A stretch of 64,000 nt of DNA from the NCBI GenBank assembly GCA_017464805.1, contig JAFTYE010000016.1:116167-180166 (forward strand). Reading direction: 5' to 3'. A model generated the notes under the pieces. The model did not search any database. It saw only the letters and a program-made list of their open reading frames with translations, and had not been told where the DNA came from. Of the stretch, positions 1 to 64,000 are shown piece after piece (position 1 is the stretch's first letter; every line of letters starts with the position of its first letter). This DNA is from Clostridia bacterium. Lineage in GTDB: Bacteria > Bacillota > Clostridia > Oscillospirales > CAG-272. The translations under genes were made by a program, and so were the position numbers.

Positions 1-3000
1 AGGATTGAGAACTCAAAAAAATCGAAGTATACCGTCATCAAAGAATATCTCATAGAAAAATTTTATGGCAAAAAAATAACCTTGTCAGACGGTGTGACTG
101 CGATAATTGACAAGAGAGATGCTCAACATTTGTCGCACAAAGCGGATTCGTTGAGAACAGCCGAGCTGTCAAATTTGTGGCAAATACTGAAAAAGGCGGC
201 GTTTTGGCAAAAGGTTGATAAAGTAAAGCATGATAAATTTGATGCATTTCGTTACTATTCCTTTTCTGTAAAATATGGAGCCGATACGTTCGATATGATA
301 CTAAATGTTGGTAGAGCCAAGAATGACGGCAGCTACCATGTTTACGACATAACGAAAAAACAAAGAGCTGCCAACCGGTCATCTACCGATTTGGCGCGCC
401 CCGTGGGTCACGCGCTTAAAAGCAGCTCTTCTAACAACAGTATACCACAAACCACCGAAAAAAGCAACCCTTCTGCGAAAAAATATTTGTACAAGGACAT
501 TCTTATGCTGGCGCGGGATCAGATCGCGGACTACAAGACGCTGGACGCGCCTGGGCAGAGTGCCGTTCGCATGACCTTGCGGCAGGCATTGGCGCACGGT
601 ATGAGCGAGCAGGATGCTTTGACGTATGCCAGGGTATCCGCCCATACAGGTATCCGTGTCGTGTTTGACAAGGTGGCACTCGCTCGGGATGAAGACACAC
701 AGGAGCTTGTATATGCCGACGGCTTTTACAATCCCCGCGCGAATGAGATTGTCGTGAACCCCGAGGGGAAGAGAAGCGCCGAGGCTTTGCTCGTTCACGA
801 GCTGACGCACGCGATCTATCGGACGGTGGACGGCAGGCTGATCCTTGAACGTGAGGTGCGAAACCTCTCGGAGGCTGAAAAGCAAAAGATCACCAAGCGA
901 TATGCCAAGGTCGGGCAGAGAAGCTCGCTTGTTCTCATGGACGAGATGAACGCGCACTATGCAGAGGGGCTTCTCGCCAACAAAAACACGCTTGCAAGGC
1001 TGATTGATAAGAAGCCTACCCTTCCCAGCAGGATCCTGTCCTTCTTCCGTTCCGCAAAGAAGGATTACGCGCAGGATAAGCGGCTTTCCCGTTCTGCCGA
1101 GAAGCTGCTACGGCATTACAAAACGCTCTTTGACAATTTCAGCGCACAGAACCGCGCCAACCTTGGATTGGAAGCAGTCCGCGTGGAGGATGGGGCAGAT
1201 GAGGGTGTAAGATTTTCTATCCAGGACGGTAAAGTGGTTATAGACACAGACCGTGACATTTTCAAGGGTGTTGATAGAAAAGATTATGGCAGAACAGTCA
1301 GAACATATATGTGCCTACACTTCCGAGGAAAGCAGGTAAATAATGCACTGTTTACTAAGAGAAGCGAACAGGAGTACACACATTCTGGCTACACCCAGAG
1401 TCTTTACGGCAAAGAGGATGGAGTGTACGAGGCGAAAATGAAAGCCTCAACGGAACTTGATAAAATTGTGTCAGCAGGCACTTTTTTGGGTCACGAAGAT
1501 GCAAAGCATCCGCACGAATACAACAAAGGCGGCTATGATCGTTTCGAAATTGTATTCAATCTGGACGGAGAGGACTTCAATGGCGAAATGCTTATTGCCA
1601 TCGGTGAGGACGATAGACGAATTTTTTATGACATTGTAAACATAAAAAGAGGCGACCGCACCTTCACAGAAGAATTATCTGCGCCGATAGCGACCGCCTC
1701 TGACAATAGTATAACCGAAACCGAGCGAAAAAGCAACCCCTCTGACGAAAATTCTTCCGAAAAAAATTCCGAGGGACGGTTTGCCCTCCCCGAGGAGGGT
1801 GGCGTATCGCTCGCAGACAGTCATGCGTATACATATGATGCCTTGGTGAAAAAAGAGGATGTTTCGGTTGTGACATTCCCGACTGAGCTTCCTGTGACGA
1901 AAAAGGGAGAGGTTGACAAAAATGCTGTCGTGGCACGCGGCAGAATCAACGCCAGACAACAGAAAAACCCGAATAACACAGACGAGAGAACTTATGTTCA
2001 TGTCGGTGATATCGGGCTCGATGTATTGCTGAGTAAAAAAGGCATGGTACACGGCATCGCAAGAAGCCAAGAGACAGCTTTTGCGGTTATGAAAATTGGC
2101 GATGTGCTGAAAAACAGCGTCGCCGTGAACGAGCTTAACGGTAGCGCGAAACGAAAGACGGAGATGTCCTATGTGCTTCTCGGTGCTTGCCGCGACAGCG
2201 AGAACCTCTATGTGGTTCGTTCCGTCGTCTCCAAACTCGAAAACGATGTAACGGAAATTGATGTGTACCAACTGGGTGCAGTTAAGGGCAAAAAAACAGA
2301 GACTCCTACATCCGCTCTTGGCGGCACGGGGGTTAAAGAGCAAAATGCCCTTGTGTCCTCGGAGTCCCTTGCTATTAGTATAGCAGATCTTTTGCAGAAT
2401 GTCAAGGATATTCCATTGGCAAATGAGGTATTTTCTGCCGACGTTGCCAAACGACTTGGCGTGAGCAGAACGAAAGGATCTCTTTCGGATGGATTGCGAT
2501 ATGCGCTCCCATCTGCTTCGGACAAGATCGTGATGTCGCGTGGGCAGGTACAGAAGCAAAAGGCGAATTATGCCAGCGATCGGGTGTTCAGCAAAAAAGA
2601 GGTAACGGATGCCCTTGCCGGTATTCCGTTTTTGGAATACATACCGCCCGATGTGCGCGAGGAGTGGAACAGCGAGCTTTGGCTTGGTCTGAATGCTCAT
2701 CTCGATGCAGGCAAGCGCGAGAGCTTTATGGAGCTTATGAGCAAAAGAATCGTCCTTGAATTTGAAGGGTCTGCCATTTCAACAGAGGCTTATGAAGTGA
2801 TCCAAGAATTGAAGGAAGAAAAAACCAAAGAGCGCAAGGCGACGTTCAAAGATACGAACGGAAAAAGCCCCGACGAACGGGAAAAATTGTGGGAAGAATA
2901 CAGGCAAAAGGCTGCGGCAATCGACGAAACAATTGCCGCAGCGTATGAAGATGCCTCGCAACGCTTGACGGAGGATTGGACACGGGAGCAAAAGGAGAAG

Positions 3001-4557
3001 CTCGCCGAGGATATTCAAACGCAGCTTAACAATCTTCTTGAACAAGGTGAGAAATCCGTAAAGGCAAAGCTGGAAGAAAAGTTTGACGCCTCTGATGCCG
3101 GCAAGTGGAAGGCACGGTATGATGAGGGGGCACAGCGAAACAAGCTGCTTGGGCAGATCGCGTTTTCCGCACTTCGCATAAGGGATTTGAAGCTTGGCAA
3201 ATTTGCTAATTCCACGCAGGCGGACAGCGACGTTTTCAAGAAATGCATCCAAGATCTTTCCAAAATACAGTTCCGTGGAAATGTGATCAATGCAAAAGCT
3301 GTTCGCGGTTATATTGCCGATCTCTCTAAATGGTACACCTCGAAAGAGACCAAGGCAATGCTGGGATACGGAAACGGCGAAATGGATTCGCCCGATCTAT
3401 GGTTGCAGGATATAGCGGACAAGCTGGAAGCCTTGGCAAAGGGGACGATCAAAGAAGAGTCCGTTATGAAGCAGATTTCGGATATTGTAGAAAAAGCGTT
3501 GTCGCAAAAGGGAAACATTGGGGAAAAGTACAATCAAAAGCAAATTTCCCATGTTCCGAAAAAAATAGCGGATCTTGTATCAAGAGCTTCCGACGGAAAG
3601 ATCGATGTTTCTAAAAAGCACATTGCATTGAATGGCGATGATATATGGCATGAATATCAAAACCATAACGATAGCAAACAGGAAAGCGGAAGAGGGCAGG
3701 TTGCTTTTACACAGGAAACGATGGCGGAAGCCATTGCGGCTCTGTATGCCCCTGATATGGTTGAGGCTGTATTTACGGATCAAAACAATCCAACCCAACG
3801 ACAGAGCTTTGCCTATGCAAAAAAGTCCGCCGACGGTCACTACATTGTGGTAGAGGCAATCGGCGGAAAGTATAATCCAAACATTGTTCCGGTTATGGTT
3901 TTGCAATTCAGTGAGAGTAAGTGGAACGATATGATGGCATCGGGAAAAACGCTTGGTGAGTTGTTTTTTGAATATGATCACAAAAAACTTGATGCGCTTG
4001 ATATCAGGTTCAACAAAAAGAACCGAGTTATTGCGGCGCAATTTGCTTCAAATGAAGCCATTGCAAATACTCCGCATTCTCCTCGGTTCGATGATAGTAT
4101 ATCACAAACAAAGGAAAATGTCAATAGTAATACATTCTTCGAATCGGGATCAACGATAGAACGCGGCAGACTTACGTCTGCCGCGTTCTATATTCCGCTT
4201 TTAGTGCAAAAATCCCTCGATGATGACCTCCTCGGCCTCGCTTTCGCTCATGCCGAAGGTCATCAGTTTGGTCAGCTGATCGTTGTTGATCTTGCCGATG
4301 GCCGCCTCATGGACCAGCTGGGCATCGCTGTGGTTGGCACAGATCTCGGGTACCGAACGAACGGTTGCCTCGTCCATAATGATCGAGTCGCACTGCACGT
4401 GTGCGCGGCATGCCGCGTTACCCGTTACCACAGGGTGGAAGATCTGTACGGAGTTGTCCTTGGCAATGCTGCGGGAAATCACCTGCGTGCCGGCGTCCGT
4501 GCCGTTCAGGATGATCTCCACGTCGCTGTCAGCTGTCTGGTTTCCATGGGTCATTAA
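1..4557 (+). CDS. 5'-truncated polyvalent mobile-element protein (metallopeptidase plus PBECR-like nuclease modules)
   Basis: The frame is open from base 1, so the true start lies left of the window. Seen in order: a small beta-rich module (to about 420) resembling the phage Barnase/EndoU/ColicinE5/RelE-like (PBECR) superfamily; a metallopeptidase-like stretch with HELTH at 796-810; a second PBECR-like module (about 1210-1690); a third related module (about 1800-2340); a long charged helical region (about 2770-3530); a fourth PBECR-like module (about 3590-4080). A linker of the form NSIxxTxxKSNPS recurs at 421-480 and 1699-1746, with a partial copy at 4090-4125. Such multi-domain proteins are known from prophages and conjugative elements, where they are thought to enter the recipient with the DNA. 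The native end is probably near 4130-4200: the frame then crosses a perfect hairpin and runs about 357 bases antisense to sufB before a stop. Module assignments are by pattern only; no other element genes are visible. Confidence 0.6.
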   Translation, partial: RIENSKKSKYTVIKEYLIEKFYGKKITLSDGVTAIIDKRDAQHLSHKADSLRTAELSNLWQILKKAAFWQKVDKVKHDKFDAFRYYSFSVKYGADTFDMILNVGRAKNDGSYHVYDITKKQRAANRSSTDLARPVGHALKSSSSNNSIPQTTEKSNPSAKKYLYKDILMLARDQIADYKTLDAPGQSAVRMTLRQALAHGMSEQDALTYARVSAHTGIRVVFDKVALARDEDTQELVYADGFYNPRANEIVVNPEGKRSAEALLVHELTHAIYRTVDGRLILEREVRNLSEAEKQKITKRYAKVGQRSSLVLMDEMNAHYAEGLLANKNTLARLIDKKPTLPSRILSFFRSAKKDYAQDKRLSRSAEKLLRHYKTLFDNFSAQNRANLGLEAVRVEDGADEGVRFSIQDGKVVIDTDRDIFKGVDRKDYGRTVRTYMCLHFRGKQVNNALFTKRSEQEYTHSGYTQSLYGKEDGVYEAKMKASTELDKIVSAGTFLGHEDAKHPHEYNKGGYDRFEIVFNLDGEDFNGEMLIAIGEDDRRIFYDIVNIKRGDRTFTEELSAPIATASDNSITETERKSNPSDENSSEKNSEGRFALPEEGGVSLADSHAYTYDALVKKEDVSVVTFPTELPVTKKGEVDKNAVVARGRINARQQKNPNNTDERTYVHVGDIGLDVLLSKKGMVHGIARSQETAFAVMKIGDVLKNSVAVNELNGSAKRKTEMSYVLLGACRDSENLYVVRSVVSKLENDVTEIDVYQLGAVKGKKTETPTSALGGTGVKEQNALVSSESLAISIADLLQNVKDIPLANEVFSADVAKRLGVSRTKGSLSDGLRYALPSASDKIVMSRGQVQKQKANYASDRVFSKKEVTDALAGIPFLEYIPPDVREEWNSELWLGLNAHLDAGKRESFMELMSKRIVLEFEGSAISTEAYEVIQELKEEKTKERKATFKDTNGKSPDEREKLWEEYRQKAAAIDETIAAAYEDASQRLTEDWTREQKEKLAEDIQTQLNNLLEQGEKSVKAKLEEKFDASDAGKWKARYDEGAQRNKLLGQIAFSALRIRDLKLGKFANSTQADSDVFKKCIQDLSKIQFRGNVINAKAVRGYIADLSKWYTSKETKAMLGYGNGEMDSPDLWLQDIADKLEALAKGTIKEESVMKQISDIVEKALSQKGNIGEKYNQKQISHVPKKIADLVSRASDGKIDVSKKHIALNGDDIWHEYQNHNDSKQESGRGQVAFTQETMAEAIAALYAPDMVEAVFTDQNNPTQRQSFAYAKKSADGHYIVVEAIGGKYNPNIVPVMVLQFSESKWNDMMASGKTLGELFFEYDHKKLDALDIRFNKKNRVIAAQFASNEAIANTPHSPRFDDSISQTKENVNSNTFFESGSTIERGRLTSAAFYIPLLVQKSLDDDLLGLAFAHAEGHQFGQLIVVDLADGRLMDQLGIAVVGTDLGYRTNGCLVHNDRVALHVCAACRVTRYHRVEDLYGVVLGNAAGNHLRAGVRAVQDDLHVAVSCLVSMGH
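4157..4190. terminator. Perfect 15-bp hairpin between the element-type ORF and sufB
   Basis: Arms 4157-4171 and 4176-4190 are exact reverse complements with a 4-base loop. It lies 10 bases beyond the sufB stop, so it can end the sufCB message. Neither side has a strong U-tract. The plus-strand ORF reads straight through it. Confidence 0.6.
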
Positions 4558-5127
4558 ACGCTCGGTCAGTACCAGTTTCGCACCCGCCTCTACGGTGGCC
4601 ACGGTTTTGCGCTTGGTCGAATCCACGCCGCGGATCTGTACCATCTCCATCTCACAAAAGGAGCCTTCTGCCAAATAAACGATCGTTTCGGGGTTCAGAA
4701 TGCGCTCGCCCGTTCCATCACCGTCACCGTAGTGCTTTTCCACGTACTTGACACGCGCATTCTTACCTACGTGGAAGGTGTGGATGCCGTCGTGCTCGCT
4801 GTTTTGATCGCCGCAGTTGTGAATGCCGCAACCCGCAATGATGAGAACGTCCGCTCCCTCACCGATATAGAAATCGTTGTAGACCATATCGTTCATTCCA
4901 CTCTCGGTCAAAATGACGGGGATATGCACGCTTTCGTTCTTGGTGTTCGGCTTGATGATGATGTCAATGCCGGGCTTGTCTGTCTTGGACTCGATCTGGA
5001 TGTTCGCGCTTGAGGAACGCGACAAGGATTGTCCGTTCTTGCGGATGTTGTACGCCCCCTCGGGGATCTTGTGCAGATCGGCCACAGACTCCAAAAGGGA
5101 AAGGTCGATCTTGTTCATTTCTGCCAT
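4201..5127 (-). CDS. sufB: SufB/SufD-family Fe-S scaffold subunit (short, SmsB-like)
   Basis: Core subunit of a SUF-type iron-sulfur cluster assembly ATPase complex in the cytosol. At 308 residues it is much shorter than E. coli SufB (about 495): the N-terminal extension is missing and essentially the beta-helix core plus C-terminal helices remain. The C-terminal part retains the family pattern around AQLVHEAAIGKI and the closing E-rich helix. It starts three bases after the sufC stop, so the pair form an operon. No sufS, sufU or sufD accompanies them, matching the minimal two-component SUF systems described in archaea and anaerobic Firmicutes. Scaffold or persulfide-accepting residues cannot be assigned from sequence alone. 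Confidence 0.9.
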   Translation of the reverse strand: MAEMNKIDLSLLESVADLHKIPEGAYNIRKNGQSLSRSSSANIQIESKTDKPGIDIIIKPNTKNESVHIPVILTESGMNDMVYNDFYIGEGADVLIIAGCGIHNCGDQNSEHDGIHTFHVGKNARVKYVEKHYGDGDGTGERILNPETIVYLAEGSFCEMEMVQIRGVDSTKRKTVATVEAGAKLVLTERLMTHGNQTADSDVEIILNGTDAGTQVISRSIAKDNSVQIFHPVVTGNAACRAHVQCDSIIMDEATVRSVPEICANHSDAQLVHEAAIGKINNDQLTKLMTFGMSESEAEEVIIEGFLH

Positions 5128-5130
5128 GAT

Positions 5131-5871
5131 TTAACCCCCATTTTTGGAATTGCTACGAAAGTTGCAGTTGCTCGTCACCTGCGATAGGAGCTTCGGGAAG
5201 ACATCATCCTTCGGGCCGAATTCCTTGATTTTGCCGTCTGCCAGCACCAGAATGTCGTCTGCGAGCTGCATGATACGCTCCTGGTGAGAGATGATGATGG
5301 TGCTCTCGTGGCGGCTCTCGGAAATGGAACGGAAGGATTTGATCAGCATGGCAAAGCTCCACAGGTCGATGCCCGCTTCGGGCTCGTCGTAAATGGCCAG
5401 ACGGAGCTTGCGCGCCATCAGTGTGGCGATCTCGATGCGTTTGACCTCACCGCCCGACAGGGAAGAATCCACCTCGCGGTTGAGGTAGTCGGCAGAGCAA
5501 AGGCCCACATTTGTGAGATAGGCACAGCACTCGTCCTCGGGCAGCTCGCTGCCGTGCGCTAGACTCAAAAGGCGGCGCACTGTCAGCCCCTTGAATCGGG
5601 GCGGCTGCTGGAAGGCGTAACCGATGCCGCGCTTTGCACGCTCCTCGATCGGCAGATCGGTGATGTCCTCACCGTCAAGGTATATGCGACCCGAGGTCGG
5701 CTTTTCAATGCCCATGATCAGCTTGGCGATGGTGGACTTGCCGCCGCCGTTCGGGCCCGTGATCACGATGAATCTACCGCTGTCCAGAGTCAGGGAAATA
5801 TTATCGATAATGTCATGCTTGCCACCGTCGGCAGACGGTACGCAAAAGCTTACTTTTTTCAATTCCAGCAT
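5131..5871 (-). CDS. sufC: SufC, ABC-type ATPase of the SUF system
   Basis: Soluble ABC ATPase that powers Fe-S assembly with SufB. All ABC motifs are visible in 246 residues: Walker A GPNGGGKS (39-46), Q-loop FQQP (87-90), signature LSGGE (138-142), Walker B ending YDEPEAGID (161-169) and the switch His in IISHQE (His196). Length and motif order are normal for SufC. First gene of the sufCB operon; a promoter lies about 35-60 bases upstream. No regulator gene of the SufR or IscR type is adjacent. Confidence 0.95.
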   Translation of the reverse strand: MLELKKVSFCVPSADGGKHDIIDNISLTLDSGRFIVITGPNGGGKSTIAKLIMGIEKPTSGRIYLDGEDITDLPIEERAKRGIGYAFQQPPRFKGLTVRRLLSLAHGSELPEDECCAYLTNVGLCSADYLNREVDSSLSGGEVKRIEIATLMARKLRLAIYDEPEAGIDLWSFAMLIKSFRSISESRHESTIIISHQERIMQLADDILVLADGKIKEFGPKDDVFPKLLSQVTSNCNFRSNSKNGG

Positions 5872-5904
5872 ATATATTACCTTCTTTTACTTCTTGGCAA
5901 CTTT

Positions 5905-5933
5905 ATTGTAGCATAAAGCGAAAAAAAAGTCTA
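5905..5933 (-). promoter_or_regulatory. Sigma-A type promoter of sufCB
   Basis: On the minus strand TAGACT (5933-5928), 17-base spacer, TACAAT (5910-5905), upstream of sufC. The -35 matches consensus at four of six positions. Confidence 0.6.
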
Positions 5934-5970
5934 GACTTTTTTGGAAATTTCATGTCTTCTTCCCAATGAC

Positions 5971-5999
5971 TTGACAAATTCCGTAAAAAAAGCTACAAT
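5971..5999 (+). promoter_or_regulatory. Sigma-A promoter of luxS-mtnN
   Basis: TTGACA (5971-5976), 17-base spacer, TACAAT (5994-5999), followed by a GGAG ribosome binding site and the luxS start at 6028. It is divergent from the sufC promoter about 40 bases away. Confidence 0.85.
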
Positions 6000-6027
6000 A
6001 AAAGACGAAATTGTAAAGGAGTACACC

Positions 6028-6501
6028 ATGAATATACAGAAAATTGAAAGTTTTGAGGTCGATCATACCCGCCTTGTGCCGGGCATGTACATCTCCCGCG
6101 TGGACGGGGACGTAACCACCTTTGATCTTCGCACCCGCCGCCCCAACGCAGGGGATTATATGGATAACGCCACCATGCACACCCTTGAGCACTTGTTTGC
6201 TACCTATATTCGAAACTCTAACATTGGCCAAGCCGTCCTCTACTTTGGCCCGATGGGCTGCCAGACGGGCTTTTACCTGCTTATGCGCAATACGACTCCT
6301 GTGACCGTTTACCGTGAGGTGCTTGCCGTTCTTCGCAAGATCCTATCCCACGAGGGGGAGGTGTTCGGTGCCAGCGAGGTGGAATGCGGCAACTATCGCA
6401 ACCTAACTCTTGAAGCCGCTAAGACCGAAGCAAAACGCTATCTCAATATTCTGGAGGCACGCGGTGAAACAGATTTTAGTTACGAAGGAGAAAGGACATG
6501 A
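6028..6501 (+). CDS. luxS: S-ribosylhomocysteine lyase LuxS
   Basis: Cleaves S-ribosylhomocysteine to homocysteine and DPD, the AI-2 precursor, in the activated methyl cycle. The 157-residue protein carries the metal ligands HTLEH (His51, His55) and Cys120 in ECGNYRNL, plus the catalytic Cys78 in GPMGCQTGF. I take the ATG at 6028, preceded by AAAGGAG, rather than an upstream in-frame start that would lie before the promoter. The stop overlaps the mtnN start by four bases (ATGA), so the two enzymes of successive steps are translationally coupled. Confidence 0.97.
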   Translation: MNIQKIESFEVDHTRLVPGMYISRVDGDVTTFDLRTRRPNAGDYMDNATMHTLEHLFATYIRNSNIGQAVLYFGPMGCQTGFYLLMRNTTPVTVYREVLAVLRKILSHEGEVFGASEVECGNYRNLTLEAAKTEAKRYLNILEARGETDFSYEGERT

Positions 6502-7187
6502 TCGGAATTATCGGTGCTATGAGCGTGGAAACCGAGGCACTTTGCGCCGCCCTCTGCGACCCCAAAAGCCGGACTGTCAGCGGTATCACCTACACAAGCG
6601 GAACTCTGGAGGGGCAAGAGGTTGTCATCGCCACCTGCGGAGTCGGGAAGGTGTATGCCGCCATCTGTACCCAGACGATGATCCTTATCTATCAGCCCAC
6701 CCTCATCATCAACACGGGTGTGGGCGGAACGCTTACCGAAAAGCTCGGCATCGGGGACGTGGCTGTCGCCACGGCCCTCGTTCAGCACGATATGGACACC
6801 TCGGCAATCGGTGATCCTGTCGGTCTCGTGTCTGGCATAAACAGGATTTATTTCGAGGCAGACCCAAAAACTGTCGACAAGCTCGCCTATTGCGTGACAG
6901 CCTGCAGTATGCACGCGGAGCGCGGTGTCATTGCCTCGGGAGACCAGTTTGTTGCCTCGCGTGAGCGTAAGGAATTTATTACAACTACCTTCGGTGCCAT
7001 TGCCTGTGAAATGGAAGGTGCGGCTGTCGCTCACGTTGCGACCGTTAATGGTTTGCCGTTTGCCGCAGTCCGTGCCATCTCGGATGAGGCGGACGGACAT
7101 GCTACCGTCGATTTCCCGACCTTCGCCGCACATGCGGCTGAAAACTCGGTCGCGGTGCTTCGTCGTTTCCTTGCCACGCTCGGATAA
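6498..7187 (+). CDS. mtnN: 5'-methylthioadenosine/S-adenosylhomocysteine nucleosidase
   Basis: Hydrolyses MTA and SAH to adenine plus the thioribose; the SAH product feeds LuxS directly, which fits the luxS-mtnN order. At 229 residues it has normal family length. Residues that match the catalytic set of the E. coli enzyme are Glu11 (SVETEAL), Glu173 in CEMEGAAVA and Asp196 in RAISDEADG. A GERKG-type ribosome binding site inside the end of luxS precedes the start. Soluble, no signal peptide. Confidence 0.96.
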   Translation: MIGIIGAMSVETEALCAALCDPKSRTVSGITYTSGTLEGQEVVIATCGVGKVYAAICTQTMILIYQPTLIINTGVGGTLTEKLGIGDVAVATALVQHDMDTSAIGDPVGLVSGINRIYFEADPKTVDKLAYCVTACSMHAERGVIASGDQFVASRERKEFITTTFGAIACEMEGAAVAHVATVNGLPFAAVRAISDEADGHATVDFPTFAAHAAENSVAVLRRFLATLG

Positions 7188-7219
7188 CTTTTGAATTTTT
7201 TCGACGAAAGGGAAGTGGT

Positions 7220-8068
7220 ATGAAAAAAAGGTTTCATTCAAGCAGCAGCATTTCACTGGTCATCATGGTCGTCGTTATGCTCCTGATCATCGCAGGCATT
7301 ATTGCTTTCAATGTTTTTTTTCAAACGCGAAACGATTGGAAAACGATCGGTGCGGATCTCATATCATCGCTGATGTCAGCAATCACCGTCAGCTTGATTA
7401 TCGGCACCTTCACCAAAATTATATCGGACAACATTCTGAAAATTGAAAAAAACGATCGCTGGTTAAAGTCTTTTGGTGTGGATAAGATCGGTGGCGGAAA
7501 ATCGACACACAAGGATACGCTTGAACTTTTTGGTAACCCATATAAGCAACACTATCCAAAGGAGATCAAGTTGTTCTTCATAACAGGAAATGGATTTTTG
7601 GCTCATTTCCAAAAAGAGATTGAGCATTATCTCCAACAACCAAATACCACCCTTAAAATACTTCTTGTCGATTATAGGGAAGAGAATGCTACCTATTTGA
7701 AGCGCATGGAGGACATATGCCCCCAAAAAGGAAACGGGTACGTTGATCAGATATTAAAAGAAAGCATCCCTGTTTTGAAGAAGATCCTCAAAAATACACA
7801 GATTGATCCCTCCAAAATTCAGCTCCGCTTCTTCAAGGATGAATATCGTTATAATTATCGTATTGCCAAATATGTTGATGAGGAAAATGTTCATCTGAAA
7901 TGTTGGTGGAACATTCAACCCTTTAACAGGGATGCTGTTGATCTGTCGATCATGCTCCATGGTGCGTATGTAAGTGACCTTCCGTCTGATGGCAATGTGG
8001 TGACCTGCTTGGATGATGGCTTTGATTACATTTTTGAAAAATATAAGGATACGCAATACAAATTTTAG
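7220..8068 (+). CDS. Two-TM membrane protein with cytosolic domain, function unknown
   Basis: I do not recognise this 282-residue protein with certainty. It has two hydrophobic segments (about residues 11-33 and 43-65) and then a soluble region of about 215 residues with alternating beta and alpha stretches, including a KEIKLFFITGNG strand-turn and a conserved-looking CWWNIQPFNRDAVDLSI region. The layout recalls membrane-anchored PLD-like or stress/defence effector proteins, but no HKD motif is seen. Base composition is more AT-rich than the flanking genes, which suggests acquisition. It follows mtnN by 32 bases with a GAAAGGGA ribosome binding site and faces the glmM unit, sharing its terminator. 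Confidence 0.7.
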   Translation: MKKRFHSSSSISLVIMVVVMLLIIAGIIAFNVFFQTRNDWKTIGADLISSLMSAITVSLIIGTFTKIISDNILKIEKNDRWLKSFGVDKIGGGKSTHKDTLELFGNPYKQHYPKEIKLFFITGNGFLAHFQKEIEHYLQQPNTTLKILLVDYREENATYLKRMEDICPQKGNGYVDQILKESIPVLKKILKNTQIDPSKIQLRFFKDEYRYNYRIAKYVDEENVHLKCWWNIQPFNRDAVDLSIMLHGAYVSDLPSDGNVVTCLDDGFDYIFEKYKDTQYKF

Positions 8069-8077
8069 AAATAAGAT

Positions 8078-8125
8078 AAAGGTCCCACCGTTCTTTGCCT
8101 TACGGGAAAGCACGGTGGGACCTTT
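8078..8125. terminator. Bidirectional terminator between the two-TM gene and the glmM unit
   Basis: Arms 8078-8091 and 8112-8125 form a perfect 14-bp stem around a 20-base loop that can pair further. On the minus strand the stem is followed by a U-rich stretch, so it can end the glmM/ribozyme transcript; on the plus strand the T-run is weaker. Confidence 0.8.
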
Positions 8126-8268
8126 CTGTCTTGCTTGAAATGTCCGTACATTTTGTCTGTCGGTTGCCCGACGGCTTTGTAGCACGGTACGGTCCATTCG
8201 ACCGAGGAGATGTCCGCCGAAATTTCGATAATCTCCTACCTCGTCAACCGCCGTGGCGGTCTGGCGCT
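8126..8268 (-). ncRNA. glmS-type self-cleaving ribozyme in a 3' untranslated position
   Basis: Read on the minus strand, the segment opens with AUAGCGCCAGA, the cleavage-site signature of glmS ribozymes (cut expected between A8268 and G8267). It continues with GGUUGACGAGG, then GGAGAUUAUCGAAAUUUCGG followed by CGGACAUCUCC, which match the conserved P2/P2.1/P2.2/P3 core very closely. The distal part has AGCCGUCGG with a GCAA-capped hairpin and a second hairpin AAAUGU-ACGG-ACAUUU, as expected for the P4 region. The family senses glucosamine-6-phosphate as cofactor and normally sits in the 5' leader of glmS. Here it follows glmM and an acyltransferase gene and is followed at once by a terminator and a convergent gene; no glmS lies downstream. 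Confidence 0.9.
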
Positions 8269-8305
8269 ATCATTGCCCGGATTTTCGGGGTTGTTTTTCT
8301 GCTGT

Positions 8306-8324
8306 GGCCCTTGGTGCCAAGGCC
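8306..8324 (-). other. Hairpin between the acyltransferase stop and the ribozyme
   Basis: On the minus strand GGCCUUGG and CCAAGGGCC pair with one bulged G, two bases after the stop codon. It has no U-tract. If the ribozyme cleaves, this would be one of the last structured elements of the upstream fragment. Confidence 0.5.
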
Positions 8325-8325
8325 T

Positions 8326-9006
8326 TCAACGTTTTTTTACGATACTGTTTTGGGATTTGTAGATGCTCTCGGTCGGCACATAGCCACGAACCGAGGAAAG
8401 GGGATAGACATTCGTGTACCGTCCGATCACCGTGCCGGGGTTGAGGACGCTGTTGCATCCGACCTCCACGTGATCACCAAGCATCGCACCGAACTTGCGA
8501 CAGCCCGTTTCCACGGTCTTACCGTTGCAATGGACGGCAATATAGCTTCGGTCGCTTTTGACGTTGGAGGTAACGGCACCCGCTCCCATGTGGGCCTTGT
8601 ATCCTAGAATCGAATCTCCCACGTAGTTGAAATGCGGAACCTCCACGCCGTCAAAGAGAATGCAGTTCTTCAGTTCCACTGAATTGCCGACCACAGCTCC
8701 TCGTCCTACGATCGCCGCACCGCGTATGAACGCGCCGTGCCGTACCTGTGCATCCTCGCAGATAATGCAGGGGGGCTCGATGCAGGCGGTCGGAGCGATG
8801 CACGCACTTTTGGCGACCCAGACCTCGGGAGAAATTTCGTCAAATTCCTCGCGGGAAAGAGTCTTGCCTATCTCTCCAATGATGCTTTTGATGGAGGATA
8901 ATACCTCCCACGGGTAGGTATAGTTTTTGAGATAGGGGAAGGCGATGGACCTTTCGCTTTCCCGATATAGTGTCGATATTTTCAGCTCTTCCATATCACA
9001 CCTCAT
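8326..9006 (-). CDS. Left-handed beta-helix acyltransferase, GlmU C-terminal-domain-like
   Basis: A 226-residue protein with a short N-terminal helical part and hexapeptide repeats from about residue 60 to 205 (for example IAPTACIEPPCIICEDAQVR), the fold of GlmU's acetyltransferase half. The nucleotidyltransferase half of GlmU is absent. In Clostridia such proteins are often labelled UDP-GlcNAc pyrophosphorylase-related. It overlaps the glmM stop by four bases (ATGA), so a role in acetylating glucosamine-1-phosphate or a related sugar made by GlmM is a reasonable inference; the uridylyltransferase would then be encoded elsewhere. An alternative start at Met5 is possible. Confidence 0.8.
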   Translation of the reverse strand: MRCDMEELKISTLYRESERSIAFPYLKNYTYPWEVLSSIKSIIGEIGKTLSREEFDEISPEVWVAKSACIAPTACIEPPCIICEDAQVRHGAFIRGAAIVGRGAVVGNSVELKNCILFDGVEVPHFNYVGDSILGYKAHMGAGAVTSNVKSDRSYIAVHCNGKTVETGCRKFGAMLGDHVEVGCNSVLNPGTVIGRYTNVYPLSSVRGYVPTESIYKSQNSIVKKR

Positions 9007-10367
9007 GCTAACCCAAGCTCACGGATCAGGTCGATCACGCTGTCCACGCAACGCTCGCAAAGTGCCGTGGTATCGGCCTCTGCCATCACGCGGATGAGTG
9101 GCTCCGTTCCGCTCTCGCGGAGCAGGATCCGCCCCGAATTTCCAAGCACACGGGTTATTTCTTCCATTTTTGCCTGCACGATCGGGTTTTCTCTCACTGC
9201 CTTTTTGTCACTGACGCGAATATTTTTGAGAACCTGCGGATACATCCGCACAGGCTCTGCCAACTTGGAAAGCGGCAACTTGCTTGTGATCATGGCCTCC
9301 ATGACCTTGATGGCGGTCAGGATGCCGTCGCCTGTGGTGGCATATTTGCTCAAAATAATATGCCCCGATTGCTCGCCGCCTATGCAGTTGCCGGTGGCTT
9401 GCATATTTTCGTAGACATATTTGTCACCCACGGCCGTCTGCACGTAGTCCATGCCGGCCTCGTCCAACGCACGGTAAAGACCCATGTTCGACATCACGGT
9501 CGTCACCACGGTATTGTTGGTCAGGCTACCCTTGTGCTTCATGTCGCATGCCAGCAGGTACATGATGTGATCGCCGTTGACCACGTTTCCGTTCTCGTCT
9601 ACCGCAACGCAACGGTCGGCATCGCCGTCAAACGCAAAGCCGACATCCAAATGATTTTCTCGGACGTAGTCCGCGAGTACCTCGATGTGTGTGGAGCCCG
9701 CGTCGCGGTTGATGTTCAGACCGTCGGGGGAGGCGTTGATGACGTGCGTCTTGGCACCAAGTGCGTCAAAAACGCTTTTGGCGATCATCCACGCGCTACC
9801 GTTGGCACAGTCAAGACCCACATTGTACCGCTTGAACGAATACAGGGAAAGGGAAATGAGATAGCCGATATAGCGATTGCGTCCCGCGGCGTAGTCCACG
9901 ATACAGCCAACGTTCTCTCCTGTAGCAAAGGGAGCGTCGGCTGTACCACCGGGGAAGGGGTAGTTGCCGTCAAGATAGGCCTCGATTTTAGTGATCGTTG
10001 CATCATCCATCTTCTCTCCACGGGAATTGACCAGCTTGATGCCATTGTCCATGTAGGGATTATGGCTGGCAGAGATCATGATGCCGCAATCAAAGCTTTC
10101 GCTTGCCGTGACGTAGGAAACACTGGGAGTGGTGGTCACGTGCAGCATGTACGCGTCAGCCCCAGAAGCCGTCAGCCCCGCTACGATCGAATACTCGAAC
10201 ATGTAGCTGGAGCGCCGCGTGTCCTTGCCGATCACGATGCGTACCTTGCGTGCGCCGCCCTCCCCGTAATACCAACCGAGGAAGCGGCCGATCTTGTAGG
10301 CATGCTCGGAGGTGAGGGTAATACCCGCCTCTCCGCGGAACCCGTCGGTTCCAAAGTATTTGGACAT
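9003..10367 (-). CDS. glmM: Phosphoglucosamine mutase GlmM
   Basis: Interconverts glucosamine-6-phosphate and glucosamine-1-phosphate for UDP-GlcNAc, hence peptidoglycan. I place the start at 10367 (MSKYFGTDGFRG), where AAGGAGA sits seven bases upstream, giving 454 residues; the frame stays open further up to 10412. Landmarks are the N-terminal FGTDGFRG, the phosphoserine loop ISASHNP (Ser101), the metal loop DGDADR and the C-terminal phosphate site RESGTEP. It has its own consensus promoter, and its message carries the glmS-type ribozyme at the 3' end, which would tie its fate to the level of its own substrate. Confidence 0.96.
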   Translation of the reverse strand: MSKYFGTDGFRGEAGITLTSEHAYKIGRFLGWYYGEGGARKVRIVIGKDTRRSSYMFEYSIVAGLTASGADAYMLHVTTTPSVSYVTASESFDCGIMISASHNPYMDNGIKLVNSRGEKMDDATITKIEAYLDGNYPFPGGTADAPFATGENVGCIVDYAAGRNRYIGYLISLSLYSFKRYNVGLDCANGSAWMIAKSVFDALGAKTHVINASPDGLNINRDAGSTHIEVLADYVRENHLDVGFAFDGDADRCVAVDENGNVVNGDHIMYLLACDMKHKGSLTNNTVVTTVMSNMGLYRALDEAGMDYVQTAVGDKYVYENMQATGNCIGGEQSGHIILSKYATTGDGILTAIKVMEAMITSKLPLSKLAEPVRMYPQVLKNIRVSDKKAVRENPIVQAKMEEITRVLGNSGRILLRESGTEPLIRVMAEADTTALCERCVDSVIDLIRELGLA

Positions 10368-10438
10368 GCTTTTTCTCCTTACGTGTGTATTATGCACCAA
10401 TACGCGTATCACGGATCAAAGAAAAACAACTATTGTCT

Positions 10439-10467
10439 ATTATATCATACATACATTTTTCTGTCAA
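10439..10467 (-). promoter_or_regulatory. Consensus sigma-A promoter of glmM
   Basis: On the minus strand a perfect TTGACA (10467-10462), 17-base spacer and perfect TATAAT (10444-10439). About 65 bases separate the expected start site from the glmM start codon. Confidence 0.9.
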
Positions 10468-10514
10468 TATGCGAAAGAAGATAAAAACATGCGAAAAAAG
10501 CCAAAAAGAAAAAG

Positions 10515-10540
10515 GACCACCCGTCAAAAGACGGGCGGTC
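10515..10540 (-). terminator. rhaA terminator
   Basis: Minus-strand stem GACCGCCCGTC/GACGGGTGGTC with a TTTT loop, followed by a T-rich tail. It lies 14 bases after the rhaA stop and separates rhaA from glmM. Confidence 0.9.
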
Positions 10541-10553
10541 ACGGTTTTTTTGG

Positions 10554-11798
10554 TTACGCACGCTTCGAAAGAATGTCTTTTTCGTATTCCTTCACAGCAT
10601 CAAACCAGCTTGCGTCGGCAGGAACACCCTGCATTTCGCAGTACGCCTCCCAGATGTCGCCGAAGGGAAGAGTCTTGCATTCCTCGTCCAGCATCATCAT
10701 TTCGGTGAAGCTGCCTGCGTCCTGCAATGCCTTGAGCCGTGCGTGAGGCATAAGTAGAGCCATAAGCAGTGCTTTTTCCATGTTGCGCGTGCCAATGACC
10801 CAAGCCGCTACGCGGTTGATCGAGGCATCAAAATAGTCAAGACCGATCAGCACCTTGTCCAGTGCGTCGCAACGTACGATCTCCTTGGCGATCTCCTTCA
10901 GTTCGTCATCCAAAAGGACCACATGATCGGAGTCCCAACGAACGGGGTGGGTGACGTGTAGCGGAACTTTGTCAAAGAAAGCAAGCAAGGCGGGGATCTT
11001 GTCGCTGACCACCTCGGTGGGATGATAGTGACCGTTGTCCAGCAGATTGTAAACGCCGGGGTGACGTGCGGCATAAGCCATGTAGAATTCGTTCGAGCCA
11101 ACGGTGTAGGATTCCACACCAATGCCGAAGACTTTGCTCTCTACGCAGTCGATCACGCCGTCCAGCTTCTCGGCAAAGATCTGATCCAGTGAATCGGCAA
11201 GACGAACGCGCGGGCCGATACGGTCGGCAGGGGTGTGTTTGTAGCCGTCGGGGATCCAGACGTTGTTCAGAACAGGGGTGCCCAACTCCTTTGCAATCGC
11301 GGCGGCGATGCGGCGGCAGGCAATACCGTGACGGATCCAGAATTGACGAACCTTCACATCGGGGGAGGAGAGGGTCAAGCCGTCCTTCACCATCGGATGA
11401 CTAAAATAAGTGGGATTGAAGTCGATGCCGTAGCCACGCTCCTTGGCAAACCTTACCCATGCGGCAAAGTGCTCGGGGAGCAGAGCGTCGCGATCTACGC
11501 GCTTGCCTTCAAAAACAGCGTAGCTTGCATGCAGATTGATGCGCTTTTTGCCGGGGATCAGGGAAGCGGCTTTGTCAAAGTCTGCCATTAGTTCGGCGGG
11601 GGTGCGTGCCTTTCCGGGATAGTTGCCGGTGGTCTGGATTCCGCCGGAAAGAGCCTCTCCGGAATTCTCAAAGCCGACAACGTCGTCGCCCTGCCAGCAG
11701 TGGATACTGATGGCCTTGCTTGCCAACGTTTTCAGCGCAGCATCCACGTCTACACCAAGGCGGGCATATTTTTCTTTTGCACTTTCGAAACGAGTCAT
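10554..11798 (-). CDS. rhaA: L-rhamnose isomerase
   Basis: Converts L-rhamnose to L-rhamnulose, the first step of rhamnose catabolism. The start at 11798 ([15 protein letters not shown]) is chosen because AAAGGAGA lies just upstream; it gives 414 residues, the usual length. Recognisable family stretches include [40 protein letters not shown] and the metal/substrate segment [14 protein letters not shown]. No rhaB, rhaD or rhamnose regulator is adjacent. It is transcribed alone from its own promoter, back to back with the TerB gene. Confidence 0.96.
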
Positions 11799-11848
11799 AG
11801 CGATCTCCTTTACCTGGATATTTTTAGAAAATTGGTTTATCACAGGAA

Positions 11849-11878
11849 AGTATACCATAATCGTCCCCCACCTGTCAA
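11849..11878 (-). promoter_or_regulatory. rhaA promoter
   Basis: On the minus strand TTGACA (11878-11873), 18-base spacer, TATACT (11854-11849). No obvious catabolite-repression (cre) palindrome was seen nearby. Confidence 0.75.
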
Positions 11879-11932
11879 CCGAAAGCCACAAAATTGTCCA
11901 ATAAAATTTCTTTGTTTTCCCCCTTCATTTCG

Positions 11933-11961
11933 TTGACAAAGAAGAAGGCGTATGGTATAAT
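11933..11961 (+). promoter_or_regulatory. Perfect sigma-A promoter of the TerB-BrxD-BrxHI cassette
   Basis: TTGACA (11933-11938), exactly 17 bases, TATAAT (11956-11961). The start codon at 11994 follows a strong AAGGAGG. Such a promoter suggests constitutive expression. Confidence 0.92.
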
Positions 11962-11993
11962 GATATAATACCGAGAGCAAGGAGGAGAGAAAA

Positions 11994-13598
11994 ATGCACG
12001 ACAAGAATTTCGGCGACGGCATGGATTCCTTTTGGGATCTGGATTCACTCCTTCCCGTGCGAAAGCGCACGGCAGGCTCTCCCTTTGCCGCTTCGACTTC
12101 TACCGTGGAGGTCGGCTCTCACGAAAAAGCAAAATCCACTCCCACAGAGAATGCGGAGTGCCGCTTCTCCACGCCACCGCAGAAAAATGCTGACACGTCC
12201 GAGCAGATCACCGAGCATGAGCGACCCGACAACCGATTTATTTCGCTTGTGCGTGTCAAGCGGCGTAGCTCGGCGTATAACTTCTACGGGCAATTCTGCC
12301 GCGATGCCCTCAAGTATCTTGATAAGGAAGGAGAAGCGTGTCCTTTCGCGCCCTTTTTCTCCTACATCCCCCAATATGCCCAATTAACTCCCGATCAGCT
12401 TGCTTATTACCTGTACTGGCGGAGCGGTCTGCGGAAAGGGCAATTCCTTGAAACCGAGGAAAGTTATTTTTATCTCTATGTCTACGAAATCATCAATCTG
12501 CCAGAGTTTATCTTGCCGAAAGACGGTATATTTTTCCTGTGCGACGTGTGGGTGGCCTATCGGAAAGCCCTGCCGCGCATCGATAAATTCATGACGGAGT
12601 GGGTCATGGACTATTGCCTGGTTCATGATCTGCCCTGTCCCTATGTTCGGCTCCGCCCCTTCCTTGCCGAGATCCTTCCCCTTGCCTCGCATAAGGAATT
12701 TTATCTCGGCGCGATGGGAGATTACGGCAAAGAGGGAACGGAAACCGCTCTTGCCTTCTTTTCCGCCTATCGTTTCCGCGAAAGTCGATACGCAAAGGGA
12801 GAACAAGGGGCAATATTTGAGGAGCATATTCTCAGTGTTATGTCAGGGGTTCTTTCCGACCTCTCTCGATCGCAAAAGGATCTCCTCCGCGAGGCGGCGC
12901 GCACCGTGCGAACGCACGAGGCCTTCTGCGGCTCGCTTTGCGCGCAGAATGTGCGCTGTCGCTTGGAGATCACCTATTATGCCATCCAGGACGTGTCCTA
13001 TCTGCGCGGTACCGTGACCGCCGCTGTCAAGTATGCGGAAAATAAGCTACGCGCCGCCCTTTCCATCAAAAGTCGTCTGGCGGTGCCCCCTTTGGATCCC
13101 GCGGTCAGGGAACGGATAGACCGATACTTCGACCGCGTCAGCCCCGCGCTTCATCCTATAAAAAGCGTAGAGATCCCCGTGTATGAGAGGCTCTACGACG
13201 CGCCCGCAAACAGTACAGACCTGTCCCGCGCCGGCGAGATTGAGCGACAGTCCTGGTTCACCACTCGTGCCCTCGTGTCGGAGGAAGAATGGGAAGAGAT
13301 TGAAAAACAAGAAGAAAACGATGCTTATCCTTCGGCAGATCGAAAGGCAACCGAGCAATGCCAAGCGGATGACGACCTGTCCGAGATGGAGCGTCGCTAC
13401 CTGCATCTTGTAACGGCAGGAGATCGAGCGGATGTTCGCCGCTTGCTTGCGGAATGCGGCATGTTGGAAGAGGAGATTGCCTGCACCGTGAACGAAAAAA
13501 GCATGGAACGCCTCGGTGACGTGGTTCTGGAGATGACCGAGGATGGCTACGGGCTTGTGCCCGATTATATGGAGGAGGTATCGGAATGGATACGGTAA
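11994..13598 (+). CDS. TerB_N/TerB_C domain protein of a BREX-related cassette
   Basis: 534 residues. After a low-complexity start, residues about 75-260 (YNFYGQFCRDALKYLDKEG onwards, with the Trp/Tyr-rich LAYYLYWRSGLRKGQF) match the TerB_N domain. The last 60 residues, with VNEKSMERLGDVVLE, resemble TerB_C. These domains belong to the tellurium-resistance-associated Ter world and are reported beside P-loop ATPases and Lhr-like helicases in predicted DNA-processing systems. It overlaps the next gene by 13 bases. No enzymatic motif is seen, so a scaffold or adaptor for the ATPase/helicase pair is an inference. Confidence 0.75.
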   Translation: MHDKNFGDGMDSFWDLDSLLPVRKRTAGSPFAASTSTVEVGSHEKAKSTPTENAECRFSTPPQKNADTSEQITEHERPDNRFISLVRVKRRSSAYNFYGQFCRDALKYLDKEGEACPFAPFFSYIPQYAQLTPDQLAYYLYWRSGLRKGQFLETEESYFYLYVYEIINLPEFILPKDGIFFLCDVWVAYRKALPRIDKFMTEWVMDYCLVHDLPCPYVRLRPFLAEILPLASHKEFYLGAMGDYGKEGTETALAFFSAYRFRESRYAKGEQGAIFEEHILSVMSGVLSDLSRSQKDLLREAARTVRTHEAFCGSLCAQNVRCRLEITYYAIQDVSYLRGTVTAAVKYAENKLRAALSIKSRLAVPPLDPAVRERIDRYFDRVSPALHPIKSVEIPVYERLYDAPANSTDLSRAGEIERQSWFTTRALVSEEEWEEIEKQEENDAYPSADRKATEQCQADDDLSEMERRYLHLVTAGDRADVRRLLAECGMLEEEIACTVNEKSMERLGDVVLEMTEDGYGLVPDYMEEVSEWIR

Positions 13599-14950
13599 AA
13601 GATGATATCAAGCTACCAAAACGCATATTGAACACCCTGCTGTCATCCCTGGCGGCGGGCGTTGTACCGCGTTCCGGTGCTCCCTATATTGCTATCGGCC
13701 GCAAAGAGGAGATTGCCTCGCTGCTCGAAAGCATGGAAACGGTCGCGGACGGCGGTGCCGCCGTGCGCTTTCTCATCGGCCGCTACGGAAGCGGTAAAAG
13801 CTTCCTGATTCAACTCACGCGCGGCTATGCCCTTGACCGCGACTTCCTGACGGCGGATGCCGACCTGTCACCCGAACGTCGTCTCTGCGGCGGCGCAGAT
13901 TACGGGCTTGCCACCTACCGCGAGTTGATGCGAAACCTCGCCTCCCGCACCGCACCCGACGGCGGTGCACTCTCCACGGTGCTTTCCCGTCACTTTTCCG
14001 CCATGCGGTCGGAGCTGGCTGCCTCGGGCATCATGCCCGACTCGCCCGAATTTGAAAAAGCCCTGCGCGCGCGTATCTTCGGGACGCTCTCCGACCTCGA
14101 AAACGGTGTCGGAGGCTTCGATTTCGCCCGCGTGCTAGGTGAATACTATGCCGCTTCACTTGCCGACGATGCCGAGAAGAAAAGCGCATGCCTGCGCTGG
14201 CTTCGCGGGGAATTTGCCAATAAAACCGAGGCAAGACGGGAGCTTGGCTTTTCGGTCAGTCTTGTCATCGACGACGATAACTGGTACGATTTCATCAAGC
14301 TGTGGGCGGTGTTTGCCCGCCGCCTTGGTTATCGCGGTCTCGTCCTCTTTATTGATGAGTGTGTGAACCTCTATAAGATACCCAACCGCATCTCCCGTGA
14401 AGCTAACTACGAAAAGCTACTCGCTATGTTCAACGACACCCTGCAAGGGCGTGCCTCCTCGCTCGGCATCGTGTTCGGCGGTACTCCTCAATTCCTTGAG
14501 GATACGCGCCGCGGTCTGTTCAGCTACGAGGCACTTCGAAGCCGCCTGGCAGACAGCCGCTTTGTCGAACAGGGATATTCCACGCTATCCACTCCCGTCA
14601 TTCGCCTGCGGCGACTCGGCGATGACGAGCTGTTGGCACTGATCACGCGACTCACTCGCCTGCATGCCCAGCAAACGGGGGCAGGGGAGAAGGTAAGTGC
14701 CGAGGAGATGGTCACGTTCCTGCGTGCTGCGCTTGTCCGCACAGGTGCGGGTGAGCTGATCACCCCGCGCGAGATCATCCGCGACTATCTTACCCTGCTT
14801 TCGATTCTACACGAAAACCCATCGGCCACCTTCGGACAGCTTGTTTCGGATAGCTTCGCACCAGTCGCAGACAGTGCAAGCACCGAGCAACTCTCTGTGC
14901 AGACCCCAAAAACCACTCCCGCATTCACTCCCGCAGACATTGATTTTTAA
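13586..14950 (+). CDS. brxD: BrxD-like P-loop ATPase (DUF2791 family)
   Basis: 454-residue ATPase with Walker A GRYGSGKS (65-72) and Walker B GLVLFIDE (251-258), followed by a sensor-like FGGTPQF segment. The N-terminal lead-in ending IAIGRKEEI and the DTLQGRASSLG region fit the BrxD/DUF2791 family known from type 2 BREX. In those loci it accompanies the Lhr-like helicase BrxHI, as here. The start overlaps the TerB gene; the gap to the helicase start is 46 bases. It has no membrane segment. Likely partner of the downstream helicase on DNA; the exact activity is unproven. Confidence 0.85.
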   Translation: MDTVKDDIKLPKRILNTLLSSLAAGVVPRSGAPYIAIGRKEEIASLLESMETVADGGAAVRFLIGRYGSGKSFLIQLTRGYALDRDFLTADADLSPERRLCGGADYGLATYRELMRNLASRTAPDGGALSTVLSRHFSAMRSELAASGIMPDSPEFEKALRARIFGTLSDLENGVGGFDFARVLGEYYAASLADDAEKKSACLRWLRGEFANKTEARRELGFSVSLVIDDDNWYDFIKLWAVFARRLGYRGLVLFIDECVNLYKIPNRISREANYEKLLAMFNDTLQGRASSLGIVFGGTPQFLEDTRRGLFSYEALRSRLADSRFVEQGYSTLSTPVIRLRRLGDDELLALITRLTRLHAQQTGAGEKVSAEEMVTFLRAALVRTGAGELITPREIIRDYLTLLSILHENPSATFGQLVSDSFAPVADSASTEQLSVQTPKTTPAFTPADIDF

Positions 14951-14996
14951 TAGTTATAGCACGGCAGATGCCCCAAAAAAAGAGGAAGGAGAGTCT

Positions 14997-17222
14997 ATGA
15001 CAGAAGCGGATAGACTGTTTGGCCGTTTTCCTGGATTTGTGCAGGAATATATTTACAGCCACGGCTGGCAGGGGCTTCGTCCTGCCCAGCTTTTTGCCGC
15101 GCGCGTGCTCCTGGAAAGCGAGGACAATCTTCTCCTCACAGGGGCAACCGCCTCCGGAAAAACCGAAGCGGCCTTCTTTCCCATTTTGACGGATCTCTAT
15201 GAAAACCCGTCGAGGAGCGAGGGGATCGTAGTGTTGTATATCGCCCCCCTTAAAAGCCTGATCAACGATCAGTTCGCGCGCATGACCGATCTTTTGGAGC
15301 AAAGCGGCATTCCCGTCACGCATTGGCACGGGGATGTGGGCGTTTCCCAAAAGGAAAAACTCCTGAAAAATCCGCGCGGCATCTTGCAGATCACTCCCGA
15401 GTCGCTGGAGGCCATGCTGATGAAGCGGGGGACGGATCTGCTACGTCTGTTTGGCACGCTTCGCTATGTTCTGATCGATGAGGTGCACACACTCATCGCC
15501 GCCGACCGCGGCAACCAGATTCTTTGTCAACTTGCACGTCTTTCTTGCATCATCGGTCACTCACCTCGACGCGTAGGCCTTTCCGCCACCATCGGGGATG
15601 CGGAGCTGGCCGCTCGTTGGCTTGGCGCGGGAAGTGGCAGGGAAACCGCCGTTTCTGCACCCGAGCATGAAAAGCTTCGCTGGCGGCTCGGCTTTGAGCA
15701 TTTTTACATCGGCAATCCGAATGAGGATCAGCGACCGAATGCCGCAAAAGGGAAAAGTGGCGTAGCCGATGTCGATGCGGGCTATGAATTCCTCTACGAT
15801 GCCGTTAAGGATCAAAGATCTCTCGTCTTTTCAAACTCTCGGGAGGAAACCGAATACGTGACCGCTACGTTGCGTCAGATTGCCAAGCGACGCGGTGAGC
15901 GCGATGTTTTCTATATCCACCACGGAAACCTCTCTGCCGCCTTGCGCGAGGATGCCGAGCGACGCATGAAGGAGGGTGACGAGATTGCCGTCACTTGCGC
16001 CACCGTGACCATGGAACTGGGCATCGACATCGGCCGGCTACAGCGCGTCGCGCAGGTGGATGCCCCCACCTCGGTCAGTGGCTTTCTTCAACGGCTTGGC
16101 CGTTCGGGCCGCCGTGGCGATCCCCCCGAGATGATCGAGGTGTTCCGCGAGGAAACCCCCTTGCCGAATGCCCCTCTGCCACAACTCATCCCGTGGGGAT
16201 TGTTGCGCGCCATCGCCATTGCGGAACTCTATATCGGCGAGCGGTTTATCGAGCCGCCCCGCGTCAAAAAAATGCCATTCAGCCTGGCATTCCATCAAAC
16301 GCTTTCTATCCTCGCCTCTTCAGGTGAGCTTCGTCCCTCCGCGCTGGCGGACCGGATTCTCTCGCTTCCGCCCTTTGAAAACGTCTCGAAAGAGGATTAC
16401 CGCACCCTGCTCCTTTCCATGCTGGAAAACGAGTTTTTGGAGATGACGGAGGAAAAGGGGCTGATCGTGGGTCTGAAAGGAGAGAGACTCCTGTCAAGCT
16501 ATAAATTCTACGCGGTCTTCAAGGATAGCGAGGACTATACCGTCCGATGCGAATCGGACGAGATTGGTACCATCACCAATCCGCCCCCCGTCGGCGATCG
16601 CTTTGCCCTCGCGGGTCGCGTGTGGGAGGTCGTGGAGACTGATCTGCCGCGTCGCTTGATCTTTGCCAAGGCCGTGGACGGAAAAATGGAGATCTCCTGG
16701 CCTGGCGACAGCGGCGAGATCCATACCCGCCTTCTTGAAAAAATGCGCGACATCCTCTTTGATACCAGGCAGTATCCTTACCTTATGCCAAACGCGGCCG
16801 CCAGACTGGAGACCGCACGCCACCTCGCCCGTAACACGGGTATGGAGCACAGCATGCTCATCCCGATCGGCGGCAGTACCTTCTGCCTGTTCCCGTGGCT
16901 CGGCACACGCGCCTTCCGCACCCTGCGCCGTCTACTTTTGCGGCATGCGAAAGTACTCGGCATCTCCGATCTTTCCTGCGAAGGATGCTGCTATATGACC
17001 TTCAAGGCATGGCGGTCGGATGGGGAAGTATTTCTTGCTCGCCTTTCCCGTATTCTTGCCAAGGAAGGGATTGACAAGGATGCTCTTGTTGGCCTATCGG
17101 AAAGCCCTGCCTATGACAAGTATGACGGTTATATTCCGGCAGAACTGCTTCGCCGTGCCTTTGCAACCGATAGACTGGAGGCAGACGAGGTTCTTGTGCG
17201 ATTCGGACAGGAGGACTCATGA
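14997..17222 (+). CDS. brxHI: BrxHI-like Lhr-type DEAD/DEAH-box helicase
   Basis: Superfamily 2 helicase of 741 residues. I use the ATG at 14997 with GGAAGGAGAG upstream; the frame is open further up but overlaps brxD. Motifs: Q-like region GWQGLRPAQ, Walker A TGATASGKT (48-56), DEVH (161-164), SAT (196-198), motif IV/V in VTMELGIDIG and motif VI QRLGRSGRRGD (365-375). A long C-terminal region follows, as in Lhr-family proteins. In type 2 BREX the homologue BrxHI pairs with BrxD. Its last four bases overlap the yerC start, so it is coupled to housekeeping genes. Neither PglX methylase nor PglZ phosphatase genes occur nearby. Confidence 0.88.
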   Translation: MTEADRLFGRFPGFVQEYIYSHGWQGLRPAQLFAARVLLESEDNLLLTGATASGKTEAAFFPILTDLYENPSRSEGIVVLYIAPLKSLINDQFARMTDLLEQSGIPVTHWHGDVGVSQKEKLLKNPRGILQITPESLEAMLMKRGTDLLRLFGTLRYVLIDEVHTLIAADRGNQILCQLARLSCIIGHSPRRVGLSATIGDAELAARWLGAGSGRETAVSAPEHEKLRWRLGFEHFYIGNPNEDQRPNAAKGKSGVADVDAGYEFLYDAVKDQRSLVFSNSREETEYVTATLRQIAKRRGERDVFYIHHGNLSAALREDAERRMKEGDEIAVTCATVTMELGIDIGRLQRVAQVDAPTSVSGFLQRLGRSGRRGDPPEMIEVFREETPLPNAPLPQLIPWGLLRAIAIAELYIGERFIEPPRVKKMPFSLAFHQTLSILASSGELRPSALADRILSLPPFENVSKEDYRTLLLSMLENEFLEMTEEKGLIVGLKGERLLSSYKFYAVFKDSEDYTVRCESDEIGTITNPPPVGDRFALAGRVWEVVETDLPRRLIFAKAVDGKMEISWPGDSGEIHTRLLEKMRDILFDTRQYPYLMPNAAARLETARHLARNTGMEHSMLIPIGGSTFCLFPWLGTRAFRTLRRLLLRHAKVLGISDLSCEGCCYMTFKAWRSDGEVFLARLSRILAKEGIDKDALVGLSESPAYDKYDGYIPAELLRRAFATDRLEADEVLVRFGQEDS

Positions 17223-17530
17223 AGACCAAACGTCATACGGACAAAGAGCATGCTGAAAAGCAATTTTATAAGGCCATCCTCTTGCTTGAAGAGGAAGTGG
17301 AATGCCGCGCCTTCTTTGCCGACGTCTGTACGGATGCAGAGGTAGCGGAAATGTCCCGACGGTGGCTTGCCGCCGTCATGCTCGCCCAAGGAGAAAGTTA
17401 TCTGGATGTGGCAGAATCCACGGGGCTTTCCACCGCTACCATCAGCCGTGTCAGTCGCGCCCTGAAAAACGGAAGCGGCTATGCTGGTGTGCTCGCACGA
17501 ATGAAAGAGAAAGGGGAAGAAAAAGCATGA
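17219..17530 (+). CDS. yerC: YerC/YecD family TrpR-like DNA-binding protein
   Basis: 103 residues with a TrpR-like helix-turn-helix at about 55-83 (YLDVAESTGLSTATISRVSR). The family is common in Firmicutes, often next to helicase genes, and its targets are largely unknown. Its start overlaps the helicase stop by four bases, and its stop overlaps the methyltransferase start by four bases. It could autoregulate this operon, but no operator repeat was recognised. Confidence 0.9.
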   Translation: MKTKRHTDKEHAEKQFYKAILLLEEEVECRAFFADVCTDAEVAEMSRRWLAAVMLAQGESYLDVAESTGLSTATISRVSRALKNGSGYAGVLARMKEKGEEKA

Positions 17531-18294
17531 AAGAGCTCTATCAGGCTCTTGCGCCCTTCTACGATGCCTTTAACGGCGATCTCGATTATCAGAAATGGGC
17601 CGATTTTATCGAGGAATCCTTCCACCGCTATTATCCCGAAAAGGTAGAATCTGTCCTTGATCTCGCCTGTGGCACAGGCCGTATGACCGAGGAGCTTTGC
17701 CGTCGCGGCTACGATATGATCGGCGTGGATATTTCCCCCGACATGCTGTCGGTGGCGCGCGACTCGGCCGAGAAAAAGGGAATGGCGGAGCGCATTTTGT
17801 ATCTTTGCCAGGATATGTGCGACTTCGAGTTGTACGGAACGGTGGAGGCGGTGGTCTGCTGCTTGGATGCGGTCAATCACGTCACCGACCGTACCGCGCT
17901 CTCCCGTTGCTTTCATTGGGTGCATAACTACCTTGTGCCGAATGGCATCTTTCTCTTCGATGTGAACTCTCCCTACAAATTTCGTGAGATCTACGGTGAC
18001 CGCGCCTACGTGCTGGAGGATGACGGTGTCCTGTGCGCGTGGCAAAACCACTTTTCCGAACGGACGAGGTTGTGCGATTTTTACATTAGCCTGTTCTCTG
18101 AAAAGGAAGACGGAAACTACGAGCGCACCGATACCGTGCGCACGGAGCGCATGTACACCATAACCGCTCTTACTCGTCTTTTGAAGGAGAATGGATTTGA
18201 GCTTTTGTACATCTGCTCTGATTTTTCCTTTGAAAATGCGAAAGAAACCGATGAGCGCTACTACGTTGCCGCAAGGGCTGTAAAGGAGCCATGA
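17527..18294 (+). CDS. Class I SAM-dependent methyltransferase
   Basis: 255 residues. SAM-binding motif I VLDLACGTG (43-51) and the acidic end of strand 2 in GVDIS (Asp68) are clear. The N-terminal YQALAPFYDAFNGDLDYQKWADF and the C-terminal barrel-like region fit small-molecule or protein methyltransferases widespread in Clostridia rather than DNA methylases: no NPPY, DPPY or PC motif is present. Substrate unknown. It is coupled to yerC upstream and hslO downstream by four-base overlaps. It should not be taken for the missing BREX methylase. Confidence 0.85.
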   Translation: MKELYQALAPFYDAFNGDLDYQKWADFIEESFHRYYPEKVESVLDLACGTGRMTEELCRRGYDMIGVDISPDMLSVARDSAEKKGMAERILYLCQDMCDFELYGTVEAVVCCLDAVNHVTDRTALSRCFHWVHNYLVPNGIFLFDVNSPYKFREIYGDRAYVLEDDGVLCAWQNHFSERTRLCDFYISLFSEKEDGNYERTDTVRTERMYTITALTRLLKENGFELLYICSDFSFENAKETDERYYVAARAVKEP

Positions 18295-19202
18295 TGAAAC
18301 AAGAAAGAAAATTCTCAACCATGCTGCGCGGTATGACGCGGGACGGAAGTGCCCGTATCAGCGTGCTGAATTCCACCGAAATCGTCAGAGAAGCACAGCG
18401 TCTGCATAAAACTGCCCCGACCGCCACGGCGGCCATCGGGCGGCTTTTGACCGCCTCTTCCATGATCGGTGCACTGCTTCCCGAAAAGAACGATACCTTG
18501 ACCATTTCTGTTCAGGGAAGCGGGGAAGCAGGACGGCTTTTGTGCGTCAGCGACTACTATGGTAACGTTCGCGGCTACATTCAGAATCCCCTTGTTGATC
18601 CACCCCGCAAGGCAAGCGGTAAATTGGATGTTGGTGCCGCCGTTGGTGCTGGTACGCTAACCCTTATTCGTGATATTAAGGGGGCAGGACAGCCGCAAAG
18701 CGGCACCGTGCCGCTGGCCAGCGGCGAGATCGCGGAGGATATTGCCTCCTACTTCGCCGAAAGCGAGCAGATCCCCACCGTGTGCGCCTTGGGGGTTCTT
18801 GTGGACACCGATTATACCTGCCTCGCAGCGGGCGGCCTGCTTATTCAGCTTTTGCCCTTTGCGGCGGAGGAAACGGTCAGCTTGATCGAACGGAATATCC
18901 GTGACTTTGCCGCCATTTCGGACCTCATCCGCCGTGGCATGACGAATATGGAGATTGCCGAGCTTGCCTTGCGTGATATTCCCTTTGATCCCTTTGACGA
19001 GCTGGAGGTGTCCTACCTCTGCAACTGCAGCCGTGAGCGCATGTACGGCGCGCTTGCCTCGCTTGGTCACGATCAGCTTGTAGACATGCTTAATGAACAA
19101 GAGGTCGAGGGAAAGCCTCGTGAACTGGAGGTATCTTGCCGATTCTGTAACAACGCCTACACCTTTACCGAGGCCGAGCTGACGGCAGGAGAAGGGACAT
19201 GA
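18291..19202 (+). CDS. hslO: Redox-regulated chaperone Hsp33
   Basis: 303-residue holdase chaperone activated by oxidation. The four zinc-binding cysteines are present as CNC (244, 246) and CRFC (283, 286) near the C-terminus. The N-terminal substrate-binding domain has the expected SGEAGRLLCVSDYYGNVRGY and SGEIAEDIASYFAESEQIP stretches. Two consecutive ATGs at 18291 and 18294 could start translation. It sits in a tight string with the methyltransferase and the VanZ-like gene. Confidence 0.96.
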   Translation: MMKQERKFSTMLRGMTRDGSARISVLNSTEIVREAQRLHKTAPTATAAIGRLLTASSMIGALLPEKNDTLTISVQGSGEAGRLLCVSDYYGNVRGYIQNPLVDPPRKASGKLDVGAAVGAGTLTLIRDIKGAGQPQSGTVPLASGEIAEDIASYFAESEQIPTVCALGVLVDTDYTCLAAGGLLIQLLPFAAEETVSLIERNIRDFAAISDLIRRGMTNMEIAELALRDIPFDPFDELEVSYLCNCSRERMYGALASLGHDQLVDMLNEQEVEGKPRELEVSCRFCNNAYTFTEAELTAGEGT

Positions 19203-19684
19203 AAATAAAGCCGCGCTTGCGAGTGATCCTGCCTCTTATTTTGATCCTTTTGACGCTTGTCTTTATTTGGTCAAACTCCGCAAAGGATGCAAGCGAATCC
19301 CGGTCCCAAAGCGAATCGGTCGCCTCTTGGTTCAAAGAGCTCTTTGATGTCGAGCGACAGCCCTTTCGCTTCCTGTACGAGAACCACCGCAAGGTAGCCC
19401 ACTTTTTGGAATTTGCTCTGCTCGGCTCGGAAGTATCCTTGCTTTTGCTCTGGAACGTAAAAAGAAGGGCGGGCTGCTGCATGCTCGGCATTGCCTTTTG
19501 TGCTCTGTGTGCCACGGTTGATGAATGTATCCAGCTCTTTGTGCCGGGCCGTGCCTGTGCTTTTTCGGACGTCTGTATCGATACGGCGGGTAGTGCCTGC
19601 GCGCTGATTTTCCTGTTTTTGTTGGTTTTTCTGTGGCATCTTTTTCGTGATCGCATGTCTATGTTTCGCAAAAAAGCGGCATAA
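19199..19684 (+). CDS. VanZ-like membrane protein
   Basis: 161 residues with about four hydrophobic segments. It shows the VanZ family pattern: KVAHFLEFALLG in the second segment and ATVDECIQLFVPGRACAFSDVCIDTAGS, with spaced acidic and Gly residues, in the third. The prototype vanZ lowers teicoplanin susceptibility; chromosomal family members like this one are mostly of unknown function and do not imply resistance. It overlaps the hslO stop by four bases and is last in the operon begun by the TerB gene. Confidence 0.85.
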   Translation: MKIKPRLRVILPLILILLTLVFIWSNSAKDASESRSQSESVASWFKELFDVERQPFRFLYENHRKVAHFLEFALLGSEVSLLLLWNVKRRAGCCMLGIAFCALCATVDECIQLFVPGRACAFSDVCIDTAGSACALIFLFLLVFLWHLFRDRMSMFRKKAA

Positions 19685-19685
19685 T

Positions 19686-19713
19686 GCAGGGCAGAACGCA
19701 GGGCAGAACGCAG
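19686..19713 (+). repeat. 12-base tandem repeat after the vanZ-like gene
   Basis: GCAGGGCAGAAC occurs twice in tandem (19686-19697, 19698-19709) and begins a third time. It lies in the gap before the next promoter. No function is apparent. Confidence 0.7.
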
Positions 19714-19751
19714 TTTTGAAAAAAGTAACACTTTGCTCACTACTTTTTGGA

Positions 19752-19780
19752 TTGACAGATGGGCGTTGCTGTGTTACAAT
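19752..19780 (+). promoter_or_regulatory. Promoter of the LRR lipoprotein gene
   Basis: TTGACA (19752-19757), 17-base spacer, TACAAT (19775-19780), 38 bases before the start codon. Confidence 0.85.
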
Positions 19781-19818
19781 GATAGGGATGAAATTTCACC
19801 CCATTCTCGGAGAGATAT

Positions 19819-22299
19819 ATGAAGAAGATAAACCGATGGCTTTTTTTGACCGTGCTGCTTCTTGCGCTACTGTTGCTTGCCTCTTGCGACAAGCCGCGCA
19901 TCAATCACAACCCGCAACCCGAAAGGCCCGAAGCCGTGCTGACCAAGATTACGGCGGGGGATTTTGTGTTTGCCGATAACGGGAACATCGCTTCGCTCTA
20001 TTCCTACGAGGGAAGCGATGCGGTCGTCACCGTTCCGGGTGAGGTGCAGGGAAAGCCTGTTACTGCAATAGGCAACTATGCCTTCTCCGGCTGCAAAACG
20101 GTTGAGAGAATCACGCTTCCCGATACTGTAACCGCGATCGGTGCCAACGCCTTTGCGGACTGTACGGCACTCACTGCCGTTTCCGGCGGCGCGGTGACTG
20201 AGATCGGGGAACGTGCCTTTTCCGGTTGTACCGCTTTAACGGAATATACCCTGTCCGTTGGGGTCAAGGCCCTGCCGCGCAGTATGTTCTACAATTGCAC
20301 CGCGCTTGAACGTGTGTTGATCGGGGAGGGAACTCTCTCCATCGGCCGCGATGCTTTTGAAAACTGCACCTCGCTTATCGAGGTCGTCATTCCGAGCACC
20401 GTCAAGAGTATCAGTAAATTTGCTTTCCGCAACTGCGAGTCCTTGCAATCCGTTACCCTGCCCGAGGGGCTTACGGTGCTGGAAAGCAGTGTGTTTGAAG
20501 GTTGCAGTGCCCTTCGATCCGTTTCTGTTCCGTCTACCGTTACCATGATCCGCGACCGTGCGTTTTATGGCTGTGTTGCACTGGCCGATATCACCTTCGC
20601 GGATGCCACGTCGGATATTGACAGCTCCGCACTTGACGGCACGCTTTGGTACACCGTTCAACCGGACGGCCCCGTGTACGCGGGTTGCGTTCTCTATCGG
20701 TTCAAGGGAACGCCTGTCGAGTTGACCGATATCGCCGTGCGTGAGGGTACCGTGTCGATCGCAGACGGTGCGTTCCGCGGAACTAAAAATATCAACTCCG
20801 TCACCCTGCCAAGCGGACTGAAAACGATCGGCACGGAGGCCTTCCGCGAATCGGCCGATCTCGCTACCGTTCTGATCCCTTCGGGGGTAGAGGAGATGGG
20901 CTCCTCGGTCTTCCGTTCCTGCCCGTCTCTAAAAAGCTTGACCCTTCCGTCCTCGCTGAAAGTCATCCCCAGCTACGCCTTTGCTTACTGTGAATCCCTT
21001 GGCTCGGTTACCGTTTCGAGCGGCACGACCGATATCGAAAGTTACGCCTTCTATCAGTGCTCCGCGCTGAAAACCATGATGCTACCCGACACCGTCACCA
21101 CCATCCGCGCCTATTCCTTCAGCGGTTGTGCGCGGCTTGATGAGGTCTTTTTGCCCGATTCTGTTACCATGATTGCGGACTACGCGTTCGCTGGCTCGAA
21201 CCGCCTGGTCGTGTACTGTGAGACTACCGCAAAGCCAGACGGCTGGTCGGTTACATGGATCGAGTCGGAGGTGTCCGACGCGATTTATTACGGCTACCGT
21301 TACGAGGATCTGTACACCTACGGTGCCGCCTTCCGCTATGTATTGTATTCCACGGAAGGTGAAGAGCCCCTTGCCATGATCACCAAGTATTTCGGTACCG
21401 CTACGCAGGTCAGCATTCCCGACAAGATCGGCGATTATAAGGTAGGCCTCATCGGCACGCATGCCTTTGCAGGCAACGATTATGTGACCCGGGTCGGTAT
21501 TCCCGAGGACGTGTCCATGATTTTTTCCTATGCCTTCACCGACTGTACCGCCCTGCGTACCGTGACCATGCCGGGCATCCGCTATATCGGCAATTACGCT
21601 TTCCAAGGATGCACCGTACTTACGAATGCCACTCTGCCCGATGAGCTCCTCTATCTGAATGAGGGTGCCTTCTATGCCTGCTCCGCACTTACCTCGGTCA
21701 CCATTCCGCAGTATCTTGCCGAGATCGGCTCTGGCGCATTCTCTAACTGTTTGAAGCTGGAAACCGTTCGATTTGCGGGCTCCGATCCCGCGCTGGAAAC
21801 CATCGGACAAGCCGCTTTCTCCATGTGCATCTCGCTCAAAAAGATCACGCTCCCGTCCTCGCTTATGACGTTGGATGCCTATGCGTTCTCGGGGTGTATG
21901 AATCTGGAATCCGTCAATATCCCAAAGTACGTTTCCGCAATCGGGGAAAATGCCTTCAACGGTTGCCTTTCTCTCAAGTCCGTGACATTCCCGGCTACCA
22001 ATTCGCTGACGACGATCGGCGGATATGCTTTTACGGGTTGCCTTTCTCTTGAGGAGATGATTCTGCCCGGCAAGGTAACGACCATCGGTGAAAATGCGTT
22101 CGAGGGGTGCACGGGTCTGAAAAGCATAACCCTGCCGGCCTCGCTTAACGGCATTGAAGCACAGGCGTTCTATAAGTGTACGGCTCTTTCTTCCGTATCC
22201 TACCGCGGTACGACCGCAGAATGGCTTTCCGTGACGGTGGATTCGACGGGCAACTCGCTCTTCACCTCCTTGGAAGTGAAATGCCTTGGAAATTCTTAA
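19819..22299 (+). CDS. BspA-like leucine-rich-repeat surface lipoprotein
   Basis: 826 residues. The N-terminus is a lipoprotein signal: KKINR, a hydrophobic run, then LLASC with the lipid-bearing Cys at 23. The rest is built of 22-24-residue BspA-type (LRR_5) repeats of the form IGxxAFxxCxxLxxVxLPxxVTxI, in two blocks of about residues 65-465 and 545-800. Between them is a non-repeat insert rich in Tyr (YYGYRYEDLYTYG). Such proteins are anchored outside the cell and bind host or cell-surface partners in several gut and oral bacteria; the ligand here is unknown. Own promoter and terminator; no secretion or sortase genes adjacent. Confidence 0.92.
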   Translation: MKKINRWLFLTVLLLALLLLASCDKPRINHNPQPERPEAVLTKITAGDFVFADNGNIASLYSYEGSDAVVTVPGEVQGKPVTAIGNYAFSGCKTVERITLPDTVTAIGANAFADCTALTAVSGGAVTEIGERAFSGCTALTEYTLSVGVKALPRSMFYNCTALERVLIGEGTLSIGRDAFENCTSLIEVVIPSTVKSISKFAFRNCESLQSVTLPEGLTVLESSVFEGCSALRSVSVPSTVTMIRDRAFYGCVALADITFADATSDIDSSALDGTLWYTVQPDGPVYAGCVLYRFKGTPVELTDIAVREGTVSIADGAFRGTKNINSVTLPSGLKTIGTEAFRESADLATVLIPSGVEEMGSSVFRSCPSLKSLTLPSSLKVIPSYAFAYCESLGSVTVSSGTTDIESYAFYQCSALKTMMLPDTVTTIRAYSFSGCARLDEVFLPDSVTMIADYAFAGSNRLVVYCETTAKPDGWSVTWIESEVSDAIYYGYRYEDLYTYGAAFRYVLYSTEGEEPLAMITKYFGTATQVSIPDKIGDYKVGLIGTHAFAGNDYVTRVGIPEDVSMIFSYAFTDCTALRTVTMPGIRYIGNYAFQGCTVLTNATLPDELLYLNEGAFYACSALTSVTIPQYLAEIGSGAFSNCLKLETVRFAGSDPALETIGQAAFSMCISLKKITLPSSLMTLDAYAFSGCMNLESVNIPKYVSAIGENAFNGCLSLKSVTFPATNSLTTIGGYAFTGCLSLEEMILPGKVTTIGENAFEGCTGLKSITLPASLNGIEAQAFYKCTALSSVSYRGTTAEWLSVTVDSTGNSLFTSLEVKCLGNS

Positions 22300-22301
22300 T
22301 C

Positions 22302-22329
22302 AAAACGGGTCGCATAGCGACCCGTTTTT
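22302..22329 (+). terminator. Terminator of the LRR lipoprotein gene
   Basis: Stem AAAACGGGTCGC/GCGACCCGTTTT (22302-22313, 22317-22328) with an ATA loop and a T-run, directly after the stop. Confidence 0.95.
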
Positions 22330-22346
22330 CCTTTTGCTTAAAACTG

Positions 22347-22376
22347 TTGACAGGGAAGTGGTTTGTGTGCTATAAT
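22347..22376 (+). promoter_or_regulatory. pfk promoter
   Basis: TTGACA (22347-22352), 18-base spacer, TATAAT (22371-22376); both hexamers are perfect. Confidence 0.88.
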
Positions 22377-22408
22377 AAGGCGAATAAACAATAAGGAGAA
22401 TATCCCCT

Positions 22409-23641
22409 ATGTCTTTGTATGGAAACGCAATCGTCGGACAGTCCGGCGGCCCTACCGCGGCAATCAATGCCACGCTGGCGGGGGTTATCAAGGGTGCCCT
22501 CGCGGCACAGAAAAAAGGTCAGATCGGTACGCTTTTCGGAATGCGTAACGGTGTGGAGGGCTTGCTTGCAGAGCGCCTGATCGACCTCGGCAAGGAATTC
22601 GCAGATGAGCGACGCCTCTCAATCCTCGAAAACACCCCCTCCTCGGCACTCGGCTCTTGCCGCAAAAAGCTCCCTCCGCCCGAAAAGGATGAAAGCGTGT
22701 ATGCCGAGATCCTTCGCATCTTCAAAAAATACGACATCCGCTACTTCTTCTACATCGGCGGCAATGACTCCATGGATACCGTGGATAAGCTCTCCGCCTA
22801 TTTTGCAAAGAATCAGTATGAAGCAAAGATCGTTGGTGTTCCGAAGACCATTGACAACGACCTCGTCGTGACCGATCACACCCCCGGGTTTGGCTCTGCC
22901 GCAAAATATGTCGCGGTTACAATGCAGGAGATCCTGCGCGATTGCGCCGTTTATACCATTCCCGCCGTCACGATCGTGGAGATTATGGGTCGTGATGCGG
23001 GTTGGTTGACCACATCCGCCGCCCTGCCGGGAGCAGACGGCGGCATCGGCCCCGATCTCGTTTACCTGCCCGAAAAGAATTTTGATCTGCATGCCTTTTT
23101 TGCGGACGTTCGCGCGGCCCTGGATCGTCATCCCAACGTGGTGGTGGCCATCTCCGAGGGCATTCACGACGCAAACGGCAAGTACGTTGGTGAAGGTCTT
23201 ACGGGCGGTGTAGATGCCTTTGGTCATACCCAGCTCTCTGGTGCCGGTAAGGTTCTGGAGGTTGCCGTCAAGGAGCGGTTCGGTTGTAAGGTTCGTTCTA
23301 TCGAGCTGAACCTGCCTCAGCGTTGCGCCGCACACCTTGCCTCTGCTGCTGACCTGTCCGAGTCTGTTGCGGCAGGTGAGCATGCTGTTTCGGCAGCCCT
23401 TGCCGGGGAAAGCGGTTGCATGGTTACCATGACCCGTGCAAATGAGCCTGCCTACCGTATCGTGTACGGTACCGCTCCTGTTTGTGAGATTGCCAACCAA
23501 GTCAAGCACGTGCCGGATGAGTACATCAATGCCGAGGCAAACGGCGTCACCGATGCCTGCATCGCCTATCTGCGTCCTCTGATCTGCGGGGAAGTCGCTC
23601 CTCTTTACAAGGACGGCCTGCCTGTACACTGCATTCTCTAA
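22409..23641 (+). CDS. pfp: 6-phosphofructokinase, pyrophosphate-type signatures
   Basis: Phosphorylates fructose-6-phosphate at the committed step of glycolysis. 410 residues, longer than the ATP enzyme of B. subtilis (about 319). The donor-site motif reads GGND (117-120), with Asp where ATP enzymes carry the second Gly of GGDG. The catalytic loop is PKTIDND (145-151), with the Lys typical of PPi-dependent enzymes. This points to diphosphate--fructose-6-phosphate 1-phosphotransferase, which is reversible and saves ATP, common in anaerobic Clostridia. ATP use cannot be excluded from sequence. A single gene between its own promoter and terminator. Confidence 0.88.
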   Translation: MSLYGNAIVGQSGGPTAAINATLAGVIKGALAAQKKGQIGTLFGMRNGVEGLLAERLIDLGKEFADERRLSILENTPSSALGSCRKKLPPPEKDESVYAEILRIFKKYDIRYFFYIGGNDSMDTVDKLSAYFAKNQYEAKIVGVPKTIDNDLVVTDHTPGFGSAAKYVAVTMQEILRDCAVYTIPAVTIVEIMGRDAGWLTTSAALPGADGGIGPDLVYLPEKNFDLHAFFADVRAALDRHPNVVVAISEGIHDANGKYVGEGLTGGVDAFGHTQLSGAGKVLEVAVKERFGCKVRSIELNLPQRCAAHLASAADLSESVAAGEHAVSAALAGESGCMVTMTRANEPAYRIVYGTAPVCEIANQVKHVPDEYINAEANGVTDACIAYLRPLICGEVAPLYKDGLPVHCIL

Positions 23642-23645
23642 AATA

Positions 23646-23673
23646 AAAAGCGGAGAGATTGCTCTCCGCTTTT
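23646..23673 (+). terminator. pfk terminator
   Basis: Stem AAAAGCGGAGAG/CTCTCCGCTTTT with an ATTG loop, just after the pfk stop. Confidence 0.92.
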
Positions 23674-23686
23674 CCATTTGCAAACG

Positions 23687-23715
23687 AAAGCCGCCGAGCA
23701 ATGCTCGGCGGCTTT
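23687..23715 (-). terminator. ftsZ terminator
   Basis: Arms AAAGCCGCCGAG and CTCGGCGGCTTT around a 5-base loop, 12 bases past the ftsZ stop on the minus strand, followed by TTTCGTTT. It is nearly symmetric and may also back up pfk termination. Confidence 0.85.
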
Positions 23716-23726
23716 ATGTATGGAGC

Positions 23727-24878
23727 TCATCTCTTGGATCTCTTGAGTGCACTCATAATCGCGCTGAAATCGTCGTCGGAAATAGCAGGCTCTGCGCTTG
23801 CCTTCTTCGCAAAGGTGGGCTCTGCGATCGGCTCGGCCTCCTTCTCCTCGGTCATGGTTACGGTAACCTCGGGAGCGGGGGCGGTTGCCTCCATTGCGGC
23901 GGCTCTCTCGTTTGCGCGGGTACTGTCAAAGCCGGTAGCGATGATGGTGACGCGCATCTCATCCTCAAGGGAAGGATCAAACGCAGCACCCCAAATGATG
24001 TTGGCATCAGGATGTGCCTCTTCTGCGATCATCGAGGAAGCCAGGTCGATATCCTCCAGGCCGATATCGGGGGAAGCGGTGATGCTCACCAGAATACCGG
24101 TTGCGCCTGCAATCGAGGTTTCGAGCAGGGGAGAGGAGATGGCGGCCTTTGCGGCGATCTGTGCCTTGTCCGCGCCGGTAGCAGAGCCAACACCCATGTG
24201 TGCGAAGCCTGCATCCTTCATGATAGCAGTAACGTCGGCAAAGTCCAGGTTAACGAAGCCGGGAACATTGATCAGCTCGGAAACGCTCTGTACACCGCGG
24301 CGAAGAACCTCGTCGGCAATCTCGAATGCGTTAGCCAGCGTGATGCGGGTATCGGATACCTGCTTCAGACGCTCGTTCGGGATGATGATGAGGGAGTCGA
24401 CGAACTCCTTCAGGGTATCAATACCAAGCTCGGCCTGAACCATGCGCTTCTTGCCTTCAAATGCAAAGGGCTTGGTCACGATGCCAATAGTTAGAATGCC
24501 CATCTCGTGAGCGGCCTTTGCTACAATGGGAGCCGCACCGGTGCCGGTTCCGCCGCCCATACCGGTGGTAACGAATACCATGTCTGCGCCTTCAAGAGCC
24601 TGCTTGATGTCGTCAATGCTCTCTTCGGCGGAGCGCTTACCAACCTCGGGGTTGGAGCCTGCGCCATGGCCCTTGGTGATCTTTTCGCCGATTACCAGCT
24701 TGGTGCTGGCATTCGAGGAACGGAGTGCCTGTGCGTCGGTATTCACGGCGATGAACTCCACACCGCGAATGTTGGTGGCGATCATGCGGTTCACGGCGTT
24801 GTTGCCGCCGCCACCTACGCCGATTACCTTAATGTTGATGCCGCTTCCAAAGAGATCGTCATCGAATTGTACGTTCAT
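23727..24878 (-). CDS. ftsZ: Cell division protein FtsZ
   Basis: Tubulin-like GTPase that forms the Z ring. 383 residues with the nucleotide motif GGGTGTG (108-114) after [12 protein letters not shown], the NTDAQAL segment, and the T7 loop around NLDFADV. A variable acidic linker rich in Glu and Ala spans about 315-360. The C-terminal peptide ([16 protein letters not shown]) is basic at the end but does not match the common IPxFLR consensus well. It is the last gene of the division cluster in position, yet 140 bases separate it from murG, so it may have its own promoter. Confidence 0.98.
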
Positions 24879-25017
24879 GTTACATCCTCGCTTCCGCTGA
24901 AATTTTCATTACTCCTCCGCCGCAACGAACGACGGAATTCATTGTCTATATGATACTATAAACCCATAGCGGATTGCAACCTCTAAAATGGATAATTAAC
25001 AAAATGTTAACAATTGA

Positions 25018-26136
25018 TTATTCGAATTCTGCCGCAGATTTTCTTCTGATTTTTTGAATTTGCTCCCAAATAATTTTGTCGGAATTTGGTTTTGCGAATT
25101 TTTTGACCGCAATCTCGCACGCACGCCTTCTTTTTTTATCCGAAATCAATGAAAAAATCGTTTTTTCAAGCTTAATATCGGGCAGATCGTGTTCTTCGAC
25201 GCAGAAAGCAGCATGGTTTTTTACCAAAATTTCCGCGTTTTTACGTTGATGATCTCCTGCCACGTAGGGCGACGGAACCAGGATCGCGCACTTGCCGCAC
25301 AGAGCGATTTCCGAAATGGTCATGGCACCTGCCCGACACAAAACTATATCGGCCGCTGCCATGTAAAGCGGCATATCGTCGATGTAGGGAAAGAGCCTGC
25401 TTTTTACCGTGTTCTCACCGAAGGCCGCACGACAGGTGTCGTAGTGCTTGATGCCGCAGGCGTGTATGACGGTGAGGCTGCTTGCTTTGGGTTGTGCTTC
25501 TTTCATAAAGCGCAGCATCGCCTCGTTGAGACGCTCTGCGCCGAGAGAGCCACCGAAGGAAAGAAGGAGCACCTCCTTCTCCGAAAGGGCAAGTCGCTTT
25601 CGTGCTACCTCGCGCGTCAACCTCGTAAAGCTTTGACGGAGCGGATTGCCCGTGCAGATCGGACGCACACACCCTTGTGGGAGTTGTTTGGCCGTTTCTT
25701 CAAAATTCAACCATATGCCGTCCATGTGAGGGGCAAGACGGCGCGTGGTAAGGCCGGGAACGGCATTGGACTCGTGCAAGGCACATGGGATTCCCGCTGC
25801 CGCCGCAGCGCGCAAGATTGGCCAGCATACGTATCCGCCGGTGCCGATCACAAGATCTGGCGAAAAATCTGCAAGGATTCGCCTTGCCCTTGCGGGGGAG
25901 GTCATGGCAAACCACAAGGCCCGTACATTTCTCGCAGACAGGGAACGAGATAAGCCCTCCACACGTACGTGTAGTATTGGGTACCCCGCTGCTGCTACCA
26001 GACGGTTTTCCATACCACTCGGTGTTCCCACGAAGGCGATCTGCGCGTGGGGGGCGTTTTGCTTGATCAGATCGGCAATGGCGATGGCGGGGTTGATGTG
26101 TCCCGCCGTTCCGCCGCCGCTTAACAGTACACGCAT
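25018..26136 (-). CDS. murG: UDP-GlcNAc--lipid I transferase MurG
   Basis: Adds GlcNAc to lipid I on the inner face of the membrane to make lipid II. The start at 26136 (MRVLLSGGGTAGHINPA), with GAAAGGAG upstream, gives 372 residues; a longer frame overlaps ftsW and is rejected. Seen motifs: the N-terminal glycine-rich GGGTAGH, HESNAVPG, the C-domain SFGGSLGAERLN and the sugar-nucleotide site CRAGAMTISEIALCGK. It is 11 bases downstream of ftsW. murC and murB, which often follow, are absent. Confidence 0.96.
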   Translation of the reverse strand: MRVLLSGGGTAGHINPAIAIADLIKQNAPHAQIAFVGTPSGMENRLVAAAGYPILHVRVEGLSRSLSARNVRALWFAMTSPARARRILADFSPDLVIGTGGYVCWPILRAAAAAGIPCALHESNAVPGLTTRRLAPHMDGIWLNFEETAKQLPQGCVRPICTGNPLRQSFTRLTREVARKRLALSEKEVLLLSFGGSLGAERLNEAMLRFMKEAQPKASSLTVIHACGIKHYDTCRAAFGENTVKSRLFPYIDDMPLYMAAADIVLCRAGAMTISEIALCGKCAILVPSPYVAGDHQRKNAEILVKNHAAFCVEEHDLPDIKLEKTIFSLISDKKRRRACEIAVKKFAKPNSDKIIWEQIQKIRRKSAAEFE

Positions 26137-26147
26137 GTGTGCTCCTT

Positions 26148-27338
26148 TCAAGGTCGGATGTGCGCGTCGCGCGAAAAGGATAAAAGAATGCCCATCTCCG
26201 CGAACAGCATCACAAGCGAGGAGCCGCCGTAGCTGAAAAACGGAAGGGAAATACCCGTGTTCGGAATGGAGTTGGTGACCACCGCCACGTTTAACAGGAC
26301 TTGTAAGGCGATTTTGGTCGTGATACCGAATACCGTGAGCGCGCAGAACGGATCGGGATGACGCATGGCGATCGTGTAGCCGCGTAGGCAAAAGAGAACG
26401 AACAGAGAAAGAATCAGAATCGCACCCAAAAAGCCCAGCTCCTCACAGGTAATAGTAAAAATGAAGTCGTTTTGCGGCTCGGCTACATAACTGAATTTCA
26501 GGCGGCTGTTGCCAAGTCCCAGACCGAAGAACCCGCCCGAGCCGATTGCCATCATCCCCTGTAAGGTCTGCCAACCGCCGTCAAGGGGGTAAGCCTCGGG
26601 GTTTTGCCAGATTAGGATACGACGCTTGGTATAGTCGGTTAGGAGGGCAAGTGCCGTCACCCCCGCCACTCCGCAAGCTCCGAACGCACCCAGATACCGC
26701 AAACGGCTTCCCGCCGCAAACATCAAAAATACACCGAGCGCACCTAAAATGATGATGCAGGATAAATGCTTTTCCAAGGCCACCAGGCCGCATACAAGAC
26801 CGATGTAAGCAAGGGGTACCAACGTACCCACAAGAAAATTTTTGCGGGCGTGAATATCAAGCACCGTGTCGCGGTGCAGGGTGAAGTGCCGTGCCAGCAT
26901 TAGGACCAGGGTCGTTTTCGCAAGCTCGGATGGTTGAAAGGTTAGGGACCCGATGGCGATCCACCGCTGTGCACCGCCGCCGCTTTCTCCAACCACCAAA
27001 ACCAGCATAAGAAAAATAAGTGTTAGGATGAATGCGTGCGGTGTACAGCGCAGATAAAAGGCAGAGGAGGGGCGGGAGAAAAGTGCCATCACTGCAATCC
27101 CGACGAATAGCCAGATGATCTGCCGCTTGATATAATAAAAGCTGTCCCCATATCGCGCAAGAGCGTTAGCATAGCTTGCGCTGAAGATCATCATCGAACC
27201 GATAAGCGAGAGCAGTACAATAAGTCCCAATATATAAAAATCGACATGGCTTTTCTCTCGAAAAGGATACTTAATCTTTGGCAGAAAATCCTTCTTGTCA
27301 AAACGAAAGGAAAGTGGTATGAAGGCTTTTTTATCCAT
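26148..27338 (-). CDS. ftsW: SEDS-family peptidoglycan polymerase FtsW
   Basis: 396 residues with about ten membrane segments. It shows the SEDS signatures WIAIGSLTFQPSELAK, GSGGFFGLGLGNS and NTGISLPFFSYGGSSLV. FtsW polymerises lipid II together with a class B penicillin-binding protein, encoded upstream in the same cluster. A cytosolic basic N-terminus of about 30 residues precedes the first segment. The start has an AGGAGGT eight bases upstream. The paralogues RodA and SpoVE are very similar; the position between mraY and murG favours FtsW or SpoVE. Confidence 0.94.
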   Translation of the reverse strand: MDKKAFIPLSFRFDKKDFLPKIKYPFREKSHVDFYILGLIVLLSLIGSMMIFSASYANALARYGDSFYYIKRQIIWLFVGIAVMALFSRPSSAFYLRCTPHAFILTLIFLMLVLVVGESGGGAQRWIAIGSLTFQPSELAKTTLVLMLARHFTLHRDTVLDIHARKNFLVGTLVPLAYIGLVCGLVALEKHLSCIIILGALGVFLMFAAGSRLRYLGAFGACGVAGVTALALLTDYTKRRILIWQNPEAYPLDGGWQTLQGMMAIGSGGFFGLGLGNSRLKFSYVAEPQNDFIFTITCEELGFLGAILILSLFVLFCLRGYTIAMRHPDPFCALTVFGITTKIALQVLLNVAVVTNSIPNTGISLPFFSYGGSSLVMLFAEMGILLSFSRDAHIRP

Positions 27339-27350
27339 GCGTCCGACCTC

Positions 27351-28334
27351 CTATGGCAAAAGCACGGCCAGTGTACAGGCAAGTGCGGTTGAGATGGAGA
27401 AGATCAGAACGATCTTGTTTTCGCTCCAACCGCATTTCTCAAAATGGTGGTGAATCGGTGCCATCAAGAATAAACGTTTCTTTGTTTTTTTATAAAAAAG
27501 TACTTGTAAGATGACGGATATTCCTTCCAAAACATAGATAATTCCGCAGATAATTCCGAGTAGAGGCGATCCAAGAATGATTGGAACAGCCGCAACGGCA
27601 CTTCCGAGAAAAAGCGAGCCTGTGTCGCCCATAAAAATGCGCGCAGGATGGCGATTGAAAAAGAAAAAGGCAAGCGCACAACCGAACAGGAGCGCAGATA
27701 TCAGCGCAGGGGCAAGCATATCTCGAAAGACCGATAGGGTCATGAGAAACACAAAGATCACCGACCCGACTGATGCCGCAAGACCATCAATGCCATCGGT
27801 AAGGTTGGCGCAGTTGGTAATGCCCACCAGATATACGAGTAAAACAAAGTAGGTGAAAAAGCCAAGGTGAAGGTCTCCGAGAAACGGAATGTAAAGCTCC
27901 GTTCCCAAAATCTCCGTGATGCGAAGGAGAGCAAGATAGGCGGCGGCCAATGTGGTTTGCAGAATCAGCTTTTGTGTAGGGGTCAGGCCTTCGTTCGTTT
28001 TGTGGCGAAGTTTGGTCAGGTCATCCACGATTCCGATCGTGCCGTTTACTATGCAGTAGAGTAGCGTTGCCACCAGAGCGAAGGTTGTTTTTGCGGAATG
28101 ATTTTGCAGGATGAAGGGAGTGAGCACAAGCGCGGTCAAGGCCACGGTAAACAAAAAAGCAATCCCTCCCATGGTGGGAGTTCCTTCCTTTGGTGCATGC
28201 CAGACGGGCCCGATCTCCAGGATTTTTTGTCCCATTTTCATGGCACGCAAGCGCGGTATCAATTGTGCTGTCACCAATGAACAAATCAAAAACGATAGGA
28301 TAAATCCAAGCAGACTGTATATTGCCGCGCTCAT
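27351..28334 (-). CDS. mraY: Phospho-MurNAc-pentapeptide translocase MraY
   Basis: Forms lipid I from UDP-MurNAc-pentapeptide and undecaprenyl phosphate. 327 residues, about ten membrane segments. Catalytic stretches: VDDLTKLR, the NCANLTDGIDGL loop, FMGDTGSLFLG and the histidine motif PIHHHFEKCGWSE. I start at 28334 (MSAAIYSLLGF), four bases inside the murF stop, with AAAGGA upstream; a start eight codons earlier is less likely. ftsW follows after 12 bases, where murD usually lies. Confidence 0.96.
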   Translation of the reverse strand: MSAAIYSLLGFILSFLICSLVTAQLIPRLRAMKMGQKILEIGPVWHAPKEGTPTMGGIAFLFTVALTALVLTPFILQNHSAKTTFALVATLLYCIVNGTIGIVDDLTKLRHKTNEGLTPTQKLILQTTLAAAYLALLRITEILGTELYIPFLGDLHLGFFTYFVLLVYLVGITNCANLTDGIDGLAASVGSVIFVFLMTLSVFRDMLAPALISALLFGCALAFFFFNRHPARIFMGDTGSLFLGSAVAAVPIILGSPLLGIICGIIYVLEGISVILQVLFYKKTKKRLFLMAPIHHHFEKCGWSENKIVLIFSISTALACTLAVLLP

Positions 28335-29752
28335 TTTTTGTTTTCCTTTCCATTGCACCGCTGTTTTTTCAGGGTGTCGATGATCCGTTCTGCAGCCAGT
28401 GCTCGTGATGCTTTGATCAGGATCACGTCCCGTGGTTGTAGGGCAGTTAGAATCTGCATGGCACTGATGTCGGGCGCGGATGGGTCGGGATTGTGAAAGA
28501 TCAACTCCTCGTGCATTCCTTTTTTGGCGGCACCTACGGCAATGTTCTCAGCCGCCGCCCCAAAGGTGAAGAGAAGGTCTATCCCCGCATCCGCGCAAGC
28601 CCAGCCGACCTGTTCATGCAAAATGCGCGTTTCGGTTCCCAGCTCCAGCATGTCACCCAGTAAGGCGAGAGCCCTGCCATACGTTTCCTTTGCCGTGGAT
28701 ACAAGGGTGGTCAGAGCGGCCTGTACCGATTCGGGGGATGCGTTGTAGCAATCCTCAATCACCGTAATCCCATTTATTTTCAGCACCTTCTGCCGCATCT
28801 CCTCTACAGGTAGAGAAGCAAGACCATGCCGTATTTCCTTTGGCGTCAATCCCAGCGTTTGGCCAATCATGATGGCAAATGCGGCACATGAAGCAAGATG
28901 CAGTCCGATCCCCGGGATCTTGACGGCAGGGTAATAGGTCGTGTTACAGATGAAATCGGCAGATACGCAACCGCGTCGGGAGATGGCGTTTTCGTAACGA
29001 CATAAGCAGGCAGGACTCTTGCCCACGGGAATCGTCAGAAGCCGCCGTTCTTTTGGAGGGGAAAGCAGGGGCTCCTCACCGGGAAAAAGATAGAGTGCGC
29101 CGTCCCGACAGCCCTCTAAAATTTCAAGCTTCGCACGTGCAATAGCCGCACGACTGCCAAGCTGCCCGATGTGAGCCGTACCCACGTTGGTGATTACGGC
29201 AATATCCGGCGCAACGAGGGTGGAAAGCTCGCTGATTTCGCGCGAATGATTCATACCCAGCTCACACACCAGAATTTCCGTATCCTGCGGCATGGAAAGC
29301 AGGGTAAGGCAAACACCCAGCAGATTGTTGAAATTCCCATAGGTCTTGTGGGTTTGAAAATGGGTGGACAAAATGGCCGCAACGGTGTTTTTGGTGGTCG
29401 TTTTCCCTACGCTTCCTGTGATGGCGATCACCGTCGGATCGATCCTCGTGCGAGCGGCCGCGGCAAGAGATGCCAACGCCCGCTCCGTGCTCCTGACCTC
29501 CACGGTACAGCATCCCTTGACGGTATGCCCCTCCTCGCACAAAAGGATCGCCGCACCGGCCGCGGCGGCACTCTCCAAATAGGCATGCCCGTCATCCTTG
29601 TCGCCGTGCAACGCAACGAATAGATCTCCCGGCTCTACCTCGCGTGAGTCCGTGCAGAGATAGGATGCTTCCAGTTTATTATTTGATAATCTGCCTTGAG
29701 TTATCTCCGAAATTTCACACGACGTGTAAGCGTGATCCAGTTTGATTCTCAT
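28331..29752 (-). CDS. murF: UDP-MurNAc-tripeptide--D-Ala-D-Ala ligase MurF
   Basis: Adds D-Ala-D-Ala to complete the UDP-MurNAc-pentapeptide. 473 residues: N-terminal UDP-binding domain with CTDSREVEPGDLFVAL, the ATP loop ITGSVGKTTTKN, the central NFNNLLGVCLTLL, GTAHIGQLGS and VIEDCYNASPESV. Four-base overlaps with murE upstream and mraY downstream show a tightly coupled operon. Confidence 0.97.
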   Translation of the reverse strand: MRIKLDHAYTSCEISEITQGRLSNNKLEASYLCTDSREVEPGDLFVALHGDKDDGHAYLESAAAAGAAILLCEEGHTVKGCCTVEVRSTERALASLAAAARTRIDPTVIAITGSVGKTTTKNTVAAILSTHFQTHKTYGNFNNLLGVCLTLLSMPQDTEILVCELGMNHSREISELSTLVAPDIAVITNVGTAHIGQLGSRAAIARAKLEILEGCRDGALYLFPGEEPLLSPPKERRLLTIPVGKSPACLCRYENAISRRGCVSADFICNTTYYPAVKIPGIGLHLASCAAFAIMIGQTLGLTPKEIRHGLASLPVEEMRQKVLKINGITVIEDCYNASPESVQAALTTLVSTAKETYGRALALLGDMLELGTETRILHEQVGWACADAGIDLLFTFGAAAENIAVGAAKKGMHEELIFHNPDPSAPDISAMQILTALQPRDVILIKASRALAAERIIDTLKKQRCNGKENKK

Positions 29753-31254
29753 AGTACTCCTTTTTCCTTTTGCCGTTTCTCAAATGAAAGACGAACGATC
29801 TCCTTTTCATCGAAGGGCTTGCGTTCCCCTCCAACAAGCTCATAGGTTTCGTGTCCCTTTCCGACAAGCAGGATGATATCCCCCGCTTGCGCGTTCATGA
29901 TGGCATGCTCGATGGCACGGCGGCGGTTCACGATCACCGTACGCTTTGAGCGGTTTTTCATTCCTTGCAGAATGTCATGTATGATTTTGATGGGCTCTTC
30001 CGTTCGGCTGTTGTCCGAGGTCAGAATGATCTCGTCTGCGTATTCCTCCGCCACGCGGCCGATGGGCGCGCGCTTGCCCTTGTCTCGGTCACCCCCACAG
30101 CCGAACAACAGCACGATTCGCTCCCCACTGCGCCGAAAATGACTGACGGTGGAGAGGAGGTTGCGCAGGGCAGCCTCGGTATGTGCGTAGTCGATGAAAA
30201 CCGAAAACGGTGCGCCCGCAAGTGGTAGTCTTTCCAGCCGCCCGGGTACTCCCTTCATCTTTTCTAATGCCTTGGCCGCTAGCGTTGGAGAGATGCCGAG
30301 GGTGACAGAGCAGCAGAGCGCAAGAAGGGAGTTGTATACGCTGAAACTGCCTGGGATCGGAACGGATACGGGCAGGCGTAAGCCGGGTGCGGATAGAACG
30401 TAAAGGGAACCTTCTGCACCCCGATTGCGGATTTCCTCCGCATTGTATTCCTCATGATACACTGCGCCGCACCGTAAAATGCGGCAGGGTGCGGCTTTCG
30501 CAATTTTTTCGGCATATTCGCTATCAAAATTGAGGATACCATACTTGCATTGAGAAAATAGTCGAGCCTTGGCGGCCAAATAATTCTCCATGGTTCCGTG
30601 GAAATCCAGGTGCTCGGGTGAGAGATTGGTGAAGATGCCCACGTCAAAATACAAAGGGGCGAGTTTGTCAAGGGCCAACGCATGCGAGGATGCCTCCATC
30701 ACAACGTACTCGATCCCGTCCTCTTTCATGCTTTTTAGCATGGGATAGAGGATGTCGGGATCGGGGGTCGTCATGGTCGTTCTCGTTTCGGTGGCGGGAT
30801 CCCGATCATAGCTTTTTTGCTCGCTTTTGCAGGCGACCGTGCCGATGCAAGCCACCGATTTTCCCGATGCTGATAATATACGGTATATCATGGCGGCAGT
30901 GGAGGTTTTTCCGTTCGTACCCGTCACACCGATCAGGTGCATCCCTTGCGTAGGGCGGCCACAAAATCGGTCACAGGCAAAGGCTAGCGCACGGCGCGTG
31001 TTGGCCACCGAAAAAACAGGGAATCCCTCCGGGGCTGTGTAGTCCGCTCCATCCTCGATCAGAGCGGCCGCCGCCCCTGCGGCGGCTACCTTCTGCAAAA
31101 GCAGATGGGAATCGTACCGCGTGCCGCGAATGCAAACAAACAGGCAACCGTCGGTCACTCGGTCACCCGCACAGCAAATGCCGCCGATCTCGATGCTTTG
31201 CGGATCGTACGGGGAGGAAAATTCTCCCTCGAAAAGAAGAGAAGAGAGCTTCAT
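29749..31254 (-). CDS. murE: UDP-MurNAc-tripeptide synthetase MurE
   Basis: Adds the third amino acid to UDP-MurNAc-L-Ala-D-Glu. 501 residues, with ATP loop GVTGTNGKTSTA, the EASSHAL segment, HLDFHGTMENYLAAKARLF and FGCGGDRDKGKR. The amino-acid selectivity motif reads DNSRTEEP instead of the usual DNPRxE. The Arg that contacts meso-diaminopimelate is retained, so an m-DAP cell wall is the likeliest reading, with Pro to Ser as an oddity. It lies 47 bases after the penicillin-binding-protein gene. Confidence 0.95.
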   Translation of the reverse strand: MKLSSLLFEGEFSSPYDPQSIEIGGICCAGDRVTDGCLFVCIRGTRYDSHLLLQKVAAAGAAAALIEDGADYTAPEGFPVFSVANTRRALAFACDRFCGRPTQGMHLIGVTGTNGKTSTAAMIYRILSASGKSVACIGTVACKSEQKSYDRDPATETRTTMTTPDPDILYPMLKSMKEDGIEYVVMEASSHALALDKLAPLYFDVGIFTNLSPEHLDFHGTMENYLAAKARLFSQCKYGILNFDSEYAEKIAKAAPCRILRCGAVYHEEYNAEEIRNRGAEGSLYVLSAPGLRLPVSVPIPGSFSVYNSLLALCCSVTLGISPTLAAKALEKMKGVPGRLERLPLAGAPFSVFIDYAHTEAALRNLLSTVSHFRRSGERIVLLFGCGGDRDKGKRAPIGRVAEEYADEIILTSDNSRTEEPIKIIHDILQGMKNRSKRTVIVNRRRAIEHAIMNAQAGDIILLVGKGHETYELVGGERKPFDEKEIVRLSFEKRQKEKGVL

Positions 31255-31301
31255 GTGGTACCTCGTTTTCTTGGATTTTGTGAGATCGCTTAACGTCCTT
31301 T

Positions 31302-33536
31302 TTATTCGTCGGCATCCATGTGGCGGAAGGTAAGCGTTACCACACTTCCGATCGGAAGAGATTCTCCCGCCGCATGGGATACGGCAACAACGGTTGCCCC
31401 CTCCTCAAGCTTGTAATTCTTCGCACCCTCGATGCGAACATTTAACCCCGCATTTAATATGGCAGCGTTCGCCGCTGCCGCATTCATGCCAAGCACGTTT
31501 GGCACGGCGGTGCTTGTTTTTTGATTGCCTCCTGTGAATAAAATGACCTTGCCGCCGCTCTTTGTGACCTTCACTCCTGCAGCAGGAACCTGTGCGGTGA
31601 TAGTATCGCCGCCGCCCTCGTCCCCATATTCAAAGGAAATACCAAGGGAACGGATTTTTTTCTCTGCCTCCGCACGGCTCATCCCTACAAGGTCTCCGAT
31701 CTCGATCTCTAACAGCTCTTTTTCCTCCTCTGTGTACGAGGGGGCGTGCCCGAGGTAGGGAAGCACCGTTTCCATCAGATCGGAAACGTAAGGCGCAGCT
31801 ACGACACTACCGTAAATGACGGGGCAGGTCGGCTCGTCAACCATGATGATGACTGCGATTTTCGGATCGTTGGCAGGTGCATAAGCAACACAGGAGCCGA
31901 TGCGCTTGCCGTTCAGCTTTTCACTTGTTCCTGTTTTCGCGGCGATCTGGTAGCCGCACACGTAAGCGTTTTTGGCTCCGCCCCCCTGCGAAACACCCGC
32001 CTCCAGGATGCTGCTGATGGTAGCGCAGGTTTCCTTCGATACGATCTGTTCGCCTGTTTTTGTCGTGTATGAGAGTAGGATCTGTCCGTCGCTTTTACTG
32101 ATGGAGGACATTAGATGCGGTACTACCGCCTGCCCACCATTTGCCACAGCCGCTACGGCGGTAATCTGTTGGATCATGGATACATTAAATCGCTGTCCGA
32201 AGGATGCCGTTGCCAACTCGACCTCATGAATGTTTTCGAGCTTGTGGAAAATACTTCCCGTTTCGCTAGGCAGATCAATCCCTGTTTTGTTCAGATATCC
32301 GAATTTTTCGACATAATCGTAAAAGGAGGTTGCCCCTACGCGTGCCCCTACCTGCATGAAAACGGGGTTACAGGACTGTTGCAGTCCTTGTGCGAAGTTA
32401 AGCGAGCCGTGCCCCGTCCTCTTGTGGCAGTGGATGATCACTCCGCCGACCGTGAACGCTCCCGAACAATGAAAAGGAGAGGTCGGGGAGATGACGCCCT
32501 CTTCCAGTCCCATGGCAGAGGTAACGATCTTGAAGGTAGAGCCTGGCTCGTAGGTTTCGGTGATGGCCTTGTTGTTCCACATTTGGTAGAGTAGTTCAGA
32601 TTTTTTGTTTTTGTACTCCTCTGTTCCCTCGGTATAGCTTGCGAGAACGGAAAGGGAAGCCTCATCTAGCTGATAAGGGGCGTTGAGGTCGTAGGTTGGC
32701 AGGGTCGCCATTGCCAGAATGCCACCGGTGTTCACATCCATTACAATACCGCTCACACGGTTGACTGCACCCGCGTCCTCTGCTGCGTCGGCCAGTACCA
32801 ACTCCAGTTGCTTTTGTATGTAAAGGTCCAATGTAGTGGTCAGATCGTATCCGTCCGTCGCGGGAACGTAGCTTGCATATCCGGAGGGAAGGTCCCGCCC
32901 TGCGGCATCCTTGGCGGTGATGTACTGTCCGTCCGTGCCGCTGAGATATTCGTTGTAAAAGAGCTCGAGCCCGAAAAGTCCCTGGTTGTCACCGCCCGTG
33001 AAACCGATTACCTGTGCGGCGAGTGACCCTTGATCATAGTAACGGGAGGTGGTCGCCTCTGTGTGGATCATGCTGGTCAGCTCGTTGTCCATGGCAAAGC
33101 GCAAAACTCGATCTGCCGTATCTTTATCCACGTTTTTTGCTATCGTTTCGTCTAGGCGATAGAAGTTCTGCGTCTTTTTGTAAATGGCGTCATAGTCCTT
33201 TGACAGAATATCCGAAAGCCCTTTCGCAATGATTTCGGCCACTCCCTCGCCTCTTTTTTTGATGGCTGCGCGGATGTCTACGGGCGAAATGTAGATGCGC
33301 CACGTGGTCTTTGAGGAGGCAAGCAAATTGCCGTTTCGGTCGTATATATTGCCGCGATCCGCTTTGAGCGAGGAACCGACGGTGATCTGCTCCAGTACCT
33401 TTTGCTGGTATTCCTCGTAGCAAAATATCTGCATGCGGAAGAGTGTCGCCGCCAGGGCAGAAAAGAGAAGAGCAAACACACAAAGAAGAATAAGACATCT
33501 GTTTTTGAACAAAAGGGAAAAATCTTTTTTTAGCAT
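31302..33536 (-). CDS. spoVD: Class B penicillin-binding protein with PASTA domains (SpoVD/FtsI type)
   Basis: Transpeptidase that crosslinks septal peptidoglycan. 744 residues: a short cytosolic N-terminus, one membrane anchor (about 13-33), a dimerisation domain with RGNIYDRNG, then the transpeptidase motifs STFK (333-336), SCN (388-390) and KTGT (534-537), and two PASTA repeats (about 605-670 and 680-744). PASTA-bearing class B enzymes in this cluster are SpoVD (spore cortex) or Pbp2B/FtsI (division); Clostridia often have one for both. A terminator-like hairpin sits directly before it. Confidence 0.93.
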   Translation of the reverse strand: MLKKDFSLLFKNRCLILLCVFALLFSALAATLFRMQIFCYEEYQQKVLEQITVGSSLKADRGNIYDRNGNLLASSKTTWRIYISPVDIRAAIKKRGEGVAEIIAKGLSDILSKDYDAIYKKTQNFYRLDETIAKNVDKDTADRVLRFAMDNELTSMIHTEATTSRYYDQGSLAAQVIGFTGGDNQGLFGLELFYNEYLSGTDGQYITAKDAAGRDLPSGYASYVPATDGYDLTTTLDLYIQKQLELVLADAAEDAGAVNRVSGIVMDVNTGGILAMATLPTYDLNAPYQLDEASLSVLASYTEGTEEYKNKKSELLYQMWNNKAITETYEPGSTFKIVTSAMGLEEGVISPTSPFHCSGAFTVGGVIIHCHKRTGHGSLNFAQGLQQSCNPVFMQVGARVGATSFYDYVEKFGYLNKTGIDLPSETGSIFHKLENIHEVELATASFGQRFNVSMIQQITAVAAVANGGQAVVPHLMSSISKSDGQILLSYTTKTGEQIVSKETCATISSILEAGVSQGGGAKNAYVCGYQIAAKTGTSEKLNGKRIGSCVAYAPANDPKIAVIIMVDEPTCPVIYGSVVAAPYVSDLMETVLPYLGHAPSYTEEEKELLEIEIGDLVGMSRAEAEKKIRSLGISFEYGDEGGGDTITAQVPAAGVKVTKSGGKVILFTGGNQKTSTAVPNVLGMNAAAANAAILNAGLNVRIEGAKNYKLEEGATVVAVSHAAGESLPIGSVVTLTFRHMDADE

Positions 33537-33552
33537 AATCTCTCCAAGCTAC

Positions 33553-33586
33553 AAAAAAATAGCGGCAGCCTTTGGCTGTCGCTATT
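33553..33586 (-). terminator. Intrinsic terminator or attenuator inside the division cluster
   Basis: On the minus strand ATAGCGACAGCC and GGCTGCCGCTAT pair (one mismatch) around AAA and are followed by seven T. It lies after ftsL and ends only 17 bases before the spoVD/ftsI start, so transcription of the downstream genes must read through it or start within it. A TATAAT-like hexamer overlaps its upstream edge. Confidence 0.75.
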
Positions 33587-33614
33587 ATTATACGATGGAG
33601 TTTTCTGAAAAATG

Positions 33615-34145
33615 TTAGTTTTGGGAAAATGCGCGAAGAAGATTGGAGGTTTCTGTACCGCCATTCATATCGCCGTCTTCGCAAGCCCCCTCTGCCGCGA
33701 ACAATTCAGCATCGGCGATGGCAAGGTTCAGGCTCCGATCTTCAACGCGCAACTCGGAAGCATTGTTTTGAGCGCCGGAAAGCTCGTTTTTCAGTTCACT
33801 GATGCGAGCACCGGAGAAGAGCAGGAACAAAAGCAGGAACGCGCACAGTACCAAAACGACCACCGTTCCGCCCGAAATGGAGGAAGAACGCACAGCAACC
33901 TGACGCTTTGCCTGACGGGTAGGCAGGGAATTGGCACGAGTCACATGGCACTCTGCCGCGTTCTTAGCCTGGTTCATGGTACGACGTGCTGGAGTTGCAA
34001 AAGGTGCATAACCGTCACGGATGGCTTCCTGTGCCTTCACCTCACCGATAGTGCGATCGCCCTGGTAGGAAAAACGGCGACGAAGCTTGATATATAAGGG
34101 ATTGATTTCGGGCATGCTGCCGTTCAGTGCAATGGTCTGGGTCAT
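33615..34145 (-). CDS. ftsL: FtsL-like division protein
   Basis: 176 residues: a cytosolic basic region of about 90, one membrane segment (about 93-112, TVVVLVLCAFLLLFLLF) and a short extracytoplasmic helix with heptad character (ISELKNELSGAQNNASEL). The shape and the place between rsmH and a class B penicillin-binding protein are those of FtsL, which bridges FtsW/FtsI and DivIB/DivIC. Sequence similarity in this family is always low, so the call rests on topology and synteny. Confidence 0.75.
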   Translation of the reverse strand: MTQTIALNGSMPEINPLYIKLRRRFSYQGDRTIGEVKAQEAIRDGYAPFATPARRTMNQAKNAAECHVTRANSLPTRQAKRQVAVRSSSISGGTVVVLVLCAFLLLFLLFSGARISELKNELSGAQNNASELRVEDRSLNLAIADAELFAAEGACEDGDMNGGTETSNLLRAFSQN

Positions 34146-34159
34146 GACGGTTCTCCTTT

Positions 34160-35104
34160 TTATATTTTCTCACAGACACGCAATTTTGCGCTTCTGGAGC
34201 GAGGATTCACGATCAATTCGTGCTCGCTTGGCAAAATCGGTTTTTTTGTCAGAATTTCAATTTTTGGTTTGTTTCCGCATACGCAGATGGGGAAATCCTT
34301 GGGACAGGTGCATCCGCTTGACAGGGAAGCGAAGCTTTGCTTAACGATGCGGTCTTCCAGTGAGTGGAAGGAGATCAAAGCAATTCTGCCGCCCTTTATC
34401 ACACGTTTTTCAGCAGCGCGAATCATGGGCTCAATAGCATCCAGCTCGGAGTTGACCTCAATGCGGATGGCCTGAAATGTTCTTTTTGCAGGATGCGAAC
34501 CGTTTTCTCGCGCTGCACGGGGAATGGCAGACTTGATAATCTCCACAAGCTCCTTCGTGGTCCTCACGGGGGCGTTTCGTCTGGCGGCTACGATTTTGGC
34601 GGCGATGCGCGGTGCAAACCGCTCCTCCCCGTACTCGAAGATGATGTGCCGTAGGGTAGCCTCGTCATAGGAGTTTATTACGGTGAAGGCATCCTTTTCC
34701 GCATCCGTGTCCATTCTCATGTCGAGCGGTGCATCGTGCTGATAAGAAAAGCCACGTTCGGGTGTGTCAAATTGATGGGAAGAGCATCCAAGGTCAGCCA
34801 GCACGCCGCCCAGATTCTCTATCTGCAATTCATCCAGCACCTCACCCAGGTCGGTGAAGTTGCGGTGAATAAAGGTTACTTTATCAAGGTAAGAAGCAAG
34901 TCGCTCCTTTGCGGCGGCAAGTGCGGCCTCATCGCGGTCAAAGCAGAGAAGACGGCCGTGCTTGCCAAGGCGCGTGGCGATCTCAAGGGAATGTCCGCCG
35001 CCACCCGTCGTGCAATCCACGTAGGTGAGATTCGGCTTGATCGAAAGAGAATCGATACATTCCGAAAGAAGCACCGAGGTATGCGCGAATTGTGTGTTGT
35101 TCAT
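34160..35104 (-). CDS. rsmH: 16S rRNA (cytosine1402-N4)-methyltransferase RsmH
   Basis: Methylates C1402 in the ribosomal decoding site. 314 residues with the N-terminal HTSVLLSECID, SAM loop DCTTGGGGHS, FDRDEAAL, DLGCSSHQFD and the C-terminal FHSLEDRIVKQSF. Second gene of the division cluster, 27 bases after mraZ and 14 before ftsL. Confidence 0.97.
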   Translation of the reverse strand: MNNTQFAHTSVLLSECIDSLSIKPNLTYVDCTTGGGGHSLEIATRLGKHGRLLCFDRDEAALAAAKERLASYLDKVTFIHRNFTDLGEVLDELQIENLGGVLADLGCSSHQFDTPERGFSYQHDAPLDMRMDTDAEKDAFTVINSYDEATLRHIIFEYGEERFAPRIAAKIVAARRNAPVRTTKELVEIIKSAIPRAARENGSHPAKRTFQAIRIEVNSELDAIEPMIRAAEKRVIKGGRIALISFHSLEDRIVKQSFASLSSGCTCPKDFPICVCGNKPKIEILTKKPILPSEHELIVNPRSRSAKLRVCEKI

Positions 35105-35131
35105 ATTTGTATCTCGGATGTCCGGAGACCC

Positions 35132-35554
35132 TTAAAGGCCAAGTTGACGAAGCTGCTCCATAAGTGCTTCGGTGTCGATTGCATTTTCTTTTTCTTCCCA
35201 AAGCTTATCTGACCAGATCTGCAGGTGATCGCCAACGCCAATGATGACGGTGTTCTTATCAATGGAAGCATAGGAAAGCAATTCGGGGGGAAGAACCACG
35301 CGCCCCTGGGAATCGGGAGTTGCACTGATGGTCTTGGAATACAGGAACTGCTTGATGCTGCCAACCACAGAATCGGGCAGGGTGTTGAGCTTGTCCGTCA
35401 GCTTGTTCCATTCCGTCTCGGAATAGATTGCCAGACACTTCTCCATCTTTCTCGTGATATAAAAGGATTCGCCGAGCATGTCGCGGTATTTGGCGGGGAT
35501 GAACAGACGGTTTTTGGCATCAATGGAATGTTTATATTCGCCAACGAACAACAT
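35132..35554 (-). CDS. mraZ: Transcriptional regulator MraZ
   Basis: AbrB-fold DNA-binding protein that represses its own cluster in several bacteria. The start at 35554 (MLFVGEYKHSID), with AAAGGAG upstream, gives 140 residues and two SpoVT/AbrB-like repeats, including DSQGRVVLPPELLSYASI. Longer in-frame starts lie upstream of the promoter and are rejected. Two tandem decamers just downstream of its -10 box look like its own operator. Confidence 0.96.
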   Translation of the reverse strand: MLFVGEYKHSIDAKNRLFIPAKYRDMLGESFYITRKMEKCLAIYSETEWNKLTDKLNTLPDSVVGSIKQFLYSKTISATPDSQGRVVLPPELLSYASIDKNTVIIGVGDHLQIWSDKLWEEKENAIDTEALMEQLRQLGL

Positions 35555-35595
35555 ACCGTGCTCTCCTTTCATGATTAGGGCAGAAGGGGAAATTT

Positions 35596-35615
35596 TCCCC
35601 ACTTTCCACCACTTT
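35596..35615 (-). promoter_or_regulatory. Tandem MraZ-box-like decamers
   Basis: On the minus strand AAAGTGGTGG and AAAGTGGGGA are adjacent with 10-base phasing, between the -10 box and the mraZ start. MraZ is known to bind GTGG/TGGG-type repeats at this spacing, so autorepression by blocking transcription is likely. Confidence 0.75.
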
Positions 35616-35621
35616 GATATT

Positions 35622-35650
35622 ATTATACCCCCTTCGAGCTTAAATTTCAA
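35622..35650 (-). promoter_or_regulatory. mraZ (division cluster) promoter
   Basis: On the minus strand TTGAAA (35650-35645), 17-base spacer, TATAAT (35627-35622). Confidence 0.82.
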
Positions 35651-35762
35651 GGGTTTTTGCAAATTTTTTAAAAAAATACTGCACAAATTTTTGTGTCGCT
35701 TTTTGTATTTTTTGCACAAAAACACTATAAAAACATCTCAAAATTGACTACAAAAAGCGGCG

Positions 35763-35801
35763 GTGGGGGAAAAGTGGGGGAAAAAACGGCCTTTTTTTGG
35801 C
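35763..35801 (+). repeat. GTGGGG repeats facing the divergent gene
   Basis: GTGGGGGAAAA occurs twice in tandem (35763-35773 and 35774-35784), and a third GTGGGG is at 35796-35801. They resemble MraZ boxes but with 11-base phasing. They lie upstream of a TATAAT at 35873-35878 that precedes the gene at 35917. The remainder of 35726-35916 is AT-rich without other recognisable signals. Confidence 0.55.
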
Positions 35802-35916
35802 CAACGTGGGGAATTTTCAAAAAGAAAAGGAAAAATTCACATCCATTCCTTTCTTTTTTGGGGGAGTTGTGCTATAATGTAGTCTAGAACTTAATATTCA
35901 AATAAGAGGACAGCCT

Positions 35917-36252
35917 ATGGCATTCTGGAAAAAGATATTCAAAAATAAGAATCCCGGCAGTGCCGCCTACCGCCGTGACCGCGCACAGGAGCTACACGGT
36001 CAGGCGATCCGCTACGTTACCGAGCGTATGGGGGACGTGGATGAGATCGTGGGGCGCGGTGGGTGCCTTTCCGTTCGGAACGGAGAGTTTCTGCTTCTGA
36101 CCTCGGGGGACATCCTTCTGCGTACCCGCGTAGAGGACTTGCAGGCAAGCTACCTCATGTCGGGGGACGGTGTGGTGTTGACCGCTCCCAATATCGAGGA
36201 AGGCGGTCGTGTCCGTTCCCTGATCGCCCATTTTGTGTATTACAGGAAGTGA
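35917..36252 (+). CDS. Small conserved-looking protein of unknown function
   Basis: 111 residues, soluble. A basic N-terminus (FWKKIFKNKNP) leads to an alpha-beta region with LSVRNGEFLLLTSGDILLRTR and a C-terminal VRSLIAHFVYYRK. I do not recognise the family. It is divergent from mraZ and followed five bases later by ispD, so it is probably co-transcribed with ispDF. A TATAAT at 35873-35878 and a GAGGA ribosome binding site support it as a real gene. Confidence 0.75.
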   Translation: MAFWKKIFKNKNPGSAAYRRDRAQELHGQAIRYVTERMGDVDEIVGRGGCLSVRNGEFLLLTSGDILLRTRVEDLQASYLMSGDGVVLTAPNIEEGGRVRSLIAHFVYYRK

Positions 36253-36257
36253 AGTGT

Positions 36258-37022
36258 ATGTCAAAAGCCACCCAACGCATTTGTCGCGTCCTCCGCATTC
36301 TGACAGGCAAAAAGAGGCCGCGTACCACCGCCATCCTTCTGGCGGGTGGGATCGGCAGCCGCATGGCACGAAGCGACAGAAAAACCAAGCAGATGCTGCT
36401 TCTTGGGGGTAAGCCCATTTTGGCACATACTGCCATTGCTTTCCAGGCCTGCTCCTATATCGACGATATCATCGTGGTCACGCGTGCGGACGAGCTTTCC
36501 GCCGTCACCGACATGATGGCGTCCTACGGCATCAAAAAATTTCGCCGTGCGGTCGTGGGGGGAGAAACGCGGCAGGAATCTGCCCTTCGCGGCTTTGAGG
36601 CGATCGATGACGCCAAATGCCGCTTTGTGGCTATTCACGATGTTGCAAGGTGTCTCATTCGACCGGAGCAGATTGCCACGGTGGTCGGGGTAGCCTACGG
36701 CACGGGTGCGGCGGCCGCTGCCTCCCGCGTGCATGATACCGTGAAGCGTGCCAATTCGCGCGGTGAGGTGATCGAGACTGTAGATCGTGAAGAGCTTTGG
36801 TATGCCCAGACTCCGCAGGTTTTTTCCGCAACACTCTACCGTGCCGCCGCTTATACCGCGTGGCAGGCAAAATTCATGGCAACTGATGACATGATGCTTT
36901 GCGAACGGATCGGTCAGACTGTCCGCCTTGTAGATTGCACGGACGAAAATTTCAAGATCACAACCGACATAGACCTTCTCCGTGCGGAGGCGGTCCTTCG
37001 GGCAAGGGAGGGGGCGACATGA
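36258..37022 (+). CDS. ispD: 2-C-methyl-D-erythritol 4-phosphate cytidylyltransferase
   Basis: Third enzyme of the MEP isoprenoid pathway; makes CDP-methylerythritol. 254 residues from the ATG at 36258. Motifs: [12 protein letters not shown] (CTP loop), Lys in [31 protein letters not shown] (usually HDxARP; here followed by Cys), and AQTPQVF. A basic N-terminal extension of about 22 residues precedes the nucleotide loop. It overlaps ispF by four bases. Confidence 0.94.
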
Positions 37023-37495
37023 CAATGCGTATCGGACACGGCTACGATGTGCACCGCCTGGTCGAGGGTAGAGAGCTTGTTCTCGGCGGTGTTTCGATCC
37101 CCTATGAAAAGGGCCTTCTCGGACACTCGGATGCGGACGTGCTTCTGCACGCCGCCATGGATGCTGTCCTCGGCGCGCTCGGTGCGCGGGATATCGGCTA
37201 CCATTTTCCCGATACCGATGAAAAATACCGCGGCATCAGCAGCCTGCGCCTACTTGATGAGGTAGTCGCTTATATGAAAAAAGAGGGCTACTCGCTCTGC
37301 AACCTAGATGTCACCGTGATTGCCCAGCGACCCAAGCTTGCCCCCTTTATCGAAAGTATGCGGCAGAATATCGCCGCCGCCTTTTCCTGCGAAGTCGGAC
37401 GGATCAACATCAAGGGCACGACCGAGGAGAGGCTCGGCTTCACGGGGGCGGGTGAGGGAATTGCCGCCCACGCCGTCTGCCTTTTGAAAAAATAA
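37019..37495 (+). CDS. ispF: 2-C-methyl-D-erythritol 2,4-cyclodiphosphate synthase
   Basis: Cyclises CDP-methylerythritol-2-phosphate in the MEP pathway. 158 residues. Metal ligands in GYDVHRL and the [11 protein letters not shown] motif are intact, as are [13 protein letters not shown] and [17 protein letters not shown]. Coupled to ispD through an ATGA overlap; ispE, the step between them, is not in the window. A start two codons later is also possible. Confidence 0.97.
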
Positions 37496-37497
37496 AA

Positions 37498-37519
37498 ATG
37501 CAGCGGTTTCCCGCTGCAT
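37498..37519 (+). terminator. Hairpin after ispF
   Basis: Stem ATGCAGCGG/CCGCTGCAT with a TTTC loop, three bases after the ispF stop. The T-run is poor, so termination may be partial. Confidence 0.6.
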
Positions 37520-37736
37520 CTTCGGTATTCTGTTTTACGGCGTACTCGTTCACGTCCCGGCTCTTATTCTCCTTGTCGTAAAACGGAATACGTATTTTCT
37601 ACCCCACCCAATATAAGATATGGCATGCCCCCCGAACGGGGAACAACAGCCACTTGCGGCCATTCGGCGAAAACCGAAAAAATGACTGTGACGGCAGATA
37701 AAAGAGTAAAAAGATGTCAAGAAAGGACATAAGATC
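37520..37736 (+). other. Structured, unassigned leader upstream of rpe
   Basis: No gene is seen in these 217 bases. A 14-base arm at 37526-37539 pairs with 37577-37590 around a 37-base loop. Downstream come a CCCC-GAAC-GGGG hairpin near 37629-37640 and a TTCGG-CGAAAA-CCGAA hairpin near 37662-37677. I cannot match it to a known riboswitch or small RNA family, and no clear promoter was found. Confidence 0.4.
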
Positions 37737-37737
37737 A

Positions 37738-38384
37738 TGATAAAAATTTCTCCTTCCATTCTCTCCTGCGATTTTTCCCGCCTTGAGGAGGAGGCAAAGG
37801 CTGTGCTTGACGCAGGTGCAGAGTATTTGCACATGGACGTCATGGACGGCATGTTCGTGCCGAACATGAGCTTTGGCTTCCCGATCATTGCCTCGCTTCG
37901 TAACAAGACGGATGCCGTGTTTGACGTGCACCTGATGATCGAAAAGCCTGAACGGTATGTGGAACGCTTTATCAAAGCGGGTGCGGACATCATCACCATC
38001 CATACTGAGGCATGTGCCTGCGTGAAAGAGGTGTTGGAAACCATTCGTGCTGCCAGAAAGAAGGCTGCCGTTTGTGTCAACCCCAAGACCCCTATCGAAT
38101 ATACATATCCCTATCTTGACCTGTGTGACATGGTGCTCGTGATGACTGTGCAGGCAGGCTACGGCGGACAGGCACTGATCCCGTATACGCTGAATAAAGT
38201 GCGGCAGCTCAAGGAAGAGCGCGAAAGACGCGGCCTGTCCTTTGAAATTGAGGTAGACGGTGGTATCAATGAAGAAACTGCTGCCGCGGCTATCGAAGCA
38301 GGTGCGGACGTGATGGTCGCAGGCTCTGCCGTCTTCGGTAAAAAGGACTATAAGCAGGCGATCAACGTTTTGAAGAACGCTTAA
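37738..38384 (+). CDS. rpe: Ribulose-phosphate 3-epimerase
   Basis: Interconverts ribulose-5-phosphate and xylulose-5-phosphate in the pentose phosphate pathway. TIM barrel of about 215 residues: ISPSILSCDFSRLEEE, the metal/catalytic HMDVMDG and FDVHLMI, and the C-terminal EVDGGIN and VAGSAVFG. The loop usually read as MSVxPGFGGQ is MTVQAGYGGQ here, a mild deviation. The start is the ATG at about 37737 with an AAAGGA ribosome binding site. Confidence 0.95.
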
Positions 38385-38420
38385 AAATAACCACCAAAAT
38401 ACAGGAAAGGAGTGACCGCC

Positions 38421-40544
38421 ATGAAGCTGATCATTGCCGAGAAACCGAGTCTTGCGCGCAATATTGCTGCCGCCCTTGGTGTCAGCTTGCGCCGCGACGG
38501 CTATCTCGAAGGCAAGGATTATATCGTCACGTGGGCATTCGGTCATCTCTTTTCTCTTGCGGATATCGAGGACTATCAGCCGGGCAGAGAAGACGGCAAA
38601 TGGTCGATGGACAACATCCCTTGTTTCCCACAGGAATTTCGTTTCTCGCTCCGTCGTGGGGAAAACAAAGCCCCTGACGCAGGGGTAGAGAAGCAGTTCG
38701 CCACTATCCGCACCCTCTGTAACCGCCCAGACATCGAGGCTATTGTCAACGCGGGGGATGCCGATCGCGAGGGGGAGATCATCGTCCGCCTCTGCATCTC
38801 GCACGCCCTCGCCGCGGAAAAGCCTCTTTTGCGCCTCTGGCTTCCCGATCAGACCCCCGAAACCATTCGTGCCGCCGCGGCCGATCTGAAGCCGGAGGAG
38901 GAGTACGAAAGCCTGGCAAACGAGGGCTTTGCCCGTACCTACATCGACTGGCTCTACGGTGTCAACCTGACGCGCTATGCCACCTTGAAAACGGGTAGTC
39001 TGCTTCGCGTCGGCCGTGTGATTGTTCCCATCGTCAAGGCTATCTACGACCGCGACATGGCGATCAAAAACTTCACCCCCGAGATCTACTACACCATTGC
39101 CAGCCGCGCGGAAACGAATGGCGAGGTGGTGGAGCTCAACAGCAAGCTTCGTTTCTCGAAGGAGCAGCAGGCACGCGCCGTCAAGGCGGCGGAGTTTTAC
39201 AATTCCGTCGGTGCCAAGGTCGTGTCCGTGAAAAACAAAAAAGACTCGCTTTCGCCCGGCAAGCTCTTTTCGCTGACCAAGCTGCAAAACCTACTTGGTA
39301 GAAAGCACAAAATGTCCATGCAGGAAAGTTTGGAGATCGTGCAACGTTTGTATGAAAAGGGCTACCTGACCTATCCCCGTACCAACTCGGAGTACCTGGC
39401 AACGGCCGAGAAGGGTAAGATGAAGGATATCCTTGCCAATATCGCCAAGCTCGGTTATCCCGTGGCACTGAAGGAAAGCAAAACCATCTTCGACGACAGC
39501 AAGATCGAATCTCACTCCGCCCTCACCCCTACTTATCACATCCCTGACAAAAAGCAGCTTGACGAAAAAGAGGCTCTCGTTTATTCGACGGTCTTTCGCC
39601 GCTTCGTGGCGGTCTTCTGCTCTGAGCCCTGCGTTTGTGTGAAATCCGAGATCAAGATCGCGGTGGACAAGTGGGAAGAATTTACACTTCGCGGCACGGT
39701 GATCCTTGAAAAGGGATGGATGAAATACGACGATGCCACCACCAAGGACAAGGTGCTTCCGAAGCTGGAAAAAGGGGACGAGGTCAACGTGGACTTCAAG
39801 CCCGTGGAAAAGGAAACCACGCCCCCGCGTCACTATACCATCGAAACGCTCAACAACTACCTCAAAAACCCCTTTAAGGAAGACAAGGCGGCCGCTACCG
39901 AAAATGCAAAGGGACAGGGGGAGGACACCCCCGAAAACGATGCCGAGGATTATCGCGCGATTTTTGAAGGACTTGAACTCGGTACCGAGGCCACACGAAC
40001 GGGCATCATTGACAATGCCAGAAAAAGCAAATACATCCAGCTCGAAAAGGACGTCTACACCATCCTGCCGGGCGGTATTTTCCTCATCGAGTCGCTTTTG
40101 CGCTTGCACATCAGCATGGATAAATACAAAACTTCCGAGCTTGGTCAGGCATTAAAAAAAGTTTACCGACAGGAAATGACGGTCGGCGACAGTGTGGCTC
40201 TTGCAGAGCAGGAGATCCGCGCCGTCTTTGAACGTACCTCCGCCACAGCGGAAGCGGACGACGACATCGGCCTGTTCGGCGAGGAAGTCGGCACCTGCCC
40301 CTTGTGTGGTGGCACGGTACGCCGTACCACCTTCGGTTACGGTTGTTCAAACTACAAGGAAAACGGATGCCGCTTCTCGGTCAATATGACCATTTGCGGC
40401 CGCGTTATTACACCCGCTAGCGTGCGCCGTTTGCTCGCGGAAGGAATAACGCAAAAGATCACGGGCTTTGTTGGAAAAAGCGGCAAGGCGTTTGACGCCT
40501 CGTTGCGCTTGCAGGATGGCCGTGCAGTATTCGATTTTTCGTAA
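38421..40544 (+). CDS. topB: DNA topoisomerase III (type IA)
   Basis: Single-strand passage enzyme that removes negative supercoils and decatenates. 707 residues from the ATG at 38421 (GGAAAGGAG upstream; an in-frame GTG nine bases earlier is less likely). TOPRIM domain: EKPSLARNIA and DADREGE (113-119). Catalytic Tyr317 lies in YLTYPRTNSEYL. The C-terminus has one zinc-ribbon-like CPLCGG...CSNYKENGC module. The TopB rather than TopA assignment rests on length and the N-terminal EKPS start. It may serve chromosome or element decatenation; neighbours are unrelated. Confidence 0.93.
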   Translation: MKLIIAEKPSLARNIAAALGVSLRRDGYLEGKDYIVTWAFGHLFSLADIEDYQPGREDGKWSMDNIPCFPQEFRFSLRRGENKAPDAGVEKQFATIRTLCNRPDIEAIVNAGDADREGEIIVRLCISHALAAEKPLLRLWLPDQTPETIRAAAADLKPEEEYESLANEGFARTYIDWLYGVNLTRYATLKTGSLLRVGRVIVPIVKAIYDRDMAIKNFTPEIYYTIASRAETNGEVVELNSKLRFSKEQQARAVKAAEFYNSVGAKVVSVKNKKDSLSPGKLFSLTKLQNLLGRKHKMSMQESLEIVQRLYEKGYLTYPRTNSEYLATAEKGKMKDILANIAKLGYPVALKESKTIFDDSKIESHSALTPTYHIPDKKQLDEKEALVYSTVFRRFVAVFCSEPCVCVKSEIKIAVDKWEEFTLRGTVILEKGWMKYDDATTKDKVLPKLEKGDEVNVDFKPVEKETTPPRHYTIETLNNYLKNPFKEDKAAATENAKGQGEDTPENDAEDYRAIFEGLELGTEATRTGIIDNARKSKYIQLEKDVYTILPGGIFLIESLLRLHISMDKYKTSELGQALKKVYRQEMTVGDSVALAEQEIRAVFERTSATAEADDDIGLFGEEVGTCPLCGGTVRRTTFGYGCSNYKENGCRFSVNMTICGRVITPASVRRLLAEGITQKITGFVGKSGKAFDASLRLQDGRAVFDFS

Positions 40545-40571
40545 CGCTTTTGTAAACAATCCGTCCGCCCT

Positions 40572-40600
40572 TTGACTTTTTCGCGGTACGGTGCTATACT
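40572..40600 (+). promoter_or_regulatory. Promoter of the G3E GTPase pair
   Basis: TTGACT (40572-40577), 17-base spacer, TATACT (40595-40600). No convincing Zur-type inverted repeat was found around it. Confidence 0.75.
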
Positions 40601-40633
40601 TTTTTTGAAATATTTAGACAAGGAAGTGCTCTC

Positions 40634-41821
40634 ATGACCAAAATTGATATCATCTCCGGCTTTCTCGGTGCCGGAAAGACCACTCTCATCAAAAAAATGA
40701 TCGCCGAGGCATACGTCGGCGAAAAGCTGGTGCTCATCGAAAATGAGTTCGGCGAGATCGGTATTGACGGCGGATTCCTCCGCGACAGCGGTATCCAGAT
40801 CAACGAAATGAACTCCGGTTGCATCTGTTGCAGTCTGGTCGGCGACTTCAGCCGCGCGCTTGCTGAAGTACTGGAAACCTACCACCCCGACCGCGTTCTG
40901 ATCGAGCCATCGGGTGTGGGCAAACTCAGCGACGTGATCCGTGCCGCCGAGGGCGTAGAAGCTGGGGATGCCGCACTGTCTTCCTTTGTGACCGTCGTGG
41001 ATGCGAAAAAATGCAAAATGTACCTCAAAAACTTCGGAGAATTTTTCTGCGACCAGGTCGAGCATGCAGGTACGATCGTACTCAGCCATACCGACGGTAT
41101 GAGCGATGAAAAACTTGCTGCCTGCGTGGCCTTGCTTCGTGAGCATAACGCAATGGCCACCATCGTGACCACTCCTTGGGGCGAGATCGACGGCAAGCAG
41201 ATCCTTGCCGCCATTGAGAAAACCGATTCGCTGGCAGTGGAGCTTGACCGCTTGCACAAAGAGGTCGAGCATCATCACCATGACCACCATCATGATGAAG
41301 AATGTGGCTGTCATGACCACCACGATCATGATCACCATCATCACGATCATGACGATGACCATGACCATCATGAGCATGAAGAGCATTGTACCTGCGGTTG
41401 CCATGACCATGACCATGATCATGACCACCACCATTATGATCATGAGCACGAGCATCATCATGACCATGATTATCACCATCAAGAGCGCGACGAGCACTGC
41501 ACCTGCGGCTGTCACGATCACGACCACCACCACCATCACCATGCCGACGAGGTGTTTTCCAGCTTTGGCACGGAAACCGCGCGTCGTTATAGCGCCGCCG
41601 CTATCAAGGAAGCTCTCGAGGCGTTTGCAAACGGCACGGAATACGGCATGATTCTGCGCGCCAAGGGCATTGTGGCAGGGGAGGACGGACAGTGGATCCA
41701 CTTTGATTATGTTCCGGGTGAGCCCGATGTACGAAGCGGCTCGGCCGACGTGACGGGGCGCATCTGTGTTATTGGCGCTGAGCTGGATAAAGAAAAGATC
41801 GCACACCTGTTTGGCGTGTAA
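40634..41821 (+). CDS. G3E-family GTPase, zinc-chaperone-like, with a very long His-rich loop
   Basis: CobW/ZNG1-type metallochaperone GTPase of 395 residues. Walker A GFLGAGKTT (9-17), the metal motif GCICC (62-66), IEPSGVG, then a His/Asp loop at about residues 212-303 with around 45 histidines and three Cys-Gly-Cys clusters (ECGC, CTCGC, CTCGC), and a C-terminal CobW domain (FSSFGTETARRYS onward). The family delivers metal, usually zinc, to client enzymes with GTP hydrolysis. The loop would buffer Zn or another transition metal. Followed nine bases later by a second G3E-like gene. Zinc is inferred; Ni or Co cannot be excluded. Confidence 0.9.
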   Translation: MTKIDIISGFLGAGKTTLIKKMIAEAYVGEKLVLIENEFGEIGIDGGFLRDSGIQINEMNSGCICCSLVGDFSRALAEVLETYHPDRVLIEPSGVGKLSDVIRAAEGVEAGDAALSSFVTVVDAKKCKMYLKNFGEFFCDQVEHAGTIVLSHTDGMSDEKLAACVALLREHNAMATIVTTPWGEIDGKQILAAIEKTDSLAVELDRLHKEVEHHHHDHHHDEECGCHDHHDHDHHHHDHDDDHDHHEHEEHCTCGCHDHDHDHDHHHYDHEHEHHHDHDYHHQERDEHCTCGCHDHDHHHHHHADEVFSSFGTETARRYSAAAIKEALEAFANGTEYGMILRAKGIVAGEDGQWIHFDYVPGEPDVRSGSADVTGRICVIGAELDKEKIAHLFGV

Positions 41822-41830
41822 GGAGTAAAA

Positions 41831-42781
41831 ATGGACGTAGCGGTATACTTATTTACGGGCTTTCTTGAGGCAGGGAAGACTACCCTTATTCAGGAAACGC
41901 TTGAGGATGAGAGTTTCAATTCGGGTGAGCCCACGCTCGTGCTTTCCTGCGAAGAGGGCATCGAGGAATTGGACTTTTCTTCCTTTGCAAAAAGCAACGT
42001 TTTCTTTGAATCCATCGATACCATCTCGCGTTTGAACCCCGACAAGCTCTTCGCTTTGCAGAGAAAATACAAAGCAGATCGCATTTTGGTCGAATATAAC
42101 GGTATGTGGATGAACGAGGATTTTTATCGCGCCATGCCGGACAATTGGTTCATCTATCAGGAGATCATGCTGGCGGACGCGAACACCTTTGTCAACTACA
42201 ACACCAACATGCGGTCCCTCACGGTCAGCAAAATGACGAATGCGGAGATGATCGTTTTCAACCGCTTTGATGCCAATACCGTCGACCGCATGGAGCTACA
42301 CAAGATCGTGCGCGGCATTAGTCGCCGTGCAAACATTGCCTATGAATATGAGGATCACGAGATCAAATACGACGATATCGAGGATCCGCTGCCCTTCGAC
42401 CTGGAGGCTCCCGTCGTGGAGATCGCCAATCGCGACTATGCGATCTGGTACCGCGATATGTCGGAGGATATGGAAAAATATAAGGGAAAGACCATCCGCC
42501 TGACGGGCATGGTCGCGCGTGACCCCAAGCTCACGTCCGATGCTTTTGTAATCGGGCGGCACGTGATGACCTGCTGTGCGGACGATATTACCTTCTGTGG
42601 CCTGATCTGCACGCAAAAAGGGAAGTGTGACCTGCAAAGCAAGGACTGGGTTACCGTAACCGCCAAGATGGACGTAGCGTTCCATAAGCTCTACGGCTCC
42701 AGGGGGCCGATTTTTAAGGTAGAATCCTGCACAGCCGCCGAGCCCCTCTCTCGTGAGGAGCAGGTAGCATCCTTCTATTAA
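41831..42781 (+). CDS. Degenerate G3E GTPase fused to a DUF1980/TIGR03943-like C-terminal domain
   Basis: 316 residues. The N-terminal half begins LFTGFLEAGKTTLIQ, a G3E P-loop with Glu for the usual Gly, but has no GCICC metal motif. It keeps VFNRFD, the likely NKxD-type guanine motif. The C-terminal half, from about residue 190 (YKGKTIRLTGMVARDP...RHVMTCCADDITFCGLIC), resembles the OB-like DUF1980 domain found in YcgQ/TIGR03943 proteins, which in B. subtilis are zinc-regulated partners of the permease YcgR. The fusion suggests a metal-handling partner of the upstream GTPase. No permease gene is adjacent. Confidence 0.8.
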   Translation: MDVAVYLFTGFLEAGKTTLIQETLEDESFNSGEPTLVLSCEEGIEELDFSSFAKSNVFFESIDTISRLNPDKLFALQRKYKADRILVEYNGMWMNEDFYRAMPDNWFIYQEIMLADANTFVNYNTNMRSLTVSKMTNAEMIVFNRFDANTVDRMELHKIVRGISRRANIAYEYEDHEIKYDDIEDPLPFDLEAPVVEIANRDYAIWYRDMSEDMEKYKGKTIRLTGMVARDPKLTSDAFVIGRHVMTCCADDITFCGLICTQKGKCDLQSKDWVTVTAKMDVAFHKLYGSRGPIFKVESCTAAEPLSREEQVASFY

Positions 42782-42791
42782 GGAGAGGTTC

Positions 42792-43319
42792 ATGACTGAT
42801 AATTATTTTGAATATGCGGTGGATGCAAAGCCGAGCGGAAAAAATCTTTTGTTTCGGATTCTTTTGATTATCAGCTACGCTTTGTTTGCTGCCTTGTTTT
42901 TTGTCGTGTTTTATGCTATTCATATTCCGCATCTGATCGCACTTCTCCCGTTCTCGCTTGTGATCTTCGTCATGATCACCTGGCGATACGTTTCCTGCAC
43001 CTACGAATATATCATTGCCGTCGGGGAGATATCCTTCGCAAGGATCTATTCTAATAAGCTTCGCAAGGAGATTTTGCGCCTCCATATCCGCGACCTTCGA
43101 TGCGTGATGCCGGAAGAGCCCAACACCAACATGGGCCGCTATGCAAGGGTCTACGATTTCCGCAGTGCTCCTACCACCCCCGACTCCTATTGTCTTGTGT
43201 TTGTCGATGGGAGAGAAAAGGAGTGTCTTGTGTATTTCGAGGCAACGAATAAGGCACTGAAACTCCTCTCCATGTATAATCCGTCCGCAGTTTCCACTCA
43301 CAAGAAAACTCGATATTAG
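42792..43319 (+). CDS. Two-TM membrane protein of unknown function
   Basis: 175 residues. Two adjacent membrane segments (about 20-43 and 46-65) are followed by a soluble C-terminal domain with WRYVSCTYEYIIAVGEISFARIYSNKLRKEIL and a Cys-containing LRCVMPEE. I do not recognise a named function; similar short proteins occur widely in Clostridia. It is 10 bases after the degenerate G3E gene with a GGAGAGG ribosome binding site, so it likely belongs to that transcription unit. A metal link is only contextual. Confidence 0.75.
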   Translation: MTDNYFEYAVDAKPSGKNLLFRILLIISYALFAALFFVVFYAIHIPHLIALLPFSLVIFVMITWRYVSCTYEYIIAVGEISFARIYSNKLRKEILRLHIRDLRCVMPEEPNTNMGRYARVYDFRSAPTTPDSYCLVFVDGREKECLVYFEATNKALKLLSMYNPSAVSTHKKTRY

Positions 43320-43323
43320 CAAG

Positions 43324-43358
43324 AAAAAATGCGGCAGGTACAACCTGCCGCATTTTTT
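43324..43358. terminator. Bidirectional terminator
   Basis: Arms 43324-43339 and 43343-43358 form a 16-bp stem with A-runs and T-runs on either side. It serves the plus-strand G3E operon and the convergent S1-domain gene, whose stop overlaps it. Confidence 0.95.
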
Positions 43359-44292
43359 AATTATCAAATTTTGTTTCCACCAGTTTCTTCGCACATGCGG
43401 GTGAGTATCGCCAATAAGACAGATGAGCCGTGCTTTTAGGGTCGATGAAATAGTGCAGGGGGATCTTCTCGCCGCCACCTGCGTGCGTGTCGATGATGAC
43501 CAGCTTTACCTTCATTTTTTCAGGTAAGATGTTTTTGATGTACACGGCGGCATGGCTACCCACTTCGATCCCGTCCTTGCGCTCTGCAAGCCCCGCGAGA
43601 TTTGGTGCCAGCTCGATAAAAATGCCGTAGCTTTCGATGCTCCGTACCACGCCCGCTACCGTCTGCCCGACGGAAAACAGGGCGGCGTTTTCCTCCCACG
43701 TGCCGAGTAGCTCCCGTTGTGTTACGTAAATTCTTCCCGTTCCGTCAATACTCTTAACGGCAACGAAGATACGATCTCCCGGGGAAAAACGGTCGCGCGG
43801 GTGTGCGATGCGGGAGACCGAGATTGCGTCGATCGAAAGCAGGGAAATGATGCCGCATCCCACGTCCACAAATGCTCCGAACGGCTCCAGGTGGGTCACC
43901 TTTGCCGCCAAAACATCCCCCGGAGCTAGGGTGTCGATAAAGGCATAGCGACATTCCGCCTGTGCCGCCTTGCGGGAGAGAATGGCACATATATTGCCCC
44001 GTTCATCACGGCGAAACCCGACTACCTTGAAGCAGGTGGGCTTGCCTACCCGCGTTAGGATGGCAATGTCCTTTGTTTCCTCTCCGCCTTCATTGTGCTG
44101 GACTTCCGTGCGCGGCATGATTCCGTGTACGCCGAACAGATCGAAATGCAGCGTAAAATCCCCGTCACACAAAAGGGCGGTGGATTCGAGGATCTTGCCT
44201 TTTTCCTGCGCCCTTTCCAGCCCTGCAAGCGAAGAAAGAAATTCGTGGTTTTCGGTACCGGCGATCCGATACCCCTCCGGCTTGTATGTCAT
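43357..44292 (-). CDS. S1 RNA-binding-domain protein
   Basis: 311 residues with three S1-like beta-barrel stretches: residues about 33-105 (degenerate), 123-192 (PGDVLAAKVTHLEPFGAFVDVGCG, the most canonical) and 205-265 (VGQTVAGVVRSIESYGIFIELAPN). This resembles shortened clostridial S1-type proteins rather than full ribosomal protein S1, which usually has four to six repeats. Role in translation or RNA binding is inferred from the domain. Single gene; no clear promoter recognised in the 120 bases upstream. Confidence 0.85.
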   Translation of the reverse strand: MTYKPEGYRIAGTENHEFLSSLAGLERAQEKGKILESTALLCDGDFTLHFDLFGVHGIMPRTEVQHNEGGEETKDIAILTRVGKPTCFKVVGFRRDERGNICAILSRKAAQAECRYAFIDTLAPGDVLAAKVTHLEPFGAFVDVGCGIISLLSIDAISVSRIAHPRDRFSPGDRIFVAVKSIDGTGRIYVTQRELLGTWEENAALFSVGQTVAGVVRSIESYGIFIELAPNLAGLAERKDGIEVGSHAAVYIKNILPEKMKVKLVIIDTHAGGGEKIPLHYFIDPKSTAHLSYWRYSPACAKKLVETKFDN

Positions 44293-44384
44293 CTCTTTTT
44301 TTCCTCGTTTTCCTCGTATTCTTGATAATTTACTATATGAGGATTTGGAGAAAAGTATGAACGGAATTGCAGATCGCCCGAAAG

Positions 44385-44414
44385 AAAAGAGGCACGCTAT
44401 AGCGTGCCTCTTTT
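44385..44414 (-). terminator. Terminator of the thioesterase gene
   Basis: A perfect 30-base palindrome AAAAGAGGCACGC-TATA-GCGTGCCTCTTTT two bases past the stop on the minus strand, ending in a T-run. Confidence 0.92.
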
Positions 44415-44415
44415 C

Positions 44416-45132
44416 TTATAGATCGGCTAGCGTAAAGGCTGCCTCGACGTTAGTCTCACCGTCCTCACGCAGGGTGCGAAATACGTGCAGTCCATCGTTC
44501 GCGTAGGCATGGAAAACCGAAAGCGTCATGCCAATCGGAGCCTCATGGAAGTAGTTGATCGAAAGGCGGGACACGTACACGCCGTGCAGGTCGAGAAAGC
44601 CGGAAAGCATATCCGCATAAACCGTGTTGTTCATGTGCTGATTGCGGTCGGTGTCGACGTAGCGAACGGTATGCTTGCCAACCTCCGAAAGACGCGCGGC
44701 ATCCACGCGTACGCGGTCCGGCATGCCAAAGGCGGAGAGCGGCTCGTCATCAAAATTCGGGCGGTAGGCATCCACGCGCAGAGGGTGCTTGTCCTCCAAT
44801 CCGAGCAAAGCCCAGACACTGCATGCCTCGCAGATTACCTCGCCCCCGCGAAGCAAACGATGACATCGCAGGAAGCTGAAGCCGCGGCTGGGGGCCGACC
44901 AGGTTTCTGCGGTTAATGTTTCATAAGCCCGAATAGGGGAGGATAGAGCCATGCCCAGACGACTGAGCACAAAAAACTGACCTTGTTCTCGCATTTCTGC
45001 GTCACTCGGTCCGTATGTTTCCAGTTGTAAATTGGCTGCCTCCTGCAAATAGGTAATCACCGCCCCTGGGCGGACGATGCCGTTATAATCGCAGGAGTGG
45101 GAATTGACCTTGAAGGTTTCACGAAAGATCAT
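44416..45132 (-). CDS. Acyl-ACP thioesterase
   Basis: Hydrolyses acyl-ACP to release free fatty acid. 238 residues from the ATG at 45132 (MIFRETFKVNSHSCDYNG), with AAGAGG upstream. Two tandem hot-dog folds fit the FatA/FatB-like family: the N-terminal CDYNGIVRPGAVITYLQEAA and the C-terminal YVDTDRNQHMNNTVYADM, whose Asn and His are the expected catalytic-region residues. Stand-alone gene with its own terminator. Chain-length preference cannot be told. Confidence 0.9.
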   Translation of the reverse strand: MIFRETFKVNSHSCDYNGIVRPGAVITYLQEAANLQLETYGPSDAEMREQGQFFVLSRLGMALSSPIRAYETLTAETWSAPSRGFSFLRCHRLLRGGEVICEACSVWALLGLEDKHPLRVDAYRPNFDDEPLSAFGMPDRVRVDAARLSEVGKHTVRYVDTDRNQHMNNTVYADMLSGFLDLHGVYVSRLSINYFHEAPIGMTLSVFHAYANDGLHVFRTLREDGETNVEAAFTLADL

Positions 45133-45211
45133 AGGGATACCTCTTTTCTTGATATCTCTCTTATTATAAAACAAAAAAAGCGATTATGCAATCGCTTTTT
45201 TGTAAAATTTG

Positions 45212-45616
45212 TTATTCGGTCGATACATCGGCACGCGCGTACACGCGCGGCGGTTGTGTTGCCTCGGGGGTGTTGTTTAGTCCGAAACTGACGGAAATAG
45301 CATTGTTTACCTTCTGCATCAGCTCCTCGTCAAGGTGTCCCATCTTTTCGCGCAAGCGACGCTTGTCAAGTGTGCGGATCTGTTCTAACAGAATGACTGA
45401 ATCCTTGGTCAGACCCACGCGGCTGGCAAAGACGTCGATGTGCGTTGGCAGCTTGGCTTTTCCGAGCTTGCTGGTGATGGCGGCGGCAATGACCGTGGGG
45501 CTGTATCGGTTACCCACGTCGTTTTGTACGATCAGAACGGGACGAAGCCCCCCTTGTTCGCTTCCGACGACCGGACTGAGGTCAGCATAAAAAATATCTC
45601 CTCGCCTTATGTTCAT
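45212..45616 (-). CDS. MazF/PemK-family endoribonuclease toxin (EndoA-like)
   Basis: 134 residues with the family opening [30 protein letters not shown] (signature parts RGDIFYADL and G[10 protein letters not shown]), [10 protein letters not shown] and the C-terminal RTLDKRRL. Homologues cleave mRNA at short motifs. The protein is about 15 residues longer than B. subtilis NdoA. No antitoxin-sized gene is seen just upstream, where mazE/ndoAI normally lies, and the ribosome binding site is weak. It may be an orphan or paired with an antitoxin elsewhere. Confidence 0.9.
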
Positions 45617-45771
45617 GGCATCATTCCCACTATATGGGGTCCTTTCAGAAGATTTCTTTTCGCTTTTATTGTTGCCGCAAACAAGAGCGTTTTAATCAGG
45701 GAAGTGCTGGAAAAAGAAAAACCTTTTCCCATATCAGTATATGCGAAGGATATTCAAACGGACAGGGAAAG

Positions 45772-45805
45772 AAAAAGACCGATCCGCGTGTGCGTGATCG
45801 GCCTT
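45772..45805 (-). terminator. Terminator after the DUF378 gene
   Basis: Minus-strand stem GCCGATCACGC/GCGGATCGGT (imperfect) followed by TTTTTCTTT, 30 bases past the stop. The rest of 45617-45771 shows no gene. Confidence 0.75.
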
Positions 45806-45835
45806 TCCCTCTGCGGTCTTGCCTGGGCGGTATCG

Positions 45836-46054
45836 TTAATGTCGCTCTGCGACGGCAGTATCCTCTTCGGGTCGGAACAGAAGAGAAATGCACCAAATAC
45901 CTGCCAGCGCGACCAGCGTGTAGATGATTCTTGCCATAAGGGCGGTCTGGCCGCCGCTGATCCAAGCCACGATGTCGAAAGAAAACAGACCGATGCTGCC
46001 CCAGTTTAACGCGCCGACGATCGTCAGGATCAAGGCGATCTTGTCAATGATCAT
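45836..46054 (-). CDS. DUF378 family small membrane protein
   Basis: 72 residues with two membrane segments (about 6-26 and 40-60) and the family pattern IVGALNWGSIGLFSFDIVAW...IIYTLVALAGIW. Known from YuzA-like proteins of Firmicutes; function unknown. It lies 81 bases after sigK on the same strand, with a GAGG ribosome binding site, so co-transcription with sigK during sporulation is possible but unproven. Confidence 0.88.
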   Translation of the reverse strand: MIIDKIALILTIVGALNWGSIGLFSFDIVAWISGGQTALMARIIYTLVALAGIWCISLLFRPEEDTAVAERH

Positions 46055-46135
46055 GGTTACGCTACCTCTTTCTTTTTTGCGCGGTGATCCGCGTGATCCT
46101 TATTATGTACCAACACCGCGTCCTTGATACTCGTA

Positions 46136-46840
46136 TCACATTTCCGGATAAAAATTTCTTGCCTCAAAATTTTCCTTTAGTCTGGCAAGTGCCCTTTTTT
46201 CAATACGGCTTACATAAGAGCGCGAGATTCCCAGCACCTTTGCTACCTCGCGCTGGGCCAGTGGTCGCTTGCCCGTTAACCCGTAGCGCATGACAAGGAT
46301 CTGTTGCTCCCGTTCTGAAAGAATATCGCGGATCAAGCGGTAGGCGTATTGCGTGTGTAGCTTGATGTCCAGATCGTCCGCGATTGTGTCCTCGCAGCTG
46401 ATGATGTCGATGTAGGTCAGTGGATTGCCCTCGCGGTCTATGTCGATGGTCTCGTTGATCGACACCTCACAGGACAGCTTCTTTTGCGAGCGGAAAAACA
46501 TGAGAATTTCGTTTTGAATGCACTTCGCTGCATAGGTGGCAAATCGCGCGCCGTTCTCGATGTTAAAGGAATCGATCGCCTTGATCAGTCCCAGGCTGCC
46601 GATGGAGATGAGATCATCGGGTGAACGATAGGATGTGTAGTATTTTCGCACGATATGCGCCACCAGTCGTAAGTTGTGCTCGATCAACCTCGTTCGCGCG
46701 ACGCGGTCGCCTTCCTTCATTTTGAAAAACAGTGCTTTTTCCTCTTCGGCGGGCAAGGGTGGCGGAAAGCTTTGGTTTTCCCCGATGCCAAGCAGCATAC
46801 AAAAAAAGTTCATGATGATGGAGGATAAATTGGCAAACAT
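46136..46840 (-). CDS. sigK: Sporulation sigma factor SigK (uninterrupted)
   Basis: Late mother-cell sigma factor. 234 residues from the ATG at 46840, which has AAGGAGA upstream; a longer frame exists. The hydrophobic N-terminus (SSIIMNFFCMLLG) is the pro-sequence, cleaved near SFPPPLPAEEE as in B. subtilis. Region 2 has [16 protein letters not shown] and DLISIGSLGLIKAI; region 4 has the QREVAKVLGISRSYVSRIEKR helix-turn-helix. No skin-like insertion splits it. Similarity to SigE is high, but SPxLP and RSYVSRIEKRAL favour SigK. Confidence 0.92.
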   Translation of the reverse strand: MFANLSSIIMNFFCMLLGIGENQSFPPPLPAEEEKALFFKMKEGDRVARTRLIEHNLRLVAHIVRKYYTSYRSPDDLISIGSLGLIKAIDSFNIENGARFATYAAKCIQNEILMFFRSQKKLSCEVSINETIDIDREGNPLTYIDIISCEDTIADDLDIKLHTQYAYRLIRDILSEREQQILVMRYGLTGKRPLAQREVAKVLGISRSYVSRIEKRALARLKENFEARNFYPEM

Positions 46841-46926
46841 AACGGGCAATCTCCTTAAAAAAGAAATCCGCAATCATGCGGCATTACTACATGATATGCG
46901 GATTGTGCTTGTATTTTTGCCTAAAA

Positions 46927-47592
46927 TCATTTGGATCTTGTGATTCGAATAAAATAGGAGGACGGGTGCTTGTTTACAAATACCCGAAAACCGAAGCCGC
47001 GGAATATCACGCGATCCAGTTGTGTCAGTTGGGCACTGACGTTCTTGTGAGACCGCGCGCGTCCCGGAAGAAAGCCCACATCAAGGAGCTCATCGACGGG
47101 TACGGCGCGCGGTGCCGCAAGCGTCAGATACCGTACCAGCATCCACTGGGTATGGGATGGTAGAAACGGCTCACCGAGCACATAAATAAAGGAAGAGCGA
47201 CGATCCGTGCGGACACAGTCACTGATACGGGAGAGGGGCGAGCGATTACCCTTGTCCTCGTAAAGCGTGTAGAGCTCACCAATGATCTTCGGGACGGTTG
47301 TTTTTTCGTCAAAGAGAATGTCGCAGGCATTTTGCAGATGATAGTAGTTCAGCGATGACTGCCGATAGATCATGGCTACGGGCAGAAGCGGATATTTCTT
47401 TCGCAAAAGCGCACAGAACCCGATGGGATCCTCCAGCAGATTGGGATGGGGAAGAAGAATGGCATGTGCGGGAAAGTCGGGGACGCGATCTGCCTCCTCC
47501 TGCGCAAGAAAAACAGAATGCATGCGATTCCGGTAGAGCCTTTGTCGATAGGATAGGGCGGTCTCGCGGTCGCGGTCAAAGATGATAAACAT
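46927..47592 (-). CDS. Pseudo-receiver/winged-helix regulator-like protein
   Basis: 221 residues. The N-terminus (FIIFDRDRETALSYRQRL) has the beta1 and acidic-pair look of a response-regulator receiver. At the phosphoacceptor position, however, the strand reads HAILLPHPNLLE with no Asp. The C-terminal 90 residues (PFLPSHTQWMLVRYLTLAAP...SAQLTQLDRVIFRGFGFRVFVN) look like an OmpR-type winged helix. No histidine kinase is nearby. It lies divergently from the FabG-like gene and downstream faces sigK. Assignment is by pattern and moderate. Confidence 0.6.
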   Translation of the reverse strand: MFIIFDRDRETALSYRQRLYRNRMHSVFLAQEEADRVPDFPAHAILLPHPNLLEDPIGFCALLRKKYPLLPVAMIYRQSSLNYYHLQNACDILFDEKTTVPKIIGELYTLYEDKGNRSPLSRISDCVRTDRRSSFIYVLGEPFLPSHTQWMLVRYLTLAAPRAVPVDELLDVGFLPGRARSHKNVSAQLTQLDRVIFRGFGFRVFVNKHPSSYFIRITRSK

Positions 47593-47641
47593 ACGGGTCC
47601 TTTCTGTGTTGATAAAAATAGTATATCACAATTTTGCAATC

Positions 47642-47670
47642 TTGACAAGAGTCGGATTTTTTGTTATAAT
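47642..47670 (+). promoter_or_regulatory. Promoter of the FabG-like gene
   Basis: TTGACA (47642-47647), 17-base spacer, TATAAT (47665-47670); both hexamers perfect. Confidence 0.9.
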
Positions 47671-47700
47671 ATCAACTGAAAAATTCCACAGGGGGTCTCT

Positions 47701-48417
47701 ATGAAGACTGTACTGATCACGGGCGGATCCCGCGGCATCGGTGCGGAGATGGTGCGCCGTTATGCGCAAAATGGCTATCGTGTCGCCTTTGTTTATCGTC
47801 AGTCTGTCGAGGTGGCTGAAAACCTCTCGCGTGAAACGGGTGCGCTCGCCATTTGTGCCGACGTGTCAAAGGAAGTGGACGTGTGCCGTGCAGTCAGCGA
47901 GGCAAGGGAAAACCTCGGCGGGATTGATGTGCTTGTCAATAATGCTGCCGTGTCTGCTTTCTCGCTGTTTACCGATATCACGACCAATGAATGGAATCGT
48001 CTGATCTCTGTTAATCTGAATGGTGCTTTTTACTTCTGCCGCGAAATATTGCCTGAAATGATTGCTCGCAAGTCGGGTAGGATCATCAATATCTCTTCTA
48101 TGTGGGGGCAGGTCGGTGCATCCTGTGAGGTGCATTATTCGGTCACCAAGGCGGCTCTGATCGGTTTGACCAAGTCGCTTGCCAAGGAGGTCGGCCCGAG
48201 TGGCGTGACTGTCAATTGCATAGCCCCGGGCTTGATCGAAACGGATATGAACGCCTCGCTTGACGGCGACGCACTCGCCTCTCTGTGTGAAGAAACTCCT
48301 CTTGGCCGTATAGGTCAGCCGTCTGACGTGGCGGCATGCGCCCTGTTTCTTTCGGGCGAGGGCGGTGACTTTATCACGGGTCAGGTCATCGGTGTCAACG
48401 GCGGCTTCGTGATTTGA
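47701..48417 (+). CDS. Short-chain dehydrogenase/reductase, FabG-like
   Basis: 238 residues, NAD(P)-binding Rossmann enzyme. Motifs: TGGSRGIG (7-14), NNAAV, the catalytic Ser in NISSMWG, and YSVTKAA (Tyr and Lys of YxxxK), then the C-terminal GQVIGVNGG. Closest to 3-oxoacyl-ACP reductase FabG in length and motif spelling, but it stands outside any fatty-acid cluster, so another ketone substrate is possible. Single gene with its own promoter. Confidence 0.85.
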   Translation: MKTVLITGGSRGIGAEMVRRYAQNGYRVAFVYRQSVEVAENLSRETGALAICADVSKEVDVCRAVSEARENLGGIDVLVNNAAVSAFSLFTDITTNEWNRLISVNLNGAFYFCREILPEMIARKSGRIINISSMWGQVGASCEVHYSVTKAALIGLTKSLAKEVGPSGVTVNCIAPGLIETDMNASLDGDALASLCEETPLGRIGQPSDVAACALFLSGEGGDFITGQVIGVNGGFVI

Positions 48418-48446
48418 AAATACTTTTTGAATTTTCTGCTTTCCTA

Positions 48447-48475
48447 TTGCAAAATATCAGATTATCTGTTAAAAT
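48447..48475 (+). promoter_or_regulatory. SRP RNA promoter
   Basis: TTGCAA (48447-48452), 17-base spacer, TAAAAT (48470-48475), placing the start a few bases before the RNA's first helix at 48490. Confidence 0.75.
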
Positions 48476-48489
48476 ATATACATTATACG

Positions 48490-48796
48490 TTACCGTGTGC
48501 CTGACAAGGCCATACTGGCCGGGGAAGTAGCGGGTCCTTGTACCTGAAATCCGCTGTAGCAGGGGTGATTTCCGTTTTTGAGGATGTCTCTCGGCTTGTC
48601 TGTGCCGCACGCGACTGTGTTGAAGGATGGGTCTTGCGCAATTCGATGCCGCGAACCATGTCAGGTGGGGAACCAAGCAGCATTAAACGGATGTTCGGAT
48701 GTGCCGCAGGGGTGCCTGTTCGGAGCAGTTTCGGCGGAGAACGGGGCTCGGAGATGATTCGATCTTACGGAGTATGGTCTTATCAGGCATACGGTA
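48490..48796 (+). ncRNA. ffs: Signal recognition particle RNA, large Gram-positive type with Alu domain
   Basis: Scaffold RNA of the SRP, which targets membrane proteins with Ffh. The 5' strand TACCGTGTGCCTGACAAGGC (48491 on) pairs with GTCTTATCAGGCATACGGTA at the 3' end, closing the molecule. The Alu-domain motif GGGGAAGTAGCGGG...ACCTGAAATCCGC matches B. subtilis scRNA, and the S-domain has GAACCATGTCAGGT...AAGCAGCATTAA. The helix 8 tip reads GG-GGAA-CC where the common form is CC-GGAA-GG, a compensatory swap. The setting just upstream of dnaX is the usual one. About 305 nt. Bases 48797-48888 hold only the dnaX leader. Confidence 0.95.
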
Positions 48797-48888
48797 ATGC
48801 ATTGATCAATAAACCGACAATGCGGGGAACGCAACGATAAACATCGCCTGCGGCTCCGCTTTTGTTTTAAGTGATGTGAGGTGAGTGC

Positions 48889-50499
48889 ATGTATCGCGCG
48901 CTGTATCGGAAATACCGTCCCCGTGATTTTGATGACGTATGCGGTCAGAAGCAAGTCACGGACATTCTCCAGTATGAGGTAGCAGAGGGGAAGACCTCTC
49001 ATGCCTATCTGTTCTGTGGCTCGCGCGGGACGGGCAAGACCTCTTGTGCCAAGATCCTTGCCAAGGCGGTCAACTGCGAGAATCCGAAAAACGGTAATCC
49101 CTGTAATGAATGCGCTGCCTGCCGCGCCATCGACGCAGGCATCGCCACCGACGTTATTGAAATGGACGCCGCATCCAATACAGGCGTGGATAACGTCCGC
49201 GGTATTAAGGACGAGATCGTTTTTACTCCCGCAGAGCTTCGCTATCGCGTGTACATCATCGACGAGGTACACATGATGACGGGGAACGCCTTTAATGCGC
49301 TACTCAAAACGCTGGAGGAGCCGCCCTCACATGTGATCTTCATCCTCGCCACCACCGAACTTCAAAAGCTGCCCACCACCATCGTATCCCGTTGCCAGCG
49401 GTTTGATTTCCGCCGCATCTCCACGGCGGTGCTCGTTTCTCGGCTTGAAAAGATTGCCGCGGCCGAGGGCATCTCTCTTGATCCCGAGGGCGCGCGCCTC
49501 ATCGCGCGTATGGCCATGGGCGGTATGCGGGATGCCATCAGCCTCTTGGAGCTGTGTGCAGGCTCTAATCAGATCATAGATGCCGCGCTCGTTTCCAAGA
49601 TCCTCGGTGCGGGGAATCGTGCCGCCGTGGAGGAGCTTGTCGGTGCCGTTTTGGATCGTGACTATGCCACCATTTATGACCGCGTGGCACAGGAGGTCAT
49701 GTCCTCACGCGATCTGACGGTGTTCTTTCGAGATCTTCTGGACTATTATCGCGACCTTTTGGTTGCCAAAACGACTGGCAATGCAAAGGACTACCTTGAT
49801 CTTACTGATGACGAGGCAACCCGCCTTTATGCCTTTGCCGAACGCTTCACCATCAGCATGCTCCTCTATCATGCTGAGCTGCTGGAGGCCGCACAGACCG
49901 AAATGACGCGCGTTGATTCTTCTCGTCGTACCGTTGTGGAACTGACCTTGACGCGTATGTGTGAGCCGAAGCTCTCCTTCACAAAAGAAAGCCTGCTTGC
50001 CCGCCTCGAGACTCTCGAGGGTGAGCTTGAGAGGCTAAAATATTCTGGAAATATCAAGGCAGAACCGATTCCTATGCCAAAAACCGAAAAAATCGCCCCT
50101 ATCAAAGAGGATCCGAAAACACCTGCCCCAAAGATCGAAACACCCATGCCCACCGTGCCCCCGAAAATCGAGGCAAAGCAAGACGGCAGGCCTGTGTATC
50201 TGCGCCTGCCCTCATGGAGCGAGGTAGTGGATAAGGTCACGCGGGAGCGTCCAAGCTTGAACGGATTCCTCGGCGTGGCAAAAGCTTACCGTACCGAGGA
50301 TAGGAGCGCGTATCTAATCTGCACGGACAGCGATTTTTCTGCCAAGATGCTCTCTCGCCCCGAAACCGAAGCTGCTCTAAAGCTGGCGATTGCGGGAGAA
50401 GAAGGGCGCGATATTTCCACCGCGCAGTTTTCCATCTTAGGAAATAAAGCAAACGAAGCCTATACCTTGGTAGACGAGATCGCCAAGGCACTTGAATGA
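48889..50499 (+). CDS. dnaX: DNA polymerase III subunits gamma/tau
   Basis: Clamp-loader ATPase. 536 residues with Walker A GSRGTGKTS, the zinc-binding cysteines in CENPKNGNPCNECAAC, DEVHMMT (Walker B) and the SRC motif in VSRCQRFDFR. The tail after about residue 380 is Pro/Lys-rich (tau-like linker) and ends in a compact domain. Followed by ybaB and recR, the standard replication/repair order. Confidence 0.97.
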   Translation: MYRALYRKYRPRDFDDVCGQKQVTDILQYEVAEGKTSHAYLFCGSRGTGKTSCAKILAKAVNCENPKNGNPCNECAACRAIDAGIATDVIEMDAASNTGVDNVRGIKDEIVFTPAELRYRVYIIDEVHMMTGNAFNALLKTLEEPPSHVIFILATTELQKLPTTIVSRCQRFDFRRISTAVLVSRLEKIAAAEGISLDPEGARLIARMAMGGMRDAISLLELCAGSNQIIDAALVSKILGAGNRAAVEELVGAVLDRDYATIYDRVAQEVMSSRDLTVFFRDLLDYYRDLLVAKTTGNAKDYLDLTDDEATRLYAFAERFTISMLLYHAELLEAAQTEMTRVDSSRRTVVELTLTRMCEPKLSFTKESLLARLETLEGELERLKYSGNIKAEPIPMPKTEKIAPIKEDPKTPAPKIETPMPTVPPKIEAKQDGRPVYLRLPSWSEVVDKVTRERPSLNGFLGVAKAYRTEDRSAYLICTDSDFSAKMLSRPETEAALKLAIAGEEGRDISTAQFSILGNKANEAYTLVDEIAKALE

Positions 50500-50521
50500 T
50501 AAGAAAGACAGGAGAAAAACC

Positions 50522-50878
50522 ATGAAAGTCAGAATTCCTCAAAATAGCATGGGCGGCGCGGGCAATATGGCCAGCATGCTCAAGCAGGCACAGCAGATGC
50601 AGCAGGATATGGCGGCAAAGCAGGAGGAGCTGGAGGCCGCCGAATATGAGGTTTCCGCAGGTGGCGGTATGGTTACCGTCCGCATCAACGGCAAAAAGGA
50701 GCTTCTTTCCTTGGATGTTAAGGAAGACATCGTCGATCCCGATGATATCGAAACCATGACCGACATCATCATGGCGGCGGTCAACGAGGCCATCCGTAAG
50801 GTCGAGGATACTGCATCCGAGGAGCTTGGCAAGATCACGGGCCAGATGGGCATGCCCGGGATGCCGGGATTGTTCTGA
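50522..50878 (+). CDS. ybaB: YbaB/EbfC family nucleoid-associated protein
   Basis: 118 residues from the ATG at 50522 with an AGGAG ribosome binding site. Family features are the Met/Gln-rich N-terminal helix (MLKQAQQMQQDMAAKQEELE), the GGGMVTVRINGKKELLSL strand pair and the C-terminal MPGMPGLF. Forms DNA-binding dimers. Lies between dnaX and recR as in most bacteria. Confidence 0.96.
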   Translation: MKVRIPQNSMGGAGNMASMLKQAQQMQQDMAAKQEELEAAEYEVSAGGGMVTVRINGKKELLSLDVKEDIVDPDDIETMTDIIMAAVNEAIRKVEDTASEELGKITGQMGMPGMPGLF

Positions 50879-50879
50879 T

Positions 50880-51479
50880 ATGGCGGATTTTGTTGCCCCG
50901 CTTCAAAATCTGGTAGATCGCTTTCGCGCTCTGCCGGGTATCGGCGGCAAGACCGCCGTTCGCCTCGCTTTTGCCGTGATGGAATCTTCGGAAGAGGAGG
51001 CGGCAGCCTTTGCGGATGCTATTTTGCGCGCCAAGCAGGACATCCACCTGTGCTCTGCGTGCTGTAATATTTCCACAAGCGAGCTTTGTCACGTATGCGC
51101 GGATGACGGACGTGATCACTCGATCATCTGCGTGGTGGAGGATGCCAAGGCTGTTCTTGCCCTGGAGCGCGTTCATGAATACCGAGGCCTCTACCACGTC
51201 CTCGGCGGCGCACTTTCACCCATGAACGGCATCGGCCCCGAGCAACTACATATCCGCGAGCTGCTTGCTCGCCTCGGTGACGATACCGTAAAGGAGATTA
51301 TCGTGGCCACCAACCCAACCGTGGAGGGGGAAGCGACCGCCATGTACCTTTCCAAGATCTTAAGGCCCCTTGGGCTGACGATCAGCCGCCTTGCCTACGG
51401 TATCCCCGTTGGCGGCGATCTGGAATACGCAGATGAGGTCACCCTCCACCGCGCTATTGAAGGCCGCAGACCTCTGTAA
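50880..51479 (+). CDS. recR: Recombination mediator RecR
   Basis: Forms a ring with RecO to load RecA at gaps. 199 residues from the ATG at 50880, one base past the ybaB stop. N-terminal helix-hairpin-helix (FRALPGIGGKTAVRLAF), C4 zinc finger (CSACCNIS...CHVCAD), TOPRIM domain (ICVVEDAKAVLALE) and the Walker-like C-terminal AYGIPVGGDLEYADE. Followed by a strong terminator. Confidence 0.97.
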   Translation: MADFVAPLQNLVDRFRALPGIGGKTAVRLAFAVMESSEEEAAAFADAILRAKQDIHLCSACCNISTSELCHVCADDGRDHSIICVVEDAKAVLALERVHEYRGLYHVLGGALSPMNGIGPEQLHIRELLARLGDDTVKEIIVATNPTVEGEATAMYLSKILRPLGLTISRLAYGIPVGGDLEYADEVTLHRAIEGRRPL

Positions 51480-51491
51480 ATTGAGAAAAAG

Positions 51492-51517
51492 AAAAAGCGA
51501 AGGAATCTTCGCTTTTT
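51492..51517 (+). terminator. dnaX-ybaB-recR terminator
   Basis: Stem AAAAAGCGAAG/CTTCGCTTTTT with a GAAT loop and a T-rich tail, 12 bases after the recR stop. Confidence 0.95.
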
Positions 51518-51616
51518 CTTTTTTAACAAAAAAATTCTTCCCCCTGTTTTCTACATAATCCGTCCTGCCCCCTCTGTTATAATGCCCCTGTACCACACGA
51601 AAGGGAGGGGAAATAC

Positions 51617-52504
51617 ATGCACTCGGTCGTATATGGGGACATTCTGTTTCTCTTGGATACCAGCGTGGATTTTCTTATCCTGTTGCTTGTCGGATGTTTT
51701 CTGCATCTGCGCCGCCGTGTACTTCGTTTGCTGGCCGCCGCTGCACTCGGCGGAATCTATTCCGTCCTGTCCTTGCTCCCTAATTGGCATATTGCGTTTT
51801 CCTTGACGGTCAACGTCGGGGTGGCGGTATTGATCTGTCTTGTTGCCTACGCTCCGCTTGGAAAATGGGATTTTTGCAAGCTCGTGCTTTCCTTTTATGC
51901 TATCTCCGTTTTACTTGGCGGCGCGATCGGGGCTCTATATTCTGCCCTTGTCGACTTCTTCGGAACGGCAGGGCTTGGCAGTGTGACCGGCAACGCCACT
52001 CGCGCCCGTTATTTTCTGATATACGCCGCCGTCAGCGGAATTTTGATCTTCTCGGTCGGTCGTATCCTGTCCCGCCGATCGAGCGTGCAACGCGTGACTG
52101 TCGAGATTGAGGAAGCGGGGAAAAAAATGTCGGTGGAGGGGATCGTGGATAGCGGTAATCTGTTGCGCGATCCGGTTTCGGGAAAGCCCGTGATCCTTGT
52201 GCGTCGCGCGCACATGGAGCGCATCCTTCCTTTCGGTGTTTGTGACGCCTTTTCCAAAAACAGGCAAGACAAAGGAACGCGCGCTCTGTCGGATAGAGCC
52301 AAGCGAAAAATGCGTGTGGTGCTGGCAAACGGCATTGGTGGCGGAAGTGTTCTTGTTGGATATCTGCCGGATAATATATCGCTGTTTTTGGACGAAAAGC
52401 AAAAAACAAAAAAGGCCGTGGATGCCCTTGTTGCTATTTGTGACGGGGTGGATGAGGATTTTGCCGGGTGCGGCGCGATCGTGCCGTCGGTGCTTTGGAG
52501 GTAG
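51617..52504 (+). CDS. spoIIGA: Sporulation sigma-E factor processing peptidase SpoIIGA
   Basis: Membrane aspartic protease that activates pro-SigE in the mother cell when SpoIIR signals. 295 residues: about five membrane segments in the first 150, then a protease domain with the catalytic Asp178 in GIVDSGNLLRDP, as in B. subtilis (Asp183). Immediately upstream of sigE, the classical pair. A TATAAT at 51578-51583 precedes it, but I could not place a convincing -35 or Spo0A box. Confidence 0.94.
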   Translation: MHSVVYGDILFLLDTSVDFLILLLVGCFLHLRRRVLRLLAAAALGGIYSVLSLLPNWHIAFSLTVNVGVAVLICLVAYAPLGKWDFCKLVLSFYAISVLLGGAIGALYSALVDFFGTAGLGSVTGNATRARYFLIYAAVSGILIFSVGRILSRRSSVQRVTVEIEEAGKKMSVEGIVDSGNLLRDPVSGKPVILVRRAHMERILPFGVCDAFSKNRQDKGTRALSDRAKRKMRVVLANGIGGGSVLVGYLPDNISLFLDEKQKTKKAVDALVAICDGVDEDFAGCGAIVPSVLWR

Positions 52505-52507
52505 GAG

Positions 52508-53227
52508 ATGAGGAGCTTTATTGCATGGTGGCGGCGCGCATGGCAGGCCGTGTGTGCGGTCTTTTCGCGTCGCTCGTGGGGGCAGATCTATTATATCAAC
52601 GGCCCCGATATTCTGCCCGCCCCCCTTGACAAGGAAGAGGAGGAGGCGATCATCGCCGCCGCCGCGACCGACGAAAGCAAGCGTGCCATCCTCATCGAGC
52701 ACAATCTGCGCCTCGTCGTCTATATCGCGAAAAAATTCGAAAGCACGGGCATCGGCATCGAGGATCTGATCTCCATCGGCACGATGGGGCTGATGAAGGC
52801 AATCGGCACCTTCCGTGCGGATAAAAATATCAAGCTCGCGACGTATGCCTCGCGATGTATTGAAAATGAGATCTTGATGTACATACGCAAAACAGGCGCG
52901 CAGAGAAGGGAAATCTCCTTCGACGAGCCTCTGAACGTCGATTGGGACGGAAACGAACTTCTCCTCTCGGATATCCTTGGCAGCGATGCGGACGCGGTCT
53001 GCCGCGATATCGAGGAGATGGAGGAGCGGCGCATGGTCCGCGCGACCGTCGCGAGGCTCGGCGCGCGTGAGCGTGAGATCATCGAGATGCGCTACGGCCT
53101 GCGTGGCGGACGGGAATTAACACAAAAAGAGGTAGCCGACGCACTCGGCATCTCGCAATCTTATATTTCTCGCCTCGAAAAAAAGATCATCGCCGACCTT
53201 AAACAGGAAATTATGCAAAAAATTTAA
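52508..53227 (+). CDS. sigE: Sporulation sigma factor SigE
   Basis: Early mother-cell sigma factor made as a precursor. 239 residues; the Trp/Arg-rich pro-sequence ends near [14 protein letters not shown], matching the B. subtilis cleavage region. Region 2 has [15 protein letters not shown] and [14 protein letters not shown]; region 4 has [21 protein letters not shown]. It follows spoIIGA after three bases. sigG, often third in this operon, is replaced by rpmE and its own promoter. Confidence 0.96.
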
Positions 53228-53245
53228 CTTTTTTTCAAAAATCCC

Positions 53246-53274
53246 TTGCAATTTCAAAGCAGTCCTGCTATAAT
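53246..53274 (+). promoter_or_regulatory. rpmE promoter
   Basis: TTGCAA (53246-53251), 17-base spacer, TATAAT (53269-53274). Confidence 0.82.
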
Positions 53275-53326
53275 AGGGTGTACTGCGTTTAAGCATGGCA
53301 AAAACTATGTGAATGAGGTGAAAGAA

Positions 53327-53533
53327 GTGAAAGCAGGAATTCATCCGGATTACAAGGAAGCAACCATCAAGTGCGCTTGCGGTGCCTCCGTTGTGACGCG
53401 TTCCGTTGTCGGGGATGTCAATGTGGAAATTTGCTCCAAGTGCCATCCTTTCTATACCGGAAAGCAGAAGCTGGTGGATGCAGGCGGACGTGTTGATAAG
53501 TTCAAGAAGCGTCTTGCTATGACCAACAAATAA
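53327..53533 (+). CDS. rpmE: 50S ribosomal protein L31, zinc-binding form
   Basis: 68 residues. I choose the GTG at 53327 (encoding [15 protein letters not shown]) behind GAGGTGAAAG; the longer ATG-started frame begins inside the promoter. Cysteines in CACG and CSKCHP mark the zinc-containing (C+) form, which in B. subtilis is swapped for a zinc-free paralogue under zinc starvation. Flanked by its own promoter and terminator. Confidence 0.96.
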
Positions 53534-53545
53534 GATTGGTGACAC

Positions 53546-53576
53546 GAAAAAGAGGATGCTCCGCGTCCTCTTTTTC
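53546..53576 (+). terminator. rpmE terminator
   Basis: Stem GAAAAAGAGGA/TCCTCTTTTTC with a 9-base loop and T-rich tail. It ends 31 bases before the hflX start, so hflX needs read-through or a promoter I cannot see. Confidence 0.9.
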
Positions 53577-53607
53577 TTCTTCTAAAGAGCATTTTGGGGG
53601 TGAAATT

Positions 53608-54900
53608 ATGTCCGACAACCAAGTTTGCGGCCGCGCGGCGCTCGTCGCGATCGCAGAGGATACGGCATCCGTTGCCGCTTGTGAGCGTAGCCTCGACGAG
53701 CTTTGCCGACTGCTGGAAACCGCGGGCGGAGAGGCGGTCGTGCGCCTCATTCAAGTAAAAGCCGCCTATAATCCGCGCACCTGTATCGGTAGCGGCAAGG
53801 TAGAAGAGCTGCGCGAGCTGTGCGAGAACAACGACCTCGATATGGTGGTCTTTGACTTTGAGCTATCCCCATCGCAGATCCGCAATTTGGAAGAGGATCT
53901 CGGCGGCATCCGCGTCATTGACCGCAGTATGCTGATCCTCGATATCTTCGCCTTGCACGCCACAACGGGCGAGGGCAAGCTGCAAGTCGAGCTTGCCCAG
54001 CTCAAATATACCGCTCCCAGACTGATGGGACGCGGCAAGGAGCTTTCCCGTCTTGGCGGTACGATCGGCACGCGCGGTCCGGGTGAAAGCCAGCTTGAAA
54101 CCGACCGCCGCCATATCAAACGCCGCATCGATGCCCTCGAAGCTCAGCTTGATGAAATGAAGGGCACGCGCGCCACCATGCGCGCCGCGCGCGACCGCAG
54201 CGGCATCCCGAAGGTCGCCATCGTCGGCTATACCAACGCAGGCAAATCCACCCTGCTCAACTATTTGACCGACGCAGGCGTGCTTTCCGAGGACAAGCTG
54301 TTTGCCACCCTCGACCCCACCACGAGAAGACTGGATCTTCCCGATAACGTCAGTATGCTGCTCACCGACACCGTCGGCTTTATCCGCAAGCTGCCGCACC
54401 ACCTCATCAAAGCCTTTCACTCCACCTTGGAGGAAGCTGCGTATGCCGATATCCTCATGGTGCTGATCGATGCCACCGACCCCGAAGGGGAAGAGCATCT
54501 CGCCGTCACCGAGGAGCTGCTATCCGACCTCGGCGCGGCAGGCAAGCCCGTCCTCTACGTGTTCAATAAATGCGATGCCGCCGTGGATCTGCCGAATGCC
54601 GCCGCGATGGGCGACGCGGCAGTATTCGTGTCCGCCAAAACAGGCATGGGCATCGACCGCCTGCTCGCGCGCCTCGTTGAAATGATCCAAAACGGCAAAA
54701 AGAAGGTGCAGCTCTGCTTCCCGTACAGTGACCAAGGGCGACTCTCCGCCGTCTACGGCGTAGGGAACGTCGAGGACGTGTCCTATACCGATGAGGGGGT
54801 GCTTGTCGAGGTTGTGCTTGACCGCGCAGGCATCGGGCAGTTCCGTAAGTACCTGACAGACCCCACCGAATACAAAACAAGTGAGGATGAAGATGGCTGA
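53608..54900 (+). CDS. hflX: Ribosome-associated GTPase HflX
   Basis: Binds the large subunit and splits stalled ribosomes. 430 residues from the ATG at 53608, with GGGGGTGA upstream. N-terminal HflX domain (NPRTCIGSGKVEEL, ALHATTGEGKLQVELAQL, SRLGGTIGTRGPGESQLE), a coiled linker, then the G domain: GYTNAGKSTL (G1), DTVGFI (G3), NKCD (G4). Coupled to the YigZ-family gene by an eight-base overlap. Confidence 0.97.
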   Translation: MSDNQVCGRAALVAIAEDTASVAACERSLDELCRLLETAGGEAVVRLIQVKAAYNPRTCIGSGKVEELRELCENNDLDMVVFDFELSPSQIRNLEEDLGGIRVIDRSMLILDIFALHATTGEGKLQVELAQLKYTAPRLMGRGKELSRLGGTIGTRGPGESQLETDRRHIKRRIDALEAQLDEMKGTRATMRAARDRSGIPKVAIVGYTNAGKSTLLNYLTDAGVLSEDKLFATLDPTTRRLDLPDNVSMLLTDTVGFIRKLPHHLIKAFHSTLEEAAYADILMVLIDATDPEGEEHLAVTEELLSDLGAAGKPVLYVFNKCDAAVDLPNAAAMGDAAVFVSAKTGMGIDRLLARLVEMIQNGKKKVQLCFPYSDQGRLSAVYGVGNVEDVSYTDEGVLVEVVLDRAGIGQFRKYLTDPTEYKTSEDEDG

Positions 54901-55522
54901 GGATATGCGCTATACAACCGTGCGCCGTGAAGCGCACGCCAGCTTTGAGGAAAAGAAATCCGAGTTCATCGGACACGTCGCGCCCGTATCCACCGAAGCT
55001 GAGGCTCTTGCCTTTCTGTCGGGTATCCGCGCGCAGTATCCCGATGCCACGCATAACGTCTACGCCTACGTCCTGCGCGAAAACAACACCGCGCGGTACA
55101 GCGACGACCGTGAGCCGCAGGGAACGGCAGGCATGCCCGTACTTGACGTGCTCCGCAAGTCGGAAATTCAGGACGTGATCGTGGTGGTCACGCGCTATTT
55201 CGGCGGAACGCTGCTCGGCACGGGCGGACTGGTCCGCGCCTATACCCAAGCGGCAAAAATGGCACTCGATGAGGGTGAGATCGTCGTGCGCGCACGCCTC
55301 GCGATGCTCTCGGTCGAATGCTCCTATACCGACTACCAAAAGCTCCTGCCCACGCTGAATACCCCTGATATCCGTATAGAAAACACCGACTTCGCCGATC
55401 GCGTTACCGTCCACCTCGCCACCCTCGCGGAAGAGGCAGACGGACTTCGCCACCGCCTCACCGAGCTCTCGGGCGGCCGTGTCATCTTCGGAGATGAAGG
55501 CGAGAGGTTTGATTATCTCTAA
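54893..55522 (+). CDS. yigZ: YigZ/IMPACT family protein
   Basis: 209 residues from the ATG at 54893; two other in-frame starts lie 6 and 12 bases earlier. The N-terminal UPF0029 domain is clear (KKSEFIGHVAPV, DDREPQGTAGMPVLDVL, RYFGGTLLGTGGLVRAY), followed by a ferredoxin-like DUF1949 domain. The family is linked to translation control; the molecular role in bacteria is uncertain. Overlap with hflX supports a ribosome-related function. Confidence 0.92.
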   Translation: MAEDMRYTTVRREAHASFEEKKSEFIGHVAPVSTEAEALAFLSGIRAQYPDATHNVYAYVLRENNTARYSDDREPQGTAGMPVLDVLRKSEIQDVIVVVTRYFGGTLLGTGGLVRAYTQAAKMALDEGEIVVRARLAMLSVECSYTDYQKLLPTLNTPDIRIENTDFADRVTVHLATLAEEADGLRHRLTELSGGRVIFGDEGERFDYL

Positions 55523-55532
55523 AGAGGATCCC

Positions 55533-55549
55533 CCCGCGCGACGCGCGGG
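55533..55549 (+). terminator. hflX-yigZ terminator
   Basis: Stem CCCGCGC/GCGCGGG with a GAC loop followed by AGATTTT. Confidence 0.75.
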
Positions 55550-55558
55550 AGATTTTCG

Positions 55559-55587
55559 TTGCAATCTGTGTGCTTGTATGTTATAAT
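55559..55587 (+). promoter_or_regulatory. Promoter of the membrane protein gene at 55625
   Basis: TTGCAA (55559-55564), 17-base spacer, TATAAT (55582-55587), directly after the preceding terminator. Confidence 0.8.
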
Positions 55588-55624
55588 ACTATCAGGATCG
55601 CGAAATTGCCGAAAGGAGCAGGCT

Positions 55625-56770
55625 GTGAAAAGAATTGCAAAATATTATCGACTCCTGAACGGCGATCTGTTGTTTTTGTCGGTCATGATACCACAGATGA
55701 TCTGGTTTTTCATGACCTTTTCTAATCTCGACCTGTATTACGAGGGTACGTCTTACACAACTTGGCCGAATCAGGCTTGCGTTATCACGATGGCCTTCTG
55801 CTTCTTCTCTCTTGTAAGGCATACTACGATTTTCAATAATTTATTAAGGGAAGAATATGTAAGGAAAAGGCCCGTTGCATTCAAGGGGAGGCTACTCTTT
55901 CTTTTCGGTAATAAGCCGTTTTGGATCAAAGCGGTAATCTTCTTTTTGATCTATTGCCTGTTTCCGTTGGATTGGACGTTCAAATCTCTTGCCGATCTGG
56001 TAAAGGATCGCATGATGTCGGCGAAGGGCATTTTGTGTGCCATGGCTCTGTTGATCGCTGTCTTGGCGCATTTGTCGGCATATCGCTATTGGTCTTATCA
56101 TCCGCAAAAGGAGAAATACACCAAAAAGCTCTACGACAGAAATGGCGCACTCATATCCGGCATGTACGTTCTGGTGGCTTATATCTTGGCCATTGTTGTT
56201 TCAAATATCATCAACCTATGGCCTGTTGTCAAAGAGATTTTGGCGGTCGAGGTAATTGTGTGTATCGTCATTTTGCTCCTGATCCCGCTAGTATACCGAT
56301 GCGCGCGTGCGTGGCGAAAGCGGCGCAATCTTTTGAAGAAACTGAAAAAGATTACAGTTGAAAAGAGAATTGCTCTCCCAAAAATAAAAGCTCCCTATTC
56401 TTCTGTGCTTTTCATCAAGGGGGAAGAAAACTTTCGTCTGACCATAGGAGAGCGACAGTATTCCTGCAAGCTGGTAGGGGGACTAAACAAAGGTGTAGCA
56501 CTGATTATCCGCGAGGATGGTACACTTTCCTTTTTGCATAGACTTCGCACTCGTGCCGGCACCCTTTTTCAGTATGAGGTGCAGCACCGCTGTGTGTATC
56601 GATCAGATTGCCCAAAAATCCTTATTGTGAATCCTACGCCGAAGAAACTGTATACCGTGAAGGATGGTGTCATGATAGAGATTGATAACGGCTTTTCGGT
56701 CGGGGAATATAAGGTTTTTACCGCCTCGGGATTCTTATCGGCGATTGAAATGGATACCTTGCACAGATAA
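55625..56770 (+). CDS. Multi-pass membrane protein with C-terminal soluble domain, unknown
   Basis: I start at the GTG at 55625 because AAAGGAG lies seven bases upstream and the longer frame would begin in the promoter; this gives 381 residues. About six membrane segments span residues 15-235. A basic stretch follows (RCARAWRKRRNLLKKLKK), then a beta-rich cytosolic domain (about 260-381). No known family is recognised and no enzymatic motif is seen. Own promoter and strong terminator make it a single-gene unit. Its AT content is somewhat higher than in hflX or dgt. Confidence 0.75.
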   Translation: MKRIAKYYRLLNGDLLFLSVMIPQMIWFFMTFSNLDLYYEGTSYTTWPNQACVITMAFCFFSLVRHTTIFNNLLREEYVRKRPVAFKGRLLFLFGNKPFWIKAVIFFLIYCLFPLDWTFKSLADLVKDRMMSAKGILCAMALLIAVLAHLSAYRYWSYHPQKEKYTKKLYDRNGALISGMYVLVAYILAIVVSNIINLWPVVKEILAVEVIVCIVILLLIPLVYRCARAWRKRRNLLKKLKKITVEKRIALPKIKAPYSSVLFIKGEENFRLTIGERQYSCKLVGGLNKGVALIIREDGTLSFLHRLRTRAGTLFQYEVQHRCVYRSDCPKILIVNPTPKKLYTVKDGVMIEIDNGFSVGEYKVFTASGFLSAIEMDTLHR

Positions 56771-56777
56771 TTTTGTC

Positions 56778-56804
56778 AATCCCCCGCGCTTGCGCGGGGG
56801 ATTT
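56778..56804 (+). terminator. Terminator of the membrane protein gene
   Basis: Stem AATCCCCCGCG/CGCGGGGGATT with a CTTG loop and a run of T, 8 bases after the stop. Confidence 0.92.
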
Positions 56805-56929
56805 TTTGTCGGTGCCCAAGGGTCACTTCGTCGATTTTTAATTTTTTACGCGATTTTTGCGAATAAAAAAGTTTTTTGACTGAAACCGTAGTATATTATA
56901 TTTAGAGGTGACACGAACAGGAGGCGCAC

Positions 56930-57934
56930 ATGGAAAGAATTTGTGATATATTTTTGCAAAGGGAAGAGCAATTTTTGTCCCCCTATGCCTTTTTGACCAA
57001 AAACACCAAAGGGCGGTTGACTCCCGTTGCGCCGAGCGATAGCCGCACGGAGTTTCAGCGCGACCGTGACAGGATCCTGCACTGTAAATCCTTCCGCCGC
57101 TTGATGCACAAAACACAGGTCTTTTTCTCCCCGACGGATGAGCACTACCGAACCCGCATGACCCACACGCTGGAAGTCACGCAGGTGGCGCGAATCATCG
57201 CGCGCGCCCTGCGCCTCAACGAGGATCTTTGCGAGGCTGCCGCGCTCGGTCACGATCTGGGGCACACCCCCTTCGGTCATGCGGGCGAAACGGCCATGCA
57301 GCGTTGCTTTGATCCAGATTTCACCCACTACAAGCAGAGCCTGCGCGTGGTGGATTTTCTTGAAAACGATGGAGAAGGGCTGAATCTGACCTATGAGGTC
57401 CGTGACGGCATCCTCAACCATACGGGCGATTGCATGGCATCCACCCTTGAGGGCGTGATCGTCAAATATGCCGACCGTATTGCCTACATCAACCACGATA
57501 TCGACGATGCTGTCCGCGGAGGCATTCTGACGCCCGAAAAAATTCCTGCCGAGCTGATCCGTATTCTCGGCACCACGCACAGTGAGCGCATTAACACCAT
57601 GGTCACCTCGGTCATCGAGGCGAGTCGTGACCAAAATAAGATCGAAATGACGCCCGAGATCGGCGAGGCCACCATGGCCCTGCGCGATTTTCTGAAAAAG
57701 AACGTCTACACCGATTCGCTCGCCAAAGCGGATGAGGACAAGGCGCAGGATTTGCTTATTCGCCTGTACGAGTATTTCTGCGAGAATCCCGAAAAAATGC
57801 CGTCCCTTTACTATGGCAATATCGAGCGTGACGGTCTTGGCCGCTGCGTGTGTGACTTCATTTCCGGCATGACCGACCGCTACGCCATTGCGACCTATGA
57901 GGCGATCTTCATCCCTCGGGTCTGGAAGGGGTAA
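56930..57934 (+). CDS. dgt: dGTP triphosphohydrolase-like HD-domain protein
   Basis: 334 residues of the dGTPase family, which cleaves dNTPs to nucleoside and triphosphate. Signature RDRDRILHCKSFRRLMHKTQVF, YRTRMTHTLEVTQVARIIAR (first His of the HD site), and GHDLGHTPFGHAGE (HD pair), later YADRIAYINHDIDD. Firmicute members commonly sit before dnaG and rpoD, as here (two bases to dnaG). A TTGACT followed by an AT-rich stretch near 56876-56904 may be the promoter, with uncertain spacing. Confidence 0.95.
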   Translation: MERICDIFLQREEQFLSPYAFLTKNTKGRLTPVAPSDSRTEFQRDRDRILHCKSFRRLMHKTQVFFSPTDEHYRTRMTHTLEVTQVARIIARALRLNEDLCEAAALGHDLGHTPFGHAGETAMQRCFDPDFTHYKQSLRVVDFLENDGEGLNLTYEVRDGILNHTGDCMASTLEGVIVKYADRIAYINHDIDDAVRGGILTPEKIPAELIRILGTTHSERINTMVTSVIEASRDQNKIEMTPEIGEATMALRDFLKKNVYTDSLAKADEDKAQDLLIRLYEYFCENPEKMPSLYYGNIERDGLGRCVCDFISGMTDRYAIATYEAIFIPRVWKG

Positions 57935-57936
57935 CG

Positions 57937-59697
57937 ATGATAGAAAGAGCCGTTATTGAAGAGGTTCTGGCCCGCACCGACCTGCCATCCTTGATCGGTA
58001 GCTACGTGACCCTAAAAAGGGCAGGGACGAACCTCACGGGCCTATGCCCGTTTCACAGCGAAAAAACGCCGTCCTTTACCGTCTTTACCGGATCAAACAG
58101 CTTCTATTGCTTCGGTTGCGGTGCGGGGGGCGACGCCATCACCTTCGTGCGACGGATGGAAAACTTGGAATATCCCGATGCCATCGAGGTGCTTGCCAAG
58201 CGTGCGGGGATCACCGTTCGCCATACCGTAGAAACGGCAGGCGGTAAGAAATATGACCGCCGTCGCTTTTACGATATGAACCGCGAGGCGGCGAGATTCT
58301 TCCACGCCAATCTACATAAGGATACCCCGAATGCGCGCGCTGCCATGGATTATCTTCGGGAAAAGAGAGGCCTTTCGGCGGCAACCATCACCCATTTCGG
58401 CCTTGGATACGCGCCGGCAGAATACGGCGTGTTCTCGGATCACATGAAAAGCGAGGGATACACCGAGCAGGAATTGATCGACGGATTTTTGTGTGGTAGA
58501 AGTGAAAAGGGAAGATTGTACGATGCCTTCCGCAACCGTGTGATGTTTCCCATCATCGACCTTACGGGCAATATCATTGCCTTTGGCGGACGCGTGATGG
58601 ACGACAGCCTACCGAAGTACAAAAACTCCTCGGATACCCCTGTGTTCAAAAAGAGCCGCAACTTGTTTGCCCTCAACTTTGCGCGCACCGCCTGTGCGGA
58701 GCAGTTGATTCTGTGCGAGGGATACATGGATGTCATCGCCCTGCATGCCGCAGGCTTTACCAACGCGGTGGCCACGCTGGGCACGGCCCTGACCGAGGAG
58801 CAGGCGCGCATGATCTCGCGCTACACCAAAAAGGTGATCATCTCCTACGATATGGACGAGGCAGGACGGCGTGCCGCCGACCGTGCCGTTCGCATGTTCT
58901 CGGATGTGGGAGTCGAGGTCAAGCTTCTGAAGCTTCAGGATGCCAAGGACCCCGACGAGTATATCAAAAAATTCGGCGCGGACAAGTTTCGCCGCAACCT
59001 GGAAGAGAGCCGCACGCGCTTTGATTACAACTTCGAGCGCATTCTGGGTGCTTACGATCTGAACGTTCCGCAGGAGAAGGTCAAGGCACTTGCAGGGCTT
59101 TGCGAGTTGATTTCCGGGTTTTATTCCTCGGCAGAACGTGACGTATATATCGCCACGGTTGCCAAGAAGACCGAGATCAATCCTGCCAGTATTCGCCGAG
59201 ACGTGGAACGCTTGCTTGCCAAGCAACGCAAGGAGTACAAGACAAAGGAAAACCAGAAGATCCGCCAATCCACGGCAGGCCTGGGGGACAAGATCAACCC
59301 CGATTTCGTCCGAAATCCGTCTGCCGCACGTGCGGAGGAAACGGTGCTCGGCCTAATGCTGATGCGCGAGGAGCTATGCTCCAAGGCCACCGCGCCCCCG
59401 TATTCCTTGGTACAGGATGACTTCTTCACCGCCTTTGGGAAAAAGGTGTTTGCCTTTCTAACCGACGGCTCTGAAAACAGGCAAACGGATGTTAATGCCG
59501 TTTTCTCGCCCGAGGAGGTCGGACGGATCACCCAAATGCGTATCAGACGCATGCAACTCACCGAAAACGGGGAAAATGTGTTTGCCGATAGCATCACCAT
59601 CCTTCGCGAGGCCGTTGCAGGACAACGTGAAAAGGATGCGGGCATCACCCTAAAAAGCTTAACAGATATCATCAACCGTCGAAAAGACGAGCAATAA
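57937..59697 (+). CDS. dnaG: DNA primase DnaG
   Basis: Synthesises RNA primers for replication. 586 residues: N-terminal CHC2 zinc finger (CPFHSEKTPSF...FYCFGCGAGGD), RNA polymerase domain with AFGGRVMDDSLPKYKNS, TOPRIM in LILCEGYMDVIAL and SYDMDEAG, and a C-terminal helicase-binding domain of low similarity. It is the middle gene of the macromolecular-synthesis operon dgt-dnaG-rpoD. Confidence 0.97.
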   Translation: MIERAVIEEVLARTDLPSLIGSYVTLKRAGTNLTGLCPFHSEKTPSFTVFTGSNSFYCFGCGAGGDAITFVRRMENLEYPDAIEVLAKRAGITVRHTVETAGGKKYDRRRFYDMNREAARFFHANLHKDTPNARAAMDYLREKRGLSAATITHFGLGYAPAEYGVFSDHMKSEGYTEQELIDGFLCGRSEKGRLYDAFRNRVMFPIIDLTGNIIAFGGRVMDDSLPKYKNSSDTPVFKKSRNLFALNFARTACAEQLILCEGYMDVIALHAAGFTNAVATLGTALTEEQARMISRYTKKVIISYDMDEAGRRAADRAVRMFSDVGVEVKLLKLQDAKDPDEYIKKFGADKFRRNLEESRTRFDYNFERILGAYDLNVPQEKVKALAGLCELISGFYSSAERDVYIATVAKKTEINPASIRRDVERLLAKQRKEYKTKENQKIRQSTAGLGDKINPDFVRNPSAARAEETVLGLMLMREELCSKATAPPYSLVQDDFFTAFGKKVFAFLTDGSENRQTDVNAVFSPEEVGRITQMRIRRMQLTENGENVFADSITILREAVAGQREKDAGITLKSLTDIINRRKDEQ

Positions 59698-59722
59698 AGT
59701 ACGGCAGAGGAGATAAATCACA

Positions 59723-60808
59723 ATGCATGACGAAAAAAAGATGGATGTAAATGAGCTGATTGAGCAGAGCAAAAACGCGTCCCTCAACAGTAGCGATATC
59801 ATGGAGGTCCTCGAGGATATCGATTATGATATCGAGCAAATGGAGAAGATGTACGAGACCCTGGAGGGCAACGGTGTTGCCGCCGAAGGGGAGGCTCACC
59901 CATTCTCCGAAACAGAACCGGATGTAGACACATACACCAGTGCCGAGGAGATGGAAAAGCTCTTGGTGCAGGAGGGGCTTGCCATTGATGACCCCGTCCG
60001 TATGTATCTCAAGGAGATCGGTAAAATTCCGTTGCTGGATGCAGAGCGCGAGATGTACCTTGCCGAGCGTATCGCCCTTGGTGATAAAAAGGCAAAGGAC
60101 GAGCTGGTGGAGGCAAACCTACGTCTGGTCGTGAGCATTGCCAAGCGCCATGTGGGTAAAGGTATGTATTTCCTTGACCTCATCCAAGAAGGTAACCTTG
60201 GTCTGATGAAGGCGGTTGAAAAATTCGACTACCATAAGGGCTACAAGTTCTCAACCTACGCTACCTGGTGGATTCGCCAGGCCATCACCCGTGCGATTGC
60301 CGATCAGGCGCGCACGATTCGTATCCCCGTTCACATGGTAGAAACCATTCATAAGGTGTCTCGTACCGCTCGCCAGCTTCTGCAGGAGTTAGGACGTGAA
60401 CCCACCACTGAGGAAATTGCCGAAAAGATTGGCATGACCAGTGAAAAGGTCCGCGAGATCATGAAGATCGCACAGGATCCCGTTTCGCTCGAAACACCTA
60501 TTGGTGAAGAAGAGGACAGCCACCTTGGTGATTTCGTTGAGGATAACGACTCTCCTGCTCCCGCCGACACTGCTTTCTATTCCTTGCTTCGTGAGCAGCT
60601 TTGCTCCGTTCTTCGTACCCTCACGCCTCGTGAAGAGCAGGTCCTGAAACTCCGCTTCGGCTTGGAGGACGGCCGTGCCCGCACGCTTGAGGAGGTCGGC
60701 AAGGAGTTCAACATCACCCGTGAACGTATCCGTCAGATCGAGGCGAAGGCTCTGCGAAAGCTCCGTCATCCCAGTAGATCTAAGCTTCTGCGCGATTACC
60801 TTGAATAA
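59723..60808 (+). CDS. rpoD: Primary sigma factor SigA
   Basis: Housekeeping sigma factor. 361 residues with a short acidic region 1.1, region 1.2 ([17 protein letters not shown]), region 2 ([38 protein letters not shown]), region 3 and region 4 ([27 protein letters not shown]). The regions 2.4 and 4.2 spelling fits recognition of TTGACA/TATAAT, agreeing with the promoters found in the window. Preceded by GGAGAT; 25 bases after dnaG. The 197 bases downstream hold no gene. Confidence 0.98.
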
Positions 60809-60931
60809 AAGGTTCGGCGTTTTGTACAAATGAGCAACTCTGTTTTTGTACAAGCTGACGAAAAACCTAAAAGCCGATATTACTTCTGGCAGAATGTTAC
60901 CAAAAGTTCATATTTGAATGATTAAATTTCC

Positions 60932-60960
60932 TTGACTTTTTTTGTCATTTGAGTTAAAAT
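60932..60960 (+). promoter_or_regulatory. Promoter of the solute-binding protein gene
   Basis: TTGACT (60932-60937), 17-base spacer, TAAAAT (60955-60960), 45 bases before the start codon with an AGGAGG in between. Confidence 0.8.
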
Positions 60961-61005
60961 GAATAAGATATTAAACCTTGCGTTGAATACCTTTAGGAGG
61001 CAAAC

Positions 61006-62634
61006 ATGAAGAAAAAACTGCTATGTCTTTTGCTTTGCGCGGTGATGCTCGTTTCCGTGCTTGCGGGTTGCGCTGGCGAAACCGACCCCACCGCATCGGC
61101 AGACTCGTCGCGTAAAACGGTTACTCTTACGATGTGGGTGATCTGTGAAGAAACGGTTTCTCTCGAAACCGAGGCCCAAATCGAGGAAGCCTTTAATACT
61201 ATCACCGAGGCGGACTACACCACACATGTGGATCTTGTTTTCTGCACCGAGGATGAGTACGAAATAAAGCTGGAGCAGAAGTTCAATCATATTGAAAGCA
61301 ACCCCGGCAAATCCAAGCCCTCGCAGAACCCCTACATCACCATCACCAACAAGACCTACCGTGATGATGAGGGCATGACCCGTCTTGAATATCCGGACGT
61401 GTGGGAATATCAGATGGACATCGTTCTGGTCACGGGCAGAGAAATGCTGGATGGCTATATCTCCAAGGGTCGTGTACAAGATCTGACATCTAGTCTAAAT
61501 ACCACCAACAAGATCATCAAGAAGTACGTGAACAACGCACTGCTGAATAACGCCGCCATCAACGGTAAATGGTACGGTATCCCGAACAACAATATCATCG
61601 GCAATTACACCTTCATGCTCGTTAATAAGGAAATGGCACTGAAATATGAATACGAGCCCGAGCAGTTTACCTCCTTCGGCTTCGGTACAGCCGCCGCTGA
61701 ACTGATTGAAAAGATCGCACAGAATGAGGATACCACGCAGATTGCACCTATGTACGGCATGGCCGATTATCCGCTGGTTAAGTATTGGTCTACATACGGC
61801 TCCGATTCCGCATCCGTTCTCGCTACCATGTACGCGAACAGCACCGTGCAGATCGGTAACGCAATCTCGGCCGTCAACATCTTCTCGGATGCAAACTATC
61901 AGTCCTTCATGCGTGAAATGTTCTACTGCAAGGAGAACGGTTACTTTGTAGATGCAGAACAGCCGCAGGACACCTTCGGTGTTGCGGTTTTGGAAGGCGA
62001 TTACTCCTTCTATGAAACTTACGGTGAGGATTATTACGTTGTTCCGCTGACCTATCCCCGTCTGGAAGACGAAAATGTCTTTGGCTCTATGTTTGCTGTT
62101 AGTAGCTATACGGCCAATCTGGATCGTTCGATGGAAATCATCCGCGCCCTCACCTGTGAAACCGAGCTTCGCAATATTCTGCAGTACGGTATTGAGGGTA
62201 CGCACTATGAGATCCGTGATGATGGTACCCTGAAGCGTTTGAACAGCAACTATATGATGAATATCAATTACACCGGAAACACCTTCAAGGCTTATCCCGA
62301 AGAGGGAATGCCTGCGAATTTCTGGCAGGATGTTGCCAAGCACCAGAACCGTGAGGCACTCCTTTCGATTGCGTTCGGTACGGCTTCTTATCTTTCGCAG
62401 GTGGATGCTGATGCGTGGGAGCAGATGTCTGCTGTATCGCAGTCCTACTTTGATCGCCTTGATAAGTGCGAAACGCTTGCGGAGCTTAATTCCTTTATGG
62501 ATGTAGCCTCGAAAGAAATCGCCGCTTCGGATTACTACGTAGAGCTGAATCCCATTCTGGACGGTAAGGAATATGATATGACCGCCCTGAACGGTGCCCT
62601 TCAGAACTGGTGGAACTCCGTGTACGGCGGCTAA
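61006..62634 (+). CDS. Extracellular solute-binding lipoprotein
   Basis: 542 residues. The signal peptide ends in a lipobox VLAGC (Cys at about 22), so the protein is anchored on the outer face of the membrane. The body has the look of family 1 ABC solute-binding proteins: VTLTMWVICEETVS at the start, a hinge-like NGKWYGIPNNNIIGNYTFMLVNKEMA, and late helices with conserved Trp. No permease or ATPase gene lies beside it, so transport partner and ligand (sugar or oligosaccharide by analogy) are unknown. Codon use looks like a highly expressed gene. Confidence 0.85.
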   Translation: MKKKLLCLLLCAVMLVSVLAGCAGETDPTASADSSRKTVTLTMWVICEETVSLETEAQIEEAFNTITEADYTTHVDLVFCTEDEYEIKLEQKFNHIESNPGKSKPSQNPYITITNKTYRDDEGMTRLEYPDVWEYQMDIVLVTGREMLDGYISKGRVQDLTSSLNTTNKIIKKYVNNALLNNAAINGKWYGIPNNNIIGNYTFMLVNKEMALKYEYEPEQFTSFGFGTAAAELIEKIAQNEDTTQIAPMYGMADYPLVKYWSTYGSDSASVLATMYANSTVQIGNAISAVNIFSDANYQSFMREMFYCKENGYFVDAEQPQDTFGVAVLEGDYSFYETYGEDYYVVPLTYPRLEDENVFGSMFAVSSYTANLDRSMEIIRALTCETELRNILQYGIEGTHYEIRDDGTLKRLNSNYMMNINYTGNTFKAYPEEGMPANFWQDVAKHQNREALLSIAFGTASYLSQVDADAWEQMSAVSQSYFDRLDKCETLAELNSFMDVASKEIAASDYYVELNPILDGKEYDMTALNGALQNWWNSVYGG

Positions 62635-62637
62635 TAC

Positions 62638-62676
62638 AAAAAAGATGGCAACGGATCTTCCGTTGCCATCTTTTTT
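62638..62676. terminator. Bidirectional terminator between the lipoprotein gene and mgtE
   Basis: AAAAAGATGGCAACGGA pairs with TCCGTTGCCATCTTTTT, with A-runs and T-runs on both sides. It lies just past both convergent stop codons. Confidence 0.95.
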
Positions 62677-62682
62677 TCTTTA

Positions 62683-64000
62683 TTATGAAATGCCAGGGAT
62701 CAGCCACACAGCAAACGCGAAATATACAGCCAACGAAAGCGCGTCGATGATGGTCGTGATAAAGGGGGATGCCATAACGGCGGGGTCGAGCCCCAGCTTT
62801 TTGACCAGGATGGGAAGCGCACAGCCAATCAGCTTGGCGCTCACGACTGTTACGCACATCGTCAGACACACGGTCAGTGGCACCGTTAGCATCTCTGCGG
62901 GCTCGAGTACGTGAAGCAACAAATAATCGACCAAAAAGATCTTGACAAATGTCATCGCTGCAAGAACAGCTGCACAGAGCAGGGAAACGCGTAGCTCTTT
63001 CCATAGAACCGTAAAAATGTCATGGAACTCGATTTCGCCGAGGGAAAGTCCTCGGATCACGGTGACGGACGACTGGCTGCCACAGTTACCGCCCGTGCCC
63101 ATCAGCATGGGGATAAAGGCGGTCAAAACCACACAGGCACTCAAAGATGCCTCGAATGAGGAAATGATCAGCCCCGTGAAGGTTGCGGAAAGTGTTAATA
63201 GCAGTAGCCAAGGAATGCGCGCCTTGAAAACGGAGAAAGCGGAGGTCTTGAGGTACGAGGCATCGCCCTCGGAGGGCGTGATGGCTGCCATGACGGCGAA
63301 GTCCTCTTCGGTTTCCTCGGAGATAACGTCCATGGCATCGTCAAAGGTGATGATGCCCAGCATCCGTCCCTCGGTGTCCACTACGGGCAACGCAAGAAAG
63401 CTGTACTTTCCAAACAAGAAGCCGACCTCCTCCTTGTCGGTTTGTGTGTTGACCGAAATGACATTCTGCTCCATAATATCTCCAATTTTTTTGTCAAGAG
63501 GGGAAATCATGAGCGTCTTGGCAGATACAATGCCAATCAACTTTCGGTTGGGGGCTGTTACGTAGCAGGTGTAGATTGTTTCCTTGTCAATGGCATCGCG
63601 GCGGATCAGGGAAAAGGCATCCTCCACCGTCATGTCCTGTTTTAGATTGACGTACTCGGTCGTCATGATGCTGCCGGCACTATCCTTCGGATATCGAAGT
63701 AGCTGATTGATCATTTGCCGGTCGGCAGGGGAACAGTTCCGCAGGATGCGGCTGACAACATTCGCGGGCATTTCCTCGATCAGATCGACTGTGTCGTCCA
63801 AATACAGCTCATCCAACACCTGTTGTAGCTCGTAGTCGCTGAACGCGCCAATCACGATCTTCTGAACGTCACTGTCCATTTCCACGAATACCTCTGCCGC
63901 TAATTCCTTGGGCAACAGGCGGAAGACCAAGGGATATTGCTCCTTTGCTACCTCTTCAAAAAGCTCCGCAATGTCTGCGGGGTTTTCGTCACACAATGCT
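62683..64000 (-). CDS. mgtE: Magnesium transporter MgtE, 5' end cut by the window
   Basis: Mg2+ channel/transporter. At least 437 residues are in view and the frame is open to the right edge, so the first residues are missing. Order: N-terminal superhelical domain (DIAELFEEVAKEQYPLVFRLLP), two CBS domains (about residues 105-225, with GSIMTTEYVNLKQDMTVEDAF), a plug helix, then five membrane segments with the pore motif PMLMGTGGNCGSQSS. In characterised MgtE proteins, cytosolic Mg2+ bound between the CBS and N domains closes the pore. Faces the lipoprotein gene. Confidence 0.96.
   Translation of the reverse strand, partial: ALCDENPADIAELFEEVAKEQYPLVFRLLPKELAAEVFVEMDSDVQKIVIGAFSDYELQQVLDELYLDDTVDLIEEMPANVVSRILRNCSPADRQMINQLLRYPKDSAGSIMTTEYVNLKQDMTVEDAFSLIRRDAIDKETIYTCYVTAPNRKLIGIVSAKTLMISPLDKKIGDIMEQNVISVNTQTDKEEVGFLFGKYSFLALPVVDTEGRMLGIITFDDAMDVISEETEEDFAVMAAITPSEGDASYLKTSAFSVFKARIPWLLLLTLSATFTGLIISSFEASLSACVVLTAFIPMLMGTGGNCGSQSSVTVIRGLSLGEIEFHDIFTVLWKELRVSLLCAAVLAAMTFVKIFLVDYLLLHVLEPAEMLTVPLTVCLTMCVTVVSAKLIGCALPILVKKLGLDPAVMASPFITTIIDALSLAVYFAFAVWLIPGIS

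Follow-up and report, generated by a model that had tools for sequence, protein, structure and literature searches.

Why a glmS ribozyme should stand at the end of an operon with no glmS behind it is the question raised by this locus. The glmS ribozyme, which ordinarily shuts down the cell-wall gene glmS, is the textbook case of a ribozyme that controls one gene. GlcN6P is its coenzyme, and the cut falls 5' of a conserved GCGCC. The copy considered here closes a glmM operon in the window, by which we mean the whole 64,000-nucleotide stretch of DNA that was analyzed. The window comes from a draft genome (G000) of 1.76 Mb in 17 contigs, ~92% complete. The features of the locus are given below by position and strand.

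10439..10467 (-): TG-extended promoter TTGACA-17-TATAAT, every one of the 12 hexamer bases matching
9003..10367 (-): glmM, phosphoglucosamine mutase, which consumes GlcN6P (TIGR01455, 522.5 bits, cut-off 447.55)
8326..9006 (-): acT, GlmU-C-like acyltransferase with hexapeptide repeats (NCBIfam and Pfam)
8306..8324 (-): hairpin after the acT stop, predicted by single-strand folding
8276..8289 (-): small hairpin just before the cleavage site, predicted by folding
8134..8279 (-): glmS ribozyme (RF00234, 68.7 bits), core and helices intact
8267..8268 (-): expected cleavage site, between A8268 and G8267, placed by the conserved A before GCGCC
8078..8125 (-): hairpin terminator, 48 bases (-31.6 kcal/mol, z = -6.8, none of 200 shuffles folding as well)
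7220..8068 (+): convergent gene at the place of glmS in sister species, by synteny; no Pfam or NCBIfam match and no known family
6498..7187 (+): MTA/SAH nucleosidase gene (NF004079, 245.4 bits), the synteny anchor shared with sister loci

All parts of the closed minus-strand unit described in the earlier note were recovered, from the consensus promoter through glmM, the GlmU-C-like acyltransferase, the ribozyme and the terminator to the convergent gene. We note that the region held two promoter-like sites against 2.2 expected, so the ranking of this promoter rests on its perfect match. For AcT, the best NCBIfam matches were of GlmU type but below the curated cut-offs, and Pfam Hexapep was above its cut-off. 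GlmU seems to be split in two in this genome: AcT matches its C-terminal half, the N-terminal half is encoded separately on contig C8, and nothing in the genome scored over the cut-off as a full GlmU. The closest named relatives of AcT are from uncultured Clostridia and other Bacillota, several of them from animal guts. The terminator was missing from the output of a simple terminator scan, and its tail (ATCTTATTTC) is no more than moderately rich in T. Both small hairpins upstream of the cleavage site are predicted where the earlier note had placed them, but the segment from 8326 to 8268 as a whole is no more stable than its shuffles (z = -1.1). The CCC..AAATC..GGG pattern of the second hairpin is also present in three sister species (G028, G043, and G049).

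The sequence supports placing this RNA in the glmS ribozyme class. An Rfam covariance search of the 64 kb window, which the earlier note had proposed as a check, matched RF00234 to positions 8279 to 8134 of the minus strand, well over the gathering score (68.7 versus 37 bits, E = 1.1e-13) and along the full model (positions 1–167 of 167). Score and E-value rule out a chance match. As had been claimed, the core and cleavage site are intact: the A before GCGCC is in place, and none of the 31 core columns, defined as conserved in at least 95% of glmS-linked copies, deviates. Helices were chosen by eye and checked sequence by sequence; length changes in P4 misalign column-wise pair counting. All 32 checked pairs are canonical, with double changes in five pairs relative to G043 and seven relative to G028, and the helices, which we take to be P1, P2, P2a, P3, P4, and P4.1, are all present. 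Private changes number 12 in the window ribozyme and 10, 5, and 15 in the sisters, showing no acceleration of rate. The intact core and pairs, together with the steady rate, suggest that the ribozyme probably still cleaves. A phage origin was also considered and rejected, as region 8070–8330 had no match in 50,697 phage records.

We find it improbable that the ribozyme no longer cleaves in the cell, its folding disturbed by flanking sequence or by the terminator hairpin. Two observations would fit such a loss of function: when the ribozyme is folded alone and without constraints, its minimum-energy structure departs from the catalytic fold in P4, and genome G357, described below, shows that orphaned copies can lose their core. 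However, every checked helix is present in the sequence, and the predicted fold is weak evidence because the pseudoknots of this class are beyond ordinary folding programs.

The statement that there is no glmS gene is true of the locus but not of the genome. A full-length glmS, the one found in this genome, lies at C14:70504-72327 (786.7 bits), which rules out a genome-wide absence. A second ribozyme before this distant gene was sought and rejected, since none was detected there with Rfam or with R1, our own model of 17 ribozymes from the order; the window ribozyme is the sole Rfam match found in the 1.76 Mb. None of the other GlmS proteins of the genus search is more than 51% identical to the C14 GlmS. 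Strong GlmS matches, at E below 1e-60, came from 21 of 69 genus genomes, and glmS is therefore patchy in the genus. Because a terminator and a convergent gene follow the window ribozyme, and glmS is on another contig, counting the locus among glmS-controlling riboswitch systems is not supported.

Derivation from such a system is indicated by sister loci with glmS in place. G028, G043, and G049 all carry GlmM, AcT, ribozyme, GlmS, and convergent nucleosidase in that order, the last lying about 1.3 kb further on in G028. The order in the window is GlmM, AcT, ribozyme, terminator, the convergent gene without known family, and the same convergent nucleosidase. Identity to the sister proteins is 81%–84% for GlmM and 63%–66% for AcT, and DNA similarity spans acT and the ribozyme and ends at the 3' edge of the ribozyme. 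Since the sisters carry glmS between ribozyme and nucleosidase, we conclude that the window lost glmS at this place. No glmS remnant was detected in the 1200 bases downstream of the ribozyme (E 0.01). Judged by gene order, the window ribozyme is an intercistronic element stranded by glmS loss, in agreement with the relic reading of the earlier note, in which a downstream glmS was lost: in three sister species that gene still stands between the corresponding ribozyme and the convergent nucleosidase. The earlier note had named, as a finding that would speak against its proposal, relatives with glmS directly downstream and a core mutated in this copy; the former was observed, the latter was not. 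Between ribozyme and glmS, both G028 and G043 have a terminator-like hairpin. Some glmM-acT transcripts may therefore have ended in ribozyme and terminator even before glmS was lost.

An assembly artefact, in which the organism has glmS here and the assembly dropped it, is extremely improbable. The genome is a 17-contig draft, and another surveyed draft (G699) does contain a stray contig. Yet the locus sits ~124 kb into a contig of 377 kb, which continues with the nucleosidase anchor, oriented as expected, and similar loci without glmS occur in other genomes.

Within the genus, we scanned 58 AcT loci from 55 of the 69 genomes with R1, leaving out four weak AcT matches (G014 and the second matches of G002, G000, and G057). 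Six ribozymes were found at 98–123 bits, and these match R1 by construction because they are among its 17 source ribozymes; the next match had 12 bits. No half-decayed ribozyme was found by R1 at these loci, which we count in favor of a remnant. A conserved clade of orphans in the genus was considered and rejected: the sole other case found there at a 3' end, G030, differs in its reversed gene order, and its GlmM is 43% identical.

The survey of relatives that had been suggested was extended to the order, with one genome sampled per species. Ribozyme matches came from 17 of 98 genomes in a set of relatives, 99 of 394 in an order-wide draw, and 87 of 395 in a family-wide draw. The pool of 182 ribozymes became 181 when L283, on the stray contig of G699, was dropped as identical in coordinates and sequence to the copy of G157. 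One match (L224, in G342) was retained at 33.6 bits, below the gathering score, and two ribozymes before glmS in named genomes (L356 and L359) stand outside the pool. We note that decayed ribozymes are under-counted, because the stricter filters of the order and family surveys lose weak matches. A GlmS start came next on the same strand for 159 of the 181 ribozymes. The other 22 were placed elsewhere, as follows.

3' end of a GlmM/AcT unit with no glmS downstream (3'-end orphans), 10: G000, G030, G152, G168, G357, G410, G490, G607, G692, and G745
Separate promoter-ribozyme units, all in one family, 5: G077, G127, G143, G157, and G183
Leader of nagB, 4: G342, G381, G443, and G542
Leader of glmM or acT, 3: G402, G505, and G636

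Among the 159 glmS-linked ribozymes, 95 had GlmM (71) or AcT (24) ending at most 300 bases upstream. A position behind glmM is therefore common for this ribozyme in the order. The contrast that the earlier note had drawn with the known 5'-leader position is thus weaker than stated. The five separate units have TTGACA-17-TATA(C/T)T promoters, and their cleavage sites lie 35–43 bases from the -10 box. In G381, the ribozyme leads a nagB-acT-glmM operon, and the genome shows glmS only in pieces. The 3'-end orphans are scattered over genera. By genus labels, glmS-linked congeners were sampled for eight of the ten (G000, G030, G152, G357, G490, G607, G692, and G745); none was in the sample for G168 and G410.

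Could these 3'-end copies be selected switches, in which GlcN6P-triggered cleavage alters the stability of the glmM-acT message? The message might be lowered by removal of the terminator stem, or protected by a cyclic-phosphate end behind the small hairpins. Several observations are consistent with such a use. The window core and helices are intact with compensatory changes and without acceleration. The window's genome is the only one of the ten orphan genomes with glmS over the curated cut-off; none was found over it in the other nine, which are 84%–99% complete, and any use there would therefore concern glmM or acT. Eight of the ten orphans have a terminator-like hairpin after the ribozyme, by a loose scan without a shuffled control that also placed such a hairpin between ribozyme and glmS in 48 of 158 linked cases; no clear terminator was seen after the ribozyme of G490 or G152 in 1058 and 1821 downstream bases, respectively. 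There is also an engineered precedent, in that a glmS ribozyme in the 3' UTR knocks down genes in Plasmodium (as described in part of PMC3758297). Against these points, no two sampled species were seen to share the 3'-end arrangement by descent among the ten scattered cases, the orphans are richer in core changes than linked copies, and loss of an enzyme triggered by the substrate it consumes would be poor control logic. We consider a selected 3'-UTR switch unlikely.

Core changes were compared across groups, with 158 linked rows scored and L152 left out. Over the 31 columns, 135 of the 158 linked copies had no deviation, 21 had one, and two had two. Six of the ten 3'-end orphans were unchanged (G000, G152, G168, G410, G607, and G692), and four were not: G490 and G745 with one change each, G030 with two, and G357 with five. 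Stand-alone ribozymes were mostly unchanged (four of five, the fifth with one deviation), as were two of the four nagB leaders, the other two having three, and one of the three glmM or acT leaders, the other two having one. Two or more changes were more frequent in orphans than in linked copies (2/10 versus 2/158, p = 0.018), which we count in favor of a remnant, whereas the comparison for one or more changes (4/10 versus 23/158) reached only p = 0.056, which we count against it. Rfam scores did not differ between eight orphans of the window's family and 77 linked copies (p = 0.32), and this, like the six orphans without a core change, also counts against a remnant.

The most changed ribozyme, that of G357, lies beside two glmS fragments, a ATGTGCGG start and a 47-base stretch that matches an internal part of a congener's glmS at 77%, followed by a terminator-like hairpin. 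We take this locus, on its sequence, to be a direct picture of how 3'-end orphans arise. The earlier argument that an intact core speaks against simple decay is only partly sustained. The core is intact, but a recent loss of glmS would leave it equally so; changed and unchanged orphans coexist among relatives, and G357 has decayed beside glmS debris.

Overall, it is likely that the window contains a genuine, probably still active glmS ribozyme, and that this is a remnant of recent glmS loss from a glmM-acT-ribozyme-glmS operon. Support comes from sister synteny, the end of similarity at the 3' edge of the ribozyme, the scatter of orphans among genera with linked congeners, and G357. A remnant that still cleaves is favored because orphans are both scattered and in a mixed state. 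The flawless window copy (0/31, 32/32, 12 private changes) counts against decay and leaves room for a use.

The ancestral element would have been an intercistronic control element of that operon. Loss of glmS in the window's lineage would then have left ribozyme and terminator as the 3' UTR of the glmM-acT message. Cleavage by glmS ribozymes leaves a 2',3'-cyclic-phosphate end. If GlcN6P still triggers cleavage between A8268 and G8267, the cut would free ribozyme and terminator, and glmM-acT would keep a cyclic-phosphate end 58 bases past the AcT stop. Such cleavage would be of little selected consequence. Persistence of the ribozyme would be best explained by the recency of the loss, with remnants of this kind decaying later, as in G357. 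In glmS leaders, by comparison, cleavage sends the glmS message to degradation, according to a passage in PMC11477304.

Known systems resemble the locus in part. By covariance score, core, and helices, the window RNA is of the same class as the glmS leaders of Bacillus subtilis and Clostridioides difficile, but it ends a glmM-acT unit and precedes a terminator, with no glmS behind. All but two of 463 glmS ribozymes reportedly sat in glmS mRNAs in the survey of McCown et al. of 2011, and those two exceptions would, like the window copy, be glmS ribozymes outside glmS mRNAs. The part of PMC11477304 on C. difficile describes a single glmS ribozyme copy, upstream of glmS. In the glmM-ribozyme-glmS operons of the order, the ribozyme likewise stands directly behind GlmM or AcT, and the sister loci are orthologous; the window locus differs in having no glmS. 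The Plasmodium knockdown also places the ribozyme behind the coding sequence that it could affect, but that case is artificial and eukaryotic, whereas the present one is natural and bacterial. Barrick and Breaker (2007) gave genomic rearrangement as a possible reason why some high-scoring aptamers do not precede related genes (PMC2258182), a possible stranding like that of the window, in a passage that names no glmS case. Here, in contrast, sister operons and the glmS fossil of G357 allow the loss to be reconstructed. In a literature search, none of the titles and abstract beginnings reported a natural glmS ribozyme in a 3' UTR, in a nagB leader, or standing alone.

The nagB-leader cases, including G381, raise the idea that NagB makes GlcN6P in the amination direction in some of these bacteria. 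Counting against this idea, NagB of Akkermansia muciniphila, which has no GlmS, failed to form GlcN6P at physiological conditions, and this species requires GlcNAc or GalNAc (as reported in part of PMC5902328). By analogy, glmS loss is plausible in gut bacteria able to salvage amino sugars.

The wider pattern of stranded and re-used ribozymes is the more interesting outcome. With 22 of 181 pooled ribozymes parted from glmS in one order, natural cases are at hand in which two questions become testable: what becomes of a regulatory ribozyme after its target is lost, and whether upstream genes in bacteria can be regulated by self-cleavage at the 3' end of their message. We regard as tentative, and on balance doubtful, the proposal that after loss or movement of glmS the ribozyme was recruited to sense GlcN6P on behalf of other pathway genes. 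If this were true, sensing would occur from the 3' UTR on glmM-acT in the window, from nagB, glmM, or acT leaders in relatives, and through a separate promoter-ribozyme RNA in one family. These would form a re-deployed class of metabolite-cleaved RNAs, and would include what is, to our knowledge, the first natural bacterial 3'-UTR ribozyme switch.

Ribozymes of the glmS class occurred in several arrangements across the surveyed genomes. The loci (L numbers) taken from these genomes (G numbers) include five in which the ribozyme forms a unit of its own, and others in which it lies ahead of nagB, glmM or the GlmU-C-like acyltransferase gene (acT).

Ribozyme loci by arrangement
L174, L175, L176, L177 and L188: glmS ribozyme as a separate unit, lying 3 kb into the locus in every case
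L213, L219, L224 and L344: nagB leader carrying a glmS ribozyme, with nagB (GlcN6P deaminase) directly downstream of it
L223 (G402): glmS ribozyme ahead of glmM-acT, then nagB
L346 (G636): glmS ribozyme ahead of acT, then glmM
L347 (G505): glmS ribozyme ahead of acT

The stand-alone ribozymes each have their own upstream promoter (TTGACA-17-TATA(C/T)T) and a hairpin behind, which lacks a T-run in the G157 unit, and no co-transcribed gene was apparent in any of the five units. One family contained the promoter-ribozyme unit in five of its 12 genomes, and all five carriers of a stand-alone unit had a glmS above the cut-off elsewhere in the genome. We note that L283 (G699) and L175 (G157) have identical coordinates and an identical ribozyme region in genomes that belong to different families, so one of the two drafts contains a stray contig.

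Among the nagB-leader ribozymes, that of L224 scored below the Rfam gathering score. The operon in L213 (G381) runs ribozyme-nagB-acT-glmM, and glmS is seen in this genome only as pieces. In G357, a start motif and an internal piece of glmS, followed by a terminator-like hairpin, stand behind a changed ribozyme.

Glm gene fossil
L218 (G357), 3001-3300: glmS fossil

Two other structured RNAs were recorded, the second of which sits close to the G168 glmM locus.

Other structured RNAs
Window, 48510-48777, plus strand: bacterial large SRP RNA (RF01854, 146.7 bits)
L203, 1494-1573, minus strand: ZMP/ZTP riboswitch (RF01750, 65.6 bits)

By eye, a GGAGG motif lies about 10-25 bases 5' of the cleavage site in the leaders of L175, L177, L188, L213, L219 and L223, close to the expected RNA 5' end; inspection of these six revealed no apparent start codon. 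The last base of the glmM stop codon in L320 (G745) falls exactly at the expected cleavage site. At the ribozyme start in L191 (G410), this site splits the UAG that ends acT (UA|G), so a message cleaved there would be left with no stop codon.
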